A stretch of 64,000 nt of DNA. Source: Candidatus Thorarchaeota archaeon (GTDB taxonomy: Archaea; Asgardarchaeota; Thorarchaeia; Thorarchaeales; Thorarchaeaceae). The position numbers were made by a program, and so were the translations under genes. Of the stretch, positions 1 to 64,000 are shown piece after piece (position 1 is the stretch's first letter; each line of letters begins with the position of its first letter). The notes beneath the pieces were generated by a model that saw nothing but the letters and a program-made list of their open reading frames with translations, made no database searches and had not been told where the DNA came from. The stretch lies in assembly GCA_003345545.1 (NCBI GenBank), contig PRDH01000021.1:1-64000 (forward strand). Reading direction: 5' to 3'.

Positions 1-617
1 TGCCTGAGCAAGACTGCTGTGTAGACATGTATATTGCGTTTGAAGGTCTCCACAGGAAATAACGGCACTCTCATGGAGACCCTTGGAATATCGGGTAGAG
101 TTAGAGCTGAAAGAAAGGCAATCGCCAAGAAGATTGCAGACATGGCAAATGCATAGTAGATGTTGAAGCCCGCAGCATATCCTGCAAAGAGCGTTCCGAG
201 TCCCCATCCCACTGCACCCCATGTAGCGAATCTTCCCATCTTGATCTTCGATTCATATGCATAGGCAGCAAGAGCTCCTGGATACATACCGACACAGAAA
301 CCGTTCATCAGACGCACAATGAACAGTATTTCTAGGCTTGTTGATACGAGAAGCAATGAGATGCTCAAGGTAGCCAGAAGGAGACCTGCTCTAATGATTA
401 TCCGCCTGCCATAGACGTCACCAGCTCGCCCAAAGATGTACGATGCAATGAATGCGGCAGCAGCTTCACCACCCACGATGAGAGGGATGTAAATCTCTAA
501 GACGCTCAGATTTTCTCTCGCCAGAATCGGAACGAAGGTATAGACTGACAGCAATGCCGCTCCTGCCATAATCTGGATAATCTGAGTCTTCAAGCGATAG
601 TCACTAGGATGGCGCAT
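1..617 (-). CDS. MFS transporter, N-terminal part (runs off left edge)
   Basis: The minus-strand frame from ATG at 617 stays open to the window edge, giving about 205 residues. It starts MRHPSDYRLKTQIIQIMAGA and shows alternating hydrophobic helices. A major-facilitator motif A (GRAGDVYGRR) follows the second helix, as in drug and solute transporters. A strong ribosome binding site (AAAAGGAGGTGC on the minus strand, 620-631) lies just before the ATG, which fixes the start. The protein should be a 12- or 14-helix inner-membrane secondary transporter; the substrate cannot be told. The next gene, at 738, is divergent. The 3' half is outside the window. Confidence 0.85.
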   Translation of the reverse strand, partial: MRHPSDYRLKTQIIQIMAGAALLSVYTFVPILARENLSVLEIYIPLIVGGEAAAAFIASYIFGRAGDVYGRRIIIRAGLLLATLSISLLLVSTSLEILFIVRLMNGFCVGMYPGALAAYAYESKIKMGRFATWGAVGWGLGTLFAGYAAGFNIYYAFAMSAIFLAIAFLSALTLPDIPRVSMRVPLFPVETFKRNIHVYTAVLLR

Positions 618-737
618 CTGCACCTCCTTTTCAACGAATCTATGCGGTCAAGTGCTGGGGATGCGATGTGCGCTAGCAAAACCTTTTCTCTTCTCACTCT
701 GAAGTAACCTTGAAGACTATTTTCAGGAAGTGTGTGA

Positions 738-1130
738 ATGGCCAAGCTGACGCCCAGGCTGAAGTTTTTCGCGATAACCATTGACGAACTATTGTTGGTG
801 CCCCTTCTAATTGTCCTGGCCTACTATTTTGTACCTGAGCTTCTCCTCTTCACGATAGTTGCATCGATTGTCGGTGCTGCAATCTTCGTAGCTGTGAAGT
901 ATCGGCTGGTATATGATTCACTGAAGGACGGGTCTTACTATCACTATGATCTCGAAGGTACGAAGTGCCTGGTGATTGAAACGGTCACCCCTAGTGCTGG
1001 CAAGATAAAGGTGGGCGCAGAGATCTGGGAAGCAAGAACTGATTCTGGTGAGATTCCCCCGGGGACTGAAGCAGTCGTTCTCTCCAGAGAGGACTTCAAG
1101 GTTCGTGTCAAGCCTTGGCAGAGTGATTAG
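738..1130 (+). CDS. NfeD-like membrane protein with OB-fold domain
   Basis: The 130-residue protein has two N-terminal membrane helices (about residues 15-55). A soluble C-terminal beta domain follows with the pattern of NfeD OB folds: a Gly-rich hydrophobic stretch, 'KVGAEIWEA', then 'IPPGTEAVVLSREDFKVRVKP'. NfeD proteins usually sit beside stomatin/flotillin genes and are thought to help organise membrane domains or quality control; no stomatin gene is seen here. The length matches short NfeD1b-type proteins. The start at 738 follows a weak AGGAAGTG site. Confidence 0.7.
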   Translation: MAKLTPRLKFFAITIDELLLVPLLIVLAYYFVPELLLFTIVASIVGAAIFVAVKYRLVYDSLKDGSYYHYDLEGTKCLVIETVTPSAGKIKVGAEIWEARTDSGEIPPGTEAVVLSREDFKVRVKPWQSD

Positions 1131-1192
1131 ACCTCAAACTCAGCCTACATCTCTCTATTCACGATGGCATGCCCATATGACGCAATGCTTTA

Positions 1193-2218
1193 GTGTCCGT
1201 TAGAGTGAGTAGCAGATATGCAAGGCGACAGTTCATGATTGTCACTGTGACCACCGTTGTTGTGCTAGTCATAGGGATTCTCTCTCTGGTCCTTGCTCTC
1301 TATGGCGGTTACATCTCTCTAGCAATCACTGATGGCGTCACGGGTGCAAACGAGGCACAGCAGACATCTGAGCAGTATTACTATCTACTTGGAATGATAG
1401 GTATCATCGTCCTTCTGGCTCGCCTTCTCAATGTACCGATCTTCTTCTGGATGTTACAATCATTGGTCCCTTATTGTCCCGGTGCAATGTGCTCATACGG
1501 TGTCATCAATGTGGGAGCTCCATACTCCATCATCGCGCTTGTTCTGAAGCTTCTGCTACCTTTCATCTATGGTTTCTGGATTATCTTTGAGCTAGCGAAC
1601 AGGAGAGAGCCATTCCTCCCGTTCATCGGAAGACTGGCCCGCTCTTTCGTTCTTGTGCTCTTGCCACTCGTACTCATTGATAGTGCTGCGGATATTCTGC
1701 TGGTTGCATCAGTTCAACCGATCTATGCTCCCTGCTGCTCTAGCGTGTACGATGTTGACCCTCCATTCTCGCCCTCCGCTCTTCTTGGTCCACAGTTTGG
1801 TCTGTTGATTGTGCTCCTGACTGTGGTCGTGTCCATCACCATGATCTTCGTTCAGTGGTCTGAGAAGAAGCACAGGGTACTACCCTATATCACTCTGATT
1901 CTCTCCTTGGCAGCTGCGCTTCTTTATCTCATCACAGTTCATGACACTCTGGCTCCCTTGGTCTTGGGACTAGCTAGTCATCACTGTCCTTACTGCCTGT
2001 TCCAAGAGTTTCCCGATACAGCCCTCTTTGCAGGCATGTTTTGGGTTGGAGTGGCATCTGCGGGATGGCGTTCAATTCTGGAGATAGTCTGGCGGAGAGA
2101 GCAATTGGATGAGTTGCACATCACGAGTCTGACTGGATTTCTCCTCAAACTGTCTTCGATTGCGCTCTTGTTCAGTATGGTCAGCCTTGTATCACACATC
2201 TTAGTGGCAATCTCGTAA
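1193..2218 (+). CDS. Cys-rich multi-pass membrane protein with CPYC motif
   Basis: The 341-residue protein starts with GTG and has about eight to nine predicted membrane helices. Three Cys clusters lie near helix ends: 'YCPGAMCSYG' (about residues 93-102), 'PCCSSVYD' (about 180-187) and 'SHHCPYCLFQEF' (about 263-274). I do not recognise a named family. Paired Cys and His-His-Cys-Pro-x-Cys at a membrane face suggest metal binding or thiol redox. Its stop codon lies one base from the stop of the convergent ABC ATPase at 2220, and the opposite operon carries a CPMCGM protein and a Cys-containing DUF4418-like protein, so a shared role is likely (inference). An in-frame ATG at 1235 is an alternative start. 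Confidence 0.7.
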   Translation: MSVRVSSRYARRQFMIVTVTTVVVLVIGILSLVLALYGGYISLAITDGVTGANEAQQTSEQYYYLLGMIGIIVLLARLLNVPIFFWMLQSLVPYCPGAMCSYGVINVGAPYSIIALVLKLLLPFIYGFWIIFELANRREPFLPFIGRLARSFVLVLLPLVLIDSAADILLVASVQPIYAPCCSSVYDVDPPFSPSALLGPQFGLLIVLLTVVVSITMIFVQWSEKKHRVLPYITLILSLAAALLYLITVHDTLAPLVLGLASHHCPYCLFQEFPDTALFAGMFWVGVASAGWRSILEIVWRREQLDELHITSLTGFLLKLSSIALLFSMVSLVSHILVAIS

Positions 2219-2219
2219 G

Positions 2220-2903
2220 TCAACTGCTCCCTTTGACGGATCCATCATGCATCATGAGAAGCACGTCTGCCCACTGCAACACAACTGGATCATGGGACGC
2301 TACCACTACTGTCAATCCCTCGTCCTCTACCATAGTTCGCAAAGTTGCTAGGAGTTCCTTTGTCAGCTTCTCATCAATTGATGCGCTAGGTTCATCTGCA
2401 ATGAGTATCCGCGGAGCGTTCATGAGGGCTCTGGCAATGCCCACTCTCTGTAGTTCGCCGCCGCTCAGTTCTACGACTCTGAAATCAAGTCTCTGCTCCA
2501 TGCCGAGGGAAGTGAGCTTCTCTCTCGCGAGTTTCTCTGCTTCTGAGCGAGAGATATCGGTGCAGAGCAGGGGCAATGCAACGTTCTCTGTTGCTGTCAG
2601 CTGGGGGATGAGATATTGAGCCTGAAAGATGAATCCTATCTCAGTTCGCCTGAGCTTTGTTCTGAATACCTCGGAGAGCCCCGAGACCTCTTGATCGCCC
2701 AGGAAGATCTTGCCTCGAGAGGGTCTTGTGAGAAGTCCAATCAGGCTGAGTGCTGTGCTCTTCCCTGAACCACTAGGGCCTCCCAAGGCAGTGATTGTGC
2801 CTTTTTCAATCTCCATGCTGAGGTCTCGGACTGCATCTACTTGCCTTGGAGTATTGGCACCATATGTCTTCCAGACATTCTCTGTTCTTATTGTGGCTGC
2901 CAT
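2220..2903 (-). CDS. ABC transporter ATP-binding protein, MacB/LolD type
   Basis: This is a complete nucleotide-binding subunit. It has Walker A GGPSGSGKST, a Q-loop (FIFQAQYL), signature LSGGELQR, Walker B ILIADEPSAS and an H-loop (ASHD). Sequence type and partner match the LolD/MacB group, which power FtsX-like permeases and act as mechanotransmitters or exporters of lipoproteins, peptides or metals, not importers. The ATG at 2903 is chosen because GAGGGGTG lies about 7 bases upstream; a GTG at 2912 is possible and would overlap the permease. It is the last gene of a six-gene overlapping operon. Confidence 0.93.
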   Translation of the reverse strand: MAATIRTENVWKTYGANTPRQVDAVRDLSMEIEKGTITALGGPSGSGKSTALSLIGLLTRPSRGKIFLGDQEVSGLSEVFRTKLRRTEIGFIFQAQYLIPQLTATENVALPLLCTDISRSEAEKLAREKLTSLGMEQRLDFRVVELSGGELQRVGIARALMNAPRILIADEPSASIDEKLTKELLATLRTMVEDEGLTVVVASHDPVVLQWADVLLMMHDGSVKGSS

Positions 2904-2904
2904 C

Positions 2905-4119
2905 TCACACACCCCTCAGAACTGTGTCCGGTTCAGTTATCGCATTTCTCCATGATGGAATGACCGCCGCCACTAGGATAGGTACTACTCCAACTGCGTA
3001 CATAATGAAGACTGTTGAGAGCGAGATTGTGAGTGGAATTCCGCCTGGGAGAAGGTTGAGACTCCAACCAAGAAGATAGCCGGATATGACTGGTCCTCCC
3101 AGTATGAAGTCATAGATGACTGCAAATGAGATACCTAGGCTAACTCCTAGGAGACTGAGGGTGATGGACTCCAACATTCTAATCTCGAGAACATCCACTG
3201 TATCGAAGCCTAAGGCCTTTAACAGACCGACCTCCCTACGCGCCTCTTCTGATATGGCGCCTGATGCTGTGAAAGCAATGAGGACCACGGCCATGAGCAC
3301 GATGGTCCACAGAAGCGCTGCCATGCCCGCACGACCACCATAGGCTTTCAGCATAGAGTCACTGATGGCATCATGGGTCAGAACCCTTGCTTCTGGTATC
3401 TCTGTATCCAGTCTGAATGCCACACTGTTCGGATCTGCCCCGGGGGTCACCCACACAGCAATGTCGGTACAGGTATCGTTCTCGTATCCAAGCACGTCAC
3501 GCGCGCTGATGATATCGGTCAAAACCATGTCATAGCTGTATATCTTGGAGCCACTTGAGAACACACCGATGACTTCGAATTCGATGAGTTCGCCATCAAA
3601 AGTGATTAGCGATAGAATAGTTCCTACCTGCACATGCAGGGGCATAGCAGAAGCAGCCATCAGATCGATTATGCCCTGACCGATGATCATCTTTCCTCTA
3701 TCTGATTCATTGAGGAATCTTCCTTCCCCTACGATCTCTGTGCCAACAGCACCAATCATGTTTCCATACTCTGATGCATTGACTCCCATGATGGTGAGGA
3801 GACTTCCGCTGCCAACATCAGAGTAGCCCCAGATTCTCGGCGTAGCAGCCCGCACGCCCGTTGTTTCTGTGACATTTGTCACCCAGGCTGTTGGTATGGG
3901 TACCTGACGACCACCCACGAGTTTCTGAATGACAATATCCGACCCCTCATCCAGCGAACTTGAGATGTCCTGTACAACACCCTCCCTGATGAACTCGACC
4001 GAAGAGAGAATCGAAGTTGAGAAGAACAGGGCAATGATAATAGCTATGCTCCGTGTCCGATACTTCAGCACATTTCCCAACGCATAGCTTGCTAGATTAC
4101 TGTGTTTTCGTACTCCCAT
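2905..4119 (-). CDS. FtsX/MacB-family ABC permease
   Basis: The 404-residue permease has the MacB/FtsX plan. A first membrane helix lies at about residues 24-44, a large extracytoplasmic domain at about 45-265, and three C-terminal helices after 'LWTIVLMAVVLIAF'. The stretch 'SEEARREVGLLKALGF' before the third helix is the typical coupling-helix region that contacts the ATPase. It overlaps the upstream gene by 23 bases and abuts the ATPase gene, so the two are surely one transporter. Such systems move substrates from the membrane or outer face, or transmit force. The neighbouring CPMCGM protein hints at a metal- or thiol-related cargo. Confidence 0.92.
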   Translation of the reverse strand: MGVRKHSNLASYALGNVLKYRTRSIAIIIALFFSTSILSSVEFIREGVVQDISSSLDEGSDIVIQKLVGGRQVPIPTAWVTNVTETTGVRAATPRIWGYSDVGSGSLLTIMGVNASEYGNMIGAVGTEIVGEGRFLNESDRGKMIIGQGIIDLMAASAMPLHVQVGTILSLITFDGELIEFEVIGVFSSGSKIYSYDMVLTDIISARDVLGYENDTCTDIAVWVTPGADPNSVAFRLDTEIPEARVLTHDAISDSMLKAYGGRAGMAALLWTIVLMAVVLIAFTASGAISEEARREVGLLKALGFDTVDVLEIRMLESITLSLLGVSLGISFAVIYDFILGGPVISGYLLGWSLNLLPGGIPLTISLSTVFIMYAVGVVPILVAAVIPSWRNAITEPDTVLRGV

Positions 4120-4501
4120 AGCTTCTCCTTCCTAAGAGCAGTATCAATGACAAGGGTATCGCTGCAAAGAGAATTCCCAGCAAGATGATGCTCGGATCTA
4201 TGCTTGGTAGGCCATATGTCCAAGACTGAGGCACTGATGAGTCTGTCAGATTGCCGTGAGTCCCACCCTGCAATGGACTTCCAGTGTAGAGGGAATAGCC
4301 ACCGGGAACATCTCCAATGATGCCAAATGGCGATTCAACCCCCGGCGCTCGAATGTAGTATGAGTCCTGAACAATCGAAGGACCAATCTCGAAGAATGGC
4401 CATTGCACTGTCTGACCTTGATTCTGAGCAGTGATAGCATATCCAACGTTGAACGCAATCGACAGGAAAATGATGACAGCTAGTAATGTGCTCTTTCGCA
4501 T
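4097..4501 (-). CDS. Secreted protein with C-terminal membrane anchor (ABC operon)
   Basis: From ATG at 4501 the protein has 134 residues. An N-terminal signal or anchor helix (about residues 5-24) is followed by a short outside region with aromatic and Gly-rich segments. A C-terminal membrane helix ('SIILLGILFAAIPLSLILLLG') comes next, then a basic tail. I do not recognise the family. The start is supported by GGTGGGAG about 3-9 bases upstream; a longer frame begins at 4528 but would overlap the preceding gene. The 3' end overlaps the permease start, which indicates coupled translation. Confidence 0.65.
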   Translation of the reverse strand: MRKSTLLAVIIFLSIAFNVGYAITAQNQGQTVQWPFFEIGPSIVQDSYYIRAPGVESPFGIIGDVPGGYSLYTGSPLQGGTHGNLTDSSVPQSWTYGLPSIDPSIILLGILFAAIPLSLILLLGRRSYGSTKTQ

Positions 4502-4514
4502 ACTCCCACCACAC

Positions 4515-4985
4515 TCATGGCCAGACATATGGATTCGAGATGATTATTCCGCTGTACTCATCTAGGAAGTGGCTCTCACAAGTTTCAACTTCAGGTGCAT
4601 CCTCGCACAGTGGCACTATTGTTGGCTCAATCGTCGTAGGATTAAGATACTCGGTTGAGTATGCCCATACAATCATAGGGTCGTCCCAGTCCATAAGCAT
4701 ACCACACATCGGACATCGAACCTGTACATTTTCGAGAGATTCAATCTGCTCATCATCGACTAGCACTTGGAAGGCCAAGAGTGAAACATTCACACAGCAG
4801 TAGTGCCTCGTTGTCCCGTTGTGAAACGTGAACGTCACTTCGTGCCCTATTCTACTCTGAATCTCGAGATGTGTGTAGTCACAGTAGTGGACTGTGGGAG
4901 TGAATATGGCAGTATAGGCGTAAATACCAAGACAGCCAGAGATGACCAGAAACACCTGAACCATCTTGCGCTGTTCGGAGTTCAT
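4515..4985 (-). CDS. Membrane-anchored protein with NosL-like CPMCGM motif
   Basis: The 156-residue protein starts at ATG 4985 (GGTGG nearby). It has one N-terminal helix (about residues 8-28) and an extracytoplasmic domain. Key residues are 'HYCCVN' and, about 35 residues later, 'RCPMCGMLMDWDDP', then two further Cys near the C-terminus. CP(M/V)CGM is the hallmark of NosL, a Cu(I)-binding accessory protein, and of related metal-handling proteins. Here the HYCC segment lies before rather than after CPMCGM, so it may be a rearranged relative. I infer metal (copper) binding or delivery with the ABC system next door. Confidence 0.6.
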   Translation of the reverse strand: MNSEQRKMVQVFLVISGCLGIYAYTAIFTPTVHYCDYTHLEIQSRIGHEVTFTFHNGTTRHYCCVNVSLLAFQVLVDDEQIESLENVQVRCPMCGMLMDWDDPMIVWAYSTEYLNPTTIEPTIVPLCEDAPEVETCESHFLDEYSGIIISNPYVWP

Positions 4986-4998
4986 CCTGCTACCACCA

Positions 4999-5187
4999 TT
5001 ACTCGAGGCTCTTGAATCCACCAATAAGAGACATGACTGAAATTGTTGCGCCAAGGATGGTTTCGACTGTGCGTGTGTCCCAGCATCGCATCGGGTTAAT
5101 ACAGACTGGAACGAAGCTCCACGGCGCTATTGCTACAAATGCTCCCAGAATGAAGATCAGGACATAGAGGATTGAGATTAGTTTCAT
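4999..5187 (-). CDS. Small DUF4418-like membrane protein
   Basis: The protein has 62 residues from ATG 5187, which is preceded by AAGGTGA. It has two membrane helices separated by 'PWSFVPVCINPMRCWDT'. A Cys, a short spacer, then M-(K/R)-C-x-x-T followed by an acidic residue and a glycine-rich helix is the core pattern of DUF4418, a family often found beside MacB-like ABC genes. It is about half the usual length and keeps just the core. The two Cys face the same side and could bind metal (inference). It lies between the secreted Ig-like gene and the CPMCGM gene. Confidence 0.55.
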   Translation of the reverse strand: MKLISILYVLIFILGAFVAIAPWSFVPVCINPMRCWDTRTVETILGATISVMSLIGGFKSLE

Positions 5188-5200
5188 CACATTCACCTTG

Positions 5201-5611
5201 TCACATTGTTGTAAGTTGTATAGAGAATGTCTGACTGATTGCTGCATTTCTGATGGGCGCATTGTCAAACGCTGTCACAAAGAACTGCGCATTATCGCTC
5301 TCATTGACTGGGCCGAACGTACCAACCCATCTTCCTCCAGCAATGCAAAGACACGCGAAGAATTGCATGTCTAGCACCGTCCAGGACTCTCCATCAAGTG
5401 AACTTGAGAGCTGAGCCCCTGACACGCCAGAGCGGTCTATGCAGTAGATCACGACGCTGATAGTGTCCCCTGCCACAGGCTGTACAGGCAAGATATCTAC
5501 TTCATAGATAAGAGGACCATCAGCATCTTCGAGGACGGCATTCATAATGATACCTGTGAGCGATATCATCACGATGGCACCTATGCAGACGAGTTTAGTT
5601 TGATTCCTCAT
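5201..5611 (-). CDS. Secreted Ig-like protein, first gene of ABC operon
   Basis: From ATG 5611 the 136-residue protein has a clear signal or anchor segment ('CIGAIVMISLTGIIM'). One beta-rich domain follows ('VAGDTISVVIYCIDRSGVSG', then '…WVGTFGPVNESDNAQFF'), typical of archaeal Ig-like/CARDB-type domains. It holds three Cys (CID, CLC). The longer frame to 5659 lacks a ribosome site. It is the promoter-proximal gene of the operon that runs to 2220. A role as a surface partner or substrate-binding part of the transporter is inferred. Confidence 0.55.
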   Translation of the reverse strand: MRNQTKLVCIGAIVMISLTGIIMNAVLEDADGPLIYEVDILPVQPVAGDTISVVIYCIDRSGVSGAQLSSSLDGESWTVLDMQFFACLCIAGGRWVGTFGPVNESDNAQFFVTAFDNAPIRNAAISQTFSIQLTTM

Positions 5612-5821
5612 CGAGCAGGCTCTACTCCCTGAATGACGTATCATCTCCCGCAGAAACAACGACTATACAATCTTTGCGCATAGTCAGGGAGATACCGATT
5701 TAGGTCGATTGTGTACAGGAATTGCGGGTGTGTAGCGTCCTCTCTATCTTCTTCTGATGTATGCTCCAGCGAATACCCCTCAATTACCCGAGAATATATG
5801 CAGTCGTACCCAATAACAGGT

Positions 5822-6277
5822 ATGGCAATCGAGGACACACTGATTGGTCTTGCCATTGGGCTAGTAGTGGCGGCTTGTGTCTATCTTCTTATGGGGATGC
5901 ACCTTCGGCATCGAATCTCCATCGTGACTAAGGAGTTTGAAAAGACATGGGCAGAGCAGGAATCCTCTGTTCGTAGGGATGCAGCAGACAGAAGTCGCTA
6001 TGTCCTGAAGGGCAAGATTGCAGAGCATATGGTTCCTCTCCTGCAGGATGTGTTCAAGTATGACCCATCAGATGCACGATTCATCGGCGCTCCCATCGAC
6101 TATCTGATCTTTGACGGCTATAGTGCTGTCAAGGATGACAGCTCAGATGAACCAATTGCTGTGATCCTTGCCGATATCAAGACAGGAGGCGCGAGTCTGA
6201 ACAGAACGGAGCGGAAAATCAAGGAAGCTGTCGAAGCAGGACGCGTTCGATGGGAAACTATCCAGCTCGATTTCTGA
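5822..6277 (+). CDS. Membrane-anchored Holliday-resolvase-related endonuclease (COG4741 type)
   Basis: The 151-residue protein has an N-terminal membrane helix (residues 6-26) and a charged helical linker. A soluble domain follows with 'YVLKGKIAEHMVPLL', 'DARFIGAPIDYLIFDGY' and 'VILADIKTGGASLN'. The D-x-K dyad with the preceding acidic and Gly-Ala-Pro-Ile-Asp positions fits the PD-(D/E)XK fold of the COG4741 'predicted secreted endonuclease related to Holliday junction resolvase' family. Its biological role is unknown. No clear ribosome site is seen; an in-frame ATG at 5798 is an alternative start. Confidence 0.8.
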   Translation: MAIEDTLIGLAIGLVVAACVYLLMGMHLRHRISIVTKEFEKTWAEQESSVRRDAADRSRYVLKGKIAEHMVPLLQDVFKYDPSDARFIGAPIDYLIFDGYSAVKDDSSDEPIAVILADIKTGGASLNRTERKIKEAVEAGRVRWETIQLDF

Positions 6278-6338
6278 GGTTAATACATTTATTGCAGCGT
6301 CACACAAAACGAATGCACAAAACTGAGAATAAAGAGAA

Positions 6339-6704
6339 TCACTCGCAGAAGCACTCTTTCATAATTGCTCGAATGACTGCGTCGTTGACTAGTTGTTCAT
6401 CTGGCAGACCCGTGAGCATTGTATCACAGATTTTGATGGTAGGCAGTGCCAATATGTCGTCCGTGCTGCATCCGCAGTCATCATTAGACTCGACATCTAT
6501 TGAGCGGATTGCGCTGCTTGAAACGCCGAAGTCAGAAAGAGCATCCTGGAGCATCTCTTCTGCTGTGTCGCAAAAGAGACAGAGCTCTCCTTTGTACATG
6601 ACAATGCACCCGCACCTCCCACAGGGCGTGGCTGTGGCCCTCGTGTCTGATACGGATTCTACATCGGCTTTCATCTGCTCATCCCATAGATTATGACGAG
6701 CCAT
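6339..6704 (-). CDS. Thioredoxin/glutaredoxin-like protein with Cys-rich N-terminus
   Basis: The 121-residue protein has an N-terminal 'PCGRCGC' zinc-ribbon-like knot. A glutaredoxin-like segment follows: 'ELCLFCDTAEEML' as a CxxC active site at the start of a helix, then a cis-Pro-like 'LALPTIKIC'. It ends in 'ECFCE'. It is cytosolic (no signal) and probably reduces disulfides or binds metal; the partner is unknown. The CLFC pair resembles C-x-F/Y-C glutaredoxin sites. It is divergent from the M14 peptidase gene across an AT-rich control region. Confidence 0.65.
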   Translation of the reverse strand: MARHNLWDEQMKADVESVSDTRATATPCGRCGCIVMYKGELCLFCDTAEEMLQDALSDFGVSSSAIRSIDVESNDDCGCSTDDILALPTIKICDTMLTGLPDEQLVNDAVIRAIMKECFCE

Positions 6705-6921
6705 ATCCTGATATTGTACAGGTAAATCATCAGATCTGCTATGGCGCGTCGGTAATCTTATAATATAATAGCAGTCAATAGGTTATAAGCATAAGTTGTC
6801 TGTAGTGAAGAGCACTGAAGGATTACGTTGAACTAAACTCCTATTATGCCGATTGAGCCCTATCGCTGGAGCCAACAGAAACCAGCACTGTCACTCCAGG
6901 TTTCTAGGATTCGGCTGATGT
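6705..6921. promoter_or_regulatory. AT-rich divergent promoter region
   Basis: This intergenic stretch separates two divergent genes. It holds an AT-rich block (about 6750-6795) with TATA-like elements on both strands: TTATAATATAAT on the plus strand, and TTATAAGATT on the minus strand facing the thioredoxin-like gene. No other gene is visible. Confidence 0.45.
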
Positions 6922-6934
6922 GAGGTGAATCACC

Positions 6935-8626
6935 ATTCCACTATCGAGGTATCATGTCTTTTTACTAGCTCTTGTTCTCTCAGTGTCAGTACTTCCTACA
7001 GAGGTTCTGGCTGCAATGGACAGCAGCTTCATCCCAGTTGCTGAGAAGATCGATGTCCCATCTGTCACACGGACTTGGGATACGATCTCTCTACTCTATG
7101 AGGACCAGTTTCATGACCCTGCTGAAGTGGACGAAGAGATTGACAACATACAGAGTCTGGTTTCTGAGCTTGTAGACGTCGAAATCATCGGTGAGAGCAT
7201 CGAGGGAAGGAACATCACATGTCTTCGAATAACAAATGAGATGAATACTGTTCAGAAGGCAAAGACCTTGGTTTTGGCTCAGCACCACGGCCGTGAACAG
7301 ATCACTGTCGAACTCGCTCTGCGATTCGTTCTCTGGCTTCTCAATGGCTATGGTGTAGATACTGTGCTCACAGAGTATGTTGACACACAGGAGGTCTACG
7401 TGATTCCCACTCTGAATCCTGACGCCCTTGACATTGTTGTCAATGATGGTAATCACTGGCTCAGAAAGAACCTGCGCCCCTATGACAATGATGGAGATGG
7501 CCTATTCAGTGAAGATGATGCTGAGGACGCAGATGGTGATGGTTCTATCTCAGAGTACATTGTCTACCTCAAGAGCTATCCAACTGAAGTCCCTGCTATC
7601 CAGGACGCTGACTATTGGTATTATGAAGGAATTGACAATGATAATGATACCTTATTCAACGAGGATGAGATCGGGCTTGTTGATTTGAATCGTAACTACC
7701 CGAACTTCTGGGATTTTGGTGTGACAGATGTCACTACTCAGGAGTATCGTGGAACAACACCATTCTCAGAGCCTGAAACCCAAGCCTTCAGGGACTTTGC
7801 GCAGCAACATAAGTTCGCAATGGCCTATTCCCTGCACTCTGGGACCAATGCAACCCTCTTTGTCCAATCAGGAAGTAACTACTGGGTAGAACCTACTCTC
7901 TATTATCAGATGGCTAGTGACTATCGTGGCATTCTACCCTCCGGGTTCAATAATGGATTAGGCTATCCTGTTTTTGATGTACTGAATCTTGCATCAGCGA
8001 CTGCTGGGGGCTGGGGCGAGTGGATGTACTACGAACAAGACTGCACTGCACCGATAACCTTTGAGATCTACACAAATGAATCTGCAAATGTCGAAGATGC
8101 GTACGTGATCATAGTGAACAACAGTACGCATATCATCCGCGAGTGGGAGGGTATCTATGGCTACTTTGACCCGGTTGTTGAGCACATTCAGACACTCTGG
8201 CTTGAACTCCTTCCGGCCTTTGAGTACCTTCTAGAGATGACCCCGCGGATCGACATAGATATCACAGGCATATCGGGAGGAATCAACACAGGGGAAACCT
8301 TGACTCTCACGACCTCGATGCACTGTCTGAGTTCACGATTGGGTAGCAAGGAATCAGTCACGCTTCTTGGTAATGAGAGCGAAGTGCTTGATACGATGAC
8401 TACGGTTGAAGCTAGTCAGACTCTGACGGACGAAGCGTCCTTCATTCTGTCTAAAGACCTGTCAGACTCGGGCTACACTATCTCGATAGGCAACAACTAC
8501 ACAGGTTACGCTCGGTTCGTTCTGTCTTTGGGCAGTCCGGCGGGCCCTGACCTAGTACTCAGCGGAATCGGTATCGGCATCGTGTTAGCTGCAATCGTTA
8601 TCATCGTCTACCTGAAACGCCGATGA
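6935..8626 (+). CDS. Secreted M14 zinc carboxypeptidase, membrane-anchored
   Basis: A peptidase M14 domain is clear. Zinc ligands are His and Glu in 'HHGREQ' (about residue 116). Substrate-binding Arg and Asn-Arg lie in 'LRKNLRP' and 'DLNRNYP'. The third zinc His is in 'YSLHSG' (about 299), and the catalytic Glu is in 'TFEIYTNE' (about 375). A Ca-binding-like insert 'DNDGDG…DADGDG' lies between them. A C-terminal membrane helix is followed by KRR. The first ATG/GTG in frame (GTG 6983) would cut off a perfect signal peptide. A GAGGTGA site at 6922-6928 points to ATT at 6935 as start, giving MPLSRYHVFLLALVLSVSVL and 563 residues. Confidence 0.88.
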   Translation: MPLSRYHVFLLALVLSVSVLPTEVLAAMDSSFIPVAEKIDVPSVTRTWDTISLLYEDQFHDPAEVDEEIDNIQSLVSELVDVEIIGESIEGRNITCLRITNEMNTVQKAKTLVLAQHHGREQITVELALRFVLWLLNGYGVDTVLTEYVDTQEVYVIPTLNPDALDIVVNDGNHWLRKNLRPYDNDGDGLFSEDDAEDADGDGSISEYIVYLKSYPTEVPAIQDADYWYYEGIDNDNDTLFNEDEIGLVDLNRNYPNFWDFGVTDVTTQEYRGTTPFSEPETQAFRDFAQQHKFAMAYSLHSGTNATLFVQSGSNYWVEPTLYYQMASDYRGILPSGFNNGLGYPVFDVLNLASATAGGWGEWMYYEQDCTAPITFEIYTNESANVEDAYVIIVNNSTHIIREWEGIYGYFDPVVEHIQTLWLELLPAFEYLLEMTPRIDIDITGISGGINTGETLTLTTSMHCLSSRLGSKESVTLLGNESEVLDTMTTVEASQTLTDEASFILSKDLSDSGYTISIGNNYTGYARFVLSLGSPAGPDLVLSGIGIGIVLAAIVIIVYLKRR

Positions 8627-8719
8627 GAGCGTTATGAGTGAACAAGTAGTCGTACAGTGTAGGAATAGGATACTTGATAACAGCGCGTGGATGCACAGGT
8701 CTCGGAGACTGGACAGCCT

Positions 8720-9289
8720 ATGCACTTCAAGAAACTGGTTGGCAGAATATGCTACCTCTCACCAGTCAGCAAAGACTCAGCAGAGAGCTGGGCAAGATGG
8801 GATAATGACCTTGAGGTTGGAGTTCCAATGGGGAACGAGGCCTACACTCCATCAACAATCGAATCAACAGAGGAGAACATCGCCTCGATCATCAAAGAGA
8901 AGGCACATGGGTTCGATATCCTTGAAATCGAGTCCGACAATCTCATCGGCCGATGTTTCTTGGGCTCCTTGGACAATGTCAATCGAAGTTGCAGGCTAGG
9001 AATCGTGATTGGCGAGAAGACGCACTGGGATAGAGGGTTTGGAACCGAGGCGGTCAATCTACTCCTCGAGTATGCGTTCAATATCCTCAATATGAACAGT
9101 GTCAATCTCGGGACATACTCATACAACAAGAGGGCCATCGCCTGCTACAAGAAAGTTGGATTCAAGGAGATCGGGCGACGGCGAGAGTCTCGTATAATCG
9201 GTGAGAAAAAGTACGATACCATAATGATGGATATGCTGGCTTCGGAGCATGAAACAGTGTACCTTGCCGATGTTTTTCCAGTTGAGTAA
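8720..9289 (+). CDS. GNAT N-acetyltransferase, RimJ/RimL type
   Basis: The 189-residue protein has the GNAT acetyl-CoA motif A ('IGEKTHWDRGFGTEAVNLLLEYAF') and the RimJ/L-type end 'NLGTYSYNKRAIACYKKVGFKEIGRRRES'. These enzymes transfer acetyl groups to protein N-termini, polyamines or antibiotics; the substrate is not predictable. ATG at 8720 is taken as the start; a GTG at 8687 adds 11 residues without homology-like character. Confidence 0.85.
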   Translation: MHFKKLVGRICYLSPVSKDSAESWARWDNDLEVGVPMGNEAYTPSTIESTEENIASIIKEKAHGFDILEIESDNLIGRCFLGSLDNVNRSCRLGIVIGEKTHWDRGFGTEAVNLLLEYAFNILNMNSVNLGTYSYNKRAIACYKKVGFKEIGRRRESRIIGEKKYDTIMMDMLASEHETVYLADVFPVE

Positions 9290-9383
9290 CTCTGCTGTCA
9301 CCTCACTACTACCTTAGTTCATCCTGGTCCTCCCTTGTAGTTATATGGTGGATCATCGTACGCAGCCTCTCTAGGGTGATTCC

Positions 9384-9785
9384 TTGGAACGAACAGCATA
9401 CCACAGGTACATGTATAGGGTCGCAGCAGTCTGGAACTGGATTCTGTCTCTGAGCTTTCTTATCCTTCCCAGGATTGATATTGCATACTTCTCAATAGCA
9501 GGTCCTATGGCTCCCCCACCGACACTTCTCTGGTTTGACTGCTTCTTTGGGCTCACCATTGCATTTGGACTTGGATTCTACATCATCAGTAGGAGCACAA
9601 CTGAGAATCACGGACTCATCGAGATTGCCATCTTTGAGAAAGCATGGGTCTTTGTGATTGGGCTCTACTACTTCCTTATCGCTCAAGCATCAATTTGGGT
9701 GCTTGTTGTTGTATCAGGAGACCTTCTGTTTGGCATTCTGTTCCTTGAAGATCTGAGGTCCATAATGAAGTCGACTACCAAATGA
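9384..9785 (+). CDS. Four-helix membrane protein
   Basis: The 133-residue protein starts with TTG, placed 5 bases after GGGTGA. Four hydrophobic segments alternate with short loops. Pro-rich 'AGPMAPPPTLLWFDCFFG' joins helices one and two. I do not recognise a family with certainty; the length and topology resemble small DoxX-like or uncharacterised archaeal membrane proteins. Confidence 0.6.
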   Translation: MERTAYHRYMYRVAAVWNWILSLSFLILPRIDIAYFSIAGPMAPPPTLLWFDCFFGLTIAFGLGFYIISRSTTENHGLIEIAIFEKAWVFVIGLYYFLIAQASIWVLVVVSGDLLFGILFLEDLRSIMKSTTK

Positions 9786-9853
9786 GGACAGGCTTCAAAT
9801 CGAAACAGCCATATTGCTCGAGAGAGAACAACAACTCCGGAGGAGTTGATTTG

Positions 9854-9886
9854 ATGCGTCAGAAACAGAGCATCATCCAGATGTGA
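9854..9886 (+). CDS. Ten-codon mini-ORF with strong ribosome site, overlapping next gene
   Basis: A GGAGGAG site (9839-9845) lies 8 bases before an ATG that opens a reading frame of ten codons (MRQKQSIIQM). It ends in ATGTGA, and the GTG start of the following gene lies inside that sequence. This could be a leader peptide that couples translation, or the ancestral start of the next gene lost by a 1-base frameshift. I cannot decide between them. Confidence 0.35.
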   Translation: MRQKQSIIQM

Positions 9887-10128
9887 GTGGAAAGGACGAG
9901 AAAGTTACAAGAGTCGTCGGGCGGGCATGCGTCGTCACAATATGGGGCTTTGTCATACTTGGTTACATCATCTGCTATGTTGTCGAACAATACTACGGAT
10001 ATGCCATGTACTATGGTATGATCGTGTTCCTGGTCCCTGCAATCATTGTCACCATTCTTTTTGTGATTGGCACAACGACTGGCTGGCTATTGAAACGTCG
10101 CTCAGGGCACCAAGCACTCGATGAATAG
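9883..10128 (+). CDS. Small two-helix membrane protein
   Basis: The 81-residue protein starts with GTG. A charged N-terminus (MSGKDEKVTR) is followed by two membrane helices ('VVTIWGFVILGYIICYVV' and 'IVFLVPAIIVTILFVIGTT') and a basic, His-containing tail. No family is recognised. Its own GTG has no ribosome site, while the overlapping mini-ORF upstream has a strong one, so its translation probably depends on that ORF. Confidence 0.5.
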   Translation: MSGKDEKVTRVVGRACVVTIWGFVILGYIICYVVEQYYGYAMYYGMIVFLVPAIIVTILFVIGTTTGWLLKRRSGHQALDE

Positions 10129-10216
10129 GATCTCATTGCTATCTCATTCCTGAATACAGCTCGGGACTTCCGAGATACGATGTTATTTCACATCCAGAGA
10201 TGACTATGTCTGAAGA

Positions 10217-10564
10217 ATGCCCATGGAAAATGTTGTATTAGATCAGAGTCTACATCTAGCGGAGTCTGAATTGACGGGACTGGATGAGATTCGCGTTGCC
10301 CTAAAGGGAGTAGAGGAATTGCGAAGAGAAGGGATTGATGCCCGAGTCGAGATTCTTGACAGTGAAGAGGACTCAAGGCCCGGAGTCCCTCTAAGGTCTT
10401 TCAAGGATCTACAGGAATTCATCACCCAACGATACAGCAGAATGCTTGTCACTGGAGTAGACTCTGCCATTCCTCTCGATGACTTCGAAAGGTTAGTCGC
10501 TGAGACCACCACCCGTCTACTTGACGACACTAAGAGAGTCCGCGCTGTAGTGCGAGTTGGCTAA
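10217..10564 (+). CDS. Uncharacterised acidic helical protein
   Basis: The 115-residue soluble protein is rich in Glu, Asp and Arg, with predicted helices (e.g. 'RVALKGVEELRREGID' and 'DDFERLVAETTTRLLDD'). A short strand 'ARVEILDSEED' lies between them. No signal, membrane helix or known motif is present. The start may be ATG 10217 or 10223. The reading frame has normal codon use for the region, so I think it is real, but I cannot assign a function. Confidence 0.5.
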   Translation: MPMENVVLDQSLHLAESELTGLDEIRVALKGVEELRREGIDARVEILDSEEDSRPGVPLRSFKDLQEFITQRYSRMLVTGVDSAIPLDDFERLVAETTTRLLDDTKRVRAVVRVG

Positions 10565-10592
10565 TTGGATATCTGCTCGATGCGATGTGCAT

Positions 10593-10601
10593 CTTTTAAA
10601 T
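10593..10601 (+). promoter_or_regulatory. TATA box for the ParB-like gene
   Basis: CTTTTAAATG lies about 28 bases before the ATG at 10625. That spacing places transcription start almost at the start codon, so the mRNA is probably leaderless or nearly so. Confidence 0.45.
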
Positions 10602-10624
10602 GAGAACTATAGTTAGCCAGACAT

Positions 10625-11041
10625 ATGGCACACACTTTTTCCCTCAGGATAGACCAGATTCAGCTGAGCCAGCTTTACATCAGTTCAGCAAAACTCGCAG
10701 ATGTGATGAGCGCCTTCGAGAATAAACTTGAAGGCAGCTTAGGGCCTATCCCCATTAAGGAGATTGACGGAAAACTGGTTGCTACTGATGGGCATACACG
10801 GCTCCTAGCTTGGCATCTTCATGGCTACGAAGAGGTGGATTGCGAGTGGGAAGACACAGAGATGGATTGGGAGGCGTATCGTGTCTGCATGCAGTGGTGC
10901 AGAGAGGAAGGAATTCAGACTGTTGCCGATCTCAATAACAGAATCATTAGTCCTGAAGACTATAAGGTGCTATGGCTTGATAGATGCCGAGTCATGCAAC
11001 ATGCGCTTGAAATGAAGAATCATCGAAACAACGTGCAGTAA
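10625..11041 (+). CDS. ParB/sulfiredoxin-fold protein
   Basis: The 138-residue protein holds a ParB N-terminal-like core: 'LGPIPIKEIDGKLVATDGHTRLLAWHLHGYEEVDCEWED'. The G-H-T-R motif is the nucleotide-contacting signature (GxxR/GHTR) of the ParB/Srx fold, which in ParB binds CTP. The C-terminal part is helical with 'MQWCREEGI'. There is no ParA gene nearby and no HTH domain, so it is more likely a stand-alone ParB-like nucleotide-binding protein than a chromosome-partition protein. Confidence 0.7.
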   Translation: MAHTFSLRIDQIQLSQLYISSAKLADVMSAFENKLEGSLGPIPIKEIDGKLVATDGHTRLLAWHLHGYEEVDCEWEDTEMDWEAYRVCMQWCREEGIQTVADLNNRIISPEDYKVLWLDRCRVMQHALEMKNHRNNVQ

Positions 11042-11064
11042 GAAAAAGGTTTCATGAAGCTCCT

Positions 11065-13014
11065 CTACTTCAGCGGTACATGAGGTGAAGACTCCCGAAA
11101 GTTGACGTTGGCAGCATGAGATACATTGTGCCTTCTTCTTAGCCAAGAAGCCACACCCCACGAGGGTAATGTTGATAGTGCTGCCATAAGTCCAAGATTG
11201 GGATAACAGAGTCCGATTATACAGAGCCACATGTAGTAACAACCGACTATGAATGGGCCCCCCAGAACACCCAGACTTAGTAATGGATCTGTTTCCTTAC
11301 GAGACAATTCGTGGCTGATAGAATTAGCACGTGTTGCAATCAAGTAACCAAGATAGATGATTGGTATCCAATAAAGGAACACAATTGCAATGATATTCGG
11401 GAGTAAGTAGCTACTTGGTGCTGGTGTTAGTTGACTCAGGGGTGTCCACCAGAGCGTTGTAAAGAGTGGAACCATGACTGCTCCAGATACACTACTGAAC
11501 GGATCTTCACTTGTATCGAAATTGTAGGTCACCCATGGGAAAAACATTGTAATAAAGTACAACGAAACCGGAAGCAAGTTTGTCCTGAGATTATAGTCCG
11601 TTACAATTCCTGCAAAACTCCTTTTGGCTGCACCATGAATCAGGAGCATGAGCAGTAGTGCAGTTGCCAATATTCCAAGTATCTGTCCCCAATCAAGTAT
11701 GACCCCGAAAGCAGAGAATTGAGAAAAGACAACAGTCACACGGACATTTGAGCTTCCAGCTGTATAGATTCCAAATGCTGCAGTTGCTTGTCTGTAATTG
11801 TAGTGCGCATAGTCAATGAATCGGTGGCCCTCATACACAAGAGGCCTCACATGAATGCCGATACTTGTTCTATTGGGCAGATATAGATACTCTGCATCCT
11901 GAAGAGGATAATCAATCATGTAGTAGGCAACCCCATCTAGAACAGTGACTCTGCTATAAGCAAAGGATGGGTATATGTCAATATACAGCCGTGATGCAGG
12001 AATTCTAATATTGACAAGAATGGATTCATCGGGCCCGACTGAGAAGCTGATATTGATCATGGAATCCAATAGACTATGTCCATGTTTGTAAAACCACCCT
12101 GTTCTTCCCTCATATGTCCCCTCAGCAAGAAAGAGGGTTTCATTGGCGACTCGTGGACCAAATTTGGATGAATCAGTACTATTTCCTGTTCGTGTCAATT
12201 CTACTGCGGGATAGCTGCCCTTTTCTTCGTCGATGTTAGAACCAGCGTGTCTGAGTGATTTCATGTAGGGGTTAAGGAATAGACTCTCTCCATCAGGAGC
12301 TTGAATATCAAACGTGACAGGGAATAGGTTCTCGTTCGAATCAGCTGAGATCACTACATCGCCAATCAAAACTAGTGACTTTTCTGTTGATGCGATCTCT
12401 ACAAGCATTGTAGTTCGGACAATCCATCCAGAACTAAGATTGAATGCTCCACTAAGAGGTGGTTTGCAGACTAAAGTTCCAGACTGACCCTCATCCAAAT
12501 ATGTGCTGTTCTCACCCGCCTCACACCAATTGGGATCGGGCCATGCCCCATAACTGACTCTTAGGCTTGCATTTGCCGAGCCAAGTAGAACTCTGATGTT
12601 TATTGAGAAACTCACCTGAGAATAATTGAACAAAGGCAGAGTAGGGCTTCCGGCAAAACCGATATGTGAGTTGACAATATATCCATCGGGTCGAATACTA
12701 ACACCATCAAGCTCCAGTGTTACACCTTGTGATTCATCGTGGCTCCTGCAAGAGCTCTCGTATAAGATATACCAGTCCGCACCCGGGTCATTGACAGTAC
12801 CATTGTAGACGACTACGCTCGTTCTTTGTGGGTATTCCTCTCTATAGATTGTATATCCTATTGTTCCTTCTATTGAACTTTCATCCCTAGCAATGAAGGC
12901 TGGTTCTAAAGTTCTATGCAGTATTGAGATGACTGGAGCGGTTACAAACATAGTAACGGCGACTAGTACAACTATTTCTTTGAGTCTACGCCCATGTTTC
13001 TCTAGGATTCCCAC
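11065..13014 (-). CDS. Large membrane protein with extracytoplasmic beta domain
   Basis: The 649-residue protein has an N-terminal membrane helix (about residues 13-32). A long outside region of about 400 residues follows, with many N-glycosylation sequons (NxS/T) and beta-rich character. Six C-terminal membrane helices start near residue 452 ('ILGILATALLLMLLIHGA') and end in 'WLRRRHN'. No enzymatic motif is seen. It is likely a surface sensor, adhesin or part of a secretion or cell-wall system. It stands alone on the minus strand, with a gap of about 170 bases upstream. Confidence 0.65.
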   Translation of the reverse strand: MGILEKHGRRLKEIVVLVAVTMFVTAPVISILHRTLEPAFIARDESSIEGTIGYTIYREEYPQRTSVVVYNGTVNDPGADWYILYESSCRSHDESQGVTLELDGVSIRPDGYIVNSHIGFAGSPTLPLFNYSQVSFSINIRVLLGSANASLRVSYGAWPDPNWCEAGENSTYLDEGQSGTLVCKPPLSGAFNLSSGWIVRTTMLVEIASTEKSLVLIGDVVISADSNENLFPVTFDIQAPDGESLFLNPYMKSLRHAGSNIDEEKGSYPAVELTRTGNSTDSSKFGPRVANETLFLAEGTYEGRTGWFYKHGHSLLDSMINISFSVGPDESILVNIRIPASRLYIDIYPSFAYSRVTVLDGVAYYMIDYPLQDAEYLYLPNRTSIGIHVRPLVYEGHRFIDYAHYNYRQATAAFGIYTAGSSNVRVTVVFSQFSAFGVILDWGQILGILATALLLMLLIHGAAKRSFAGIVTDYNLRTNLLPVSLYFITMFFPWVTYNFDTSEDPFSSVSGAVMVPLFTTLWWTPLSQLTPAPSSYLLPNIIAIVFLYWIPIIYLGYLIATRANSISHELSRKETDPLLSLGVLGGPFIVGCYYMWLCIIGLCYPNLGLMAALSTLPSWGVASWLRRRHNVSHAANVNFRESSPHVPLK

Positions 13015-13114
13015 TTCACCCTCACGCGAACATACCTGGCCCGCTCGGACTAATTAATACTTGCACTCACCGTTGGGGTTAATGAGGAATCCTTCTTCTT
13101 TCGGATTTCGCTTC

Positions 13115-13134
13115 AGCAGCACGTAAATGCTGCT
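13115..13134 (-). terminator. Perfect 7-bp hairpin downstream of the 13185-13991 genes
   Basis: AGCAGCA, a six-base loop, then TGCTGCT form a perfect stem in the minus-strand intergenic gap. No T-tract follows, so it is only a weak terminator or RNA-structure candidate. Confidence 0.25.
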
Positions 13135-13184
13135 TCATATGTCACTGAAGCTTGGATTGAAGTGTCTCTCCTGTTTTATGGGTA

Positions 13185-13385
13185 TTAGAAACCAAGGGAT
13201 TCTATATGATTGAAGCTGCTCCTTATCCAATCATGACTAGCGATAGACTCAAAGATGACCTTCTCGATTGCACGACTGGCTTCTTGGATGATATTGGAGG
13301 ATTCTAAACCCCGCCATTTTGAGGATGATTGGGTTTTGATTTGCTGAAGAAGACTGCCAAGCCCTGCTCTCAACCAAGACAACAT
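13185..13385 (-). CDS. Possible small protein downstream of surface-protein gene
   Basis: The 66-codon ORF begins with ATG 13385, four bases past the stop of the upstream gene, with GAGGA overlapping that stop as a possible ribosome site. The translation is amphipathic and helical ('NIIQEASRAIEKVIFESIASH') without membrane helix or known motif. The tight spacing argues for a real gene; the lack of any family match keeps confidence low. Confidence 0.35.
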   Translation of the reverse strand: MLSWLRAGLGSLLQQIKTQSSSKWRGLESSNIIQEASRAIEKVIFESIASHDWIRSSFNHIESLGF

Positions 13386-13388
13386 TCC

Positions 13389-13991
13389 TCACGGCTTCTC
13401 CCAGAATCCGGCGACTCCTGTCCTTATTCGTGACCCTAGTTGTTTCAGTGCATCAGGAGCATATTCTGGCTTAAGCCATATAAAGAATAGGACAAAGAAG
13501 ATGATGACGATGACTACGGCAGCAATTGCAGGAGCTGCGCCAGCCAGTGTTCCGAGTGAGTCGGCGCTGGTTGTTTCTGTGGTTGATGTTGTACTGGTAG
13601 GCTGCGAATTGGTCGCAGTGGTAGACGTAACAATCAACCATGTAGTGAGGGAGTCTCCCCTACTGCAGAATCCAGTGACAGTAAGATTGTCACCTATGAC
13701 GGTTGAAACACTAAACGTGTCATTCATTCCCCAACTAAATGATTGGTTTTCATAGGATCTGTTCAGCAGGGAAACGCCATTCTTCTGAATCTCAATGGTT
13801 TCAATGTGGTGCGTCTTAGTATTTACGACAGAGTGTGAAACGTTCACCGAAAGGACCTGTGAACCAAAATCATAGACAAGTAGCATATTGGACGGATTTG
13901 TGGCGGCGCCGAGTGGAATATTGGCAAGACCTGTCAGTATCGTGAGTGCGATGACTACAGCTATACCCGCAATCTGCTTCTTAGAACTCAT
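13389..13991 (-). CDS. Secreted protein with Thr-rich linker and C-terminal anchor
   Basis: The 200-residue protein has a signal peptide (residues 6-28, 'IAGIAVVIALTILTGLANIPLG'), a single beta-rich domain of about 100 residues and a Ser/Thr linker rich in TSTT/TTET. A C-terminal membrane helix ('AIAAVVIVIIFFVLFFIW') and a basic cytosolic tail follow. This signal-domain-TT linker-TM plan is that of archaeal surface proteins, in which the linker is glycosylated. TTATTATATC on the minus strand about 35 bases upstream is a likely TATA element. Confidence 0.7.
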   Translation of the reverse strand: MSSKKQIAGIAVVIALTILTGLANIPLGAATNPSNMLLVYDFGSQVLSVNVSHSVVNTKTHHIETIEIQKNGVSLLNRSYENQSFSWGMNDTFSVSTVIGDNLTVTGFCSRGDSLTTWLIVTSTTATNSQPTSTTSTTETTSADSLGTLAGAAPAIAAVVIVIIFFVLFFIWLKPEYAPDALKQLGSRIRTGVAGFWEKP

Positions 13992-14129
13992 ACCAATTCA
14001 CGTTGTGATAGTTGATGCTATGATATAATAAGCGTATTTTGGCCAGCTATTTGGGCCGTGCAGGCTTGACTCTCTTCTCTGGGCGAGAACGAATATGCTC
14101 CTTGACTCAACTCAGAAAGATGATGCATA

Positions 14130-14145
14130 AGGCGTCCTTTCGCCT
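14130..14145 (-). terminator. Hairpin after rpsS
   Basis: On the minus strand, AGGCG, six-base loop, CGCCT lies 26 bases after the rpsS stop. It is short and lacks a strong T-tract. Confidence 0.3.
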
Positions 14146-14170
14146 GAAACGACATACAGGGCCTGCGAAC

Positions 14171-14581
14171 CTATTTTAGAGGCACGTAAGAGCTGCTTTT
14201 TGTCGCACCGATTCCCGGGTTACCATGCTTGACGGGTTTGATTGTAAGGCTGAATTCACCGAGGACATGTCCAATCATCTGAGGGATGATCTTGACCCGT
14301 TGGAACTCCTTACCATTATGTACAGCAATGGTGAGGTCGACCATCTCAGGAAGAATGACCATGTCACGGCAGTGGGTCTTTACAACAACATCTTTCCCCT
14401 TCTTGACCTGCTTCCTGGCTGCTCTGAGATTCATCAGGAGCTTCTTCTGTCTCTGAGGAAGGCCTCTTTTGAGAGTCCTTCTTCTGCGTGAAGGGAGCAG
14501 TTCAATGAGCGAGTCCATGTTCATCTTGACTAGCTCAGAGAGGGGATACCCACGATACATTGGTTCGCCTTTTTGTGACAT
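14171..14581 (-). CDS. rpsS: Small-subunit ribosomal protein uS19
   Basis: The 136-residue protein matches archaeal/eukaryotic uS19 (S15e). It has '[14 protein letters not shown]', '[26 protein letters not shown]', '[16 protein letters not shown]' and the C-terminal '[18 protein letters not shown]'. The protein binds 16S rRNA in the head of the 30S subunit with S13. AGGTGA lies six bases before the ATG. It is not within the usual L2-S19-L22-S3 operon: the neighbours are membrane and surface proteins, and it has its own promoter-like sequence. Confidence 0.97.
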
Positions 14582-14648
14582 GCAATCACCTAGGATGATA
14601 GATTGGGATGGTAGTGACCACCCGAAACACCGGTCAAGCGAGAGAGTC

Positions 14649-14660
14649 CGGATTTAAGGA
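14649..14660 (-). promoter_or_regulatory. TATA-like element upstream of rpsS
   Basis: On the minus strand, TCCTTAAATCC lies about 70-80 bases before the rpsS ATG. It would start a transcript with a leader of about 45 bases. Confidence 0.3.
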
Positions 14661-14815
14661 TTGCGCAACAGCCGCATGAAACCGGCACAACATCGACAAT
14701 CGTCGGGTGGATTACAGTGGAAAACCGGTGTTATCACTATAGGAGATATCCTCCAGCTCAGTACGTCCATGATGACCACCGACGAAACCATCCAGCAATT
14801 CCGCCTGTTCCATGA

Positions 14816-15151
14816 CTATCCTGGTGGGCTTGGCTTTGGAGAGCCTCGATGGGTTTCAATGTATGCCAGCAGGACACATAGCCCCAAGAATGACAGAGTG
14901 TTTAGAATATCGATGACGATGAACTTCTGTTCCAAAGGCAAACTGACATGAGTCACGACGACCAAGTCTGTCATAAGGGCTAGAAACAGCCATGATACTG
15001 CGAATACAACAACTTCGATTGCTGCAATCGCCCAGTACAGGCGCCTAGTTGCACGATTTCTATAACCAAGTATGACAGCCAATAGCGCAAGAATCACAAC
15101 AGCAGCTAGCAGGACTGCCAAGCTTATTCTAGGACCAAGCATTGCCTGCAA
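14816..15151 (-). CDS. Small three-helix membrane protein
   Basis: The 111-residue protein has three membrane helices ('ISLAVLLAAVVILALLAVILG', 'LYWAIAAIEVVVFAVSWLFLALM', 'IVIDILNTLSFLGLCVLLAYIE') and a Pro-rich tail. A TTG start at 15151 follows AAGGAAGTGA; an ATG three codons in is the alternative. No family is recognised. Confidence 0.6.
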   Translation of the reverse strand: MQAMLGPRISLAVLLAAVVILALLAVILGYRNRATRRLYWAIAAIEVVVFAVSWLFLALMTDLVVVTHVSLPLEQKFIVIDILNTLSFLGLCVLLAYIETHRGSPKPSPPG

Positions 15152-15310
15152 TACTTCACTTCCTTCTCATCATTCTCCTACCGTCCAGACCAGTGATGTG
15201 CACAGTGGAATGGACATTACATTATGTTGAGCGATATGTATGACATTGCACATTCATGGTATTAATGTATTCTTGGATTCCATATCCTAGCCTGTGCTGC
15301 TGCCCATCAC

Positions 15311-15865
15311 TCACGCCTCGGGCTTGACGATAACGTTGCCCTTGTCATCCAGCAAACCTGCCTTCCTCATGGCAACACGGACCCACCCCAACGACTCTTC
15401 CAGACCCGGGTCTCTCACCAAGGCCAGTCGTGCCAGTTCAATTGCTTTCTCCCATCGCTCAAGTTCATAGTTGATCTCAGCCATGTGGAGAATTGCCAGC
15501 GCCATCCTGTCCTCCATATCAACTGCAATCTCGAGACTCCGCAATGCATCCTCAAAGAGCCCTACGTTCCTCAAGAGAACGCCTTTGTTGAAATATGGGA
15601 TTGGGTCGTCTGGATTCATCGCAGCGGCAGCGTCCAACTGCTGTAGTGCCTCTTGTGTGAGAGGGCTATCCTTGTCAGGCCTATCCTGAGCCTGCATGAG
15701 AGCAACTGCTAGACTAATCCTCGCATTCTTGTTGTCAGGTCTTCTTGATAGTATGTTCCTCAGGAGATCAATTGCTTCTTTGGTCTGCCCGTTAGCAAGT
15801 TTCGTTGCTGCCTGTTCATACTCTTTATCTCTGGGACGTCCGAATCGGGGCACTGAAAACACCAT
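15311..15865 (-). CDS. Tetratricopeptide-repeat protein
   Basis: The 184-residue soluble protein is made of about four TPR units ('EQAATKLANGQTKEAIDLL', 'PYFNKGVLLRNVGLFEDALRSLEIAV', 'ILHMAEINYELERWEKAIELARLALVRDPGLEESL'). TPR superhelices bind peptides or other proteins, so it is a scaffold or assembly factor with unknown partner. A TTAAG element 28 bases before the ATG suggests a leaderless mRNA. Confidence 0.8.
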   Translation of the reverse strand: MVFSVPRFGRPRDKEYEQAATKLANGQTKEAIDLLRNILSRRPDNKNARISLAVALMQAQDRPDKDSPLTQEALQQLDAAAAMNPDDPIPYFNKGVLLRNVGLFEDALRSLEIAVDMEDRMALAILHMAEINYELERWEKAIELARLALVRDPGLEESLGWVRVAMRKAGLLDDKGNVIVKPEA

Positions 15866-15879
15866 GACTCTCAGCTCGT

Positions 15880-15895
15880 AAGAGCTCTTAAGTCA
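15880..15895 (-). promoter_or_regulatory. Palindromic TATA region of TPR gene
   Basis: TAAGAGCTCTTA is a perfect 12-bp palindrome that overlaps the TTAAG TATA-like element about 25-30 bases upstream of the ATG at 15865. It could be an operator. Confidence 0.3.
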
Positions 15896-16061
15896 TCACG
15901 TAGGACCAGCTGAATGTCTTCTGGAGCTGAAGCCCTGAATAGGCGTCTTGTTGAGAGCTCTTTTGAAGAACATGCCGTTCTCTTGAATAAGAGTATCAAT
16001 CAGGATGCATTACAGCAATCGCAGTCTCAATTCACATATGATTTCTCTTGAAAACGAAACG

Positions 16062-16081
16062 ATAGGGCTTTTCAGCCCTAT
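16062..16081 (-). terminator. Terminator hairpin after 16105-16425 gene
   Basis: ATAGGGCT, four-base loop, AGCCCTAT forms a perfect 8-bp stem 24 bases past the stop codon. On the minus strand a T-rich run (CGTTTCGTTTTC) follows. Confidence 0.6.
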
Positions 16082-16104
16082 AACTGATTTTCGCTTGAGC
16101 ACCT

Positions 16105-16425
16105 CTACTTCTCTTTCTTCTCAGCGGCTTCTTCTTCATCAAAGTTGAAGTCTTCGAGTGGTTCAGGCGCCGGAGTCGTGAGCATTGTCCAGCCAATCCA
16201 CATCGCAATGACCATTATGAGCACAACTCCGAGGTAGATTGGTAGTTGTACAAGGAAGTCAGGGCTTGGATGCAGAAAACTTCCGAGGGGAAATCCTAAA
16301 CCGTCGAGCCAATCAGATACGCCTGGAATCTGGAGTATAACTAGCCCCCAAGTGTAGTACAGGAGCACAAGCAGTGCGAAGATGAAGATAAGGGCACCAA
16401 TTGCCTTTTCTTTTCCGATTGTCAT
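16105..16425 (-). CDS. Two-helix membrane protein with acidic tail
   Basis: From ATG 16425 (GAGGAG 4-9 bases upstream) the 106-residue protein has two membrane helices ('AIGALIFIFALLVLLYYTWGLVIL' and 'IYLGVVLIMVIAMWIGWTML') joined by an outside loop. A C-terminal tail follows, rich in Glu then Lys ('FDEEEAAEKKEK'). The function is unknown. The longer frame to 16437 lacks a ribosome site. Confidence 0.6.
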   Translation of the reverse strand: MTIGKEKAIGALIFIFALLVLLYYTWGLVILQIPGVSDWLDGLGFPLGSFLHPSPDFLVQLPIYLGVVLIMVIAMWIGWTMLTTPAPEPLEDFNFDEEEAAEKKEK

Positions 16426-16619
16426 TACTCTCCTCATTATGTTGAAGAATCTATTTCGTTTAGCGCTTGCGCGCTAATAAAAGCATTACGTAGGATGAGT
16501 AGATGAGCTATGTTCCGGAAAATCCGTCAGACTCCATCATTATGTTCGCTATTTGTTCACAATCAGCATTAGAAATCCCAGTATCATTATTAAGGAAATC
16601 CTCCGCTTAGGTAACTGGC

Positions 16620-17468
16620 GTGGTCTGGGACTTGATAGAAAGTGGATATTTCATCCCGGAACAGAATTTTGGAGTACGGATCTATGGATTATCTGCATCG
16701 ACCGTAAAGGCTGAGATTGAGACTCTAACGGGCGTCAATCCTGGTCGAAAGGCAGTCAAGACCAAAGAGACTGGAAGAGTATCTGTGACTCCTGAGATAT
16801 ATTCATCAGCGAAATATGCTGATTGTTGCAGCGGAAGTGGCGGCGGTGGCGGCGATGGCGGGGCGTTCCTCTTCTGTCTCATTCTCGTGGTTGCATTCAT
16901 GGCAGTAGTCGCGATTGTCTGGGCAGTTGTTATGCTTGCTTTCTCGATTCTCACAATCGGTGGTTTTCTCAAGAGGCGATACCGAACGCTGCTTGTCATG
17001 GAGATGAGAAATCGCGAGTTCATAGGGAAGCTTGCAGTGTCAACCTTCAGAAAGGGTGGCGTTATGGAGTACCCCTTTGGACATGATCAATATGATAGTT
17101 GGATGAAACGAGCATTCGCTCTCTTTGTACGATTGAAGCACGTCAGACAGATCAGTCTCCTTTTCGCCACGTTCTGGGGATTCACTGAAGTCGCCTTCAA
17201 ACTCAATCAAGTCTTGCTCAACCCATCACTCAGTTATGACCTGTGGCCACTTCGATATGTGATGATGGCCATCATCATTCCACTCCTTCTGTACAGCCCA
17301 ATTCTAGAAATCCAATTTAGGAATTCTCGAGATACTGGCGACGAAATGATTATGCGTCTTCTGACAGAAAATCCCTCATTCTCGCCGGATACTGCCATGG
17401 TCTTTGAAGAGGAACCAGTACTTACTGCTCCCTTACCGCCACCTAAAGAAGCAAAAAAGAAAAAGTGA
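16620..17468 (+). CDS. Membrane protein with Cys-Gly-rich linker
   Basis: The 282-residue protein starts with GTG. A soluble N-terminal part of about 65 residues is followed by a flexible linker 'CCSGSGGGGGDGGAF', then one or two membrane helices ('LILVVAFMAVVAIVWAVVMLAF') and basic 'LKRRYR'. Two more hydrophobic segments (about residues 180-240) and a Lys-rich end 'PPPKEAKKKK' complete it. No domain is recognised. The preceding gap of about 180 bases has AT-rich promoter-like sequence (ATTATTAAGG near 16585). Confidence 0.55.
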   Translation: MVWDLIESGYFIPEQNFGVRIYGLSASTVKAEIETLTGVNPGRKAVKTKETGRVSVTPEIYSSAKYADCCSGSGGGGGDGGAFLFCLILVVAFMAVVAIVWAVVMLAFSILTIGGFLKRRYRTLLVMEMRNREFIGKLAVSTFRKGGVMEYPFGHDQYDSWMKRAFALFVRLKHVRQISLLFATFWGFTEVAFKLNQVLLNPSLSYDLWPLRYVMMAIIIPLLLYSPILEIQFRNSRDTGDEMIMRLLTENPSFSPDTAMVFEEEPVLTAPLPPPKEAKKKK

Positions 17469-17500
17469 GTTGTTTCTCGACTTTTCCTCCTTCATATTGC

Positions 17501-17508
17501 TTATAATG
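17501..17508 (+). promoter_or_regulatory. TATA box of etf operon
   Basis: TTATAATG lies about 50 bases before the etfB start, just after the stop of the preceding gene, giving a leader of about 25-30 bases. Confidence 0.45.
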
Positions 17509-17557
17509 CAGTCACTCACTCGGTTGACCTGTCTACTACCATATCTGGGGTGTAACT

Positions 17558-18349
17558 TTGGTCAAGATAGTAGTTCCTGTCAAGCAGGTACCCGAGGTCA
17601 CAGAGGTTCGAATGAATGAAGAGACCGGGACACTGATTCGTGAAGGTGTTCCAAGCATTCTGAATCCTTTTGATGAGATTGCAGTCGAGGCTGCTATCCA
17701 ACTGAAAGAGAAATACGGTGGCGAGGTCACCATTGTCACAATGGGTCCACCGCAGGCAAAGGATGCCCTCCTCAAGGCTCTGGCCATGGGAGGAGATAAG
17801 GCAGTCCACCTGACTGACAGGGCCTTTGCAGGCGCTGATACGTGGGCAACAGCGCTCACCTTGGCAGAGTACATACGCAAGACGGAGTTTGACCTGGTCA
17901 TATGCGGAAAACAGGCGATTGATGGTGATACTGCTCAAGTCGGTCCAGAGCTTGCAGAGCTTCTGGGTGTTCCTCAGATCTGCTATGTGCGCAAGATAGA
18001 GATGAGTGAAGATGGCAAGAACGTGACTGTTCACAGAGGGACTGATGAGGGGTATGAGGTTGTAAAGGCAAAACTTCCAGTATTGCTCACTGCAACAAAG
18101 GGTCTCAATGAGCCCAGGCTCCCGAATATCATGGGGATTATGAAAGCAAAGAAGAAGCCCTACGAAGAAGTGAACATTCAGACTCTTGGTACTAACCCTG
18201 AACGCTTGGGTCTGAAGGGGTCACCAACGCAGGTTCGCAAGGTATTCGCGCCTGAGAAGAAGAAGGGCGGCATAAAGATAGATGCAGAGAATCCTGCAGC
18301 AGCGGCAAAACAGCTAGTGGAGTTCCTTACTAAGAAAGGGGCGATCTAG
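17558..18349 (+). CDS. etfB: Electron transfer flavoprotein, beta subunit
   Basis: The 263-residue protein starts with TTG and has the ETF-beta pattern: 'VVPVKQVPEVTEVRMNEETGTLIREGVPSILNPFDEIAVEAA', 'VTIVTMGPPQAKDALLKALAMGGDKAVHLTD', and 'DLVICGKQAIDGDTAQVGPELAELLG' for AMP/FAD binding. With EtfA it forms an FAD heterodimer that takes electrons from acyl-CoA dehydrogenases or related flavoproteins, possibly by bifurcation. It lies two bases before etfA, so they form one operon. No acyl-CoA dehydrogenase or ETF-quinone oxidoreductase gene is next to it. Confidence 0.96.
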   Translation: MVKIVVPVKQVPEVTEVRMNEETGTLIREGVPSILNPFDEIAVEAAIQLKEKYGGEVTIVTMGPPQAKDALLKALAMGGDKAVHLTDRAFAGADTWATALTLAEYIRKTEFDLVICGKQAIDGDTAQVGPELAELLGVPQICYVRKIEMSEDGKNVTVHRGTDEGYEVVKAKLPVLLTATKGLNEPRLPNIMGIMKAKKKPYEEVNIQTLGTNPERLGLKGSPTQVRKVFAPEKKKGGIKIDAENPAAAAKQLVEFLTKKGAI

Positions 18350-18351
18350 AA

Positions 18352-19551
18352 ATGAGCCTAATCTATGATAGAGATACTTGCACAGGATGCATGCTCTGTC
18401 CGAAGGCCTGCAACTTCGGAGCAATCATGAAAGACGGTGATAAGGTCAAGTTTGATTTCGACAAGTGTGTCCTCTGCGGCTCGTGCGAAGAAGTCTGCCC
18501 CGTGGACGCCATCAAGATCGAGCGGAAGAAGATCGATCCTAGCAAGATTGCTGAGTACAAGAATGTCTGGGTCTTCTGCGAGACCACCGGAGGACGGCTG
18601 AGAAGTGTTGCCCTGGAGCTCGTCACGAAAGGCAGAGAACTTGCCGATAAGCTGGGTGAGAGACTTGTCGCTGTGATCATTGGTAGTGATATTACAGGTC
18701 ATGCTCAGACCCTTGTTCATCATGGTGCGGATGAAGTACTTGTAGTAGATGCAAAGATATTTGCAGATTATACTACCGATGCATATGCCATTGCTATGAC
18801 GTCACTCATTGCGTCCAGAAAGCCTGCTGTTGTTCTCTACGGCGCGACCAGCAATGGCCGTGACCTTGCACCCCGTATTGCGGCTCGGCTCGGGCTGGGT
18901 CTCACAGCTGACTGTACTGGTCTTGAGATCGATGAGAAGCGTCAACTCATTCAGACCAGACCTGCCTTTGGCGGCAACATCATGGCTGAGATCATCACTC
19001 CCTCCACTCGCCCTCAGATGGCAACAGTGCGTCCGAACGTCTTCAAACCCAAAGAACCTGACACCTCACGCAAGGGAAAGATCGAGAAGGTGAACATGCA
19101 GGTCAGCCCTGTCCAGGTTCGAACGCGAGTCTTGGAGAAGGTGAGTGAGGTCGTTGAGGGTATGAAGGCAGTCGATGAGGCTGATATAATCGTCTGCAGT
19201 GGGCGAGGAATCAAGGATCCGGCGAACCTTGAGCTGCCCAGGCAACTTGCAAAACTGCTTGATGCTGCTATTGGGGGGTCCCGCCCCATCGTTGATATGG
19301 GCTGGCTTCCTCCAACACAACAGGTCGGGCAATCAGGGAGAACAGTCTGTCCGAAGCTCTACTTTGCGCTCGGAATATCTGGAGCTATTCAACATCAGAT
19401 CGGAATGGCCTCAAGTGATACCATAGTTGCCATCAACAAGGACCCAGAAGCTCCGATTTTCAGTATAGCGGACTTTGGAATTGTAGGAGACCTCTTCACG
19501 GTCTTGCCCGAAGTGATTGCAGAGGTAAAACGAGTATTAGATTCAAGATAG
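18352..19551 (+). CDS. etfA: Electron transfer flavoprotein alpha subunit with N-terminal 2[4Fe-4S] ferredoxin domain
   Basis: The 399-residue protein begins with a ferredoxin domain: 'CTGCMLCPKAC' (about residues 10-20) and 'CVLCGSCEEVCP' (about 39-50), each a C-x2-C-x2/3-C-x3-C cluster site. The ETF-alpha N-domain follows, then the FAD domain with 'GRGIKDPANLELPRQLAKLL', 'GWLPPTQQVGQSGRTVCPKLY' and 'GISGAIQHQIG'. Ferredoxin-fused EtfA occurs in anaerobes (e.g. CarE-type ETFs) and gives the complex an extra electron path. Odd: the last 15 codons recur, with only silent changes, 706 bases downstream. Confidence 0.97.
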   Translation: MSLIYDRDTCTGCMLCPKACNFGAIMKDGDKVKFDFDKCVLCGSCEEVCPVDAIKIERKKIDPSKIAEYKNVWVFCETTGGRLRSVALELVTKGRELADKLGERLVAVIIGSDITGHAQTLVHHGADEVLVVDAKIFADYTTDAYAIAMTSLIASRKPAVVLYGATSNGRDLAPRIAARLGLGLTADCTGLEIDEKRQLIQTRPAFGGNIMAEIITPSTRPQMATVRPNVFKPKEPDTSRKGKIEKVNMQVSPVQVRTRVLEKVSEVVEGMKAVDEADIIVCSGRGIKDPANLELPRQLAKLLDAAIGGSRPIVDMGWLPPTQQVGQSGRTVCPKLYFALGISGAIQHQIGMASSDTIVAINKDPEAPIFSIADFGIVGDLFTVLPEVIAEVKRVLDSR

Positions 19552-19575
19552 AGATATCACCATCTATCTTTTCTT
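19546..19575 (+). terminator. Terminator of etf operon
   Basis: AGATAGA, ten-base loop, TCTATCT, then TTTTCTT. The left arm contains the etfA stop codon. Confidence 0.5.
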
Positions 19576-19627
19576 GCTCCATTCAACATATTGTAATATT
19601 CACGCAAAAATCCGATCTGCGGCAAAC

Positions 19628-20098
19628 ATGGACGCTGACTTCTCTTTCACATCTCGATTCAGAGCAATCGTGATTCTCATTGGCGTCCTTGTGGTCTTCG
19701 TCTTACCCTATGCGTACCATGTAGATGTGGGACCCGGCCCCAACGGGCTCGTGGCGATCCTCTGGATGCTTCCTGAGAACTCTGGTATCATTCTCTTAAC
19801 AGCTCTTGAATACTTCACTATTTACTATCTCTACCGACTCGTTGTGTTGACTGCAGTTTGGAGATACCAGCAGGGGAAAATGAAATCGCGAATACTCATG
19901 CTCCATGGACTAGTAGCGGAATTGATTCCAGTCCTCATTTCTATTCCGGCAACCTTGTTTCTCAATTCAGAGGGGGAGAACTTATACCCAATTATGATTC
20001 CACTTCCTTTTCTGTTCCTCTACTGCGCGGTGCTAGTACTTTCGAAACGAGTCATGACAAAGAGGAATGGCCAAAGCCATCAGAAACGATCAGAATGA
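19628..20098 (+). CDS. Four-helix membrane protein inserted after etfA
   Basis: From ATG 19628 the 156-residue protein has four membrane helices ('AIVILIGVLVVFVLPYAY', 'SGIILLTALEYFTIYYLYRLVVL', 'MLHGLVAELIPVLISIPATLFL', 'IMIPLPFLFLYCAVLVLS') and a charged tail. No family is recognised; the plan is like the proteins at 21736 and 22875. It lies between the real etfA end and a second etfA-like end, so it is probably an inserted cargo gene. A TTG at 19574 would extend it but falls inside the terminator. Confidence 0.55.
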   Translation: MDADFSFTSRFRAIVILIGVLVVFVLPYAYHVDVGPGPNGLVAILWMLPENSGIILLTALEYFTIYYLYRLVVLTAVWRYQQGKMKSRILMLHGLVAELIPVLISIPATLFLNSEGENLYPIMIPLPFLFLYCAVLVLSKRVMTKRNGQSHQKRSE

Positions 20099-20099
20099 G

Positions 20100-20122
20100 A
20101 GATAGGAGTTGTTTCTCTATCT
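20100..20122 (+). terminator. Hairpin after inserted membrane-protein gene
   Basis: AGATAGGAG and CTCTATCT pair with one bulged base, directly after the stop codon at 20098. Same TATCT-type hairpin as after etfA. Confidence 0.4.
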
Positions 20123-20164
20123 TCACCATTCTATTGAGAACCCAGTTCTTTAGCTCTGAACGAG

Positions 20165-20257
20165 TCGCAAGATTTGTAGTAAGAGACCTCATTCAATCTC
20201 TTTCATGAGACGCCCGAGGTGATTGCTGAGGTCAAACGAGTACTGGATTCAAGATAG
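20165..20257 (+). pseudogene. Stranded 3' end of an etfA-like gene
   Basis: Bases 20213-20257 encode PEVIAEVKRVLDSR and a TAG stop, the same last 14 residues as EtfA. Five of 45 bases differ from the etfA end at 19507-19551, and all five changes are silent. Weaker similarity (GAGACCTC.TTCA) extends upstream to about 20180 but is out of frame. There is no start codon or upstream coding sequence, so this is a fragment. The silent-only pattern shows that it came from a functional, slightly diverged etfA and not from decay of a fresh copy. Confidence 0.8.
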
Positions 20258-20283
20258 AGGGCTTACCCTCTATCTTCCTTACT
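20252..20283 (+). terminator. Perfect 10-bp terminator hairpin (etfA-like fragment)
   Basis: AGATAGAGGG, loop CTTA, CCCTCTATCT, followed by a pyrimidine-rich run. The stem starts at the fragment's stop codon, as in the etfA terminator, but pairs better. Confidence 0.65.
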
Positions 20284-20472
20284 TTTCAATTATCCCGAGT
20301 TTATTAGCTCGGCATATAATTGAGTAGCACTCAATCCATTGTCAGATTGTTTTTTCAGAAATTGAGGGTTTCTTTCAACGTTTTCCATTGAGACTGTTGC
20401 GTCAAGATGTACACATATATTGAGCAAATTCTCGTCTGCACATATCACGACGTGAGATTAGGAGGCATTTAA

Positions 20473-21618
20473 TTGAATTACAGAGTTCTTATTGTTGTAT
20501 TCGTCATCATAGTACTTGGTGTCCAGACCTCTCATCTTTCTGATGCAGAATATGTCCATTCCAATATCACGGTCAAACCTGAGGCTAGAATGGGACATGC
20601 AATGGTATTTGATCCTCACAACGATGTGGCGGTGATTTTTGGAGGAGCGAGTATGGAAGGTGAGCATCATCTTCTTGGAGGCACATGGATTTATTCATAC
20701 ACGGAAAACTCCTGGACTGAACTTGTGCTGACACCCTCTCCACCTTCTGATGATAATACCGTAATGGTCTACTGCAATGAAACAAATGAAATCATCTTCT
20801 ATGGCGGTGACGCCGATCCATCAACATGGTCGTTTGATTGCGAAAATCAGGCGTGGTCACGAGTGATAACATCGGCGAGTCCAGGATTCCGGGATTCACA
20901 CGCTATGGCATATGACCCCCAAGAGAATGTTGTTATTCTCTTTGGAGGTCTCGATGGAGAAGGAGGAGCGGGAACCTCCGACCTCTGGAAGTTCGACTGC
21001 AGCAGTCGAGAGTGGACCGAGCTCTTTCCAGAAACAAGACCTCTTGCACGATATGGCCATGTCATGGTCTATGACGAGTCCATCAATAGAATAGTCCTAA
21101 CCTGTGGAAACGCGTATCCCCAAGGCTATCAGGACGATACTTGGATCTGCACCACATCAACAAACAATTGGACTGAGTTGACACCGATCGGAACTCCCGA
21201 CGCTCTTAAATGGGCATCAATGACATATGACTCAGTGAATCAGAAGTGCATCCTGTTTGGAGGGGTTATTGGAGCTGATGCTGTTAACTACACTTGGATC
21301 TATGATGCCACCTTGAACACATGGTCACGACGTTATCCAATTGATGCTCCTGCTGATAGGTTTAACACAGGACTTGCTTTTGATTCGAATAACGATGTTG
21401 CAATCCTATTTGGTGGGTGTTCCGATGGTCTGAATGCCTTCGATGATACTTGGGCCTACTCGTATGAGAGCAACGTATGGACAAACATGGAAGGGGATTC
21501 CGATACTACAACGACCGGACTTGCACTTGACCCAATGCTGCCTGCACTAGCACTATCGATCGGTGTTGCAGTGATAATTGTAACTCTCATCCTACGTAGG
21601 AGAACTCGAGATCATTGA
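20473..21618 (+). CDS. Secreted kelch-repeat beta-propeller protein, anchored
   Basis: The 381-residue protein starts with TTG, eight bases after AGGAGG. It has a signal peptide (residues 4-25), then about six kelch repeats of about 50 residues with the repeated pattern 'R.GHAMVFDP…VAVIFGG…TW.Y…NSW.EL' ('HAMAYDPQENVVILFGG', 'FNTGLAFDSNNDVAILFGG'). A C-terminal membrane helix and RRRTRDH follow. Kelch propellers bind proteins or sugars; this one sits on the cell surface. It is probably single-gene: a terminator precedes it and another follows. Confidence 0.88.
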   Translation: MNYRVLIVVFVIIVLGVQTSHLSDAEYVHSNITVKPEARMGHAMVFDPHNDVAVIFGGASMEGEHHLLGGTWIYSYTENSWTELVLTPSPPSDDNTVMVYCNETNEIIFYGGDADPSTWSFDCENQAWSRVITSASPGFRDSHAMAYDPQENVVILFGGLDGEGGAGTSDLWKFDCSSREWTELFPETRPLARYGHVMVYDESINRIVLTCGNAYPQGYQDDTWICTTSTNNWTELTPIGTPDALKWASMTYDSVNQKCILFGGVIGADAVNYTWIYDATLNTWSRRYPIDAPADRFNTGLAFDSNNDVAILFGGCSDGLNAFDDTWAYSYESNVWTNMEGDSDTTTTGLALDPMLPALALSIGVAVIIVTLILRRRTRDH

Positions 21619-21643
21619 AGCAGTCAAGATGAATTAAGCTGAG

Positions 21644-21667
21644 AGATACAGGTATTGTCCTCTATCT
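21644..21667 (+). terminator. Hairpin after kelch gene
   Basis: AGATACAGG pairs with CCTCTATCT with one mismatch, 25 bases past the stop, followed by a TCTC-rich run. Confidence 0.4.
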
Positions 21668-21735
21668 TCTCGATTTCTCTCCTCTCCGATTGACATTATC
21701 TAGCTGGTTGCGTGATTGCATAGGCATATGTCCGA

Positions 21736-22350
21736 ATGTGGCCAATACATAGTGGGAGACATGAATTGGCCGGGCCTGGGCATTTGGGTGGCATTCCCGA
21801 TGCGATAAAGAGCATTCAACATCGTATTCATGTATTCAGGAGACTCATTGCACGACGTATCGCTGTCCTGCTATTCTTTCTCTATCTTGCCGTTTTGGTG
21901 GATGTTGGAGGTACTGTCCTTGGCGACCTCAGAACTGGGTTCTACTATGGTAACTATGGAAATACGCTGTTCCCCTATCCGCATAACAGAGGTTTTTTGC
22001 TTCCCGTGATAACTCCGGTTCCTCCAATCGAAGCATTCATCTATGCTTTATTCGTCTATCAAGGGATCTGGATCGCTTGGACAGCTCTAGGCATCATCTA
22101 TATCATGATGCCCCTTGCCATTTGGGCATATAGGGCCCTGAAAAGACCAACACCAGGGCTTGCGCAGGTGAAGCAAGAGAAAGAAGAGAAGATTGGTGTC
22201 CTTACAGGGGCGCTTGCGTTTCTTTCTATTCTGTTCTCAGTCGCAACTCTCACTATTGATACCAATCTCCATTTCTATGGATTCATCCCCTTCTTAGTTG
22301 CACTGGGGCTCTCATCAGTACTTGTTGGCATCTTGATTCAGAACTGTTGA
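21736..22350 (+). CDS. Membrane protein, four helices
   Basis: The 204-residue protein has a soluble N-terminus of about 45 residues with 'RIHVFRRLIARRIAVLLFFLYLAVLVDVG'. An outside loop rich in Gly, Asn and Tyr ('FYYGNYGNTLFPYPHNRG') follows, then three more helices. A charged cytosolic loop 'QVKQEKEEKIG' lies before the last two. No known family. The ATG at 21736 has no clear ribosome site; a start near the first helix is possible. Confidence 0.5.
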   Translation: MWPIHSGRHELAGPGHLGGIPDAIKSIQHRIHVFRRLIARRIAVLLFFLYLAVLVDVGGTVLGDLRTGFYYGNYGNTLFPYPHNRGFLLPVITPVPPIEAFIYALFVYQGIWIAWTALGIIYIMMPLAIWAYRALKRPTPGLAQVKQEKEEKIGVLTGALAFLSILFSVATLTIDTNLHFYGFIPFLVALGLSSVLVGILIQNC

Positions 22351-22373
22351 AGTGCTTGCTGAAGACATTCCTC

Positions 22374-22799
22374 TCAGAGTTCAATCCTAAGCCTGCACTC
22401 ACTATCTCCTGCTATGATTGATTTCTCCAGTGTGACATCCACTGGTCTTCCGAGCGCTCCCTCGAAGAGAGCCTTAGCCCAGCCAACAGAGCAGTTGCAG
22501 TAGATTGCTGGCATCTGACCCTGAGGTATCTTGTTGACTCGTGTACAGTAACATCTTGGGTACACAAGGTAGGTACCCTCCTTCTCTCTGTGAAGGTGTT
22601 TGTTCGTTTCTCCAAACTCCGTAAGAAATGTGTCAATATCTTTTGATCTCTCGTAGATGGCCCTGGCTTTCTTTATAGTGCTCTGGGACTGACACCCTCT
22701 GCCACAGTCCACAAGGACTCTCTTCAATGTTTCATCATCAACGCTCTCATCGAGACCTCCAATGAGATTGCATAGCCACTCTCCACCTGAACTGACCAT
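22374..22799 (-). CDS. DUF6144-like Cys-rich protein
   Basis: The 141-residue soluble protein has 'VDCGRGCQ', 'YPRCYCTRVN' and 'IYCNCSVGWAKALFEGALGRPVDVTLEKSIIAGDSECRLRIEL'. The pattern CGRxC, CYC, YCxCSxGW, a Phe-Glu-x-x-x-Gly-x-Pro-V segment and a final S-I-x-x-GD-x-x-C-x-x-x-I is that of DUF6144 proteins, which resemble V4R-type small-molecule binding domains. The ligand is unknown; the paired Cys suggest zinc. It has no membrane segment. Confidence 0.65.
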   Translation of the reverse strand: MVSSGGEWLCNLIGGLDESVDDETLKRVLVDCGRGCQSQSTIKKARAIYERSKDIDTFLTEFGETNKHLHREKEGTYLVYPRCYCTRVNKIPQGQMPAIYCNCSVGWAKALFEGALGRPVDVTLEKSIIAGDSECRLRIEL

Positions 22800-22874
22800 T
22801 ATGGATTCCTCGCATTATCTGTCACATGTCTAACATATGAACAAGCCGTTCTTGGCAGAGGAACAATCGCCGTT

Positions 22875-23420
22875 CTAGTCCGATGGATTTGGATTTACGC
22901 TGCCAGAATTGCCGCCTGACAGGGTTGATTTGGGTCTGCGATGCCAGAACACAGATAGAGCACTGAGCACGTGAAATATAGGCAGTGGATAGGCTATACC
23001 AGAGGCCCATCCATCCAATGAGTACGAGAAAAAGGCCATTAAGACCACCAGTTGGATAGCTAGAGCAGCCGCAATCACGCATAGAACCTTGCCCTTTGTT
23101 GTTATGCCTCTAACGAGCCGCCATTGTGTGTAGATGATGCAAAGGTAGAGTGGAACGAACAGGATCGTCCAGAGCAGTGCTAGTTCGTTTGGGAATAGAA
23201 AGAGAGTAGAGCTGTATGGTCCTGCTATCGTGCTGCCATCCTTTTGGAGTAGTGTCCAACACCCAGCAACAAGAATAGATTGCGTGTACGAATCGTCCTC
23301 AAGGCTGACGCGCGTAATCTCCAGAGTATGCGGAGTGAGTATGGCAAACAAAATGAGAATGGGCAGGAATCTCGAAGACCAACCTGAACTCAGAGTGTCT
23401 TTGGAAACCACCTCGGACAT
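22875..23420 (-). CDS. Four-helix membrane protein
   Basis: From ATG 23420 the 181-residue protein has four membrane helices: 'FLPILILFAILTPHTLEI', 'ALLWTILFVPLYLCIIY', 'VLCVIAAALAIQLVVLMAFFSY' and 'AYPLPIFHVLSALSVFW'. It has one outside loop ('KDGSTIAGPYSS') and a polar tail. The plan is like the membrane proteins at 19628 and 21736, and they may form a lineage-specific group, but I could not align them convincingly. Confidence 0.5.
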   Translation of the reverse strand: MSEVVSKDTLSSGWSSRFLPILILFAILTPHTLEITRVSLEDDSYTQSILVAGCWTLLQKDGSTIAGPYSSTLFLFPNELALLWTILFVPLYLCIIYTQWRLVRGITTKGKVLCVIAAALAIQLVVLMAFFSYSLDGWASGIAYPLPIFHVLSALSVFWHRRPKSTLSGGNSGSVNPNPSD

Positions 23421-23558
23421 AGACAGTACCCTGCGAAGCATACTCTAGGGTGCTCATCAATTTTTCCAACTCCTGATGACTCTGATGCTTTCAGCACTCA
23501 ATTGATCTGGTCCGCAATTAGAGCAATATGAACATGGTTGGTTCTCATTGATTCCCTG

Positions 23559-24281
23559 CTACTGTCGGCGCAGCACATATATCGTCCAAGGCGCTATTCT
23601 GGTTTCGTTGACCCAATCATAGGGCTCCTTCTTCTTCGCCAGAGGCCTATAGACGTGAACAATCTTCAACTGAGCAGTACGATATGTTTCCCTGTAGGAT
23701 TCGACAGTCCAGAGGATGTCGGTCACGGGTCTCTTGTCCTCAATATCCAGCTGGATAATACGTACAATGTCCCCACTCTTTGCAGCTCTATTCTCTGGGA
23801 AGTCCTTGGTGGAGAATGATGTCCATTCATGAGTGTATATCTCCGGTGATGATACCAGATTGATCAGCACACCATCATCTCTCAGAAGGTCTCTCAGTCC
23901 TCTTAGGTTCATGACCTTCTTTTCCATCGTCGGAATGTTGTCAAAGGGAAATGCAGACAAGATACAATCGAACGCGTTCTTCTCGAATATGCTGAAGTCC
24001 CCCTCCTTGATGACACGGTAGTTTCCCTCTGGATCTGCCTTACGGGCTCGCTTTACCATCTCCTCGGATATATCAATTCCAATCGTCTGGAGCCCAAGCC
24101 TCTGTAAGAATCTGGCTGAGCGCCCGGAACCACATCCAAAGTCTAGTGCCTTTCTGCCTCTGACATGCTTCGTAATGATGGCAGGTAAATCTCTGAATGC
24201 CAAGTAGTATGTGCCAGGGAACTCGAGCCGCGAATATGCATCTGCCCGAACGGCATCCTCATAGACATTGGAGAACTCCAT
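23559..24281 (-). CDS. Class I SAM-dependent methyltransferase
   Basis: The 240-residue protein has methyltransferase motif I 'KALDFGCGSGRSARFLQRLG', motif II 'GIDISEEMVKRARK', a 'NYRVIKEGDFSIFEKNAFDCILSAFPFDNIP' strand region and a beta-hairpin C-terminal half. This fits UbiE/Methyltransf_11-type enzymes that methylate small molecules; the substrate is unknown. The longer start at 24287 adds two residues. It is the only enzyme in a run of membrane-protein genes. Confidence 0.88.
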   Translation of the reverse strand: MEFSNVYEDAVRADAYSRLEFPGTYYLAFRDLPAIITKHVRGRKALDFGCGSGRSARFLQRLGLQTIGIDISEEMVKRARKADPEGNYRVIKEGDFSIFEKNAFDCILSAFPFDNIPTMEKKVMNLRGLRDLLRDDGVLINLVSSPEIYTHEWTSFSTKDFPENRAAKSGDIVRIIQLDIEDKRPVTDILWTVESYRETYRTAQLKIVHVYRPLAKKKEPYDWVNETRIAPWTIYVLRRQ

Positions 24282-24413
24282 TCTCACGCCTCAGACCTTG
24301 CTGGAAGGCTCTCTTGATTTATCGATTGTGATTGAATTCACTTTGCTACAAGTAGCTGTACCTGCACGGTCTGTCCTCTGACTGCATTAGAGCCATTGGC
24401 CTTCGGCGATTGA

Positions 24414-24713
24414 TCATGGTGGTTTTTCATCCTCTGAGAGGTCCATGACCTCCTCGTCAAAGGGAGTCCCGTGATAGTGAAACTGGAAGAGCGGTCTTCC
24501 TCTCAGCGGTAGCCCGCAGCTCAGAAGTGGTAGGATCACGAACGCACTCATCAGTAGAGCATACGGAAGCTGATCAAGTCCCATGATGATGACAGGGAGC
24601 ATGAGAATGATTAGGATGGGGAGAAGCACCACCACTAGGCATGCATAATACCCTCGCGGTCTCTCCTGATGCTCCCAATCTCGAGCCATATTGCTATCAT
24701 GCTCATAGTCCAC
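24414..24713 (-). CDS. Small two-helix membrane protein
   Basis: The 99-residue protein (GTG 24713, or ATG 24689) has two membrane helices ('ACLVVVLLPILIILMLPVIIMG' and 'ALLMSAFVILPLLSCGLPL'). A soluble tail with 'FHYHGTPFDEEVMDLSEDEKPP' follows. No family is recognised. Confidence 0.45.
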   Translation of the reverse strand: MDYEHDSNMARDWEHQERPRGYYACLVVVLLPILIILMLPVIIMGLDQLPYALLMSAFVILPLLSCGLPLRGRPLFQFHYHGTPFDEEVMDLSEDEKPP

Positions 24714-24822
24714 TTGTCATGTAATAAGAATCGCCGTCAAAGCATTTGACGAGAAACAAAAAGAAGGTGGAAACGAAGGTGGGCAGTTGGAGACCGCCCA
24801 TCCCGTCTCTTGTACTAATGAC

Positions 24823-25032
24823 CTAGAAGTCGTAAGCCTTCAGAGTCTTTCGCTTGTTGTCTTTGCAGCGAGCTGCTGCATCGAGAAGCAGGTGGTTGAT
24901 GGCGTTGTTGAATGCATCATATGCATCGCTGCCGACCATCATATCCTTATCTCTGGCAAAATCCTGTATTGCCTTCTTGACATAGAAGGTGTACTTTCCA
25001 GTCTTAGCCACTGGCTTTGCTTTCTTTGACAT
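24823..25032 (-). CDS. Short archaeal histone-fold DNA-binding protein
   Basis: From ATG 25032 the 69-residue protein begins with a basic 'MSKKAKPVAK' tail. A histone fold follows: helix 1 'FYVKKAIQDFAR', the long helix 2 'SDAYDAFNNAINHLLLDAAARCKDN' and the loop 'KRKTLKAYDF'. The R/K-T-(I/L)-K-A-x-D motif at the loop-2/helix-3 junction is diagnostic. The chain ends right after it, so helix 3 is nearly absent, as in short histones such as Bdellovibrio HBb and some archaeal relatives. The longer frame to 25218 is not supported by a ribosome site. Confidence 0.75.
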   Translation of the reverse strand: MSKKAKPVAKTGKYTFYVKKAIQDFARDKDMMVGSDAYDAFNNAINHLLLDAAARCKDNKRKTLKAYDF

Positions 25033-25540
25033 TTCATAACCCCATATAGTGCTTTCCCGCTTGGCAAGGCTGGACAACAAGTTGCATCCACACCCCCAAG
25101 CAAAGGCGAAGATAGCCATAGTCATCTGGTTAATAAGCATATGGTGCATAGAATGCCTCAGCAGGCTTGTCTGATGGATTTCTACGAAGGTCCCTTTTGG
25201 AGCCACAGAAGGCCTCAAAAGTACTGTTTTGTGAGGGTCTCCGGATGACTTTCATCCATTTTGAGCATCCGGCTTCTGGCCGACCCCAGAGAGACGCGCC
25301 GAAGATGAATTGATGAGGAATAGAGTTGTCGCCGCACTTACAGTCAATACTGAGGTAATCCTTGGATCAGGCTCTGGCTTTACTACACATGTTCATCACA
25401 AACACTGAAACGCCAATCCTCTTCACATCCGGCATCGCCTGAGTCTCTAACTTGAGCCTCTCCAAGAACCCCCATTCATACTAGAGGAAGATGATATCTC
25501 CTGCGTTATGAGATGCAGGCGTAAACTGTAATTAGATACA
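25033..25540. other. Intergenic region, no gene seen
   Basis: About 500 bases lie between the histone gene and the ArsR-like regulator. I find no convincing ORF, tRNA or repeat. A minus-strand TATA-like GCTTATTAACC near 25125 could drive the histone gene with a leader of about 70 bases. Confidence 0.4.
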
Positions 25541-25569
25541 TTTATATGTTTACTGTACTAATGTACAGT
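25541..25569 (+). promoter_or_regulatory. TATA box and inverted-repeat operator
   Basis: TTTATATG (25541-25548) is followed by ACTGTAC, TAAT, GTACAGT (25552-25569), perfect 7-bp arms. The repeat sits where transcription should begin, 13 bases before the ATG of an ArsR-like gene. This position suits repression by the encoded regulator. Confidence 0.6.
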
Positions 25570-25581
25570 TGTTGAACTACA

Positions 25582-26547
25582 ATGACCGAACACATTGATG
25601 ATATCAAGAAAGAACTTGAAGAGGTTCGCAGGCTCAAGGAGGAGCTACGACGAGAAGTCGAGGATGCGAAACGACAGAAAGAAGAGATGCGTCGAGAGAG
25701 AAGCGACGATGACCGCGAGCGAGAGGAAGCACGAAGACACTACTATGAGATGGGAACGTCTCGGCCTCCGAAATCACCAAAGCCTCCTCGAGAGCCCAGA
25801 CATGTGCCGCCCGTGAAGATTGACATTGCTGGCATCACAGATAGCCTCGAGGACATGATGGAGGATCTTGGTCATTCAATAGAAACGTCGATCAAAGACC
25901 TCGATGGAATAACAGAGGGTTTCAAGATTCCAGGAGTTCATATCCGCACACGCGGCCATAGGGGGAAGGCTGACAGAAGAAAAGAGATTGAAGCCATAAC
26001 CCCTGAGCGCATTGCAAAGATTGTTGCACCCCTTGGGAGTGAGGAACGCCTTGGAATTCTGGACTATCTCAAGACCGGCGGTAAGTCTTTCAATGACATT
26101 GAGATATTCACCGGAAAGACTGGGAGCTCCCTTACTCACCATCTCAATCCGCTCGTGGAAGCAGGCTATGTTGTGAAGGGAGAGGTACGAGGCACCTACT
26201 ACGTCACAGTGGAAGGTCGCCTAGCATACCGTCTGGCTCAGTGGCTCACTCACAGAGTTGAGAAACAGCGTGAGCAGACAGGAAATAATGGTGGCAGTGG
26301 TGAGAGTAAGGTCGATGTGGAGTTCGACGAAACTTCTGAGGATGATGGCGATATTATCGTGCTTGAGAATGAGGACGACGTTGAGGCGGCTGCTGATCAT
26401 CTCGACCGGGTTGCAGACGAGATAGATAGGGCGAAGGACAAGATCGAGGATGTCACCGATATCATCGATGAGGCGCGGGATGCTCAAGATGAAGCAGAAG
26501 AGGCCGAGGACGAAGATGACCTCGACGATTTGGACTGGAAGGACTAG
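25582..26547 (+). CDS. ArsR-like winged-helix regulator with coiled-coil and acidic tail
   Basis: The 321-residue protein has three parts. Residues 1-60 are a long charged coiled coil (Glu/Lys/Arg heptads). Residues 130-225 form a winged helix of ArsR type ('RIAKIVAPLGSEERLGILDYL', 'GKSFNDIEIFTGKTGSSLTHHLNPLVEAGYV', wing 'GEVRGTYYVTVEGR'). Residues 240-321 are strongly acidic and end in DDLDDLDWKD. It should bind DNA as a dimer and probably represses its own operon through the inverted repeat 13 bases upstream. It is followed after six bases by a gene that ends in a like acidic motif. Confidence 0.82.
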   Translation: MTEHIDDIKKELEEVRRLKEELRREVEDAKRQKEEMRRERSDDDREREEARRHYYEMGTSRPPKSPKPPREPRHVPPVKIDIAGITDSLEDMMEDLGHSIETSIKDLDGITEGFKIPGVHIRTRGHRGKADRRKEIEAITPERIAKIVAPLGSEERLGILDYLKTGGKSFNDIEIFTGKTGSSLTHHLNPLVEAGYVVKGEVRGTYYVTVEGRLAYRLAQWLTHRVEKQREQTGNNGGSGESKVDVEFDETSEDDGDIIVLENEDDVEAAADHLDRVADEIDRAKDKIEDVTDIIDEARDAQDEAEEAEDEDDLDDLDWKD

Positions 26548-26562
26548 AGGAGGATGAACAAG

Positions 26563-27327
26563 ATGGAGAGACTAATACCGGATGACAATGTAATGGTTAC
26601 AACTGAGAACCATGATCTAATCTCCCACGAGAAGGCCTTGGTCAAGATGGATGCTGGCTGTGTGTGGGTGTATCTTCTCGAGGATGGAGTGCGAGTTGGT
26701 GCTGCGTTCGTCGGACCATCTCGATTCGCAGTTGACGCTATTGCTGAAACCAAGTTCGGCGCCATGGGTGAGTCAGTGTCTGGTTCTCTTGAAGGTGTTC
26801 AGCTCTATGTGGGTGTAGTACCCCTGGAGGTAATCTCCAGGAGCGCTGATGAATCATGTCTTCAGAAGCAAGGATTTCATGATACGAAGTCTTTCCTGAC
26901 AGAGATTGAATCGACAATCAAGGACCAGTTGAATGGTGACCGATCGCAGGTCAAGATAGATCAGAAGGAGAGGTCCCAGATACTCTTCGGTCGTGATACT
27001 GAGAAGGTCAAGATCATCCTGGTTCTGAGTAAGAAGAAGGGTCTAGTCTTCACCCACGGGAAGCAGGTGTTCGTACTCGGTGATGACAGTATGGTTTCGG
27101 TGAGCAAGTCTGGTGTTGCCATCTCAGACAAGCATGGCAAGCACATCGTCGTTGGGAAAGGTGGCATTCATGGCATTGACAACTTTGTGGACATCGGACC
27201 AATCATTACAGAGTCGGTGACCAACGCGATGAAGAGCCTGAAGGGCCTAAAGTCCCTCAAATCCATGAAGAAGAGCCTGAAGGGCTTTCCATACGACAAC
27301 GTGGATGATTTTGACTGGGATGACTAG
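26563..27327 (+). CDS. Uncharacterised partner of ArsR-like regulator, acidic tail
   Basis: The 254-residue protein starts at ATG 26563 (AGGAGG nine bases upstream); ATG 26554 has no room for that site. It shows two beta-rich regions, the first ('LVKMDAGCVWVYLLEDGVRVGAAFVGP') and a second ('KGLVFTHGKQVFVLGDDSMVSVSKSGVAIS'). A Lys/Leu repeat follows ('SLKGLKSLKSMKKSLKG'), then the end YDNVDDFDWDD. No signal or membrane helix is present. The final D-D-x-D-W-x-D matches the tail of the upstream regulator, so the two may share a binding partner. Unknown function. Confidence 0.65.
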   Translation: MERLIPDDNVMVTTENHDLISHEKALVKMDAGCVWVYLLEDGVRVGAAFVGPSRFAVDAIAETKFGAMGESVSGSLEGVQLYVGVVPLEVISRSADESCLQKQGFHDTKSFLTEIESTIKDQLNGDRSQVKIDQKERSQILFGRDTEKVKIILVLSKKKGLVFTHGKQVFVLGDDSMVSVSKSGVAISDKHGKHIVVGKGGIHGIDNFVDIGPIITESVTNAMKSLKGLKSLKSMKKSLKGFPYDNVDDFDWDD

Positions 27328-27363
27328 TCCTCACCCAAATCGAAATCAGTATGGGCTTTAAGT

Positions 27364-27396
27364 AGACAGAGTGCTAGTTACTCTGTCTAATTTCAT
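27364..27396 (+). terminator. Terminator of regulator operon
   Basis: AGACAGAGT, seven-base loop, ACTCTGTCT (perfect 9-bp stem), followed by AATTTCATT. Confidence 0.6.
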
Positions 27397-27483
27397 TCTA
27401 GGGTGGCTATCCAACATGTCAGGTATCTTTGATTGACGATGTCTGGGCAAAAGTTGATAGCAGTCTGGGATGACAGATAGTCT

Positions 27484-27669
27484 GTGACTTTGTTTCAGGG
27501 ACTCACCGGTTCTCTCTCCATGTCTACCACATCAACCGTTCTGACTGACGGTCTCTATCTGCCACCAACAGTGCTGCCTCTCGTTCTTGCGGTAATTATC
27601 GTCGCAGCAATCGCGATTGGAACAAAAATCCTGACCAAAAAAAAAGTTCCTGACACAGATGTAGTATAG
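27484..27669 (+). CDS. Possible small single-helix membrane protein
   Basis: The 61-codon frame starts at GTG 27484 (or ATG 27520). It encodes a Thr/Ser-rich outside part, one membrane helix ('LPLVLAVIIVAAIAIGTKIL') and a basic-to-acidic tail 'TKKKVPDTDVV'. The layout equals the C-terminal anchor of the surface proteins in this window, so it may be a true small protein or a remnant of one. A run of nine A at 27637-27645 is prone to frameshift. Confidence 0.4.
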   Translation: MTLFQGLTGSLSMSTTSTVLTDGLYLPPTVLPLVLAVIIVAAIAIGTKILTKKKVPDTDVV

Positions 27670-27671
27670 GA

Positions 27672-29507
27672 CTAGACTGTCCTCTGTAATGCTCGCGGTC
27701 GAATCTGCAGGTCGTACAACGAGTAGTATTTGCCCCTTTTCTGCATCAGGTCTGCATGCCTTCCAGACTCAACAATCTTGCCATGCTCCAACACGACGAT
27801 TCTGTCCGCGTTCACGATAGTCGATAGACGATGTGCAATGACGATAGAAGTTCGTCCTCGCAGAAGTACTCTCATTCCCTTCTGAATTGCATGTTCTGTA
27901 TAGATATCGATGGAACTTGTGGCCTCATCGAGGATGAGGATTCTGGGGTCTGCAAGAAGCACCCTTGCAAAGCTCACAAGCTGCCTCTCGCCCTCGGAGA
28001 GTCGCGCGCCACGTTCACCCACCTCGGTATCTAGTCCCTTGTCGAGATTCTCAATAATCCTTCTTGCTCCGATGGCATCAAGCGCTGCGATAATCTCCTC
28101 CTCAGTCGCATCCTGATGACCATATCGTATATTGTCCCTGACTGTGCCCATGAAGAGAAACGCATCTTGAAGCACAAGGCCAATACGTGAATGGAGCGAT
28201 CGCTGCGTGACTGACCTGACATCGATTTCATCAATCTGAATAGAGCCTCTCTGAACGTCGTAGAATCTATTCAACAGATTAACGATGGTCGTCTTTCCTG
28301 CTCCTGTGTCCCCGACAATCGCAATTGCGTCTCCAGGTTGTATGTCAAGGTTGAAGTTCTCAAGTACTGCAGTCCCTCCAGTGTAACCAAATGTCACGTT
28401 GTTAAAGCGAACATGTCCCTTTATCTCTGGCATTGGCAGCGCGTCTGGAGAGTCCTGAATAGCAGACTCTGTATCCAATATTGAAAAGACACGTTCCCCG
28501 CCAGCAAAAGCGCTCTGAACATCTGTATAGAATTGGGCAATCGTCAGAATAGGTCTGAAGAAGCGGTCGCTGAACTGCACGAACATAACAATAGTCCCAA
28601 TAGTCATCACGGGAGTCAAGACAGGATTAATGTACAGAAAACTCGGGTCTAGGATGAACCAGCTTCCGAAGAAGAGGACTATGGCTACTCCTAACGCACT
28701 GATGAACCGAACCACGGGGAAGAATGCAGCCTGAGCCTTTCCAGCATCGACATTCGACTGATAGTCCGCCTCATTATATCCAGCAAAAATCTCAGCACTC
28801 GTTTTCTCTCTGGCAAAGCTCTTGGTCACCTTTGCACCAGATATGCTCTCAGCGAGGTTGGAAGTGACGGTTGATATGGTCTTTCTCGTGCGTCGATAGG
28901 CCTCTCTCATTACCTTACGGAAATAGACAGTAGTGATGAGAAGGATCGGAATGATAGCAAGTGATACCAATGCCAGTCTGAGGTCCGCGACGAACATAGC
29001 CCATCCAATAGCAAAGACAACAAAGACCTGAGCAAATGTGTTGATCAGCTCTCCACCAAGAAGTTCGCTCATGCGGTCGATATCGTTAGTGAGCCTAGAG
29101 ATTATCCTGCCGCTTGAGGAGTGGTCATGGAACTCTTCTGACATCTCCTGCAGGTGGCAATATAGCTGCTGACGTATGTCATACACTGCTCGCTGACCCA
29201 TGAGAGTCATCAGGTATCCGCTTCCATATGTCGCAATCCATGCGAAGGCCTGCAGGACAACGTAGAGCAATGTTGTGAGAGCGACAGAGTGCATATCACC
29301 ACTTACGAAGTCCACATCTATGGCCTGTCTAAGCACAAAGGGTGACCAGACACTGAGAATGATTGTAACAGCGGTAAGTACTATGACAGTCGCGAACAAC
29401 CTCCTATACGCGAACAGGTACTTCACCATGCGGATGAGGAGGGTGGAGTCTGAATATTCGTAGGTTCGCGCATCTGGATCGTCTGCGCTGTCAAGTGTCC
29501 TACTCAC
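27672..29507 (-). CDS. ABC exporter half-transporter with consensus catalytic Glu
   Basis: The 611-residue protein has six membrane helices (residues about 30-330) and a nucleotide-binding domain. It shows Walker A GDTGAGKTT, Q-loop LVLQDAF, signature LSEGERQ (not the usual LSGGQ), Walker B ILILDEATSS with the catalytic Glu, and H-loop AHRLS. It overlaps the upstream half-transporter by eight bases and starts at GTG 29507, five bases after GAGGTGA. Together they form a heterodimeric type IV exporter of the multidrug/lipid type. The altered signature predicts that it contributes the weak half of the degenerate ATP site. Confidence 0.93.
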   Translation of the reverse strand: MSRTLDSADDPDARTYEYSDSTLLIRMVKYLFAYRRLFATVIVLTAVTIILSVWSPFVLRQAIDVDFVSGDMHSVALTTLLYVVLQAFAWIATYGSGYLMTLMGQRAVYDIRQQLYCHLQEMSEEFHDHSSSGRIISRLTNDIDRMSELLGGELINTFAQVFVVFAIGWAMFVADLRLALVSLAIIPILLITTVYFRKVMREAYRRTRKTISTVTSNLAESISGAKVTKSFAREKTSAEIFAGYNEADYQSNVDAGKAQAAFFPVVRFISALGVAIVLFFGSWFILDPSFLYINPVLTPVMTIGTIVMFVQFSDRFFRPILTIAQFYTDVQSAFAGGERVFSILDTESAIQDSPDALPMPEIKGHVRFNNVTFGYTGGTAVLENFNLDIQPGDAIAIVGDTGAGKTTIVNLLNRFYDVQRGSIQIDEIDVRSVTQRSLHSRIGLVLQDAFLFMGTVRDNIRYGHQDATEEEIIAALDAIGARRIIENLDKGLDTEVGERGARLSEGERQLVSFARVLLADPRILILDEATSSIDIYTEHAIQKGMRVLLRGRTSIVIAHRLSTIVNADRIVVLEHGKIVESGRHADLMQKRGKYYSLYDLQIRPRALQRTV

Positions 29508-31428
29508 TATGCTCACCTCTTGGCGATTCTGCAACTGCAAAGGGGTCTAGTGAAATACTTGCAGCCAGTTCCATCTCTGTGAGTGTTTCGTGGATGTTGT
29601 GGTATAGCCCTCTGCTAGCGATGAGCTCTTCATGACTGCCTTGCTCAACAATCTGTCCCCGTTCCATCATCACTATGAGATCCGCGTTGCGCACAGTGCT
29701 CAATCGATGTGTGATGATGAATGTAGTTCTTCCCCTCATCAAGTTCTCAAGTGCCTTCTGAATGAGTAACTCCGTCTTTGCATCAACAGAGCTAGTGGAA
29801 TCATCAAGTATCAGAATCCGCGGGTTGGCCAGCAGAGCTCGGGCGATTGCAACTCTCTGCTTCTGACCTCCACTGAGAGTGACTCCGCGTTCTCCTATCT
29901 CAGTATCATAGCCTTTCTCAAGGGTCATGATGAAGTCATGAATCATCGCTGCCTTCGCAGCCTCTATCACCTCTTCAAGAGAGGCACCCATCCGACCAAA
30001 TGCAATGTTCTCTCTGATTGTCGTCGAAAACAGAAACGGATCTTGATGCACCATCCCAATTCGTCTTCTGAGGTCGTCAAGCGCATAGTGCCTGATATCG
30101 ATTCCATCAATCTTGATTGCTCCTGGCGGCTCAACAGTCAAAGTTTCACCATCTGTTTCGACCTGGTCATTGACTACTCTGTACTCTTTGCCGCCTATGA
30201 TTACTATTCCCTTGTCATCTATACGATAGCTTCTTCCCTGATAGATGACAGTACTACTGTCATCTACATCGTAGAATCTTGGAATCAGGTTCACCAAGCT
30301 TGTTTTTCCAGATCCAGTCCCCCCCAGCAGGGCAACGATCTGACCCGGTTCCACATGCAGGGACACATCACGAAGGATATAGCTGTCCCCCCTATAACCA
30401 AAAGACACGTTCTTGAAATCGACTGCTCCGACGAATCCGGTGGCATCTACCGGGTACTTTGGATCCATCACCTCATCAATAGCATCAAGAATGTAGAAGG
30501 TACGATCACCTGATGCTGAGGCCCTCTGGTACGTGCCCACTCCCCAGCTTAGGAATCGCGCTGGGAGGAAGAGCATAGTCACGAGCGATACAAATCCGAC
30601 GAACTCACCCAGTGTCAGATTAGTGGTAACAAGAATCGCATATCCGCCGATATAGATTAGAAATCCAACTGCCATGCCGAAAATCGAAGGAAGCATCGGT
30701 TGGAAAAACGCTTCGAGTTTGCCGGCCTGGACTCTTCGGTAAAGAAAGCCTCTGTTCTCTCTCTCTACCCTCAGTGCTTCTCTCTCTTCCGCAGCGAATG
30801 ACCTCACGACCTTGTGTCCCACCACGTTCTCCGCCAAGACCGAGCTGAGCACACCGTATTGATTGCGCGCACTGAGAAACACTGGTCTCACCTTCTTTGC
30901 GAAGGCATAGATGAAAACAATCATCACAGGCACCAATAGGAGCATGTATGCTGTAAGGGTGGTATTCACACTCCACATCACGATGTAGGTGCCAACAAGC
31001 TGCACAGCCCCGACGAACAGAACGCGATAACCCATGTAGAGAAACTCTCTCATAAAGGCGACATCAGTGGTCACACGTGCGAGCAGCTGCCCTGTTTCAT
31101 TCTGATCGTAGAATGATAGATCTTTCTCCATGAGACTCTCATATAGATCCTCACGTAAGGAATAGATTACGTGCTGAGAGGAGATTGCTGACCCATAACG
31201 CCCAAGCATATCGAAGATCGCGTAGAGGATATTGAGACCAATAAAGAGGAGAGTGTACGGGACGAGAAGATCGAGTTGACTCCCAAGGATTACCTGATCC
31301 ACAATCTGAATCGTGACAAGCGGTGTGAGAAGATTGAATGCAGTGCCAATGGCTGATGCAGCAAGGAAACCGAGGAAGAGATTCCTTCTCCTCAAGGCAT
31401 ACCCTGTGAGTCTCCGTATATGACCCAT
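29500..31428 (-). CDS. ABC exporter half-transporter with degenerate Walker B and NBD insertion
   Basis: The 642-residue protein has six membrane helices and a nucleotide-binding domain with Walker A GGTGSGKTS, Q-loop MVHQDPF, signature LSGGQKQR and H-loop THRLS. Walker B is ILILDDSTSS, with Asp in place of the catalytic Glu. This is the expected partner of the LSEGE subunit next door (compare TM287/TM288). Between Walker A and the Q-loop it carries about 45 extra residues with two repeated beta-strand units ('YQGRSYRIDD' and 'IGGKEYRVVND'). ATG 31428 is taken as the start; the frame is open to 31497. Confidence 0.92.
   Translation of the reverse strand: MGHIRRLTGYALRRRNLFLGFLAASAIGTAFNLLTPLVTIQIVDQVILGSQLDLLVPYTLLFIGLNILYAIFDMLGRYGSAISSQHVIYSLREDLYESLMEKDLSFYDQNETGQLLARVTTDVAFMREFLYMGYRVLFVGAVQLVGTYIVMWSVNTTLTAYMLLLVPVMIVFIYAFAKKVRPVFLSARNQYGVLSSVLAENVVGHKVVRSFAAEEREALRVERENRGFLYRRVQAGKLEAFFQPMLPSIFGMAVGFLIYIGGYAILVTTNLTLGEFVGFVSLVTMLFLPARFLSWGVGTYQRASASGDRTFYILDAIDEVMDPKYPVDATGFVGAVDFKNVSFGYRGDSYILRDVSLHVEPGQIVALLGGTGSGKTSLVNLIPRFYDVDDSSTVIYQGRSYRIDDKGIVIIGGKEYRVVNDQVETDGETLTVEPPGAIKIDGIDIRHYALDDLRRRIGMVHQDPFLFSTTIRENIAFGRMGASLEEVIEAAKAAMIHDFIMTLEKGYDTEIGERGVTLSGGQKQRVAIARALLANPRILILDDSTSSVDAKTELLIQKALENLMRGRTTFIITHRLSTVRNADLIVMMERGQIVEQGSHEELIASRGLYHNIHETLTEMELAASISLDPFAVAESPRGEHSE
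30242..30266. repeat. 25-bp perfect inverted repeat inside ABC gene
   Basis: TAGATGACAGTA, one base, TACTGTCATCTA: 12-bp perfect arms within coding sequence. It marks the exact place where the NBD of the 29500-31428 gene departs from the usual ABC sequence. Confidence 0.75.
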
Positions 31429-31495
31429 CTGCTCAGCACCGTCGTCATTGAGCTTTCGAACCCTAATGATAAGAGTTGCGAAGGTGACACATTCC

Positions 31496-31512
31496 AAAAG
31501 GGCTCAAGCCCT
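31496..31512 (-). terminator. Terminator between flavodoxin and ABC genes
   Basis: On the minus strand AGGGCT-TG-AGCCCT is followed by TTTT, 12 bases after the flavodoxin stop. Confidence 0.5.
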
Positions 31513-31523
31513 GTTCTAGGGCT

Positions 31524-31940
31524 CTAAGAGCAACTAGCAGCGAGCTTTTCTCCGAGGCTGCGACACTCAGCCAGTATGCTCTCTGCAGGATAGTCTTTCG
31601 CCTTGATTGGTTGTTCGCTGACCAGTGTGCCGCCAAGTTCCTTCAGCTTCGCACTGATTTCATCAGGAGCCTCTCCGCTCCACCCATACGATCCGAACGC
31701 TGCTGTTGGCAGCCCGTTGAGTTTTGGCAGTTCTGAGAGTATTCGTTTCACTATTGGAAGAACTCTCGTCATTCGTGTTGAACTCCCGACAGCAAGAGCG
31801 CAGACACCTTCAAGACTGCTGAAGTCCTGAGCATCAACGACAGCGCACTCTCCGCCAGCCAACGTAGCACCCTCGCGTATTGCCTCGGCCATGGCCTTTG
31901 TTCGGCCTCTAGTGCTCTCATAGATAATCATGACTTTCAT
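31524..31940 (-). CDS. Flavodoxin-like protein
   Basis: The 138-residue protein has the flavodoxin FMN phosphate loop 'IYESTRGRTKAMAEAI' after strand 1. Loops 'VGSSTRMTRVLP' and 'FGSYGWSGEAPDEI' contact the isoalloxazine ring, as in the C-terminal domain of FprA flavo-diiron proteins. It is an FMN electron carrier; the partner is not adjacent. Its own terminator separates it from the ABC exporter genes. Confidence 0.9.
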   Translation of the reverse strand: MKVMIIYESTRGRTKAMAEAIREGATLAGGECAVVDAQDFSSLEGVCALAVGSSTRMTRVLPIVKRILSELPKLNGLPTAAFGSYGWSGEAPDEISAKLKELGGTLVSEQPIKAKDYPAESILAECRSLGEKLAASCS

Positions 31941-32051
31941 CTTGGCTCTCTTGAGGCATCATTGTCATGAAACAAAAGACTATCGAATGGACAGTGCTGA
32001 TGTCACACTACCACTCTCTAGATAAGGAGGAATTCGCACTACAGACCCAGC

Positions 32052-32720
32052 ATGACGACCCAATCAAGGCAAAAGGCCGAAAAAGCATGCGCGGTCCTAG
32101 TTCGCAAGTATGGCAAAGTAGTGAGTCAGCGCAGTCTACCGCCTATTGATGAGCTAGTGATGACTATATTGAGCCAGCATACGTCCGACGCTAATATGTC
32201 CAAAGCCTTCGAGAGTCTGAAGAAGAGATACGACTCGTGGGAACAGGTCCTTGTAGCACCTCAGGATGAACTCGCTGCGATAATCCGTTCCTCAGGGATG
32301 TTCAATCTCAAGGCCAAGCGGATACAGAGTACACTACGAGAGATCAATGAGAGAGTTGGACGACTGGACATATCTCATCTGGAGCGCATGCCTCTGGAAG
32401 AGGCAAAGAAATGGCTCACATCATTACCCGGTGTTGGCCCAAAGACTGCGGCAATCGTCCTGCTGTTCTCCTTTGGAAGACCAACACTGCCTGTGGACAC
32501 TCATGTGTGGCGTGTGACAAAGCGTCTGGGCATAATCGATCAGAATGTGTCACGCGAGCGAGCACATGAACTGCTGGAACAGATTGTTCCCAAAGACTGC
32601 ATCCGTTCCCTCAATAACAATCTGGTGCGCCATGGCCGAGAGATCTGCAAGGCACAACGTCCACAATGTGAAATCTGTTTTCTCAGCGATATCTGTGACT
32701 ACTATGGTAGTATCAGCTGA
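32052..32720 (+). CDS. nth: Endonuclease III (HhH-GPD DNA glycosylase/AP lyase)
   Basis: The 222-residue protein has the helix-hairpin-helix 'LPGVGPKTAAIVLLF' with the catalytic Lys, 'PVDTHVWRVTKRLG' with the catalytic Asp, and a C-terminal [4Fe-4S] loop 'CKAQRPQCEICFLSDIC'. It removes oxidised pyrimidines in base-excision repair and cuts the abasic site. Length and all key residues are intact. 'ILSQHTSDANMSKAF' replaces the usual 'LSAQTTD', as is common in archaeal Nth. The next gene follows after a gap of about 80 bases. Confidence 0.95.
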   Translation: MTTQSRQKAEKACAVLVRKYGKVVSQRSLPPIDELVMTILSQHTSDANMSKAFESLKKRYDSWEQVLVAPQDELAAIIRSSGMFNLKAKRIQSTLREINERVGRLDISHLERMPLEEAKKWLTSLPGVGPKTAAIVLLFSFGRPTLPVDTHVWRVTKRLGIIDQNVSRERAHELLEQIVPKDCIRSLNNNLVRHGREICKAQRPQCEICFLSDICDYYGSIS

Positions 32721-32799
32721 CCATCTCAGATGTACTCCATTGTTGATTGAAACCTCTACTTCATATACCTTATCAGACCGATTCAATCTGTCTAGGAAC

Positions 32800-33093
32800 A
32801 TGTCCAAATCTAACTGTATTCGAAATGAACCATGGGCAATCCGCTGTCGCGTGGTAAAACAAGAAGGGACCTGTGGTGAAGGTCACTGTGTTGGCGATGA
32901 AGTTCTCTTCAATGGGTCTGAGGTCAAAGGGAAGTTGTGCATTAGTGCGCTGTATTCCATGCTTCCAAAGGTCTATGCTATGATGTATAATGCTCGATTT
33001 CCATGGCTGAAGAATCAGTGTGTTTCTACCCATGCTTGTCCTGATGCACTGAATCCTGTTGTGTTCGAGCTTGTACGGGTTCCTAGGACCTAA
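32800..33093 (+). CDS. TIGR04076-family small protein
   Basis: The 97-residue protein starts at ATG 32800 (TAGGA just upstream). It shows the family pattern: 'IRCRVVKQEGTCGEGHCVGDEV', 'GKLCISALYSMLPKVYAMMYNARFPWLKNQ' and 'THACPDALNPVVFELVRV'. The conserved Cys-x-x-GH, Cys in 'LCISA', and CPD…NPVVFE are all present. The family is widespread in archaea and anaerobic bacteria; its function is unknown, and the Cys/His residues suggest a metal site. A longer open frame overlaps the 3' end of nth but is not supported. Confidence 0.75.
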   Translation: MSKSNCIRNEPWAIRCRVVKQEGTCGEGHCVGDEVLFNGSEVKGKLCISALYSMLPKVYAMMYNARFPWLKNQCVSTHACPDALNPVVFELVRVPRT

Positions 33094-33163
33094 GTTCAAG
33101 AACGGTTCCATGAAGAGTCGCATTTCCAGCAGAACAGTGCTCCATCGAGGCAGTGTTCTTAAG

Positions 33164-33171
33164 TTTAAAAT
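33164..33171 (+). promoter_or_regulatory. TATA box of membrane-tethered regulator gene
   Basis: TTTAAAAT lies about 30 bases before ATG 33198, giving a leader of only a few bases. Confidence 0.5.
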
Positions 33172-33197
33172 GCGCCCTCCGGATAGAGAGTAGCTCT

Positions 33198-33686
33198 ATG
33201 GCCGACGTCCTCAGATCGAAAAAGGGGCTTGACATCATTCTTGTCATCCTCTCCATAGCCATTTTGTCGATGGCACTCTGGACGTGGGTCACTGCACTCC
33301 CTGTCGCACAAGACGTTGTCTTCCTTGCTACAACAGTCGCACTTGTCATCTCTCTCGTTCTGATAGTGAACGTTTCAATACTTGTCATCCTCAGGCTGCA
33401 GAAACGAGTCTCTCACCTTGAGACATTGGTCATTGGATCCAGCACAGACAATGCAGCTCCTGAACGAGTTGTCGTGGTCACTCTCAACAACACAGAACGT
33501 CGTATCATCAACCAACTTGAAGAGAATGGAGGTCAGATGACACAGGATGATCTCCGAAGAGCCACAGCCCTGAGCAAGTCCACACTCAGTGTTTCCCTGA
33601 CTGCGCTCGAACGGAAGTCTCTCATAAGCAGGGCGGAGAGTGGAAGAACCAAGACTGTTGTGCTCAAGCAACGCGTTGCGAGATAG
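33198..33686 (+). CDS. Membrane-tethered winged-helix transcription regulator
   Basis: The 162-residue protein has two N-terminal membrane helices ('IILVILSIAILSMALWTWVTAL' and 'VVFLATTVALVISLVLIVNVSILVIL') and a short coiled linker. A MarR/IclR-like winged helix follows ('NNTERRIINQLEENGGQMTQDDLRRATALSKSTLSVSLTALERKSLISRAESGRTKTVVL'). Such membrane-tethered wHTH proteins are common in archaea and are thought to link surface signals to transcription. Its likely target is the surface-protein gene just downstream (33866), to which it is close and co-oriented (inference). Confidence 0.8.
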   Translation: MADVLRSKKGLDIILVILSIAILSMALWTWVTALPVAQDVVFLATTVALVISLVLIVNVSILVILRLQKRVSHLETLVIGSSTDNAAPERVVVVTLNNTERRIINQLEENGGQMTQDDLRRATALSKSTLSVSLTALERKSLISRAESGRTKTVVLKQRVAR

Positions 33687-33865
33687 CCGCTAGACATTGA
33701 TTATTGTCCTTTTGGAACGGTTCTGAACCATGATAACGCTCAAAATCAGGTTTAACACCGTCATAATCTTCTTTTACTGAATGATACGAACCGTTCACTG
33801 AAAATGGCTATTATGAAATGACATACGTGGTAAGGACAGAATCGCTAGGATTCTGGAAGATTGAC

Positions 33866-35656
33866 ATGATGACTAGAACGAGAACGCGACTTGGCACGCT
33901 CTTTCTGATCTCAAGCCTGCTCGTCATGAGCCTTGGAATCAGCACTGCAGCCGCCCCCGTTACTGAACCATATGATAGAACTCAGATTGTGAATCCATTC
34001 ACAGAGATGTTACCCGGCGTCTATGTTGCATCACAGTGGTGGAACGAGACTGGGGACTTGGATACCTCTGATACCCAGCCTGGCTACTTTGTGGAAATCA
34101 ACGGGTCCCGGTACATAGCAGAATACTATGTGGAACATATCAATGGTACTGGCTACATCATAACCGAGAATAGCATATCGAATTGGACCTCTGATTGGTC
34201 GTTCTCGAATCTTCTTGTCGTCGTAGTCCTTGATCCCGATGGATCCTATATGGCTTGGACAGCCAATCAAGGCAATGTCAGTGACCTCTGGAGTATCTTC
34301 TGGTGGCCTGAGGCAGGTGCGCTCACTGGAGATGAGGTATTCATCTACTCCTCGTTCTACTATTCCGAGTACAATTCAAGTTCATACTACTATGCTGAAT
34401 ATAGCTGGCGAAACGAGTATGGTGTGCCAGTAGATCCCAATGATGTGATTCCTTACTTAACTGAAGAATACTCATGGGCCTCTTATATGAACGGCACCTA
34501 CGAGTTCGACTATGACTGGGACTACTGCGGTTTTGGATATGATGTGAACGAGATGTTCAAAACAGAAGCTACAGAGGAGTGGATGCAGCACTACTTCTCC
34601 GGTCTGAGTGTCTTCAATGATACCAATGGCAATGGCAGAATGGATCTCGTCTATGGCGAGGTATCTTATGATTTTGATGAGAACGGGACCATCGACTGGA
34701 CCAACTACGAATTGAACCGGACCGCCTCAGAACTGGTCTACGACTTCTATGCGGACAATGCGGAGATTGGAGAGATAGGTCTTCCCTCTGTGAACTCCGA
34801 TGGTCAGATTGAGTGGAGCGCCGAGGTTGTTGATATTGATGGCAATCTGATGACATCGCAACCGTACGATGTCTGGTTCGGCGGAGTACGTCCTGTTGGT
34901 GGCATCATTGGTAATATGCCCGAAGAAACTGACCCACTGCCTGTCACCATTGACAGTCTAAAGCTCACATTCAAGTTCGAAACTACCGATGCTGCTGCAG
35001 TGATAAAGATAGACCAGTACGTTGGGGACTTCACAGATCCCGTTTCTGGGCTTGTGCCAGCTGAGCTGAATGGACTTGGTCTCACACTCAACTACTGGAG
35101 TTCCTTCTCGGGCTACACGATGACTGGTGAGATACCTGTGGAAACGCTCCCCGTGACTGGCGGTGGAGAGTCTCCAGTCACTGGGACTGACCCTGGTACT
35201 GTGACAGAATGGGTCGAAGCTCCATCAGATACTTTAGAGAGTGACAATGCTCCTGATGGATTCCTTCGATTTAGCCAGGCAAACGATCTCCGGACAATAG
35301 TTGAATTCGGAGGAACCTATGTTCTTGGTAGTGATGGACTGACCTACGATGTCGGCACTGCAGTGATGCCGATGTACTTCTACAGCTACGGATACGAATC
35401 TGGTGCAACATCCACTGACCTGGTCTATTCACTCGACTCTTTTTGGGGTCAGACATACTACTATAGTTCGTGCTACGCAAAGTGGGATGGATACTCAATA
35501 ACCCATGACCCCATCTTCTCAGTCTACCCAATTAGGTCTCCATACTCAGCAAGTGCATTCATCACTGGTCTGATTAGTTCGGCCATTATCATTGGAGTCC
35601 TTGGTGTCGCAGCCATTGTTGTTGTCTGCGTACGCATAGACGCAGAGCGGAAATAA
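33866..35656 (+). CDS. Large Tyr/Trp-rich anchored surface protein
   Basis: From ATG 33866 the 596-residue protein has a signal peptide (ends near 'ISTAAA'), a long outer region very rich in Tyr, Trp, Ser and Asp ('SSFYYSEYNSSSYYYAEYSW'), and several NxS/T sites. 'DTNGNGRMD' and 'DFDENGTID' look like two Ca-binding loops. A Thr/Gly linker, a C-terminal membrane helix ('ITGLISSAIIIGVLGVAAIVVVCV') and a short tail complete it. No enzyme motif is seen. A structural or adhesive surface protein is likely. The gene ends at a strong bidirectional terminator. Confidence 0.7.
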   Translation: MMTRTRTRLGTLFLISSLLVMSLGISTAAAPVTEPYDRTQIVNPFTEMLPGVYVASQWWNETGDLDTSDTQPGYFVEINGSRYIAEYYVEHINGTGYIITENSISNWTSDWSFSNLLVVVVLDPDGSYMAWTANQGNVSDLWSIFWWPEAGALTGDEVFIYSSFYYSEYNSSSYYYAEYSWRNEYGVPVDPNDVIPYLTEEYSWASYMNGTYEFDYDWDYCGFGYDVNEMFKTEATEEWMQHYFSGLSVFNDTNGNGRMDLVYGEVSYDFDENGTIDWTNYELNRTASELVYDFYADNAEIGEIGLPSVNSDGQIEWSAEVVDIDGNLMTSQPYDVWFGGVRPVGGIIGNMPEETDPLPVTIDSLKLTFKFETTDAAAVIKIDQYVGDFTDPVSGLVPAELNGLGLTLNYWSSFSGYTMTGEIPVETLPVTGGGESPVTGTDPGTVTEWVEAPSDTLESDNAPDGFLRFSQANDLRTIVEFGGTYVLGSDGLTYDVGTAVMPMYFYSYGYESGATSTDLVYSLDSFWGQTYYYSSCYAKWDGYSITHDPIFSVYPIRSPYSASAFITGLISSAIIIGVLGVAAIVVVCVRIDAERK

Positions 35657-35669
35657 TCGCTATCTCCTC

Positions 35670-35699
35670 GGGAGCGGGGTACCGCTCCCCCTCTTTTTT
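35670..35699. terminator. Strong terminator between convergent genes
   Basis: GGGAGCGG, loop GGTA, CCGCTCCC (8-bp perfect stem), then CCTCTTTTTTC. Confidence 0.85.
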
Positions 35700-36485
35700 C
35701 TATAATCCCTCAAGACATCTTTCGGCATAGTTCTTGGCATCGATGATGTTCCTTCTCTGTCTATGGGAGAGCTCAACGGTGAGGGGGCCTCTATAGCCTG
35801 CATGGTGAAGTGTCTTGACCACCTTTGGAAGGTCAATCTTGCCCTCTCCGGGAACGATATAGTGCCTGTAGCCGTCATCTCCGACCAAGCTACCATCGCT
35901 GTCCCGAAAGTGGATATTGACAATTCGGTTTCCAAAGGTTGTCGTAAGCCACTCGATGTCGGAACCATTGATGTGCATGAACTCCATGTCAAGAGTGACT
36001 CCAAGGAATCTGGTGTCATGTTTTCCTATCTCATCCAGAATTACGAGATCCACACTCTTGATGTACGGAACATTCTCAAGGGCTAGCACGCATCCTGCTT
36101 TCTCTGCCCTGTTAAGGAGCACCTCGAACCTCTTCTCCCACAGGCCACCTGCAAGTTGTTCCTGGTCCGGCAAATGAAGGACTGCCACTTTGAGTTTGAG
36201 AGCCTCTATGAGAGAGAAAGTGGAGGAGACCGCCTCATCAAAGACCATCTCGTCAAATGAAACGAGGAATTTCGGCAGATGAATGGAATAGGCCTTGAGT
36301 GACAGGTCGTCTAGAGATGCTTGGACAGTTTCCCCCAGCCAACTGGGCAGATTGCTGTAGTACAGCTCCACAGTATCATACCCGGCATCCTTCACACGAA
36401 CCAGGGTTCTGATTAGGTTCGCTAAGAGGATCTCTGGTGAGGTTGATGACTTGATTCCTCCTAGGATGGAACATGAGATGAACAT
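35700..36485 (-). CDS. Sugar-phosphate isomerase/epimerase-like TIM barrel
   Basis: The 261-residue protein has the xylose-isomerase-like (AP_endonuc_2) TIM barrel signature: 'GYDTVELYYSNLPSWL', 'AYSIHLPKFLVSF', 'VAVLHLPDQ', 'CVLALENVPYI', 'LGVTLDMEFMH', 'VNIHFRDSDGSLVGDDGYRHYIVPGEGKIDLPKVV' and 'PLTVELSHRQ'. Metal ligands Glu, Asp, His and Glu lie at the strand ends. It probably isomerises or epimerises a sugar or related compound. AGGAGA eight bases upstream supports ATG 36485. No sugar transporter lies next to it. Confidence 0.88.
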   Translation of the reverse strand: MFISCSILGGIKSSTSPEILLANLIRTLVRVKDAGYDTVELYYSNLPSWLGETVQASLDDLSLKAYSIHLPKFLVSFDEMVFDEAVSSTFSLIEALKLKVAVLHLPDQEQLAGGLWEKRFEVLLNRAEKAGCVLALENVPYIKSVDLVILDEIGKHDTRFLGVTLDMEFMHINGSDIEWLTTTFGNRIVNIHFRDSDGSLVGDDGYRHYIVPGEGKIDLPKVVKTLHHAGYRGPLTVELSHRQRRNIIDAKNYAERCLEGL

Positions 36486-36614
36486 CACAGACTTCTCCTG
36501 TCGTCAAGACATTCCGAGCCTGTCTTATGTCTTCTTGAACGAACAATGCCGCAGGAAACATTCGCATGAGAAAAGCATTTCAACGGTCATCACCCAAGCG
36601 AATCAGGCTAGGAG

Positions 36615-37634
36615 TTGGATGCCGTGCCACGCCGCGTAATGTTACTTGCCATAATGCTGACAATCGTTTTGCTGTCAACGACCACTTTTGTCTCTCAGGG
36701 TTCCCCTATATCGGGCAATTCCAGTCTGGCGTCTTGGCCAGGTGGATTAGTCATCAATCATACCTGTATTGACCTCGATATGATTCCTAGTGAGTGGATA
36801 GACTCTGCTGAGGACAACATTCGTGTCCATTATGCCCATACCAGTCATGGAGGTCAGATAACCGAAGGTCTCTATCTGATTGAATCCGAGAACGCAACAT
36901 TCGATTGTTCCATAGGAGATCAAGTTCTTCCCACCGATACAGATACTCTCTGCATACTGGATGGGAATCCGCCAGAGAGCTACATCATACCTGAGTTGTA
37001 TTGGCACGAAGCAAGCGCTCGGGCTATCACTCAAAGCACAATCAACAACAACCCGACATTGACCATATCACTCTGGTCCTGGTGTACCCAAGTCGATTCG
37101 TACTCAGAGACTGAAGTTCAGGAGTATCTAGATGCCATGAGTCTTCTTGAGTCTGCAAACCCCAATATCACTTTCATCTACATGACCGGCAACGCTCAGG
37201 CGACCGGTGACGGTGGCTACAATCGATGGTTGCGGAACGAGCAGATACGGCAGTACTGTCTGGACAATGATAAGATTCTGTTCGACTTTGAAGACCTTGA
37301 CTGCTGGAGCGATGGTGTCCATAGCACCTATGACTTCGTCGTAGGTGAAGAAACCCTCAAGATTCCTGTGGAGCACCCAGACTTCAATGGCGACGAGGCA
37401 GCTCATACCACCTATACCAGCTGTGAACAGAAGGGAAAGGCCTTCTGGTGGCTCATGGCCATGCTTGCGGGCTGGAATGCTCCTGATCCGACCACGACTA
37501 CTACCACTACGGGCACATCATCGACATTCACGAATACTGGGCCACTGCTCACCGGTGATGTCCTTCTCTACACCGGTGTGGGAGGTGCCATTCTTCTTCT
37601 TGGCTATGCCATATTTCGAAGATATCGCGGTTGA
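36615..37634 (+). CDS. Secreted SGNH-like protein, membrane-anchored
   Basis: The 339-residue protein starts with TTG and has a signal peptide (residues 8-30). A catalytic-like domain follows with 'VHYAHTSHGGQITEGL', 'FIYMTGNAQATGDGGYNRWLRNEQIRQYC' and 'KILFDFEDLDCW'. These resemble a family of bacterial and archaeal secreted SGNH/GDSL-like proteins in which SHG, GNx and D-x-D blocks replace the classic motifs. A Thr-rich linker (TTTTTTTG) and a membrane helix ('VLLYTGVGGAILLLGYAIF') anchor it. An esterase or sugar-deacetylase role is inferred. Confidence 0.6.
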   Translation: MDAVPRRVMLLAIMLTIVLLSTTTFVSQGSPISGNSSLASWPGGLVINHTCIDLDMIPSEWIDSAEDNIRVHYAHTSHGGQITEGLYLIESENATFDCSIGDQVLPTDTDTLCILDGNPPESYIIPELYWHEASARAITQSTINNNPTLTISLWSWCTQVDSYSETEVQEYLDAMSLLESANPNITFIYMTGNAQATGDGGYNRWLRNEQIRQYCLDNDKILFDFEDLDCWSDGVHSTYDFVVGEETLKIPVEHPDFNGDEAAHTTYTSCEQKGKAFWWLMAMLAGWNAPDPTTTTTTTGTSSTFTNTGPLLTGDVLLYTGVGGAILLLGYAIFRRYRG

Positions 37635-37695
37635 AGCAGTTGGACACGTGCTAAGGTTTAAATGTTCAATATAGTTAACGCCTGCGGGATTTTTC

Positions 37696-38499
37696 ATGAC
37701 AGACAATTTCAAGAATTTCCAAGTCATAAACGTCATCGCCGTAGTGTTCACTATCGTGATGAATGCTCTTGCTAACATCCTGCCCTTCAATGGTGTGACC
37801 ACGGGTACGGTTTCAGACTCGTATCCGAACTATTTCACTCCGCCGGGATATGTCTTCTCCATCTGGGGTGCCATCTATGTCCTTCTTTTCGTCTTTGTAT
37901 TCTACCAGGCGAAGAAGAGCCAGGTGAATGAAACATATCTTGGCAAGATTGGTTACCTGTATCTAATCGGTGCAATCTTGAATGTGGCATGGCTGATTCT
38001 GTTCCACTATTCCTACGGAAACACTCCTCTATTAGTGTTGAGTGAGTTCCTAATCATAGGCTTCCTAGTAGTCCTGCTCCTTACCTATGTCAGACTTGGG
38101 ATAGGAATCAAGGAGGTTTCTCTCAGACAGAAGCTGGCAATCCATCTTCCTACGAGTGTCTACGTGGGATGGATTTCACTGGCCACCATTGCGAACACTG
38201 CGTCGGTTCTCAATGCCTATCTGACAATAACTGTAGATGTTCAGGTCCTCTGGACCGCCTTGGTTCTGGTTGTTGCACTTCTGCTCTCCACACTGATGAT
38301 AGTATTGAGAAGGGACATAGCCTATGGTCTTGTTGTGATTTGGGCATCCGTGGGCATTGCATCAAAGTGGATATCGATTCCATTGATCTTCAATACCGCT
38401 ATCATCGTTGCAGTTGTTGTTGCACTGCTCATTCTGATAGTACCCATTATCAGGAAGAAGAACTGGGTTGATTACTACCTCGTTCGAAGACTCGAGTAA
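37696..38499 (+). CDS. TspO/MBR-like tryptophan-rich membrane protein (long form)
   Basis: The 267-residue protein has about eight membrane helices. The N-terminal region carries 'NALANILPFNGVTTGTVSDSYPNYFTPPGYVFSIWGAIYVLLF', the signature of the long TspO/MBR relatives (annotated as tryptophan-rich sensory proteins). Short TspO proteins have five helices and bind porphyrins; the role of the long form is not known. GTTTAAATG (about 37654) is a likely TATA box 40 bases upstream, and a strong terminator follows. Confidence 0.8.
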   Translation: MTDNFKNFQVINVIAVVFTIVMNALANILPFNGVTTGTVSDSYPNYFTPPGYVFSIWGAIYVLLFVFVFYQAKKSQVNETYLGKIGYLYLIGAILNVAWLILFHYSYGNTPLLVLSEFLIIGFLVVLLLTYVRLGIGIKEVSLRQKLAIHLPTSVYVGWISLATIANTASVLNAYLTITVDVQVLWTALVLVVALLLSTLMIVLRRDIAYGLVVIWASVGIASKWISIPLIFNTAIIVAVVVALLILIVPIIRKKNWVDYYLVRRLE

Positions 38500-38508
38500 G
38501 CAGTTCTA

Positions 38509-38548
38509 GGTGAGAGGAGAGCGTTCCTCTCACCAATCCGCTTTTTTT
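38509..38548. terminator. Strong terminator between convergent genes
   Basis: GGTGAGAGGA and TCCTCTCACC form a 10-bp perfect stem around a six-base loop, followed by CTTTTTTT which reaches the stop codon of the convergent giant gene. Confidence 0.85.
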
Positions 38549-41500
38549 AACTCTCATCCTCAACAGTTTCAGAGGCACGAATCAGATCGGCCGTAAATGG
38601 GGACTCATCTGTGGTCACAAGATAATGATTCTCCAGCGCAGTCATTATCGCCTTGTAGACTCGTCCTTCCTCAAGACCACATGTTGCTATTTCCGAGGCA
38701 AGTTCTTCGAGTTTGAACTCGACCCCCTGTTTTCTGGCTATCCTCTCAAGGGCACAAGTGTTCGTTGGGAATTTCTTGGCCTCATCCAGCTTGTAGGTCC
38801 GGAGAAGTGCTCCATCAAGGATGTCCTCGAACAACGTATCAAACTGCGTCTTTGTATGCATGTCAAGAACAATAATCGGCACATCATGAAGGGTCTCATC
38901 GAAGATGAATGCAACCGTCTTTGCGAACCGAATCATCCTCTCCCGTTGTTCTGGTGAGGGATTCCCTGTTGTGATGAAAGCGCAGACCAGCCTATTCGTG
39001 GAGATTACTCTGACTATATCTGAGATTGGGATTAAGCCCCACTCCTCGGAGTCTGACTCAATATCAAACTCTCCACGGAAGCTTGTGATTGCAGTGATGA
39101 ATGCGGATATCACGGTTTCTTCAAGACCGACCCTGAGTATCTTGGAATATACCGGCAGGCCGCTCTCCTTGTGGAGGACAATCACGCCCAGCAGGCTTTT
39201 CACACCATCAAAACGTCTCTTCACTGCAAGAGCCTCTTTGTTCTCTCGAATCCGTCTTCTCCTAGCCCTTCTCCTGAATACTAGTGCAACACCAAGTACT
39301 GCGGGTAGGAACATGAACGGATAGTATCGGATTGTTGTCAGCCAGAGCATCGTCAATGCATCTCTTCCAGGCTGGAGTTGAACAGAGTATGCTGGCTCTA
39401 GGACATAATTCTCAGCATCACAGGTGATTTGCAGTAGGTATACTCCCTCTGCTGCAGGCATGGATATGACTGCGTTGTACTCTCCAGCCGTGCTTGTTGC
39501 GTCCATGGGAATAGAGTCACTCGGTGCCCCGTTTGGATCAATGATGTAGCAGAACACCTGTACTCCACTCACTGGTGAGCCTGTGCCTATTTCAGATAAT
39601 CTCACCAGGATTGTGCTTTGACTCAACTCAGGTGCGTTCAGACCCTGTAAGACTTGGACAGTAATCGGCACCCGATCGACAGTGAACATCAATCTGTACG
39701 ACGCCGTTTCAAAACCTGTCCTCTCAAAGGTCAGAACGACAAAGTGCTCCCCCAGCTCCTGGGGTGTGAGGCTCACTGAATACTGCCCAGACCCCAGTTC
39801 AAGAACGCTAATCCAGTCAGCGCCCTCACCAGACGCAAGAACACTGGCCCCTCGAATATAGCTGCTATTCGACTCGAAGATATAGCTGAAGGTGAATGTG
39901 TATGACCGGCCTACGAGGATTGCCTCAAGTGGGCTTGAGCCTTGAGCTGTTGCATCGATTCTTTCTACCTCGATAAAGAACTGCTTGGTTGCAATCCGAA
40001 AATCTGTCTTGTTTGCAACCACTGAGAGTACCCATGATCCTATTGCGTTGCCTCGTATCGAAATGATGTAGAATCCAGAGTATTCCACTATTTGTATCTG
40101 CAAGTCCATGATATCAGAAGGAAGTACAGTGATGTTCGCACCTTGAATCGCTGCAGAAGGACTCATTCGTTCATAGTATACAACCAGTTCATAGGGCTCT
40201 CCGAACGCTGCGGTTGTTGAGGTGACATCTCCCTCGAAACGCAGAGTTGTCTGAATCTCTGTCACAACAAGAGTGAATCCTGCACTCGAACTCTGATAAT
40301 TGCTGGCAGTGGCTCTGAAGAGCAAGTCAAAGGTCCTGATCTCAGCGGATTGAACTGTGACATTGTACAAACCATCACCGACTGACACAGCTCCTGATAC
40401 TGTCACACCCGAGGGTGGATTGATCAGCGCGATGCTTGCAATATCGATTGTATTGAAGCTCTCATCCTGAAACCTCAATTGCAGGGTGAAAGTCTGGTTC
40501 ATTGCGACTGTCGCACTTGATGGAAGTGACGTGAGAATCGTGGGTATTCCACTTGCGGTCAATGTAAAGGTGGCGTATTGTGTTTCATGATTGAGGATGT
40601 CTGCCCTGACGACAATCGAGAATGTTACTGCTGATGCAGGCGTCAGGATTATCTCATAGCATCCTTCAGAAACTAGCGTGAAGTTGCCATAGGAAAGACC
40701 TGCCGCTGGTGTCACAGTGAGAATCTGCAGGTTGGCTCCTGAAAGCCCATGACCTGTGCTATTCCGGTACTCCACCACAAGTCTATAGTTGTTTCCAAAT
40801 AAGACGACATCTGCAGTACCATTCAGTAATTCCAACTCACTTCCCGTTTCACCTATAATCAGTGTGAAGGAGTCTGTGGCATCGTAATGGAACGTTTTTG
40901 ATAGAGTGATAGTGACCTCATATATCTCTGAGATATTGCAGGCAACATCTAGTGAATACGATCCATTGCCATAGTCAGCAAATGATTGCCATGAAAGACC
41001 GCCTACTGGACCAGAGAATATGACTGATAATGTAGCTCCTGCCACACCACTGCCGTTCAGAAGTCTGTAGCTCAGTTGGACGCTGAATATCTCATTCAGC
41101 CCGGTCTGAACAGGAAGTGAGCCTGCATTCAGTATTTCTAATGCCGTTTGGAATACTGATACGACTATGAACTGAGTTACAACAGTGTCGAAATAGGGCA
41201 TTGATGCATTCACAACCACAATGAACTCTCCACTGCCGATCAGAGATGTATCGAAGTCAGCCTCCCACCAGTTCTTGGCATAGTTCTGCGTGAATATGAC
41301 TGCCGTAGAGGACCAATTCGCCACAATCGAAACGCTGTCATCTAACAAGTAGTTTCCTGTGTCTACATCTCTGAATGTGATTAGATTGGATATTACTTGA
41401 CCATAATCTGCCTCTATCAGGGGGTAGTTGGCCGCTACTGATGCCTGATGGTAGAGGTCAAAAAGCGCATACCCATATGCGACTTCTGTACCATTGTTCC

Positions 41501-43208
41501 AAAACACTTCTACTGTCCACTCGCCAGCAGAGGTGTTTGTCCCCGCGAATACCCATGATGAGCTATTTGCGTGCCCATTTATGATGTCAGATATCGAATC
41601 AGAGGCCCATATTGTTCCGTTGGGCATGATCCATTGTATACTGACTGGGGCTCCTGCTCCCGGAGTGACGCTCGATGTTCCTATCTCCACCTGCGTTCGA
41701 GTGATATTGCCGGTCCTGAAGAGTGAATTCTCGGTCCAATCTCCAAAGTAACCATCTTGCATCTGGATTGAGATGTCTTTGGCATAGTTGAATGCTTGAT
41801 ATGTCAATTTCCACCAGCCCACTCGGCTAAAGAGGCTATTTGGAACATAGATGCTGCCTGTCGAAATCGTGCATAGCCCCGTGATGTCATTGTTGAGCGG
41901 GTCCCAAATAGTGGCATTATCCCAATCTGAAGGATAATCAATCGATAGTGTGAGATTCTGATAGTCCGTCGAAGTCGTCACGTAGGTATACATCTCTAGG
42001 TCTGTACTCTGGCCTGCATCAGTAGTATATGATACTCCATGCATAGACAAATGGGTTGTCCATGAGGAGTTCAAATCTCGCTGGAAGTAAATCGTCATAT
42101 AGTAGTCGAAAGCCACTGAATTGTTCGCTGTGACTTCCATTTGCAGCGGGTCGACATCCCAGAGCAAGGAGTTCGAGATTGTTGAGGTGCCAACTCCACC
42201 AGTGGGCCCACTAATTGGACTCGTGAATCCTCCAACATTGAGGGTGAGACTGACACCCGCATATGATGGAGGAGTCCGGCTCGTGAACTCGACATCATCA
42301 ATATTCACTTCGATTTTCTGTGCGTTGATTAGACCGTCTGGTACACTATCATCATCATAGTCGCCATTCTCTGTAAGCACAAGATTTGCGTACTCGATGT
42401 AGATTCCAATCCCTACATCGAAGCTTACTGGAGCGCCTGTCATATTAATCGGATAATTAGTGATTGAGTACCACACACCTCTCAGATCACCAGTAGCGAT
42501 ACTCATATAGTAGGTATCAGTGTGAACATAGATTCGCAGTTCTACATCTCCGCTGAAGTCGTATGGTTCAAGATCGACTGGTCCTGAAACATATCTATAA
42601 TCAAAACTCAGACTGAACAGGTTAGTCTGTGGAGAGTTGGTGACAGTCTGCTCCCATAGTATCTCCGAATCCAAATAGTGCGTATACGTATCATCTTGGA
42701 CAGGATGTGTCTCTAGCTCCCCATAATTCACACAGGTCACATATCCATTCGTATCATTCCAGACAGCTGATTGCACCTGTGCGCCTCCGCTCGGGTCATA
42801 TGTAGAGCTGACCCACGGATCCACCTCATCATCAAAGGTTCCATTCAAAGCATAGAGCTTTCGCAGATTCGACACATCAATCTCAGTTCTGGAAGCAGCC
42901 CACCCATTTGCTTCATCGATGGTGATATTCTGTTGAGTATTCTTTCCTGTATCGGTTCTTGCTCTGACTAGACTCGTTTCTTGATAGCCTCTCTGAGTCA
43001 TTCTAATTGGGTTCAGGACTCCCTCCCGGTTTTCCTGTGAGAGTGTAAAGGCATTCTTTGTTGCCTCGTATTCTCCGTCCGTCAAGACCAAATCTGCTTC
43101 CCTGTTTCCCATAGCCGCGTTTCGGGTGTGGTTCGTCGGTGCAATTGCTAGACCCATGAGAATTGGGGCAAAAATCAAGAATGCAAGTACAATCCTTCTG
43201 GCGCGCAT
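38547..43208 (-). CDS. Giant Ig-repeat surface protein with cytoplasmic longin-like and winged-helix domains
   Basis: The 1553-residue protein starts at ATG 43208 (GAGG eight bases upstream). It has a signal peptide (residues 4-24) and an outside region of about 1250 residues: a large beta N-domain, then at least five Ig-like repeats of about 95 residues ('…GVSVGDGLYNVTVQSAEIRTF'-type ends, NxS/T rich). One membrane helix lies at about 1290-1312, then RRRARRRRIR. The cytosolic end holds a longin-like domain (about 1335-1445: 'LLGVIVLHKESGLPVYSKI', 'EETVISAFITAITSFRGEF', then strands and an amphipathic helix) and a winged-helix-like segment (about 1485-1535). Such longin-type domains are known from Asgard archaea. 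It would join an adhesin-like exterior to a trafficking-type cytosolic domain. Confidence 0.8.
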   Translation of the reverse strand: MRARRIVLAFLIFAPILMGLAIAPTNHTRNAAMGNREADLVLTDGEYEATKNAFTLSQENREGVLNPIRMTQRGYQETSLVRARTDTGKNTQQNITIDEANGWAASRTEIDVSNLRKLYALNGTFDDEVDPWVSSTYDPSGGAQVQSAVWNDTNGYVTCVNYGELETHPVQDDTYTHYLDSEILWEQTVTNSPQTNLFSLSFDYRYVSGPVDLEPYDFSGDVELRIYVHTDTYYMSIATGDLRGVWYSITNYPINMTGAPVSFDVGIGIYIEYANLVLTENGDYDDDSVPDGLINAQKIEVNIDDVEFTSRTPPSYAGVSLTLNVGGFTSPISGPTGGVGTSTISNSLLWDVDPLQMEVTANNSVAFDYYMTIYFQRDLNSSWTTHLSMHGVSYTTDAGQSTDLEMYTYVTTSTDYQNLTLSIDYPSDWDNATIWDPLNNDITGLCTISTGSIYVPNSLFSRVGWWKLTYQAFNYAKDISIQMQDGYFGDWTENSLFRTGNITRTQVEIGTSSVTPGAGAPVSIQWIMPNGTIWASDSISDIINGHANSSSWVFAGTNTSAGEWTVEVFWNNGTEVAYGYALFDLYHQASVAANYPLIEADYGQVISNLITFRDVDTGNYLLDDSVSIVANWSSTAVIFTQNYAKNWWEADFDTSLIGSGEFIVVVNASMPYFDTVVTQFIVVSVFQTALEILNAGSLPVQTGLNEIFSVQLSYRLLNGSGVAGATLSVIFSGPVGGLSWQSFADYGNGSYSLDVACNISEIYEVTITLSKTFHYDATDSFTLIIGETGSELELLNGTADVVLFGNNYRLVVEYRNSTGHGLSGANLQILTVTPAAGLSYGNFTLVSEGCYEIILTPASAVTFSIVVRADILNHETQYATFTLTASGIPTILTSLPSSATVAMNQTFTLQLRFQDESFNTIDIASIALINPPSGVTVSGAVSVGDGLYNVTVQSAEIRTFDLLFRATASNYQSSSAGFTLVVTEIQTTLRFEGDVTSTTAAFGEPYELVVYYERMSPSAAIQGANITVLPSDIMDLQIQIVEYSGFYIISIRGNAIGSWVLSVVANKTDFRIATKQFFIEVERIDATAQGSSPLEAILVGRSYTFTFSYIFESNSSYIRGASVLASGEGADWISVLELGSGQYSVSLTPQELGEHFVVLTFERTGFETASYRLMFTVDRVPITVQVLQGLNAPELSQSTILVRLSEIGTGSPVSGVQVFCYIIDPNGAPSDSIPMDATSTAGEYNAVISMPAAEGVYLLQITCDAENYVLEPAYSVQLQPGRDALTMLWLTTIRYYPFMFLPAVLGVALVFRRRARRRRIRENKEALAVKRRFDGVKSLLGVIVLHKESGLPVYSKILRVGLEETVISAFITAITSFRGEFDIESDSEEWGLIPISDIVRVISTNRLVCAFITTGNPSPEQRERMIRFAKTVAFIFDETLHDVPIIVLDMHTKTQFDTLFEDILDGALLRTYKLDEAKKFPTNTCALERIARKQGVEFKLEELASEIATCGLEEGRVYKAIMTALENHYLVTTDESPFTADLIRASETVEDES

Positions 43209-43582
43209 TTTGTCTTCCTCACTGAGTTTTCAAGGGGAACTAATCGATATGTCCTGCCTCGCAGCTCCGTAGACATATGTTAGGCTAATCGGAGTAGTGT
43301 TCTTTGCTAATCCTTGGGTTATTACTGTTGTTTGTCTGGAATCTTCTAGCATACCATTGCTGAGAGGTTGGGATTACACCACAGAATGGAGTCACTTCCC
43401 TTCAATGTCTAATTTGCCATGGGCAGAACCACAATCATAATCTTGACTGAGGGAGAGAACCAGAATGGAATGATGATGATGTTGAAATCCCCCACTGGTG
43501 CGACTACTATCGCCCTAGCAAAAGAATAATATTCTGGTTCAGACCGGGGCCCACCGACTCGATTAGAGTCGAGGTTGTTAGA
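43209..43582. other. Divergent intergenic region with promoter and hairpin
   Basis: It holds promoters for the giant surface gene (minus) and the MscL gene (plus; AATAATAT near 43525). A 6-bp perfect inverted repeat CGACTC-GATTA-GAGTCG (43555-43571) lies 11 bases before the MscL ATG and could fold in the leader. No gene is seen. Confidence 0.45.
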
Positions 43583-43945
43583 ATGACAGATAACGAAATG
43601 CTTGTAGAATTGAGAGAGATACGAAAACTACTGACTCCCCCAGCCCCACCGGCTCCACCGAAGGGACTGATCAACGAGTTCGTTGCTTTCATCTCTGCGT
43701 ACAAAGTGCTTGGGCTAGCTGTCGCGTTCATCTTGGGTATCTACATCGGTAATGTTGTTGGAGCATTGGTCAGCAGCTTCATTATGCCGCTGGTTGCCAT
43801 AGTATATCCTGCCATCAGTCCACCCGCACCAGATAATTACGTACTCTCTGGAGGTCCAATCATGGACAGCCTAATCACTTTCATCATAGTCGCATTCGTG
43901 GTCTTCATCATTGTGAAGATTGCATCAAAGCTCGGGATCAAGTAG
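43583..43945 (+). CDS. mscL: Large-conductance mechanosensitive channel MscL
   Basis: The 120-residue protein has an N-terminal cytosolic helix ('EMLVELREIRKLL') and a Pro-rich hinge (TPPAPPAPP). The MscL core follows: TM1 'VLGLAVAFILGIYIGNVVGALVSSFIMPLVAIVYP', periplasmic loop, and TM2 'SLITFIIVAFVVFIIVKIASKLG'. Gly-x-x-x-Gly packing in TM1 and the IMP and IVAFxxFxxVK blocks match MscL. It forms a homopentameric emergency valve against osmotic shock. The proline hinge before TM1 is unlike the short N-terminal helix of bacterial MscL. Confidence 0.8.
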   Translation: MTDNEMLVELREIRKLLTPPAPPAPPKGLINEFVAFISAYKVLGLAVAFILGIYIGNVVGALVSSFIMPLVAIVYPAISPPAPDNYVLSGGPIMDSLITFIIVAFVVFIIVKIASKLGIK

Positions 43946-43972
43946 AACAAGACTTGTAAGACAAATAAAGGA

Positions 43973-44007
43973 GGGGAGCAAACACTCCCCCCGTCTTCTC
44001 TTTTTTG
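43973..44007. terminator. Terminator after mscL
   Basis: GGGGAG, six-base loop, CTCCCC, then TCTTCTCTTTTTT; it lies between convergent genes. Confidence 0.75.
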
Positions 44008-44018
44008 GTATGCGCAGA

Positions 44019-44228
44019 TTACGTCAGGGCACCAATGATAAGAAACAGGAAACCGACTCCTATGAGTATGAGCATGAGCTCAGAAAGAAGGTATCCTGCT
44101 ACATTGAGGGTGTAGTATCCCAGATAGAAGTAAGAAACATATGCGCCGAGACTAATCATAGGCATGATTAGAGGTAAGACTCCTACTATGATTAGCAAGA
44201 GTCCAAATATAGCTAAACCTTTTCCCAT
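44019..44228 (-). CDS. Small two-helix membrane protein
   Basis: From ATG 44228 (GGAG nine bases upstream) the 69-residue protein has two membrane helices, 'LAIFGLLLIIVGVLPLIMPMISL' and 'LMLILIGVGFLFLIIGAL', with a Tyr-rich loop between them. No family is recognised. It converges on mscL. Confidence 0.5.
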   Translation of the reverse strand: MGKGLAIFGLLLIIVGVLPLIMPMISLGAYVSYFYLGYYTLNVAGYLLSELMLILIGVGFLFLIIGALT

Positions 44229-44418
44229 TCTTTTCATCTCCGGATGGTTACTCTTTTCATAAACAAATCAGTATTTGTGCGTTGTGTCATCAAACTAGCA
44301 CTTTCTGACCATGGAAGCACAGCAGTTCACTATGTTTCATTTGGTGACCGATCAACAGAAGGTCTTCATTGGCCAATATAAGGTGCTAGGCATGCACAAT
44401 AGGCCCACAGACCGCCGT

Positions 44419-45603
44419 TCACCTACCCGTTGATATTGGCAGCAATGCTTGATTCACGAAATCCTCAAGTTCGCTGCGAACCTGTTCGACACCCTCATGA
44501 TGATCTCTGGCATCAGGCGTGTACAGGCTTGTCACGATTCTCTTTTGCTCTCCCAAATCATCAATCTCCCATCGACCGACGACTCTGCCATTCAACCATA
44601 TCGAAGGTCTGACTTCCCCAGTGGCTGCTAATGTCCTGCTTAGCATCGCTCGTGGTGCGTCAGGATTGGACGGCCAGTAGTGTCTCCTATCTGCAGGGGA
44701 CAACCTGGCCTGGATATCCTCGTTGATGAAGTCGGTTCTATCAATGAACGCCTTGAGAAAATGGTCCTCGTATGGTAGGAACCAGACTATGTCCTTTTCT
44801 GGTCTTTCGATGGCCGATGCAATCTCATGGTCAGAGGTGCGCATGTAGCACTCTCTCTCACGGTGGAGGATCATCGTAATATCATCCCCCAGGTTCTGCA
44901 CTGCTCTCTTGACTGCTGCCTTGGTCAGGTTCAGCCACCATGCAATGTCATCGACTGACACTGGTCCAAAGCGTCCAATGTGACCTCTAATCAACTTGGT
45001 AGTTGCTTCTTGTTCATCTAACACCTTCAACCTGAAACCACTGACCCATCTGTCAAGCAGGGCGTAGGATGTGAGATTACTGCGAGCATGATTTGCCTTG
45101 GCACGGACCACCTCACCTCGCGCCATGAGCATCAACAGAGCAGAGCGTACATGAGCCTTGTCAGGTACTATCCGTTTCAACGCACTTGTTCGCAGAGGGC
45201 CGTCTTGCAGTGCTTCTCTCACGTGGCTGAGCATATGCTCGATCTCTCGATCACTCAGCTGGTCGACTTTCGCAAATTTGTCATTTCTGCAGACCTTGTA
45301 CAATGCAGGTCCTGTGGCACTGATAATCATGGAGAGATTGTCGATATGTATGACATGGAGGGTTGTCCTGAATGCATGAGTCCTGACCAATCTCTCTCCA
45401 TTGTTAATTGACTCAAACATCCTCCTCGCGTCAAAGTCACCTATCCTTGCCCACACCGAGAAATAGGGTGTCCAGTAGTCTGTGGAATGCAGTCCCAGCT
45501 GCGCCTTGGCCACCTCATAGCAGTCCGAAACCTTCTCGTCCAGAAGATGCTGCTTCCGAAGTTGATTCCAGTGAATCTGTTCTGGAGTTGGCTCTGTCAT
45601 CAT
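44419..45603 (-). CDS. AlkZ/YcaQ-like winged-helix protein (HTH_42)
   Basis: The 394-residue protein has the HTH_42 (DUF1006) layout: 'QHLLDEKVSDCYEVAKAQLGLHSTDYWTPYFSVWARI', 'RLVRTHAFRTTLHVIHIDNL', repeated winged helices, then the late 'VWFLPYEDHFLKAFIDRTDF' and 'PSIWLNGRVVGRWE' blocks. Members include YcaQ/AlkZ DNA glycosylases that unhook interstrand crosslinks. The family's catalytic QxQ/QxD motif region here is 'EVAKAQLGLHS', which keeps A-Q-x-G. Start at ATG 45603 or 45600, after GAGGG. A second copy of its 5' end lies at 46617. Confidence 0.82.
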   Translation of the reverse strand: MMTEPTPEQIHWNQLRKQHLLDEKVSDCYEVAKAQLGLHSTDYWTPYFSVWARIGDFDARRMFESINNGERLVRTHAFRTTLHVIHIDNLSMIISATGPALYKVCRNDKFAKVDQLSDREIEHMLSHVREALQDGPLRTSALKRIVPDKAHVRSALLMLMARGEVVRAKANHARSNLTSYALLDRWVSGFRLKVLDEQEATTKLIRGHIGRFGPVSVDDIAWWLNLTKAAVKRAVQNLGDDITMILHRERECYMRTSDHEIASAIERPEKDIVWFLPYEDHFLKAFIDRTDFINEDIQARLSPADRRHYWPSNPDAPRAMLSRTLAATGEVRPSIWLNGRVVGRWEIDDLGEQKRIVTSLYTPDARDHHEGVEQVRSELEDFVNQALLPISTGR

Positions 45604-45688
45604 TTCGTCCCTCTGAGAGGAGGTTCTATCCATCATGAGGCCAGTTCTTCTACTTTCTGACTCTGGATTATTTGAATCCCTCCCGCAA
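45561..45688 (-). repeat. Direct repeat, copy A: 5' end and leader of AlkZ-like gene
   Basis: About 128 bases covering the first codons (MTEPTPEQIHWN) and upstream region of the AlkZ-like gene recur at 46617-46740 in the same orientation. They are mostly identical by eye, with long blocks such as TCTGGAGTTGGCTCT and TACTTTCTGACTC. Confidence 0.85.
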
Positions 45689-45875
45689 TTGGAGTTTCCT
45701 TTCACTTGGATGAGTTTTCCCAGTTAGAGTCTCTCGGGTTGCTCTATGCCGGTCTGCCATCTTCCCTGAACGGGAGGAACACAGAGTAGTATAGCCTTAA
45801 GAGCGCCCGCTGGATGTATGCCCAAATAGGTCTTCTACGACCTAATGAATACTGCTTCCTACGGATCATGTTGCC

Positions 45876-46571
45876 ATGTCCGAAACATCGGTTCCTCCCA
45901 AATCTGCACACCTTGAACTAAGGGCATTTTCAACTCTATTCACTTTCTTCTTGGCAATCTTTCTGGTACTCTGGGGTGTATCTGGGACAATTTACTACTG
46001 GGAAGCATGGATTTACATTCTCTTCTTCTCTGTCCTTGAGACATTCATGGCGCACTCTCTTGTCCGCAACGAACCTGAATTGTTAGGCAAACGCCTTACC
46101 TTGCGGGAAAAAGATACTATTCAACAGGGGCTAATTCTGTTTGGTGGAATCAACTATGTGTTGATGTACACCATACCCGCGATTGACCGCCGTTACGAAT
46201 GGAGTATAATGCCTGTTTGGGTTATGATTGTGGGGTACATTCTACTGGGTATTGGATGGACTATGACCCACAAAGTCTTCCAGATCAATCGATGGGCCGG
46301 CAGAGCCATTCAAGTCCAAGAAGGTCAGAAGGTTATCAGTACAGGGTTGTATGGGATTGTCCGTCATCCCATGTACTTGGGAGGTTGGCTTATTTCTCTG
46401 GGGACCCCCTTGGTGCTTGGATCTTATTGGGGTTTGATTGCGTCTATTACTTGGTTAATCATGCTCATACTTCGGCTGTCGAATGAGGAAAAGATGCTCA
46501 TACGAGATTTACCCGGCTATGAAGACTATTGCAAGAAAGTCAAATATCATTTAATTCCAGGTATTTACTAA
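45876..46571 (+). CDS. Isoprenylcysteine carboxyl methyltransferase-like (ICMT/PEMT) membrane protein
   Basis: The 231-residue protein has about five membrane helices and the C-terminal ICMT/PEMT motif 'STGLYGIVRHPMYLGGWLISLGTPLVLGSYWG', then 'RLSNEEKMLIRDLPGYEDYCKKVKYHLIPGIY'. The R-H-P-x-Y and E-E-x-x-L blocks bind SAM. These integral enzymes methylate prenyl-cysteines, phospholipid head groups or other small targets. It lies exactly between two copies of the 5' end of the AlkZ-like gene and is oppositely oriented, so it may be an inserted gene. Confidence 0.88.
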   Translation: MSETSVPPKSAHLELRAFSTLFTFFLAIFLVLWGVSGTIYYWEAWIYILFFSVLETFMAHSLVRNEPELLGKRLTLREKDTIQQGLILFGGINYVLMYTIPAIDRRYEWSIMPVWVMIVGYILLGIGWTMTHKVFQINRWAGRAIQVQEGQKVISTGLYGIVRHPMYLGGWLISLGTPLVLGSYWGLIASITWLIMLILRLSNEEKMLIRDLPGYEDYCKKVKYHLIPGIY

Positions 46572-46616
46572 TTAGAAGAACAGAGAGTTCGACTCATTGA
46601 TGCCTGCATGAGAGAA

Positions 46617-46740
46617 GTAGATTCCGGTGGACCTGCTCTGGAGTTGGCTCTCTCATCACGCAGTCCCTCTGTGAGGACGTACTGTCTGGTATGTGACTAG
46701 TTCTTTTACTTTCTGACTCCTAATCATTCGAATCCAGCAA
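46617..46740 (-). pseudogene. Direct repeat, copy B: stranded 5' end of AlkZ-like gene
   Basis: On the minus strand it encodes MREPTPEQVHRNLL, then leaves the gene and hits a stop after 20 codons. The intact gene starts MTEPTPEQIHWNQL. The similarity continues through about 80 bases upstream of the start. Its upstream end overlaps the last codons of the 46724-47182 gene. Confidence 0.8.
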
Positions 46741-47182
46741 TGGTGATCTCAGTAGGTTTAGTCTGTCCTCGCACCGCTACTATGCGGGCACCGAATCCTC
46801 CAACCATTCCACTGAAGAGCCAGATGAAGTAGATATCCCAGGACAGGTCAAGAGTCAGTGGGTTCCATCCCAGCCCGGTACCTATGACCTGCCAAATGAC
46901 CAAGTCCGCGCCCAGGGACAGCGCGAGAAATAAAGAACCCGCCATGATTCCCTTGACTAGGGCGCATATGTGGAACCTTAGACTACATTCCCCACCGACA
47001 AGGTTTCTGTAGGTAATCGGTATGACTACAAGGGGCACTCCGATGATTGTTGCCATCCAGTAATAACTAGGACCAAGAAGTACTCCGGCTATAACTCCCA
47101 CTAGGAGCAATATCGGGTAAAGAACAATCCATGTCTTCAGAATCCATAGCCAGCTCTTCAGTTCTATAGGTATGCTCATCAT
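46724..47182 (-). CDS. Four-helix membrane protein
   Basis: The 152-residue protein has four membrane helices ('LWILKTWIVLYPILLLVGVIAGVLLG', 'WMATIIGVPLVVIPITY', 'GIMAGSLFLALSLGADLVIW', 'IYFIWLFSGMVGGFGARIVAV'). No family is recognised. It lies directly upstream of the stranded AlkZ-like gene start, so it was probably the original upstream neighbour of that gene. Confidence 0.55.
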   Translation of the reverse strand: MMSIPIELKSWLWILKTWIVLYPILLLVGVIAGVLLGPSYYWMATIIGVPLVVIPITYRNLVGGECSLRFHICALVKGIMAGSLFLALSLGADLVIWQVIGTGLGWNPLTLDLSWDIYFIWLFSGMVGGFGARIVAVRGQTKPTEITIAGFE

Positions 47183-47289
47183 CGTGACCGCCGCTCAGGC
47201 ACCTCTATCATTGATTACTCCTCGCATTGATGCCATAAGAGAGATGCGGTATCGACATCCTGAGTCGTCAGCCTATCCTCCATTCTCCG

Positions 47290-47724
47290 TTACTCTTTCT
47301 TAGCCCGTAGTTCATTCTCTTTAATTCTTGCCTTGACAATTCTTGTCACGAGTTCAGCGGGAAGTGGCCTTTCGGTTGAGAATTGGATGGTTGTTCCAGA
47401 CGTACGATAGGGCTTGAGTTCGTTGCTAAAGCTTCTCAAGGTCGGTTCACTCACTACAATGAGACTGCAATGGTTCGTGAATGCTGCAAAGTGGACCAAT
47501 GGCCCGTGATACTTGTAGGTTGGAATTCGGTAGCTAATGACTTCATCAGCTTTCGGCGCGGCAGCTTTGATCACATTGCGAAGCTCTTCAAGAACGGCTC
47601 TTACAGCTTGAGGTAGTGGTTCAAGGTAGTCGTCCACAGTTTCGACCAATGTGCCTTTCTTGGTTGCTTCTCGTTTAGATACAGTTCTCTTCATTCGCTC
47701 ATCCCCGTGCGTTTCTTGCTTCAT
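47290..47724 (-). CDS. DUF1801 (YdhG-like) protein
   Basis: The 144-residue protein matches DUF1801: 'VDDYLEPLPQAVRAVLEELRNVIKAAAPKADEVISYRIPTYKYHGPLVHFAAFTNHCSLI', 'RTSGTTIQFSTERPLPAELVTRIVKARIKEN'. The family adopts a frataxin/YdhG-like fold; its role is unclear. ATG 47724 overlaps the stop of the aldo/keto reductase gene (ATGA), so the two are translationally coupled. Confidence 0.85.
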   Translation of the reverse strand: MKQETHGDERMKRTVSKREATKKGTLVETVDDYLEPLPQAVRAVLEELRNVIKAAAPKADEVISYRIPTYKYHGPLVHFAAFTNHCSLIVVSEPTLRSFSNELKPYRTSGTTIQFSTERPLPAELVTRIVKARIKENELRAKKE

Positions 47725-48740
47725 GCTTTTCCTCTCATTCTATCCTGATAGTAGATGTTCGGCTCGTACGTGGGTGGCCATTGGGGCGCGTTATCCAATA
47801 CTTCCTCAATCTGTTCCAGAACGTCCGTTGAGAGTTCCACGTTGGATGCTGCTGCGCTCTCAAGCACATGCTCAGGTCTTGTTGCTCCGGTTATCGCTGC
47901 GGAAACCTCGGGCCTTCTCAGAATCCATGCCAATGCCAGCTGCCCTGTAGTGATGCCAAGGGATTTAGCGATCTCTCCCAGCCTTCTCACCTTGGACAGA
48001 TTCTCTTCTGTGAGCAATTCCTTCATGTCCTCTGATTTCGAGCCCCTGCTTCCATCAGGGATGCCATCGTTGTATTTTCCAGTGAGAAGCCCCTGTGCAA
48101 GAGGACTCCAAACGGTGAGGCCCATACCATGAGTTCTGACGATATGCATAATCTCGAGCTCGATATGCCTTGAGAACATGTTGTACATTGGCTGCTCCAC
48201 AATTGGTCTATGGACATGCATCTCCTTTGCCACAGCCTGAACACGTTCGAGTTGAGCCGCAGTCCAGACAGAGGTACCCCAGTAAAGCACTTTGCCTGTC
48301 CTGACCAGGCCATCGAGGGTTTCCACGGTCTCTCTGACAGGCGTGAGATGGTCGTACCTGTGAAGGAAGTAAATATCGAGGTAGTCAATATTGAGTCGGT
48401 TGAGAGTGCCTTCAATGGCACGGGTGATGTTCTTCCGGCTATTACCCCAAGCATTGATGTCTTTACTCATCGGCCAGAACACCTTGCTTGAGATGACAAG
48501 GTTTTTCCTGTCGACAGTCTCCTCGGCAAGCCATTCGCCAATGACCTGCTCGGCTCTTCCTCCAGCGTAGATCTCGGCGCAGTCGATGAAGTTTATACCC
48601 TGTTCCACTGCTGTATTCATACATTCCTTGGCAACCCGGTCCTCGACAGTACCGCCATAGGTCAACCAAGAGCCAAGGGAGATCTCACTGATTTTTAATC
48701 CGCTTTTTCCAACTCGTCTGTACCGCATAGGCTTCCCCAT
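47721..48740 (-). CDS. Aldo/keto reductase
   Basis: The 339-residue (alpha/beta)8 NADPH-dependent reductase has the full catalytic tetrad: Asp and Tyr in 'FIDCAEIYAGGRAEQVIG', Lys in 'VISSKVFWPM', His in 'IYFLHRYD'. The NADPH end is 'AAITGATRPEHVLESAAAS'. The sequence type is that of YghZ/Kv-beta-like AKRs that reduce aldehydes such as methylglyoxal. It forms a two-gene unit with the DUF1801 gene. ATG 48740 or 48728 (MRYRRVG) may be the start. Confidence 0.93.
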   Translation of the reverse strand: MGKPMRYRRVGKSGLKISEISLGSWLTYGGTVEDRVAKECMNTAVEQGINFIDCAEIYAGGRAEQVIGEWLAEETVDRKNLVISSKVFWPMSKDINAWGNSRKNITRAIEGTLNRLNIDYLDIYFLHRYDHLTPVRETVETLDGLVRTGKVLYWGTSVWTAAQLERVQAVAKEMHVHRPIVEQPMYNMFSRHIELEIMHIVRTHGMGLTVWSPLAQGLLTGKYNDGIPDGSRGSKSEDMKELLTEENLSKVRRLGEIAKSLGITTGQLALAWILRRPEVSAAITGATRPEHVLESAAASNVELSTDVLEQIEEVLDNAPQWPPTYEPNIYYQDRMRGKA

Positions 48741-48884
48741 GGTGAGATGGAAAATTAACTATAAATAAGATTCGCTACGGGCCAAAAGCTGTTGCGATGT
48801 GCTCTATCTGATGCATACTGTAGGGCCTGCCTTGTATGTCGAAAGTTTGAAAGGACACCATCTGAAACTGAATGAGTGGTGAGA

Positions 48885-49097
48885 ATGCTGACCTGTTATT
48901 TCAGACACCTGAAGTTGATCTTTGAGCAGATTGGAATTGAAGTCACGGCGGCTAACAGAAAGGAGATCGACAGAAAGATACACGAAATGGTAGGAGTTCC
49001 CTACAGCAATTGCCCAGCAGCATGGAAAGCAATCAAGAGCAGAATGGCAGAAGACGAAGAGAAGTTCCTGGCTGATCTCGATAGGGTTCTCGCCTAG
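48885..49097 (+). CDS. Small helical protein, paralogue of the 57334 gene
   Basis: The 70-residue protein 'MLTCYFRHLKLIFEQIGIEV…' aligns end to end with the protein at 57334-57570. Shared features are Y-F near the start, 'GIE(V/I)T..NR..ID..(I/V)H.M', and 'AAWK.I(K/R)..'. It is all-helical, without Cys clusters or membrane segments. Unknown function. ATG 48885 is preferred over GTG 48876 from the alignment. Confidence 0.65.
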   Translation: MLTCYFRHLKLIFEQIGIEVTAANRKEIDRKIHEMVGVPYSNCPAAWKAIKSRMAEDEEKFLADLDRVLA

Positions 49098-49173
49098 TCT
49101 CCCTGCTCAGGACTCCCTCCAAATTGCCGGTGATGCGAATAAGATAAAGCCAAGTTCAATTGTTCTCCCGTTC

Positions 49174-49920
49174 ATGTTCAGTCCCTTCCGCAGGATAGTA
49201 GATACCTTCCGAGAGCGAGGAGCCACTACACCCGAGAAGGCATTGACATGGAAAGAACTCGGACTTCCAGAGAAGCTTGAGCATGTCGAGCCTCCCATCC
49301 CTCCAGGCATGGATCCCGTTGTACGGGTGGGAAACAAATACTACCTGTCCGAGGAGCGACTGGCTGTCTTTCGGGAGCAAGTAGGTTTTCCCAGTCCTAT
49401 GCGCGAATGGTTGCAGCATACTGCTAAGGTTCCAAAGGGATTCCTGCGATACAGGGTACTGCACAAGCTCAGAGAACGTCCCATGTCTGGAGCTGAGCTC
49501 ACATCTGCAATTGGATCTGAGCTGGGCGGTGGATGGAAGCCAAGACCAGGTTCTATGTACCCGTTATTGAACAGCCTCCATCGGGAAGGTCTGACGCGGC
49601 AGCTCTCTGATTCTGACGGGAGAACCAGAAGATACGAACTCACAGACAAGGGTATCGAGTTCCTCGAGTCTGAAGTTGATAGTTGCGGTGAGCTTCGCGA
49701 GAAGATCGAGCACGCACTCTTTCCCGGACCTTTTCTTCAAGACTCCAACCACTTTGAGGAGATTCCACCATCTATACGGAACCTATTCCAGACTCTCCCA
49801 GTTCTCCCCATGGTAATTATGAGCGATCCTTCCCCTGAGACTCTCAAAGAACTATCAGACGCAGCTGAACGTTTCACTGCCGCGATTGAGAAGGCACGCA
49901 AGAAGATAGAGCCCCAGTAG
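49174..49920 (+). CDS. PadR-family transcription regulator with N-terminal extension
   Basis: The 248-residue protein has a PadR winged helix at about residues 85-165 ('GFLRYRVLHKLRERPMSGAELTSAIGSELGGGWKPRPGSMYPLLNSLHREGLTRQ', wing 'DSDGRTRRYELTDKG'). About 80 extra N-terminal residues contain 'PPIPPGMDPVVRVGNKYYLSEERLAVF', and a helical C-terminal half follows. PadR proteins are ligand-responsive repressors. An AATAAGATAAA TATA-like element about 30 bases before the ATG suggests a leaderless mRNA. Confidence 0.88.
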   Translation: MFSPFRRIVDTFRERGATTPEKALTWKELGLPEKLEHVEPPIPPGMDPVVRVGNKYYLSEERLAVFREQVGFPSPMREWLQHTAKVPKGFLRYRVLHKLRERPMSGAELTSAIGSELGGGWKPRPGSMYPLLNSLHREGLTRQLSDSDGRTRRYELTDKGIEFLESEVDSCGELREKIEHALFPGPFLQDSNHFEEIPPSIRNLFQTLPVLPMVIMSDPSPETLKELSDAAERFTAAIEKARKKIEPQ

Positions 49921-49928
49921 GCGGTCCA

Positions 49929-50312
49929 CTAGTCTTTTTTGAAGTCAAGTGATAGTGAGTTTATGCAGTATCGCAGGCCTGTCGGATTTGGACCATCATC
50001 GAAGACATGCCCGAGATGGCCTCCGCACTTCTTGCACACTACCTCGATTCTTGTCATTCCATGGCTCTTGTCGATCTTCCTTTCGACGCTATCTTCGGAT
50101 AGTTGGTCCCAGAAACTAGGCCAGCCACTACCTGACTCGAATTTCGTTTTTGAGGAGAAGAGCTCATTTCCGCATCCTGCACAGACATACACACCATCCT
50201 CCTTGTGATGAACATACTTGCCCGTGAAGGGGGGCTCTGTACCGCACTGTCTGAGGACGCGGTACTGCTCACGACTGAGTTTGAGTTTCCATTCGTCAGT
50301 TTCCTTTTTCAT
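49929..50312 (-). CDS. msrB: Peptide methionine-R-sulfoxide reductase
   Basis: The 127-residue protein has the MsrB zinc site, two CxxC ('[10 protein letters not shown]' and '[13 protein letters not shown]'), the substrate block '[14 protein letters not shown]', and the catalytic 'RYCINS'. It reduces methionine-R-sulfoxide in proteins using thioredoxin. Length and residues are those of a normal single-domain MsrB. It converges on the PadR gene with an 8-base gap. Confidence 0.96.
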
Positions 50313-50556
50313 CTGCATCACTTGGTTAACAATAGTTCAGGGAGTAGATAATCTCTTCCATAGGTCATCACCATTTTGACCAGATTCGCCTGAAGACGAC
50401 ATCAAAAACCCCATCTGACTCCGTTCCTGAGGGCACATGAGCAGTATGACCACCATCCCTGTATGAGTCTTACTGCAATATTGTCAGACCAACCGATTTA
50501 TCAGAAAGCTAGTACATAGAGAGGGCGCAAAAAAGGCAATTTCAGGAGATTTGGAA

Positions 50557-50985
50557 ATGGCGTCAAAAGAATTAATCGATATGATGAACAAGGGAATCGC
50601 ACGAGAGATTCAGGTGAGTATTCAATACATGTGGCAGCATGTACGAATCTATGGCTTTGACCATCTGGCAATTGCTGACGAACTGAAGAAGACTGCTATT
50701 GCAGAGATGAAACACGCTGAGAAGATCGCTGAGAGAGTGGACTACTTGGGTGACGTCCCTACAACGACTCCGGCGAAGATCACAGTGGGTAATGAGCCGA
50801 AAGAGATGATTACTCTCGATGTGAAAGCTGAAGAGGAGGCAATCGCTCTCTACAAGACCATCATTGAGAAAGCAGATGCCGAGAAGGACTATGTCACTCG
50901 GGAGATGTTTGAGGACATACTTGCTGACGAAGAGGACCATCACAACACATTCACGACACTTCTACAGAAACAAGCCGCTCCATGA
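50557..50985 (+). CDS. Bacterioferritin/ferritin-like di-iron protein
   Basis: The 142-residue protein is a four-helix ferritin-like bundle with two E-x-x-H type motifs. These are 'GIAREIQVSIQYMWQHV', 'EMKHAEKIAERVDYLG', 'KAEEEAIALYKTIIEKA' and 'MFEDILADEEDHHNTF', which supply the di-iron Glu and His ligands of bacterioferritin/Dps-like proteins. It likely stores iron or detoxifies peroxide. AGGAGAT about 6 bases before ATG 50557 fixes the start. CGATTTATC about 65 bases upstream is a possible TATA box. Confidence 0.9.
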   Translation: MASKELIDMMNKGIAREIQVSIQYMWQHVRIYGFDHLAIADELKKTAIAEMKHAEKIAERVDYLGDVPTTTPAKITVGNEPKEMITLDVKAEEEAIALYKTIIEKADAEKDYVTREMFEDILADEEDHHNTFTTLLQKQAAP

Positions 50986-51042
50986 AAGTGTCGAAACTCA
51001 GAATCGCAATAATGAAGTAGACAGATAGGTCAAAGCCAATTG

Positions 51043-53577
51043 CTACTGCATACTTGGCTTTGACATATCTTGTCTATAGAATAGCAGTTTCGTCATCTCA
51101 GCTGTAATGATGTAGGCTACAATAAGCCCTATCAGACTAATATTGTTCCATACTGGCAGTATCACAAGCCCAAGCAATTCTGCAATAGGAGAGTAGGGCA
51201 ATACAATCACCACAGCCAGCATAATAGCTGATGACAGAAGCAAGTACTTACTCGGTCTACTTCGAAGGAAGAACCGACGCGTTCTGATTACTAGCACTAC
51301 AATAATCTCTGTTGCTATGGAGAAAGTAAACCAACCTGTACGAAACTGGTCTACGGTAGAACTCAATACGAGTAGAAGAACACCAAAGGTCACAAAATCA
51401 AAGAGAGTGCTTTGAAGCCCGAATACGACCATAAATCTTTTGATGAAACTTATGTTCCACCGTCTTGGACGTTCTACGAGTTCAGAATCTACGCTATCAG
51501 TTGAGATCGTGGTCAATGGGATGTCTGTCAATAAGTTGATGGCAAGTATTTGTTTGGGCAATAGGGGAAGGAACCAGAATAGAAGTGATGCACCAGCCAT
51601 ACTTATCATATTTCCAAAATTCGCGCTTATTGTGAATGAGATGTACTTGATAGTATTTGCGAATGTCTCCCTTCCCAAGGAGATTCCTTTGACTAAGACA
51701 CTAAGGTCTCTCTCAAGGAGGACAATCTCAGCTGCTTCTTTTGCAACATCAACAGCACCGTCAACTGAGATTCCAACATCTGCTGCATGTATTGCTGACG
51801 CATCATTGATGCCATCGCCTATATAGCCAACAACATTTCCTGCTTTTCTGAGTGCAAGTATGATACGCTCTTTTTGGTTCGGTTCAATCTCTGCAAAGAT
51901 ATTCGTCACTGCAGCCTGACTGACTAATGCTTCTTCACTCATCTGTCTAATCTTAGTACCCACCAAGATCTTCGGACTGTCCCAACCTACCTGAGCCCCT
52001 ACCGACGCAGCAATCAACTGGTTATCGCCAGTTATGATTTTGAAGTCAACATTCAATGAATGAAGGGCCCGTATTGTTTCCTTTGCATCCTGTTTCAATG
52101 GATCTTCGAGGACCACAAACCCCAGGAACCGCATATCCTTCTCCATACTTCTATCAATTGAAGGCTCATCTACGAATTTGTAGGCAAGTCCAAGGGTCCT
52201 GAAACCCTGTCCGCTCAATTTAGTATACAGCTCATTGATAGTTCCCCGAAGCTCTTCTATGTCCACTGCCACGCCCTCTTCAAGTTCAGCAAATGAACAC
52301 ACATCGAGCAGACCGAGAACTGCACCCTTTGAAATCATCAGTTTTCTCGGCCCATCTGTAACTAGTATGCTCAGCCTCTTCCGGACAAAATCATAAGGGA
52401 TTTCATCAATCTTTGTATATCTCTCAAGACTGAACGACTTGTGGTTGATAATGGCAGTATCAACTGGATTCTCATACCCTCCTTGAAGAGCTGCATTTAG
52501 ATATGCGTACAATAGAACCCTTTCACTGTCATTGCCTGTAGGTCCAACTGCAGAATGGACGTGCATGATGCCCTCTGTAATGGTTCCAGTTTTATCAGAA
52601 CATAGGATGTTCATGCTCCCAAAGTTCTCAATCGAATTGAGCTTCTTGACTATTACCTTCTTCTCCGCCATCTGCTTTGCGCCGTGAGCAAGGGTTATGC
52701 TTGTGATTGCAGGAAGGAGTTCCGGTGTGATTCCAACTGCAAGAGCAAGGGCGAAGAGGAATGAGTCTAGTATAGGTCTCTCGAAGTAGACATTCAAGGC
52801 AAAAATAGCTAAGACAAACAACAAAGCCAGCTGCATCAGCATTGAGCCGAACTTATCCATCCCACGTTCGAACTCGGTCTTTGGCTCCTTCACACTCAGT
52901 CTTTCAGCAACCTTTCCAAACTCTGTTCTTAGGCCAGTGTTGACGACAACAACTCTAGCTGTTCCACTGGTCACGCTTGTTCCCATGAACACCATGTTTG
53001 CACGTTTGCTCAGTTGCGTGTCAGGGTCTACTACACCAGATCTCTTGTCATCTGGCAGTGTTTCTCCGGTTAGTGCTGCTTCATTGACGAACAGATCCTT
53101 GGATTCTAATATGATACAGTCTCCAGGTACAATATCGCCAGCATTGAGAATAGCGATATCCCCGGGTACTACACCCTCCAGTGGTATTTCGACCTTCGCC
53201 CCATCACGAGAGACCTCTGCTGTGACACTGATTATGGACAGCAGTTTCTCTACAGCATTTGTAGACACATGCTCCTCCCAAAAGCCAATGATGCTGCTTA
53301 GCAACACGATAGAAGTGATAATCAAGCCATCCGTGTCATCACTCGTCACAAATGCTAAGAACGCCGCGCCTAGCAAGATTAGAACAAGTGGGCTCCTGAA
53401 TTGATTGACAAAGAGAATGAAAGCACCAGACCTCTTCTTGGTCTTGATGCGATTTGGTCCATAGAGTTGCAGTCTCTCTGCAGCATCCGCAGATGCTAGA
53501 CCAGCATAGCTAGTTCCAAGTTGCTGGAGCAATGTATCTTGATTGACGCTCCAGAATCTATCATTCACTGGCTCCAT
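51043..53577 (-). CDS. mgtA: P-type ATPase, magnesium-transporting MgtA type
   Basis: The 844-residue protein is a full P-type ATPase. It has the actuator motif ALTGETLP, 'VGITPELLPAITSITLAHGAKQMAEKKVIVKKLNSIENFGSMNILCSDKTGTITEG' with phosphorylated Asp near residue 328, 'KGAVLGLL' in the N domain, the hinge 'TGDNQLIA', and 'VGYIGDGINDASAIHAADVGISV'. Ten membrane helices are expected. The TPELLP block in M4 and the KVIV…IENFG sequence are typical of the MgtA/P3B group that imports Mg2+. CTATTTAAT about 40 bases before ATG 53577 suggests a short-leader mRNA. Confidence 0.93.
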   Translation of the reverse strand: MEPVNDRFWSVNQDTLLQQLGTSYAGLASADAAERLQLYGPNRIKTKKRSGAFILFVNQFRSPLVLILLGAAFLAFVTSDDTDGLIITSIVLLSSIIGFWEEHVSTNAVEKLLSIISVTAEVSRDGAKVEIPLEGVVPGDIAILNAGDIVPGDCIILESKDLFVNEAALTGETLPDDKRSGVVDPDTQLSKRANMVFMGTSVTSGTARVVVVNTGLRTEFGKVAERLSVKEPKTEFERGMDKFGSMLMQLALLFVLAIFALNVYFERPILDSFLFALALAVGITPELLPAITSITLAHGAKQMAEKKVIVKKLNSIENFGSMNILCSDKTGTITEGIMHVHSAVGPTGNDSERVLLYAYLNAALQGGYENPVDTAIINHKSFSLERYTKIDEIPYDFVRKRLSILVTDGPRKLMISKGAVLGLLDVCSFAELEEGVAVDIEELRGTINELYTKLSGQGFRTLGLAYKFVDEPSIDRSMEKDMRFLGFVVLEDPLKQDAKETIRALHSLNVDFKIITGDNQLIAASVGAQVGWDSPKILVGTKIRQMSEEALVSQAAVTNIFAEIEPNQKERIILALRKAGNVVGYIGDGINDASAIHAADVGISVDGAVDVAKEAAEIVLLERDLSVLVKGISLGRETFANTIKYISFTISANFGNMISMAGASLLFWFLPLLPKQILAINLLTDIPLTTISTDSVDSELVERPRRWNISFIKRFMVVFGLQSTLFDFVTFGVLLLVLSSTVDQFRTGWFTFSIATEIIVVLVIRTRRFFLRSRPSKYLLLSSAIMLAVVIVLPYSPIAELLGLVILPVWNNISLIGLIVAYIITAEMTKLLFYRQDMSKPSMQ

Positions 53578-53689
53578 TTTACAGCACAAGCCTATTGCAT
53601 AATTCAATTAAATAGTTTGACAACCCCCAAGATGGAATTCCGGCAGACCCATTGTTTGTGTTTTTGGCTTGATTATGATCCCGCATATG

Positions 53690-54604
53690 TCAGACAGATT
53701 GAGTGGATTTGATGAATTGCATAATCACATCCGCAACCATTCCTGCACCAATACTATTCAGATGGAGATAGTCGGTATGTAGTCGGAATCCTGTGTCTTC
53801 TGCTATTCTATCCCAGCTCTTCCTGAGGAGATGTCGTTTGGCTATTGCTTTGTACATCTGCATATTCGTTGTCTCAAAGGGATACTTCGGAGCTCCTGGA
53901 TTCTCTCTGAGGTACGCTGTCATCTGCTCCAGCAGGGGAAGATATGTCACATCTGTTTCCGTTGCTATCCCCTTGACAGTCGTACCGTAGCTCAGACTCA
54001 GAAGGAATGCCGGATGATCAGGTTTCTCTCCTATCGTGGGGATTGAGAGGAGTGCTATCCGCGCAGAGGTCTCGTCCTGTAGTCGTGTGACAATCATTCT
54101 CAGGGTTTCTCGGAACCATGCATGATCCGGAAGCTGAGGAAGCTTCATCTTTCTCATATGTGCTCTCCCCTCCTGGTCTGATGTAGCAGCTGTTGCATCA
54201 TTAGTACCAATCAGAATGGTCACAATCTTGGGGTTGCACTCGATAATCTCGTCCAGTCTCTGGAGTAGGTTCCATGCAAGATGCGAGTTCACTCCTGCAT
54301 TCACTAGTGTGTATCTCTCTGCATCGATCTGATTCGCCAACATCTGAACGTAGTCTACTCCCACCTTGCCATGCGTTAGGCTGTCTCCGGCCAGGACAAT
54401 TACCGCTCGGTTGTCATCTGCTTGTTTCTTCTTGAGATACTCAGACGGACGATTCTTTGGCAGTCTTGTGGACTTGATGAACGAATAGAGAAAGGCTACA
54501 GCTGGTAGAGCCATGGTCACAGTGATTACGATAATCATCAGCATCGGTGGGTGCATCCAGTGGCAGTTTCGGTTTTGCCTCTCACGCATGGTGCGCGCCG
54601 GCAT
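53690..54604 (-). CDS. SGNH/GDSL hydrolase with N-terminal anchor
   Basis: The protein has an N-terminal membrane helix ('MLMIIVITVTMALPAVAFLYSF'). Complete SGNH blocks follow: I 'VLAGDSLTHG' (nucleophile Ser), II 'VNAGVNSHLAWNLL' (Gly), III 'ILIGTNDATAA' (Asn), V 'DYLHLNSIG' (Asp-x-x-His). It is an esterase or lipase that acts outside the membrane; the substrate is unknown. Several ATGs lie near the 5' end (54604, 54589, 54544), and none has a clear ribosome site. Confidence 0.9.
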   Translation of the reverse strand: MPARTMRERQNRNCHWMHPPMLMIIVITVTMALPAVAFLYSFIKSTRLPKNRPSEYLKKKQADDNRAVIVLAGDSLTHGKVGVDYVQMLANQIDAERYTLVNAGVNSHLAWNLLQRLDEIIECNPKIVTILIGTNDATAATSDQEGRAHMRKMKLPQLPDHAWFRETLRMIVTRLQDETSARIALLSIPTIGEKPDHPAFLLSLSYGTTVKGIATETDVTYLPLLEQMTAYLRENPGAPKYPFETTNMQMYKAIAKRHLLRKSWDRIAEDTGFRLHTDYLHLNSIGAGMVADVIMQFIKSTQSV

Positions 54605-54876
54605 GAATGTACATGCACACCATCCTAAAAATCACATTGGGGAGACCTTACATGATACATCTGGTTTTGGTGTGATAATTCGACAGACGTGCGCAAAATG
54701 GAGTAAAGAGCTCGATTTTTCAGATTATAGAATTGGAAAATGAGGTTTTATAAGGCTCTTGTCCATACCATCGCGGTGTTGCGAAGGACTCCCACAGCAA
54801 AAATTCGCTCTCGTGTTGGCTCAAGTTAGTTCATATGAACGCATCATAGTACCACGTATCGCAACGGGGAGAGAGT

Positions 54877-57255
54877 ATGTTCATGCATGTAAAGAAGAAT
54901 GCCTGTCTGTTTGTGATATCACTTGCACTCTTTGTGGTTCTTCTGAACGTAGTACCACAGGTGGCATATTGTTCAGTAGGAGATAACGCAGGCGCTGCGG
55001 CTACTACATCATTTTCCCCGTATGACCGATTTCATCTTCAGGATGTAATCATAAAGAACAATACACCTCCGAAGGCAATGTATGATGCCTATATCACTGA
55101 CGAAGACACCCCTCTGATTGTTCCAGCACCCGGCGTCCTGGCAAACGACGTTGATGCAGACAATGACTCGCTTGTCGCCTTGCTAACAGCCACGTCTTCC
55201 CATGGCTCACTTATTCTCTTGTCAGATGGTTCCTTCACGTATACTCCCGAGCCAAACTTCTACGGGGAAGACTCATTTGAGTACTACCCCAGTGACGGAA
55301 AGCTGGATAGTAAACCCGCAACGGTTCTCATAACTGTGAACTCGGTCATTGACCCGCCCGTGGCAATCGATGACGCATACGTGACAGACGAGGACACCAC
55401 TCTGGATGTTGACAGTGCTCATGGAGTCTTGGCAAACGACATTGATGTTGAAGTAGGCCAGCGTGTCTACGCGGAACTTGTGACAGATCCTGAGCATGGT
55501 TCGCTCGTATTATTCAACGAAGGTGAATTTGTATATGCCCCTGATTCTGATTGGTACGGAATTGACCAATTCCGATATCAGGTGCTCGATCAGAATGCCT
55601 ATGGCAACATAGCTATCGTGACGATTACAGTCAACCCCGTGAGTGATGCTCCTGTTGCTGTGAACGACGAGTTCACAATGGACGAGGACACAGTCCTAGA
55701 AATAATGGCATCGGACCTCCTGAACAATGACTACGATGCAGACGGTGATACACTCATTATCTCTATTGAGGGCTATCCCTCCTTTGGCACTCTCGAGATT
55801 TCCGCTGGCCAGACTTTCGCAGTCATTCCTAGCGATCTATTCATCTATACTCCGAATCCCGATTGGTATGGGGTTGACTTCTTTACCTACCGCGTATTTG
55901 ATGGTTCGGAATACAGCGCGTTAGCGCAGGTGAAGATTACTGTCGTAGATGTGATTGATGACACTACTCCTCCCGTCACAGAGATATCATTTGGCGGGAT
56001 TATCGGTGACAACGGCTGGTTCATCTCAGAGGTAGTCGTGACTCTGACCGCGACAGATGACTCCTCCGTCACCTCGACAATGTACAGCCTTGACCTCAAG
56101 AACTGGTTCACCTATACCGGACCATTCACAATCGTCACTGATGGTGCGAACACCATCTCCTTCTATTCCATTGATGCCGTGGGCAATATCGAACTCACAA
56201 AGTCCTCCACGATTGTCATTGATACTGACACCACTGGTCCGATCATCACAATCATGTATTTTGGCGATGCGACAGATGGCAGTTCCGGTCATTGGACTGT
56301 GACAGCAGTTGATCCGGAGAGTGGTATTGATTGGATCACCGTAGAGATTGATGGAGCGATTGTGGGTAACGCAACAGGTGACTATGCAGTCCCGAATCTC
56401 CTTGGCATTCACACCATCGAGGTGAATGCAGCCAACGCAGACCTTGAGGCTGGCATTGAAGACCAAGAGTCGAGCACCCTCTCAGAAACTGTCACAATAG
56501 TGGATGATGACTCCACCGGTCCTGTGCTAGCGATAGTCCACTCAGGAGGGGCTACGGTTTCAGATCCCGGTCTGTGGACAGTCACAGCAAGTGATTTAGA
56601 GAGTGGAATTGTTGCTCTCATTGTGGTGATTGATGGAGCAATTGTGGGTAACTTAACAGGTGACTACGCAGTTCCCGCTTCAGCTGGAACACACAACATA
56701 GCTGTCACAGCCTCCAATGGAGACATTGATAGAGGCGCCATCGACCAAGAAGTGAGTGTTGCATCAGCCAGCATCACAATCAGCAGTGATTCTGAACCAG
56801 GTTTTGTGACAGGCGGAGGCTGGATTGTTGACGCCAATGGGAACAAGGGCCATTTTGCCTTTGTTGTGAGGCTCGAGTCAGATGGTGACATCCGCGGAGT
56901 GTTCATGTACACCTTCAAGTCTGACAGGTTGCACTATGCTATCGTAAGCACGGAATGGCTGGCAATGAGAATCGATGGTAACTATGCCTATTTCGAAGCA
57001 GAATGCAGCATCCTGCAGTACATGCCACACCACCCGCGACACGTCACAATCGAGAGTGGCTATATCGTAAGAGTTGAGGTCTGGGACAATCCCGGCAAGT
57101 GTGCGAAGGACATCTTCCAGATTCGTATCTATGACCCGAGCGGTCAGACCTGGTACGAAGCAGGATTTGATCCTCTTGGAAGGGTTCATGGTGCAATCGT
57201 GATTCACATCGATAAACCCCACAGAGGACATCACTGTCAACCTTGTAGATGGTGA
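54877..57255 (+). CDS. Secreted cadherin-like repeat protein with post-COAP-1-like C-terminus
   Basis: The 792-residue protein has a signal peptide (residues 6-32). Three cadherin/VCBS-like repeats follow, each beginning with 'A.DD.Y.TDEDT.L' and containing 'GVLANDVDAD', 'GSFTYTPEPNFYGEDSFEY'. Next come two or three Ig-like modules ('STMYSLDLKNWFTYTGPF', 'TVTA.D.ESGI'). The last 150 residues start at 'GFVTGGGWIVDANGNKGHFAFVV' and include 'VEVWDNPGKCAKDIFQIRIYD', as in post-COAP-1 domains of bacterial extracellular proteins. It has no C-terminal anchor and ends in HCQPCRW. A bacterial origin by transfer is plausible. GGGGAG precedes the ATG. Confidence 0.88.
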   Translation: MFMHVKKNACLFVISLALFVVLLNVVPQVAYCSVGDNAGAAATTSFSPYDRFHLQDVIIKNNTPPKAMYDAYITDEDTPLIVPAPGVLANDVDADNDSLVALLTATSSHGSLILLSDGSFTYTPEPNFYGEDSFEYYPSDGKLDSKPATVLITVNSVIDPPVAIDDAYVTDEDTTLDVDSAHGVLANDIDVEVGQRVYAELVTDPEHGSLVLFNEGEFVYAPDSDWYGIDQFRYQVLDQNAYGNIAIVTITVNPVSDAPVAVNDEFTMDEDTVLEIMASDLLNNDYDADGDTLIISIEGYPSFGTLEISAGQTFAVIPSDLFIYTPNPDWYGVDFFTYRVFDGSEYSALAQVKITVVDVIDDTTPPVTEISFGGIIGDNGWFISEVVVTLTATDDSSVTSTMYSLDLKNWFTYTGPFTIVTDGANTISFYSIDAVGNIELTKSSTIVIDTDTTGPIITIMYFGDATDGSSGHWTVTAVDPESGIDWITVEIDGAIVGNATGDYAVPNLLGIHTIEVNAANADLEAGIEDQESSTLSETVTIVDDDSTGPVLAIVHSGGATVSDPGLWTVTASDLESGIVALIVVIDGAIVGNLTGDYAVPASAGTHNIAVTASNGDIDRGAIDQEVSVASASITISSDSEPGFVTGGGWIVDANGNKGHFAFVVRLESDGDIRGVFMYTFKSDRLHYAIVSTEWLAMRIDGNYAYFEAECSILQYMPHHPRHVTIESGYIVRVEVWDNPGKCAKDIFQIRIYDPSGQTWYEAGFDPLGRVHGAIVIHIDKPHRGHHCQPCRW

Positions 57256-57333
57256 AGCACTAAACACCTCGTCCTCCTCCCATATCCCCACGCGTTGGAG
57301 ATAAATAGGATATCATAACTATCTCGGGCACCG

Positions 57334-57570
57334 ATGACTCACTACTTCAAGAATTCACGGATGGTCGACTTGTTCTCAGAGCTTGGAATAGAGATCACCA
57401 AGGAGAATAGGGATACAATCGATGAGATAGTCCACGATATGTTGAGTGTTGACTATCCTAACACTGCAGCAGCTTGGAAGTTGATTCGCAAGAAACTTGA
57501 TAGTGACGATTGTGAAGGGTTCAAGAAACGATTGAAGGATACAGTCTCTAGACTAGGGCCGGCTCGTTGA
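57334..57570 (+). CDS. Small helical protein, paralogue of the 48885 gene
   Basis: The 78-residue protein 'MTHYFKNSRMVDLFSELGIEI…' aligns with the 70-residue protein at 48885. It has the common core GIEIT-x-ENR-x-x-ID-x-x-VH-x-M and AAWK-x-IRKKL. It is helical and soluble, with no known motif. Two copies in 64 kb suggest a small conserved family in this lineage. Confidence 0.65.
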   Translation: MTHYFKNSRMVDLFSELGIEITKENRDTIDEIVHDMLSVDYPNTAAAWKLIRKKLDSDDCEGFKKRLKDTVSRLGPAR

Positions 57571-57596
57571 AGAAGCTGGGAGCATTTCCTGCGCTC

Positions 57597-58118
57597 CTAT
57601 TCTCTTTGATTCTGTAGCCGCTCTGAAGGAATCAGCACCGTGTAGCGCGCATTGAGTGGATCCTTCATCATCTCTGCTAGCTTGATGCCGAGTCCGAAGC
57701 AGGTCAGCTTTCCGATGGGCGTCAGTTTCAGAAAGACCGCAGTCTTCCTGTACTTGGAGCCTTCCGTGAACCGGACCATCCTCTTTTGCGCGCGCCCGCT
57801 ATAGGCAGCTCGCGCCACCGAATCATCGAACGGGAGAACTTCAGCAGTACCTTGGAATGACACAGTGGGTGCTGGTATGAACCTCAGGATGTGGTGCGGA
57901 AAGGGAATCACGAATGAGATCTTGGAATTCCGTTGGATGTTTTTGACTTTCACATAAGTTCCGTCGGACAAGATGTACAGGGCGAAGTGAGACTCTCTCC
58001 GTGAAACGGCATATTGCACTGCAGAGGATTGTACACCTCCCGACGGACTTATCGTGCTCAGGATTCCGAAGCTCTTCTCCCTGATCTTCTTCTCGACCTG
58101 TTCGAACGTCTTTTCCAT
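57597..58118 (-). CDS. Pyridoxamine-phosphate-oxidase-like FMN split-barrel protein
   Basis: The 173-residue protein has the split-barrel pattern: 'FGILSTISPSGGVQSSAVQYAVSRRESHFALYILSDGTYVKVKNIQRNSKISFVIPFP', 'VSFQGTAEVLPFDD'. The K-x-x-N-I-x-R-N-x-x-I/V segment is the common FMN-phosphate contact. Members oxidise PNP or reduce F420/FMN-linked substrates; which applies here is open. GGAAGGTG eight bases upstream supports the ATG. Confidence 0.88.
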   Translation of the reverse strand: MEKTFEQVEKKIREKSFGILSTISPSGGVQSSAVQYAVSRRESHFALYILSDGTYVKVKNIQRNSKISFVIPFPHHILRFIPAPTVSFQGTAEVLPFDDSVARAAYSGRAQKRMVRFTEGSKYRKTAVFLKLTPIGKLTCFGLGIKLAEMMKDPLNARYTVLIPSERLQNQRE

Positions 58119-58190
58119 TGAATTACACCTTCCCTCAGCGCGGACTGATTAGGCTCTGAAACGGAAATCTCGCGATTGGATCAAATGCTA

Positions 58191-58616
58191 TCATATGTAC
58201 TTTGGCAGCGTCTTCAACAGCTCATCTACACTGGATACAATCTCCCCATTTACCTCAATTGCTCCCAGCACGTATTGGTTCTTGTACATCCTCCCCGGAC
58301 CTGTTCTATTCTTTCTGATATCCGTATAGAGACCTATCACTGGGATATTGGTGCCGTAGGCAACACCAATCTCACATGCGACTCCGGTGTCCTCTGGAAA
58401 CTGGTCCAAGCATGCCACAACCAGATCACATGACTGAAGTTCTTCTGTATCGACTCTGAAGATTTCCTCATTGGTGGGGTCTGCATCTTTGCTAAATGCC
58501 TCCTGCGGAAGAAAGACAGTATATCCCGCGGCGCGCACACGAGCCACGGAAACCTCATTGAACTTTCTATCAGCCTCAGAGAACAGCGCATTTGCCCAAT
58601 AGATCTTCTTGTCCAT
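58191..58616 (-). CDS. Nucleoside 2-deoxyribosyltransferase-like protein
   Basis: The 141-residue protein has the family's start 'IYWANALFSEADRKFNEVSVARVRAAGYTVFLPQE' and 'SCDLVVACLD…EDTGVACEIGVAYGTNIPVIGLYTDIR'. The D-x-G-x-x-x-E-x-G block carries the catalytic Glu. It swaps or hydrolyses the base of deoxynucleosides, or cleaves nucleotides like DNPH1. GAGGTCGAG precedes the ATG. Confidence 0.9.
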   Translation of the reverse strand: MDKKIYWANALFSEADRKFNEVSVARVRAAGYTVFLPQEAFSKDADPTNEEIFRVDTEELQSCDLVVACLDQFPEDTGVACEIGVAYGTNIPVIGLYTDIRKNRTGPGRMYKNQYVLGAIEVNGEIVSSVDELLKTLPKYI

Positions 58617-58745
58617 ATCTTTCTCGACCTCTCTATTCCCTAAGCACTATCCCGACAAGCTTCTCGAAGTCCGCTGCTTGCTATTATATCCTTTCGAGTC
58701 ACGTGAAATCCGAGCAGATCTCCTCGTATTCGCTCTCCTTGTGTA

Positions 58746-59006
58746 CTACCTTCGCCTTGGTCTCTGCCAGCAACAGAGCAATACCACAGACACGATAATG
58801 AGAATGCCCAAGAAGAAGACAGTCACAGGTCCGCCGGGGAGGGCCTCAGCTACCGCGGGACTACTTATGGCAAAGGCGGCAATGAGCAGACCCAACGAAA
58901 GAAGGCAGTAGATAACCGTGTTTCTAAGGTCTTTTCTCGTTCTCATCGCATCATAGTCGGGTTCTGGCCCTTTGCCTTCGAGAGAGTTGCGTTTCAGAAT
59001 CGACAA
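58746..59006 (-). CDS. Small two-helix membrane protein
   Basis: The 86-residue protein starts with TTG 59006 (GGTG nine bases upstream). An N-terminal cytosolic stretch 'LKRNSLEGKGPEPDYDAMRTRKD' is followed by two helices ('VIYCLLSLGLLIAAFAISS' and 'VTVFFLGILIIVSVVLLCC') and a basic end WQRPRRR. No family is recognised. Confidence 0.5.
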   Translation of the reverse strand: MSILKRNSLEGKGPEPDYDAMRTRKDLRNTVIYCLLSLGLLIAAFAISSPAVAEALPGGPVTVFFLGILIIVSVVLLCCWQRPRRR

Positions 59007-59094
59007 CGTATCTGCACCGCCGAAATGGTGCTAGAACGAAAGTATATGTCTTCTCTTCGACGTATATCCCGTCTCATCGAGTGAGAGGCATCTG

Positions 59095-59712
59095 CTACCT
59101 GCTCGCTGAGCTATACAGTATCGCCGCAGTCGACTCGAGATAGTTCTGAATGGTTCCTGCTTGTTTCGCTGCATCAGTCAATGAAACCACGAAATAGTTC
59201 GTCCTCTCCGTCACAACTGCCTCAGTCCCATCGTTTCTAAGCCGCATGAGAAAGGCCACTACTCTGGCAGTGGCACTGGCCCTGCTCAGTGGTTTCCTTG
59301 TATCTCTGTAGTTCTCTGCAACTATTTTCTCGACGAAGTTGATACGTTCCCAGAATGCACTGACTTCCTGGTGCAGCTTGAAGGTGATGACATCCCCAAG
59401 TGAGTCTAGGATGAGCACGCCACACGAATTCATCGGTATACTTCCAACTATGACCTTATGGGCGTCTTCTCTCAGGGTGGACCTAGGGATATGCATGAAC
59501 CTCTTGGACTGCTTTTGCTCTTGCACTCTGATGATAGGAATGATGGCAATTCCAGGATACGACAACGGCTCATCGAGTCTCAGCACATGCCCGCGTAGGA
59601 TCTCATCGGCCACAGCCCTTACGCACTCCTCAGTCTCGCTCACCCACATCAGCTCATCGTTTGTATTAATGTTACGTACAGCTTTCAAAGGACTATAAAT
59701 TCTTCCATTCAT
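59095..59712 (-). CDS. Uncharacterised soluble protein
   Basis: The 205-residue protein shows alternating strands and helices: 'GIAIIPIIRVQEQK', 'KVIVGSIPMNSCGVLILDSLGDVITFKLHQEVSAFWERINFVEKIVAENY', 'ATARVVAFLMRLRNDGTEAVVTERTNYFVVSLTDAA'. No known catalytic motif, membrane helix or Cys pair is present. It is divergent from the nitroreductase gene with only 39 bases between the starts, so the promoters overlap. Confidence 0.55.
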   Translation of the reverse strand: MNGRIYSPLKAVRNINTNDELMWVSETEECVRAVADEILRGHVLRLDEPLSYPGIAIIPIIRVQEQKQSKRFMHIPRSTLREDAHKVIVGSIPMNSCGVLILDSLGDVITFKLHQEVSAFWERINFVEKIVAENYRDTRKPLSRASATARVVAFLMRLRNDGTEAVVTERTNYFVVSLTDAAKQAGTIQNYLESTAAILYSSASR

Positions 59713-59721
59713 GGGATTGCG

Positions 59722-59751
59722 TTATATGTGAGTTCGATTCTTGAGCGCCCT
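59722..59751 (+). promoter_or_regulatory. Compact bidirectional promoter
   Basis: TTATATG (59722-59728) is centred 27 bases before ATG 59752, which suggests a leaderless nitroreductase mRNA. The same AT-rich bases lie 10-16 bases before the divergent ATG at 59712. Confidence 0.45.
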
Positions 59752-60525
59752 ATGAACGAGACCCTGAAAGTGCTTGATAATCGAAGGTCCCTGAGGGGAT
59801 ATGACCCTCGGCCTATCTCAAAAGAGCACAAAGAGTGGATCCTTCACAACATGTTCCGTGCTCCCACAGCTGGAAACATGATGCATTACTCAGTCATTGA
59901 GGTTGCAAATCAAAAGATGAAGGACAAGTTGGTCACTACATGCGACAATCAACCCTTCATCGCGAAGGCTCCTCTGGTGCTATTGTTCCTTGCAGACCTG
60001 CAGAGGTGGTACGACCTCTTCGAATCCTCAGGTGTGTCAGAAATATGCAGAGAGCGAGGTCTTGACTATGTCACACCACAAGAATCTGACCTACTGCTTG
60101 CGTCCTGTGACGCATTGGTGGCAGCACAAAATGCGGTAATCGCTGCTGAGTCACTTGGGATTGGGTCCTGCTATATCGGGGACATCATGGAGAACATAGA
60201 AACCCATCGTAAGATGTTTGATCTTCCGAAGTGGGTATTCCCGATTGCCCTCCTATGCTTTGGCTATCCCGTTCGTGAAGAACGCGCTGACCGTGAGAAG
60301 ACACCCCGATTTCCTCAACGATTCGTGTATTTCAAGGACAAGTACTTGCATATAGACAGCAAGGAGTTCGAGGCCATGCTCATGGAGCATTTCGGTCAAC
60401 CGCGCAGCTTCTTTGGCGGCGCTCAGAATATTGGGCAGAGTGTCTACCTGCGGAAGACCGGCTCTACGTTCGCAGCAGAGATGCGCCGTTCAGTCAAGGT
60501 GGCTCTTCAGGACTGGAGTGAATAG
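59752..60525 (+). CDS. Nitroreductase-family FMN oxidoreductase
   Basis: The 257-residue protein has the nitroreductase pattern: 'VLDNRRSLRGYDPRPISKEHKEWILHNMFRAPTAGNMMHYSVIEV' (FMN phosphate Arg and Ser-Arg), 'APLVLLFLADLQRW', 'DALVAAQNAVIAAESLGIGSCYIGDIMEN' and 'VFPIALLCFGYPVRE'. It uses NAD(P)H and FMN to reduce nitro compounds, quinones or similar substrates. ATG 59752 fits the TATA spacing; GTG 59728 is the alternative. Confidence 0.92.
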   Translation: MNETLKVLDNRRSLRGYDPRPISKEHKEWILHNMFRAPTAGNMMHYSVIEVANQKMKDKLVTTCDNQPFIAKAPLVLLFLADLQRWYDLFESSGVSEICRERGLDYVTPQESDLLLASCDALVAAQNAVIAAESLGIGSCYIGDIMENIETHRKMFDLPKWVFPIALLCFGYPVREERADREKTPRFPQRFVYFKDKYLHIDSKEFEAMLMEHFGQPRSFFGGAQNIGQSVYLRKTGSTFAAEMRRSVKVALQDWSE

Positions 60526-60569
60526 CCGAGTATCCGGATGAATGGGATTGACTCAGAGGTCCGTTGACC

Positions 60570-61388
60570 TTAATCCACAATCCTGTAGTTGCCCGTCATT
60601 GTGAACTCGACGAGTTTCTCTGCCACCATCTGGTCAAGTATTGGCTGGATATCTCTCTCATTACATTCAAAATCGAGTTGAGAGAGTAACTGCCTCAGAG
60701 ACAGAGAATTGTTCTGTGTCAGAACACGAATGATGACTCCGCGAACCTGCCGGCTTGACCGCTTGAACTTAGGCTGTCTAGATGTCGGAGCAATACTTGT
60801 CTTATCTGCTGTGAGTACCTCAGAGCCGTAGTCCATCAGGGCATTATGCCAGTCTCTCGACCTTCCTCGCAGGAGTAGAGCATCGGCCACCGCCTGAACC
60901 TCTTTGTGTGTCATCGATTCATCAGCGAATCCAGAGGCTATCAACACCCGGCGAATGTTCGTATCCACTGCAGCGAGGTCCTTGTTGAATGCAAATATCA
61001 GAATGGACCGGGATGTATAGGGACCGATACCCTTCAGTTCTCCCAGGTCCTTGACCTCCTGTGGAAACCCGCCTCTTGCTACGATCTCGCGTGCAGCCTC
61101 TCTCAACCATAGGGCCCTGCGATTATACCCGAGCCCGCTCCAGATAGTCAATAGTCGTTTCGTCTCTGCAGCGGCAAGGGCTTCCACAGTGGGAAACTCC
61201 CGCAGGAACTCTAGGTACTTCGGAATCACTCTATTGACCTGGGTCTGTTGCAGCATGACCTCGGACACAAGGACCTCATAGGGACTAGGATTGTTTCGCC
61301 AGGGGAGGTCTCTGGCATTTTTGCTCCACCAGTCCATGACCTTCTGTTGAAAGATATGCGCGGACTCTTGGTCAAGGTTGACAGTCAT
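60570..61388 (-). CDS. MutY/MIG-like DNA glycosylase without iron-sulfur cluster
   Basis: The 272-residue protein has the MutY core: 'WWSKNARDLPWRNNPSPYEVLVSEVMLQQTQVNRVIPKYLEFL' (catalytic Glu before MLQQTQV), 'SGLGYNRRALWLREAAREIV', HhH 'LKGIGPYTSRSILIFAF' and 'AVDTNIRRVL' with the Asp. The Tyr after GIGP is as in the T/G-mismatch enzyme MIG, not the Ser of MutY. After 'WHNALMDYGSEVLT' the four Cys of the [4Fe-4S] loop are absent. A winged-helix-like end replaces the MutT-like domain. GGTGGTG precedes ATG 61388. Confidence 0.85.
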   Translation of the reverse strand: MTVNLDQESAHIFQQKVMDWWSKNARDLPWRNNPSPYEVLVSEVMLQQTQVNRVIPKYLEFLREFPTVEALAAAETKRLLTIWSGLGYNRRALWLREAAREIVARGGFPQEVKDLGELKGIGPYTSRSILIFAFNKDLAAVDTNIRRVLIASGFADESMTHKEVQAVADALLLRGRSRDWHNALMDYGSEVLTADKTSIAPTSRQPKFKRSSRQVRGVIIRVLTQNNSLSLRQLLSQLDFECNERDIQPILDQMVAEKLVEFTMTGNYRIVD

Positions 61389-61703
61389 GTCTGACACCAC
61401 CATCTCTGCTGCAGTATCTTGTATTGTGGAGGTTGCTGCATATACTAGTACTGCAATATATCGCTTGAGGGTGGAATTCATGCTCTGGAACTTGGAATCT
61501 CACGACACACATTCAATCCTTCTCCTTTCAAATTCATGTGGCAATCAAGGAATCAGTACTCTAGGGTTGAAGAAACGTTGCTTTGATGTTTCCTCTTAAA
61601 TAGTGACCAACCAGATGAGATTACTAGCTTCCCCTATTAATGCCAATCAGTTTGGTTGCAGTATTCGTGGTTGGGGAATGAAGAGAATACAGGAGGATGG
61701 AAC

Positions 61704-62729
61704 ATGGAAAGTAGGAGAGTCCGTGTCATTGCACTCACACTCGCAGTCATGTTGGCAGTTGGTGTGGCGGTCTCTCTGATTGTCATCTACAACAATCAGA
61801 CTCCCGAACCAACACTACTTCTGACAAAGATTGGCCAAATCGATATTGGAGAGGCGGCAGTGGATGTGAAGGTAGTAGGAAACATTGCTTATGCCATAGA
61901 CCAGAATGAGCACACTCCAGGGGGACTTGTACTCATCAATGTCAGCGACCCATCGAATCCAAGTGAACTCTCCTCGTATCGTGATGGAGGATGGCCCCGC
62001 AAGGTAGATGTTGCAGGGAGTTGCGCGTACGTAGCTGATGCACAGTATGGATTGGAAATCATCAATGTCAGTAATCCAGTAAGTCCCTACAAGGTGGGTG
62101 AGTATCTTGGCAGTGGCGAGGTGTATGATGTGCAGGTGGTCGGCAGCCTTGCTTTCATTGCAGACTGGAACAATGGTCTGATAATCCTCAATGTGTCTGA
62201 TCCCAGCAATCCGCAATATCTCTCAAGCTACTCCATCACAGGGGCCTGTCACCAGCTTCATGTCGTTGACGATCTTGCATTTGTCGTGGACCATAGAAGT
62301 GCCCAGACTGGCCTCAAAGTGCTGAATATCAGTGACCCATCGCACCCAGCATTCGCTGGGAGCTACATGCCTGACGACGATCTCTGGAATCCGTTCGTCT
62401 GTGGTGACTACATGTACGTTGGCAACCACGGGCTTGAAGGTGGAGAATTACAGATTCTAGATGTGAGTGACCCATCAGAGATCACCCAGACTGGGCTGTT
62501 CGATGCAAATGGCTCAATCTTCGCCGTTCATGTTGTAGGCAACATCGCCTATGTGGCAGACATTGAATTGGGGCTACTCATCGTCGATATGAGCACTCCA
62601 CAGAGCCCAGTATTGATTGCCAGTTTCTACGATGGCGGTGAAGCTATCAACTTGGATGTCGTTGGTGATTTCGTATATGTTGTACACGGAACTGGTGTTC
62701 TAGAGATAATTCAGGTATCAATGACCTGA
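61704..62729 (+). CDS. Secreted LVIVD-repeat beta-propeller protein
   Basis: The 341-residue protein starts at ATG 61704, which has AGGAGG seven bases upstream. An N-terminal anchor helix ('VIALTLAVMLAVGVAVSLIVIY') is followed by about six LVIVD repeats of about 42 residues. Each has the pattern 'G.AYVAD…GL.I.NVSDPSNP…V..Y….VYDV.VVGSLAFIAD'. LVIVD propellers occur on archaeal and bacterial surfaces and are thought to mediate binding. It lacks a C-terminal anchor, so the N-terminal helix probably holds it in the membrane. Confidence 0.9.
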   Translation: MESRRVRVIALTLAVMLAVGVAVSLIVIYNNQTPEPTLLLTKIGQIDIGEAAVDVKVVGNIAYAIDQNEHTPGGLVLINVSDPSNPSELSSYRDGGWPRKVDVAGSCAYVADAQYGLEIINVSNPVSPYKVGEYLGSGEVYDVQVVGSLAFIADWNNGLIILNVSDPSNPQYLSSYSITGACHQLHVVDDLAFVVDHRSAQTGLKVLNISDPSHPAFAGSYMPDDDLWNPFVCGDYMYVGNHGLEGGELQILDVSDPSEITQTGLFDANGSIFAVHVVGNIAYVADIELGLLIVDMSTPQSPVLIASFYDGGEAINLDVVGDFVYVVHGTGVLEIIQVSMT

Positions 62730-62813
62730 TTCAGAATAGTGCCTCCTCGAAACATGGTCCTGAATCGTTGCTCATTCCATCACGACTCTCAACGGTAGTG
62801 CTCGATGTAATTG

Positions 62814-64000
62814 CTAGAAGAAGGGGTCAACATTGGCCTCCAAGGGAGGAAAGAGCGCTCTCACTATGGGTTGCATGACGGCTGAACACTCTACGTCGGG
62901 CTCATGACTGGCGAGAGAATCAAAGGTCTCATATCCCATGAGCAGTCGCGTTAAAGCGCCTCCTGGGATTCGGAGGTTGTATTTGCCCGGGTCCTTGTCC
63001 TCATTTTCGACAATTCCCCCGAACTCGCCGTCGGTGAAGGTGAGAGTGAAGCCCTCTTTGTAGTCTGTGACCTTCAACTCCCCGGTGAAGTCATGAAACT
63101 CAGTCTGTTTCAGACGATCTGAGAGGAGCGGTGCAATGGTCTCGATGAATCGTGGGATAGAGGGAATCTTGATGTACCAGGCATAGCGATTGATGGTCTT
63201 CGCGCCAAATCTTGCACGTACGTATTCCCTGACCTGTACCTGATTTGGAGGTATCACCCTGACAGGGAGTCCGCCCCACTCCTGTGCCTTTGCTTGAGCG
63301 AACCTCAGGACTGCATCTACATGCGTGTACGTGTCAAGGTACAGCTCCACCACATCGAGCCTATTCTCCCAGCGCGACATGTAGAACACTCCCACAGTCT
63401 TCTCCTGCTTCTTCACAAGATAGAAGAAGAAGGCCTCCTGTTCGTCGGACGTTGGCTCGTAGAGAAGGTAGGCTGAGTCCTCTGGGTGTATCAGCCTTTG
63501 CCAGGTTGTATTCTGTATCATGGCTGATATCTTCGTTTCTCGGTATCTCAGGAACTTTCTGAAGTTCTTCCTGTCCACCTCCTCAAAGGTGACCGGCTCC
63601 TGTTCTCCCTTAACGAGTCTCGGGATGAATCCCGGTGTCACCGGGTATCCACCGCCCAAGGCTGCAGCAAACTCATACCCGAAGTTGCGATAGAAGTTCG
63701 GGATTCCTGCGATAGCTTGGAACACAGGTTGGATCTCAGACACGCGTCTCTCATACTCGTCGTTGATGAGGCGCATGTGGCCTCTATGGCGGTAGGCCTC
63801 CAGGGTGCCCACTGCCTCCATCTCGACGGTGGGGAACTCGATACCACCTAGGGTCCAAGCATTCTGCTGGAGCATAACGCATGAAACGACCTCCCCGGAT
63901 TCGGGTTTCACGATGACAAAGACATCCTCCCATGAGCGTCTGGGATAGTGCTCAAGGAGAGCTCTCATCTCGTCAGTGATCTGTCTGCCATGGACTATGC
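62814..64000 (-). CDS. Eis-like GNAT acetyltransferase, partial (runs off right edge)
   Basis: The minus-strand frame is open to the window edge (IVHGRQITDEMRALLEHYPR…), so the true start is outside. About 394 residues are seen. The first GNAT domain has 'VVSCVMLQQNAWTLGGIEFPTVEMEAVGTLEAYRHRGHMRLINDEYERRV' (acetyl-CoA loop H-R-G-H) and 'FQAIAGIPNFYRNFGYEFA'. A second GNAT-like region and an SCP2-like end ('LTFTDGEFGGIVENEDK…LRIPGGALTRLLMGYETFDSL') follow. This three-part plan is that of Eis acetyltransferases, which modify amines of drugs or proteins. Confidence 0.88.
   Translation of the reverse strand, partial: IVHGRQITDEMRALLEHYPRRSWEDVFVIVKPESGEVVSCVMLQQNAWTLGGIEFPTVEMEAVGTLEAYRHRGHMRLINDEYERRVSEIQPVFQAIAGIPNFYRNFGYEFAAALGGGYPVTPGFIPRLVKGEQEPVTFEEVDRKNFRKFLRYRETKISAMIQNTTWQRLIHPEDSAYLLYEPTSDEQEAFFFYLVKKQEKTVGVFYMSRWENRLDVVELYLDTYTHVDAVLRFAQAKAQEWGGLPVRVIPPNQVQVREYVRARFGAKTINRYAWYIKIPSIPRFIETIAPLLSDRLKQTEFHDFTGELKVTDYKEGFTLTFTDGEFGGIVENEDKDPGKYNLRIPGGALTRLLMGYETFDSLASHEPDVECSAVMQPIVRALFPPLEANVDPFF

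What the first reader, a model, noticed from the sequence alone, without database searches (positions are those of the whole stretch)
38547..43208. Giant surface protein fused to a cytoplasmic longin-like domain and winged helix
A 1553-residue protein carries a signal peptide, at least five Ig-like repeats, one membrane helix, then about 240 cytosolic residues that read as a longin-like fold followed by a winged helix. Longin domains are trafficking modules in eukaryotes and part of the Asgard signature set. Their fusion to an adhesin-like exterior would link cell-surface contact directly to a cytosolic trafficking or GTPase-related machinery.
Basis: partly seen in the sequence, partly recalled or inferred. 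Interest (0 to 1): 0.7.

Follow-up and report, generated by a model that had tools for sequence, protein, structure and literature searches.

The report
Asgard surface receptors with longin tails
A giant cell-surface protein of a Thorarchaeon carries, inside the cell, a longin domain (the fold of clathrin-adaptor small subunits and regulated SNAREs), and proteins of this plan recur across the Asgard archaea, the closest relatives of eukaryotes, so surface contact may be wired to a primordial trafficking or GTPase module.

Summary
ORF 38547-43208(-) encodes 1553 aa: signal peptide, long beta-rich ectodomain with seven (not five) ~97-residue Ig-like repeats, one TM helix, and a 242-residue cytosolic tail. 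No Pfam or NCBIfam model matches the tail alone, and my two AlphaFold models (only two usable sequences) were too poor to judge. Sequence profiles settle the domain: a profile of tails matches soluble Asgard longins collinearly (hhalign 98.7%, 118 columns; roadblock under 2%); a profile of soluble longins alone finds exactly one place in the 64-kb window, this tail (E 1.6e-7); a joint profile retrieves AP sigma chains and MON1 from the PDB. The longin call is therefore supported; the winged helix is plausible but weakly supported; the trafficking/GTPase link is inference. More interesting than the single protein: ectodomain-TM-longin proteins recur in many Asgard families, often as tandem paralogues, and the tail profile finds almost nothing in other archaea. 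In orthologues the tail is 77-89% identical while ectodomain identity is 32-77% and repeats number 4-10. I found no description of this architecture in the open literature searched. Best reading: receptor/adhesin family with a longin docking platform for small GTPases or partner longins.

The parts
38547..43208 (-). whole gene, 1553 aa
43137..43208 (-). signal peptide, residues 1-24 (MRARRIVLAFLIFAPILMGLAIAP)
   Evidence: hydropathy maximum 2.55 at residue 6
42249..42881 (-). N-terminal beta-rich ectodomain, about residues 110-320; fold not identified (jelly-roll/lectin-like by eye only)
   Evidence: sequence inspection; 32-73% identity in syntenic orthologues
39369..41438 (-). seven Ig-like repeats of about 97 aa, residues 591-1280
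   Evidence: repeat HMM; weak Ig-fold Pfam hits
39276..39341 (-). single transmembrane helix, about residues 1290-1311, with basic stop-transfer sequence after it
39207..39275 (-). juxtamembrane basic helix, residues 1312-1334 (RRRARRRRIRENKEALAVKRRFD)
   Evidence: conserved in relatives; helix in the first low-confidence model
38787..39206 (-). cytosolic longin domain, about residues 1335-1474 (conserved GLPVYSK hairpin, SAFITAI..FR.EF helix)
38604..38786 (-). C-terminal helical domain, possibly winged helix/HTH, about residues 1475-1535
   Evidence: 77-89% identical in orthologues; weak collinear hhalign match to soluble longin-WH C-termini

Best explanation
The protein is a type I membrane receptor/adhesin. 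SHOWN by sequence: signal peptide, variable Ig-repeat ectodomain, single TM, cytosolic longin domain plus a small conserved helical domain; a family of such proteins across Asgard archaea, with the tail far more constrained than the ectodomain. INFERRED: the ectodomain contacts neighbouring cells, matrix or ligands; the tail dimerises or pairs with another longin and forms a docking platform at the cytosolic face for small GTPases (Rab/Rag/Arf-like) or soluble longin-WH partners, so that contact or clustering outside recruits or regulates GTPase or cytoskeletal/membrane-remodelling machinery inside.
For: Tail profile vs soluble Asgard longins: hhalign 98.65%, E 4.8e-16, 118 collinear columns; reverse run 98.8%. 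HMM of TM-anchored tails finds a longin-Arf-type GTPase protein (L127, 2.3e-13), a soluble longin-WH protein (L122, 3.5e-13) and L075/L076 (about 1e-10), of which L075/L076 and L122 pass Pfam cut-offs for Longin or Clat_adaptor_s. HMM of soluble longins alone hits only this protein among all window frames, E 1.6e-7. Joint profile hits AP-2/3/4 sigma and MON1 in the PDB, more weakly delta-COP, TRAPPC1, SRX, VAMP7. In orthologues longin 80-88% and C-terminal domain 77-89% identical, against 32-77% in the ectodomain and 12-54% in the TM; Ig repeats vary 4-10: constrained inside, variable outside, as expected of receptors/adhesins. Longin domains fused to GTPases in Asgard genomes (also reported in PMC10933270 and PMC4917890) suggest longin-GTPase contact in this lineage. 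Own genome encodes eight further longin-domain matches in shorter proteins, several with WH-like regions, as potential partners.
Against: No GTPase or roadblock gene is a conserved neighbour; the syntenic neighbours are MscL, TspO-like, AlkZ-like and a methyltransferase. Some longin domains do not bind GTPases. No reliable structure model, no interaction or expression data. The ectodomain has no identified ligand-binding domain.
Confidence: 0.5

Rival explanations
1. A passive adhesin or envelope stalk: the longin domain only dimerises or clusters the protein, or anchors it to the cytoskeleton, with no GTPase regulation.
For: Ig-repeat stalks are typical of surface adhesins; tandem paralogues and repeat-number changes; Asgard cells show unordered complex surface proteins (PMC9834061).
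Against: Two cytosolic domains are conserved more strongly than a simple anchor would need, and the helical C-terminal domain is kept with the longin.
Confidence: 0.27
2. The longin-helical tail is a trafficking or sorting module: it serves as a built-in adaptor (AP-sigma-like) or ESCRT/coat contact that directs delivery, clustering in protrusions or release of the surface protein.
For: Closest eukaryotic structures to the joint profile are AP sigma chains; Asgard longins are reported together with Vps28-C and adaptin appendages (PMC10936438); some Thorarchaeal paralogues end in a short conserved motif F[LIV]xxVExLL that could be a ligand.
Against: The window protein itself lacks that C-terminal motif; no coat subunits are neighbours.
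Confidence: 0.15
3. The tail is another alpha/beta sensory fold of similar outline (roadblock, PAS or GAF) rather than a longin.
For: These folds are related; individual members show sub-threshold roadblock-type hits.
Against: hhalign to Asgard roadblocks 0.4-1.8%; none of 25 roadblock loci is hit by the tail HMM at 1e-5. PAS and GAF were not tested directly.
Confidence: 0.04

Closest known systems
Soluble Asgard longin proteins, including longin-Arf-type GTPase fusions and longin-WH proteins (PMC4917890, PMC10933270)
   Same: homologous longin domain; in some cases a helical/WH domain follows
   Different: those have no signal peptide, TM or ectodomain; here the longin is the tail of a giant surface protein
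Longin R-SNAREs and plant phytolongins (VAMP7, Sec22, Ykt6; PMC2779197)
   Same: membrane-linked longin domain facing the cytosol
   Different: longin N-terminal, anchor C-terminal, no ectodomain; here the order is reversed and there is no SNARE motif
AP sigma chains, MON1, TRAPPC1, SRX
   Same: longin superfamily; among the PDB matches of the joint profile
   Different: cytosolic subunits of complexes, reached only through intermediate Asgard sequences
Asgard Vps28-C/adaptin-appendage/longin multidomain proteins (PMC10936438)
   Same: Asgard-specific longin fusions, proposed to activate GTPases
   Different: described there as ESCRT-linked multidomain proteins, not as giant surface receptors

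Membership tests
Longin domain superfamily | significant sequence/profile homology to recognised longins | tested here: met
   direct Pfam match of the window tail alone: none, so membership is through soluble Asgard longins
Longin domain superfamily | beta-beta-alpha-beta-beta-beta-alpha-alpha fold in a structure or confident model | tested here: inconclusive
   AF2 pLDDT 43.4 and 45.6; Foldseek search of the second model gave no significant match
Longin domain superfamily | dimerisation and/or small-GTPase binding | not testable with these tools
   needs biochemistry or multimer prediction
Longin R-SNARE | SNARE motif between longin and C-terminal anchor | tested here: not met
   TM precedes the longin; no SNARE family hit
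Roadblock/LC7 | profile match to Robl_LC7 or Asgard roadblocks | tested here: not met
   hhalign 0.4-1.8%, no HMM hit
Winged-helix C-terminal domain | profile match to WH/HTH domains | tested here: inconclusive
   probability 11% to soluble longin-WH C-termini, collinear; no Pfam hit
Ig-like repeat adhesin | tandem Ig-like repeats behind a signal peptide with a membrane anchor | tested here: met
   the Ig fold itself rests on weak Pfam hits
Ig-like repeat adhesin | demonstrated adhesion or ligand | not testable with these tools
   none available

The most novel reading that the evidence does not exclude
An ancient Asgard-specific class of single-pass surface receptors transmits extracellular contact to small GTPases through a tethered longin domain, a prokaryotic precursor of surface-to-trafficking signalling that predates eukaryotes.
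Probability: 0.3. Interest if true: 0.88.

Novelty: new variant of a known kind. Interest (0 to 1): 0.7.

Why it matters
[quoted passage not shown] A widespread family that fixes a longin to the cytosolic face of the plasma membrane under a variable surface receptor gives a location, a topology and a testable partner set. It also bears on how contact-driven protrusions and syntrophy, invoked in models of eukaryogenesis, could be coupled to intracellular machinery.

Tried and rejected
Pfam and NCBIfam on the tail alone: nothing significant. PDB profile search with tails alone: no longin, only weak spurious hits, best on designed helical proteins. Viral contigs: no relatives. Roadblock identity rejected. 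Functional inference from gene neighbourhood rejected: neighbours are conserved in the genus but show no functional link. One column-shuffled control in hhalign gave a high score over 5 columns; inspected and judged a numerical artefact, the other 149 shuffles scored at most 18 against 98 for the real pair.

Full report
WHAT IS THERE. The ORF at 38547-43208 on the minus strand codes for 1553 residues. The window lies in a Thorarchaeal genome: the only relative found in the named genome collection is from Candidatus Thorarchaeota, 64% identical over the tail. Hydropathy gives a signal-peptide core at residues 6-24 and one convincing TM at 1293-1311 followed by RRRARRRR. Between them lie a long beta-rich region and seven repeats of about 97 residues at 591-1280. 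The repeat profile was made from these seven, so their own scores are circular, but it finds 4 to 10 repeats in six syntenic orthologues. The Ig-like assignment rests on weak hits to Ig folds and on Big_1/MG4 hits in relatives.

THE TAIL IS A LONGIN. No curated family matches the window tail on its own. I aligned 15 Thorarchaeal tails (A1) and added distant Asgard tails (A5). An alignment of soluble Asgard longins was collected from proteins that had matched Pfam Longin (PF13774) or Clat_adaptor_s (PF01217). hhalign of the combined tails against it gives probability 98.65%, E 4.8e-16 over 118 collinear columns; against Asgard roadblocks 1.84%; against 12 unrelated neighbour families, the Ig repeats and reversed columns under 1%. 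Of 150 column shuffles one gave a spurious high score over 5 columns, the rest at most 18. The HMM of TM-anchored tails hits soluble longins, among them a longin-Arf-type GTPase protein (L127, 2.3e-13), L122 (3.5e-13) and L075/L076 (about 1e-10); L075/L076 and L122 are themselves over the Pfam cut-offs. None of 25 roadblock loci was hit. Conversely an HMM of soluble longins only, run over all frames of at least 60 aa in the window, hits one place, this tail, E 1.6e-7; the narrower seed set (SL alone) hits most sibling tails at 1e-4 to 1e-8 but did not report the window protein. That broader soluble set was itself gathered partly with the tail HMM, so the two directions are not fully independent. 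The joint profile A6 retrieves AP-2, AP-4 and AP-3 sigma (3.5e-5 to 0.005) and MON1 (0.003), then more weakly delta-COP, TRAPPC1, SRX and VAMP7, with unrelated proteins (Bcl-xL, ribosomal eL8) mixed in above E 0.04; Pfam on its members gives Longin, Clat_adaptor_s and Fuz_longin_1. The link to eukaryotic longins is therefore transitive, through Asgard soluble longins.

THE HELICAL C-TERMINUS. Residues 1475-1535 are as conserved as the longin (77-89% in orthologues). They align collinearly with the WH-like ends of soluble Asgard longin proteins, but only with 11% probability. I call it a conserved helical domain, possibly a winged helix. PMC10936438 reports HTH/PCI domains in Asgard longin-containing proteins, so the combination has precedent.

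A PHYLUM-WIDE FAMILY. With the single window tail, 139 of 228 Asgard genomes have hits. With profile A5, 224 of 228 Asgard genomes against 1 of 165 other archaeal genomes have hits at 1e-4; the weaker of these are soluble longins, so 224 is not the number of genomes with the surface form. Of the 150 best hits listed, 122 lie in open frames of 900 aa or more (my count), and many of the shorter ones start at contig edges. Of the loci fetched from distant hits, nearly all show one hydrophobic segment shortly before the longin, mostly in proteins of 1100-1950 aa and often with a signal peptide; L052 has no TM. Surface forms occur in many of the tool's family groups (f1, f4, f8, f9, f12, f17, f19-f21 and others). 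In the small single-contig genome G175 all listed hits are in frames of 742 aa or less. A tree of 85 longin cores (157 columns, SH-aLRT only) splits into a mostly TM-anchored side that holds the window protein and a mostly soluble side, 95% support; further TM-anchored lineages sit on the soluble side, including a third surface longin of this same genome, L165. The tree is short and has long branches; it supports clustering, not a dated single fusion. The A5 sampling was built from TM forms, which biases the view toward them.

CONSTRAINT. Across six syntenic orthologues the longin is 80-88% identical without gaps, while the N-terminal region is 32-73%, the middle 42-77%, the Ig region 54-70% with large length changes, the TM 12-54%. 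Several Thorarchaeal genomes carry two or three copies in tandem (loci L060, L066-L070). This pattern, fixed inside and variable outside, suits a receptor or adhesin whose outer part diversifies while the inner part keeps a common partner.

MECHANISM. Shown: topology as predicted from sequence, domain identity of the tail, conservation. Inferred: surface adhesion or ligand binding outside; longin pairing and small-GTPase or soluble-longin docking inside. Support for a GTPase partner is indirect: longin-GTPase fusions in Asgard genomes (PMC4917890, PMC10933270) and the general role of longin/roadblock dimers as GTPase platforms (PMC10933270). Against it: no conserved GTPase neighbour, and some longins have non-GTPase roles. 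A passive adhesin and a sorting/adaptor role remain open.

WHAT IS KNOWN. PMC4917890 counts 41 longin-like domains in Lokiarchaeum, some fused to GTPases, with no detectable SNARE domain. PMC10933270 studies Asgard roadblocks, models a longin, and mentions longin-GTPase and longin-TRAPPC3 fusions; the word transmembrane does not occur in it. PMC10307638 reports AP/COPI subunit homologues, PMC10936438 longin with Vps28-C and adaptin appendages. PMC9834061 describes abundant surface proteins without an ordered S-layer. None of the papers found by these searches and read here describes giant signal-peptide/Ig/TM proteins with a longin tail; subscription papers and supplementary tables were not searchable, so the absence is not proof.

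VERDICT. The longin call is supported, the winged helix tentative, the function inferred. New variant of a known kind: known domain, known lineage, apparently undescribed and recurrent architecture.

Noticed in passing
L161, L165, L179, L180, L162, L019 (and L136 in a partial form), C-termini: Several Thorarchaeal surface longins end, after an acidic/proline-rich linker, in a short conserved motif F[LIV]xxVExLL (e.g. FVRDVESLLRKE, FIEEVERLLREK), on both sides of the longin tree; a candidate peptide ligand. The window protein lacks it.
   Followed up: partly
L182, L200 (G002, G167): Polytopic membrane proteins (about 8-12 hydrophobic segments) carrying a WH-like region and then a longin at the extreme C-terminus: another way of membrane-anchoring longins in Asgard archaea.
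   Followed up: no
L165 (own genome, C32) and L034:4915-8382 (own genome, C26): Two further ectodomain-TM-longin proteins in the same genome; the C32 one falls in a different longin lineage.
   Followed up: partly
L060, L066, L067, L068, L069, L070: Tandem pairs or triplets of surface-longin genes in other Thorarchaeal genomes.
   Followed up: partly
window 43583-43945: Divergently transcribed MscL homologue with a proline-rich N-terminus, conserved next to the receptor in the genus.
   Followed up: no
window 33153-33686: Small protein with hydrophobic N-terminal segments and a C-terminal MarR/DUF7343 winged helix: a membrane-tethered regulator candidate.
   Followed up: no
window 33818-35656 and 36615-37634: Two further predicted surface proteins (hydrophobic N-terminus and C-terminal hydrophobic segment by eye), no Pfam match, near the receptor gene.
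   Followed up: no
G359 (non-Asgard archaeon): The only one of 165 non-Asgard archaeal genomes with a hit to the tail profile (E 1.4e-5).
   Followed up: no
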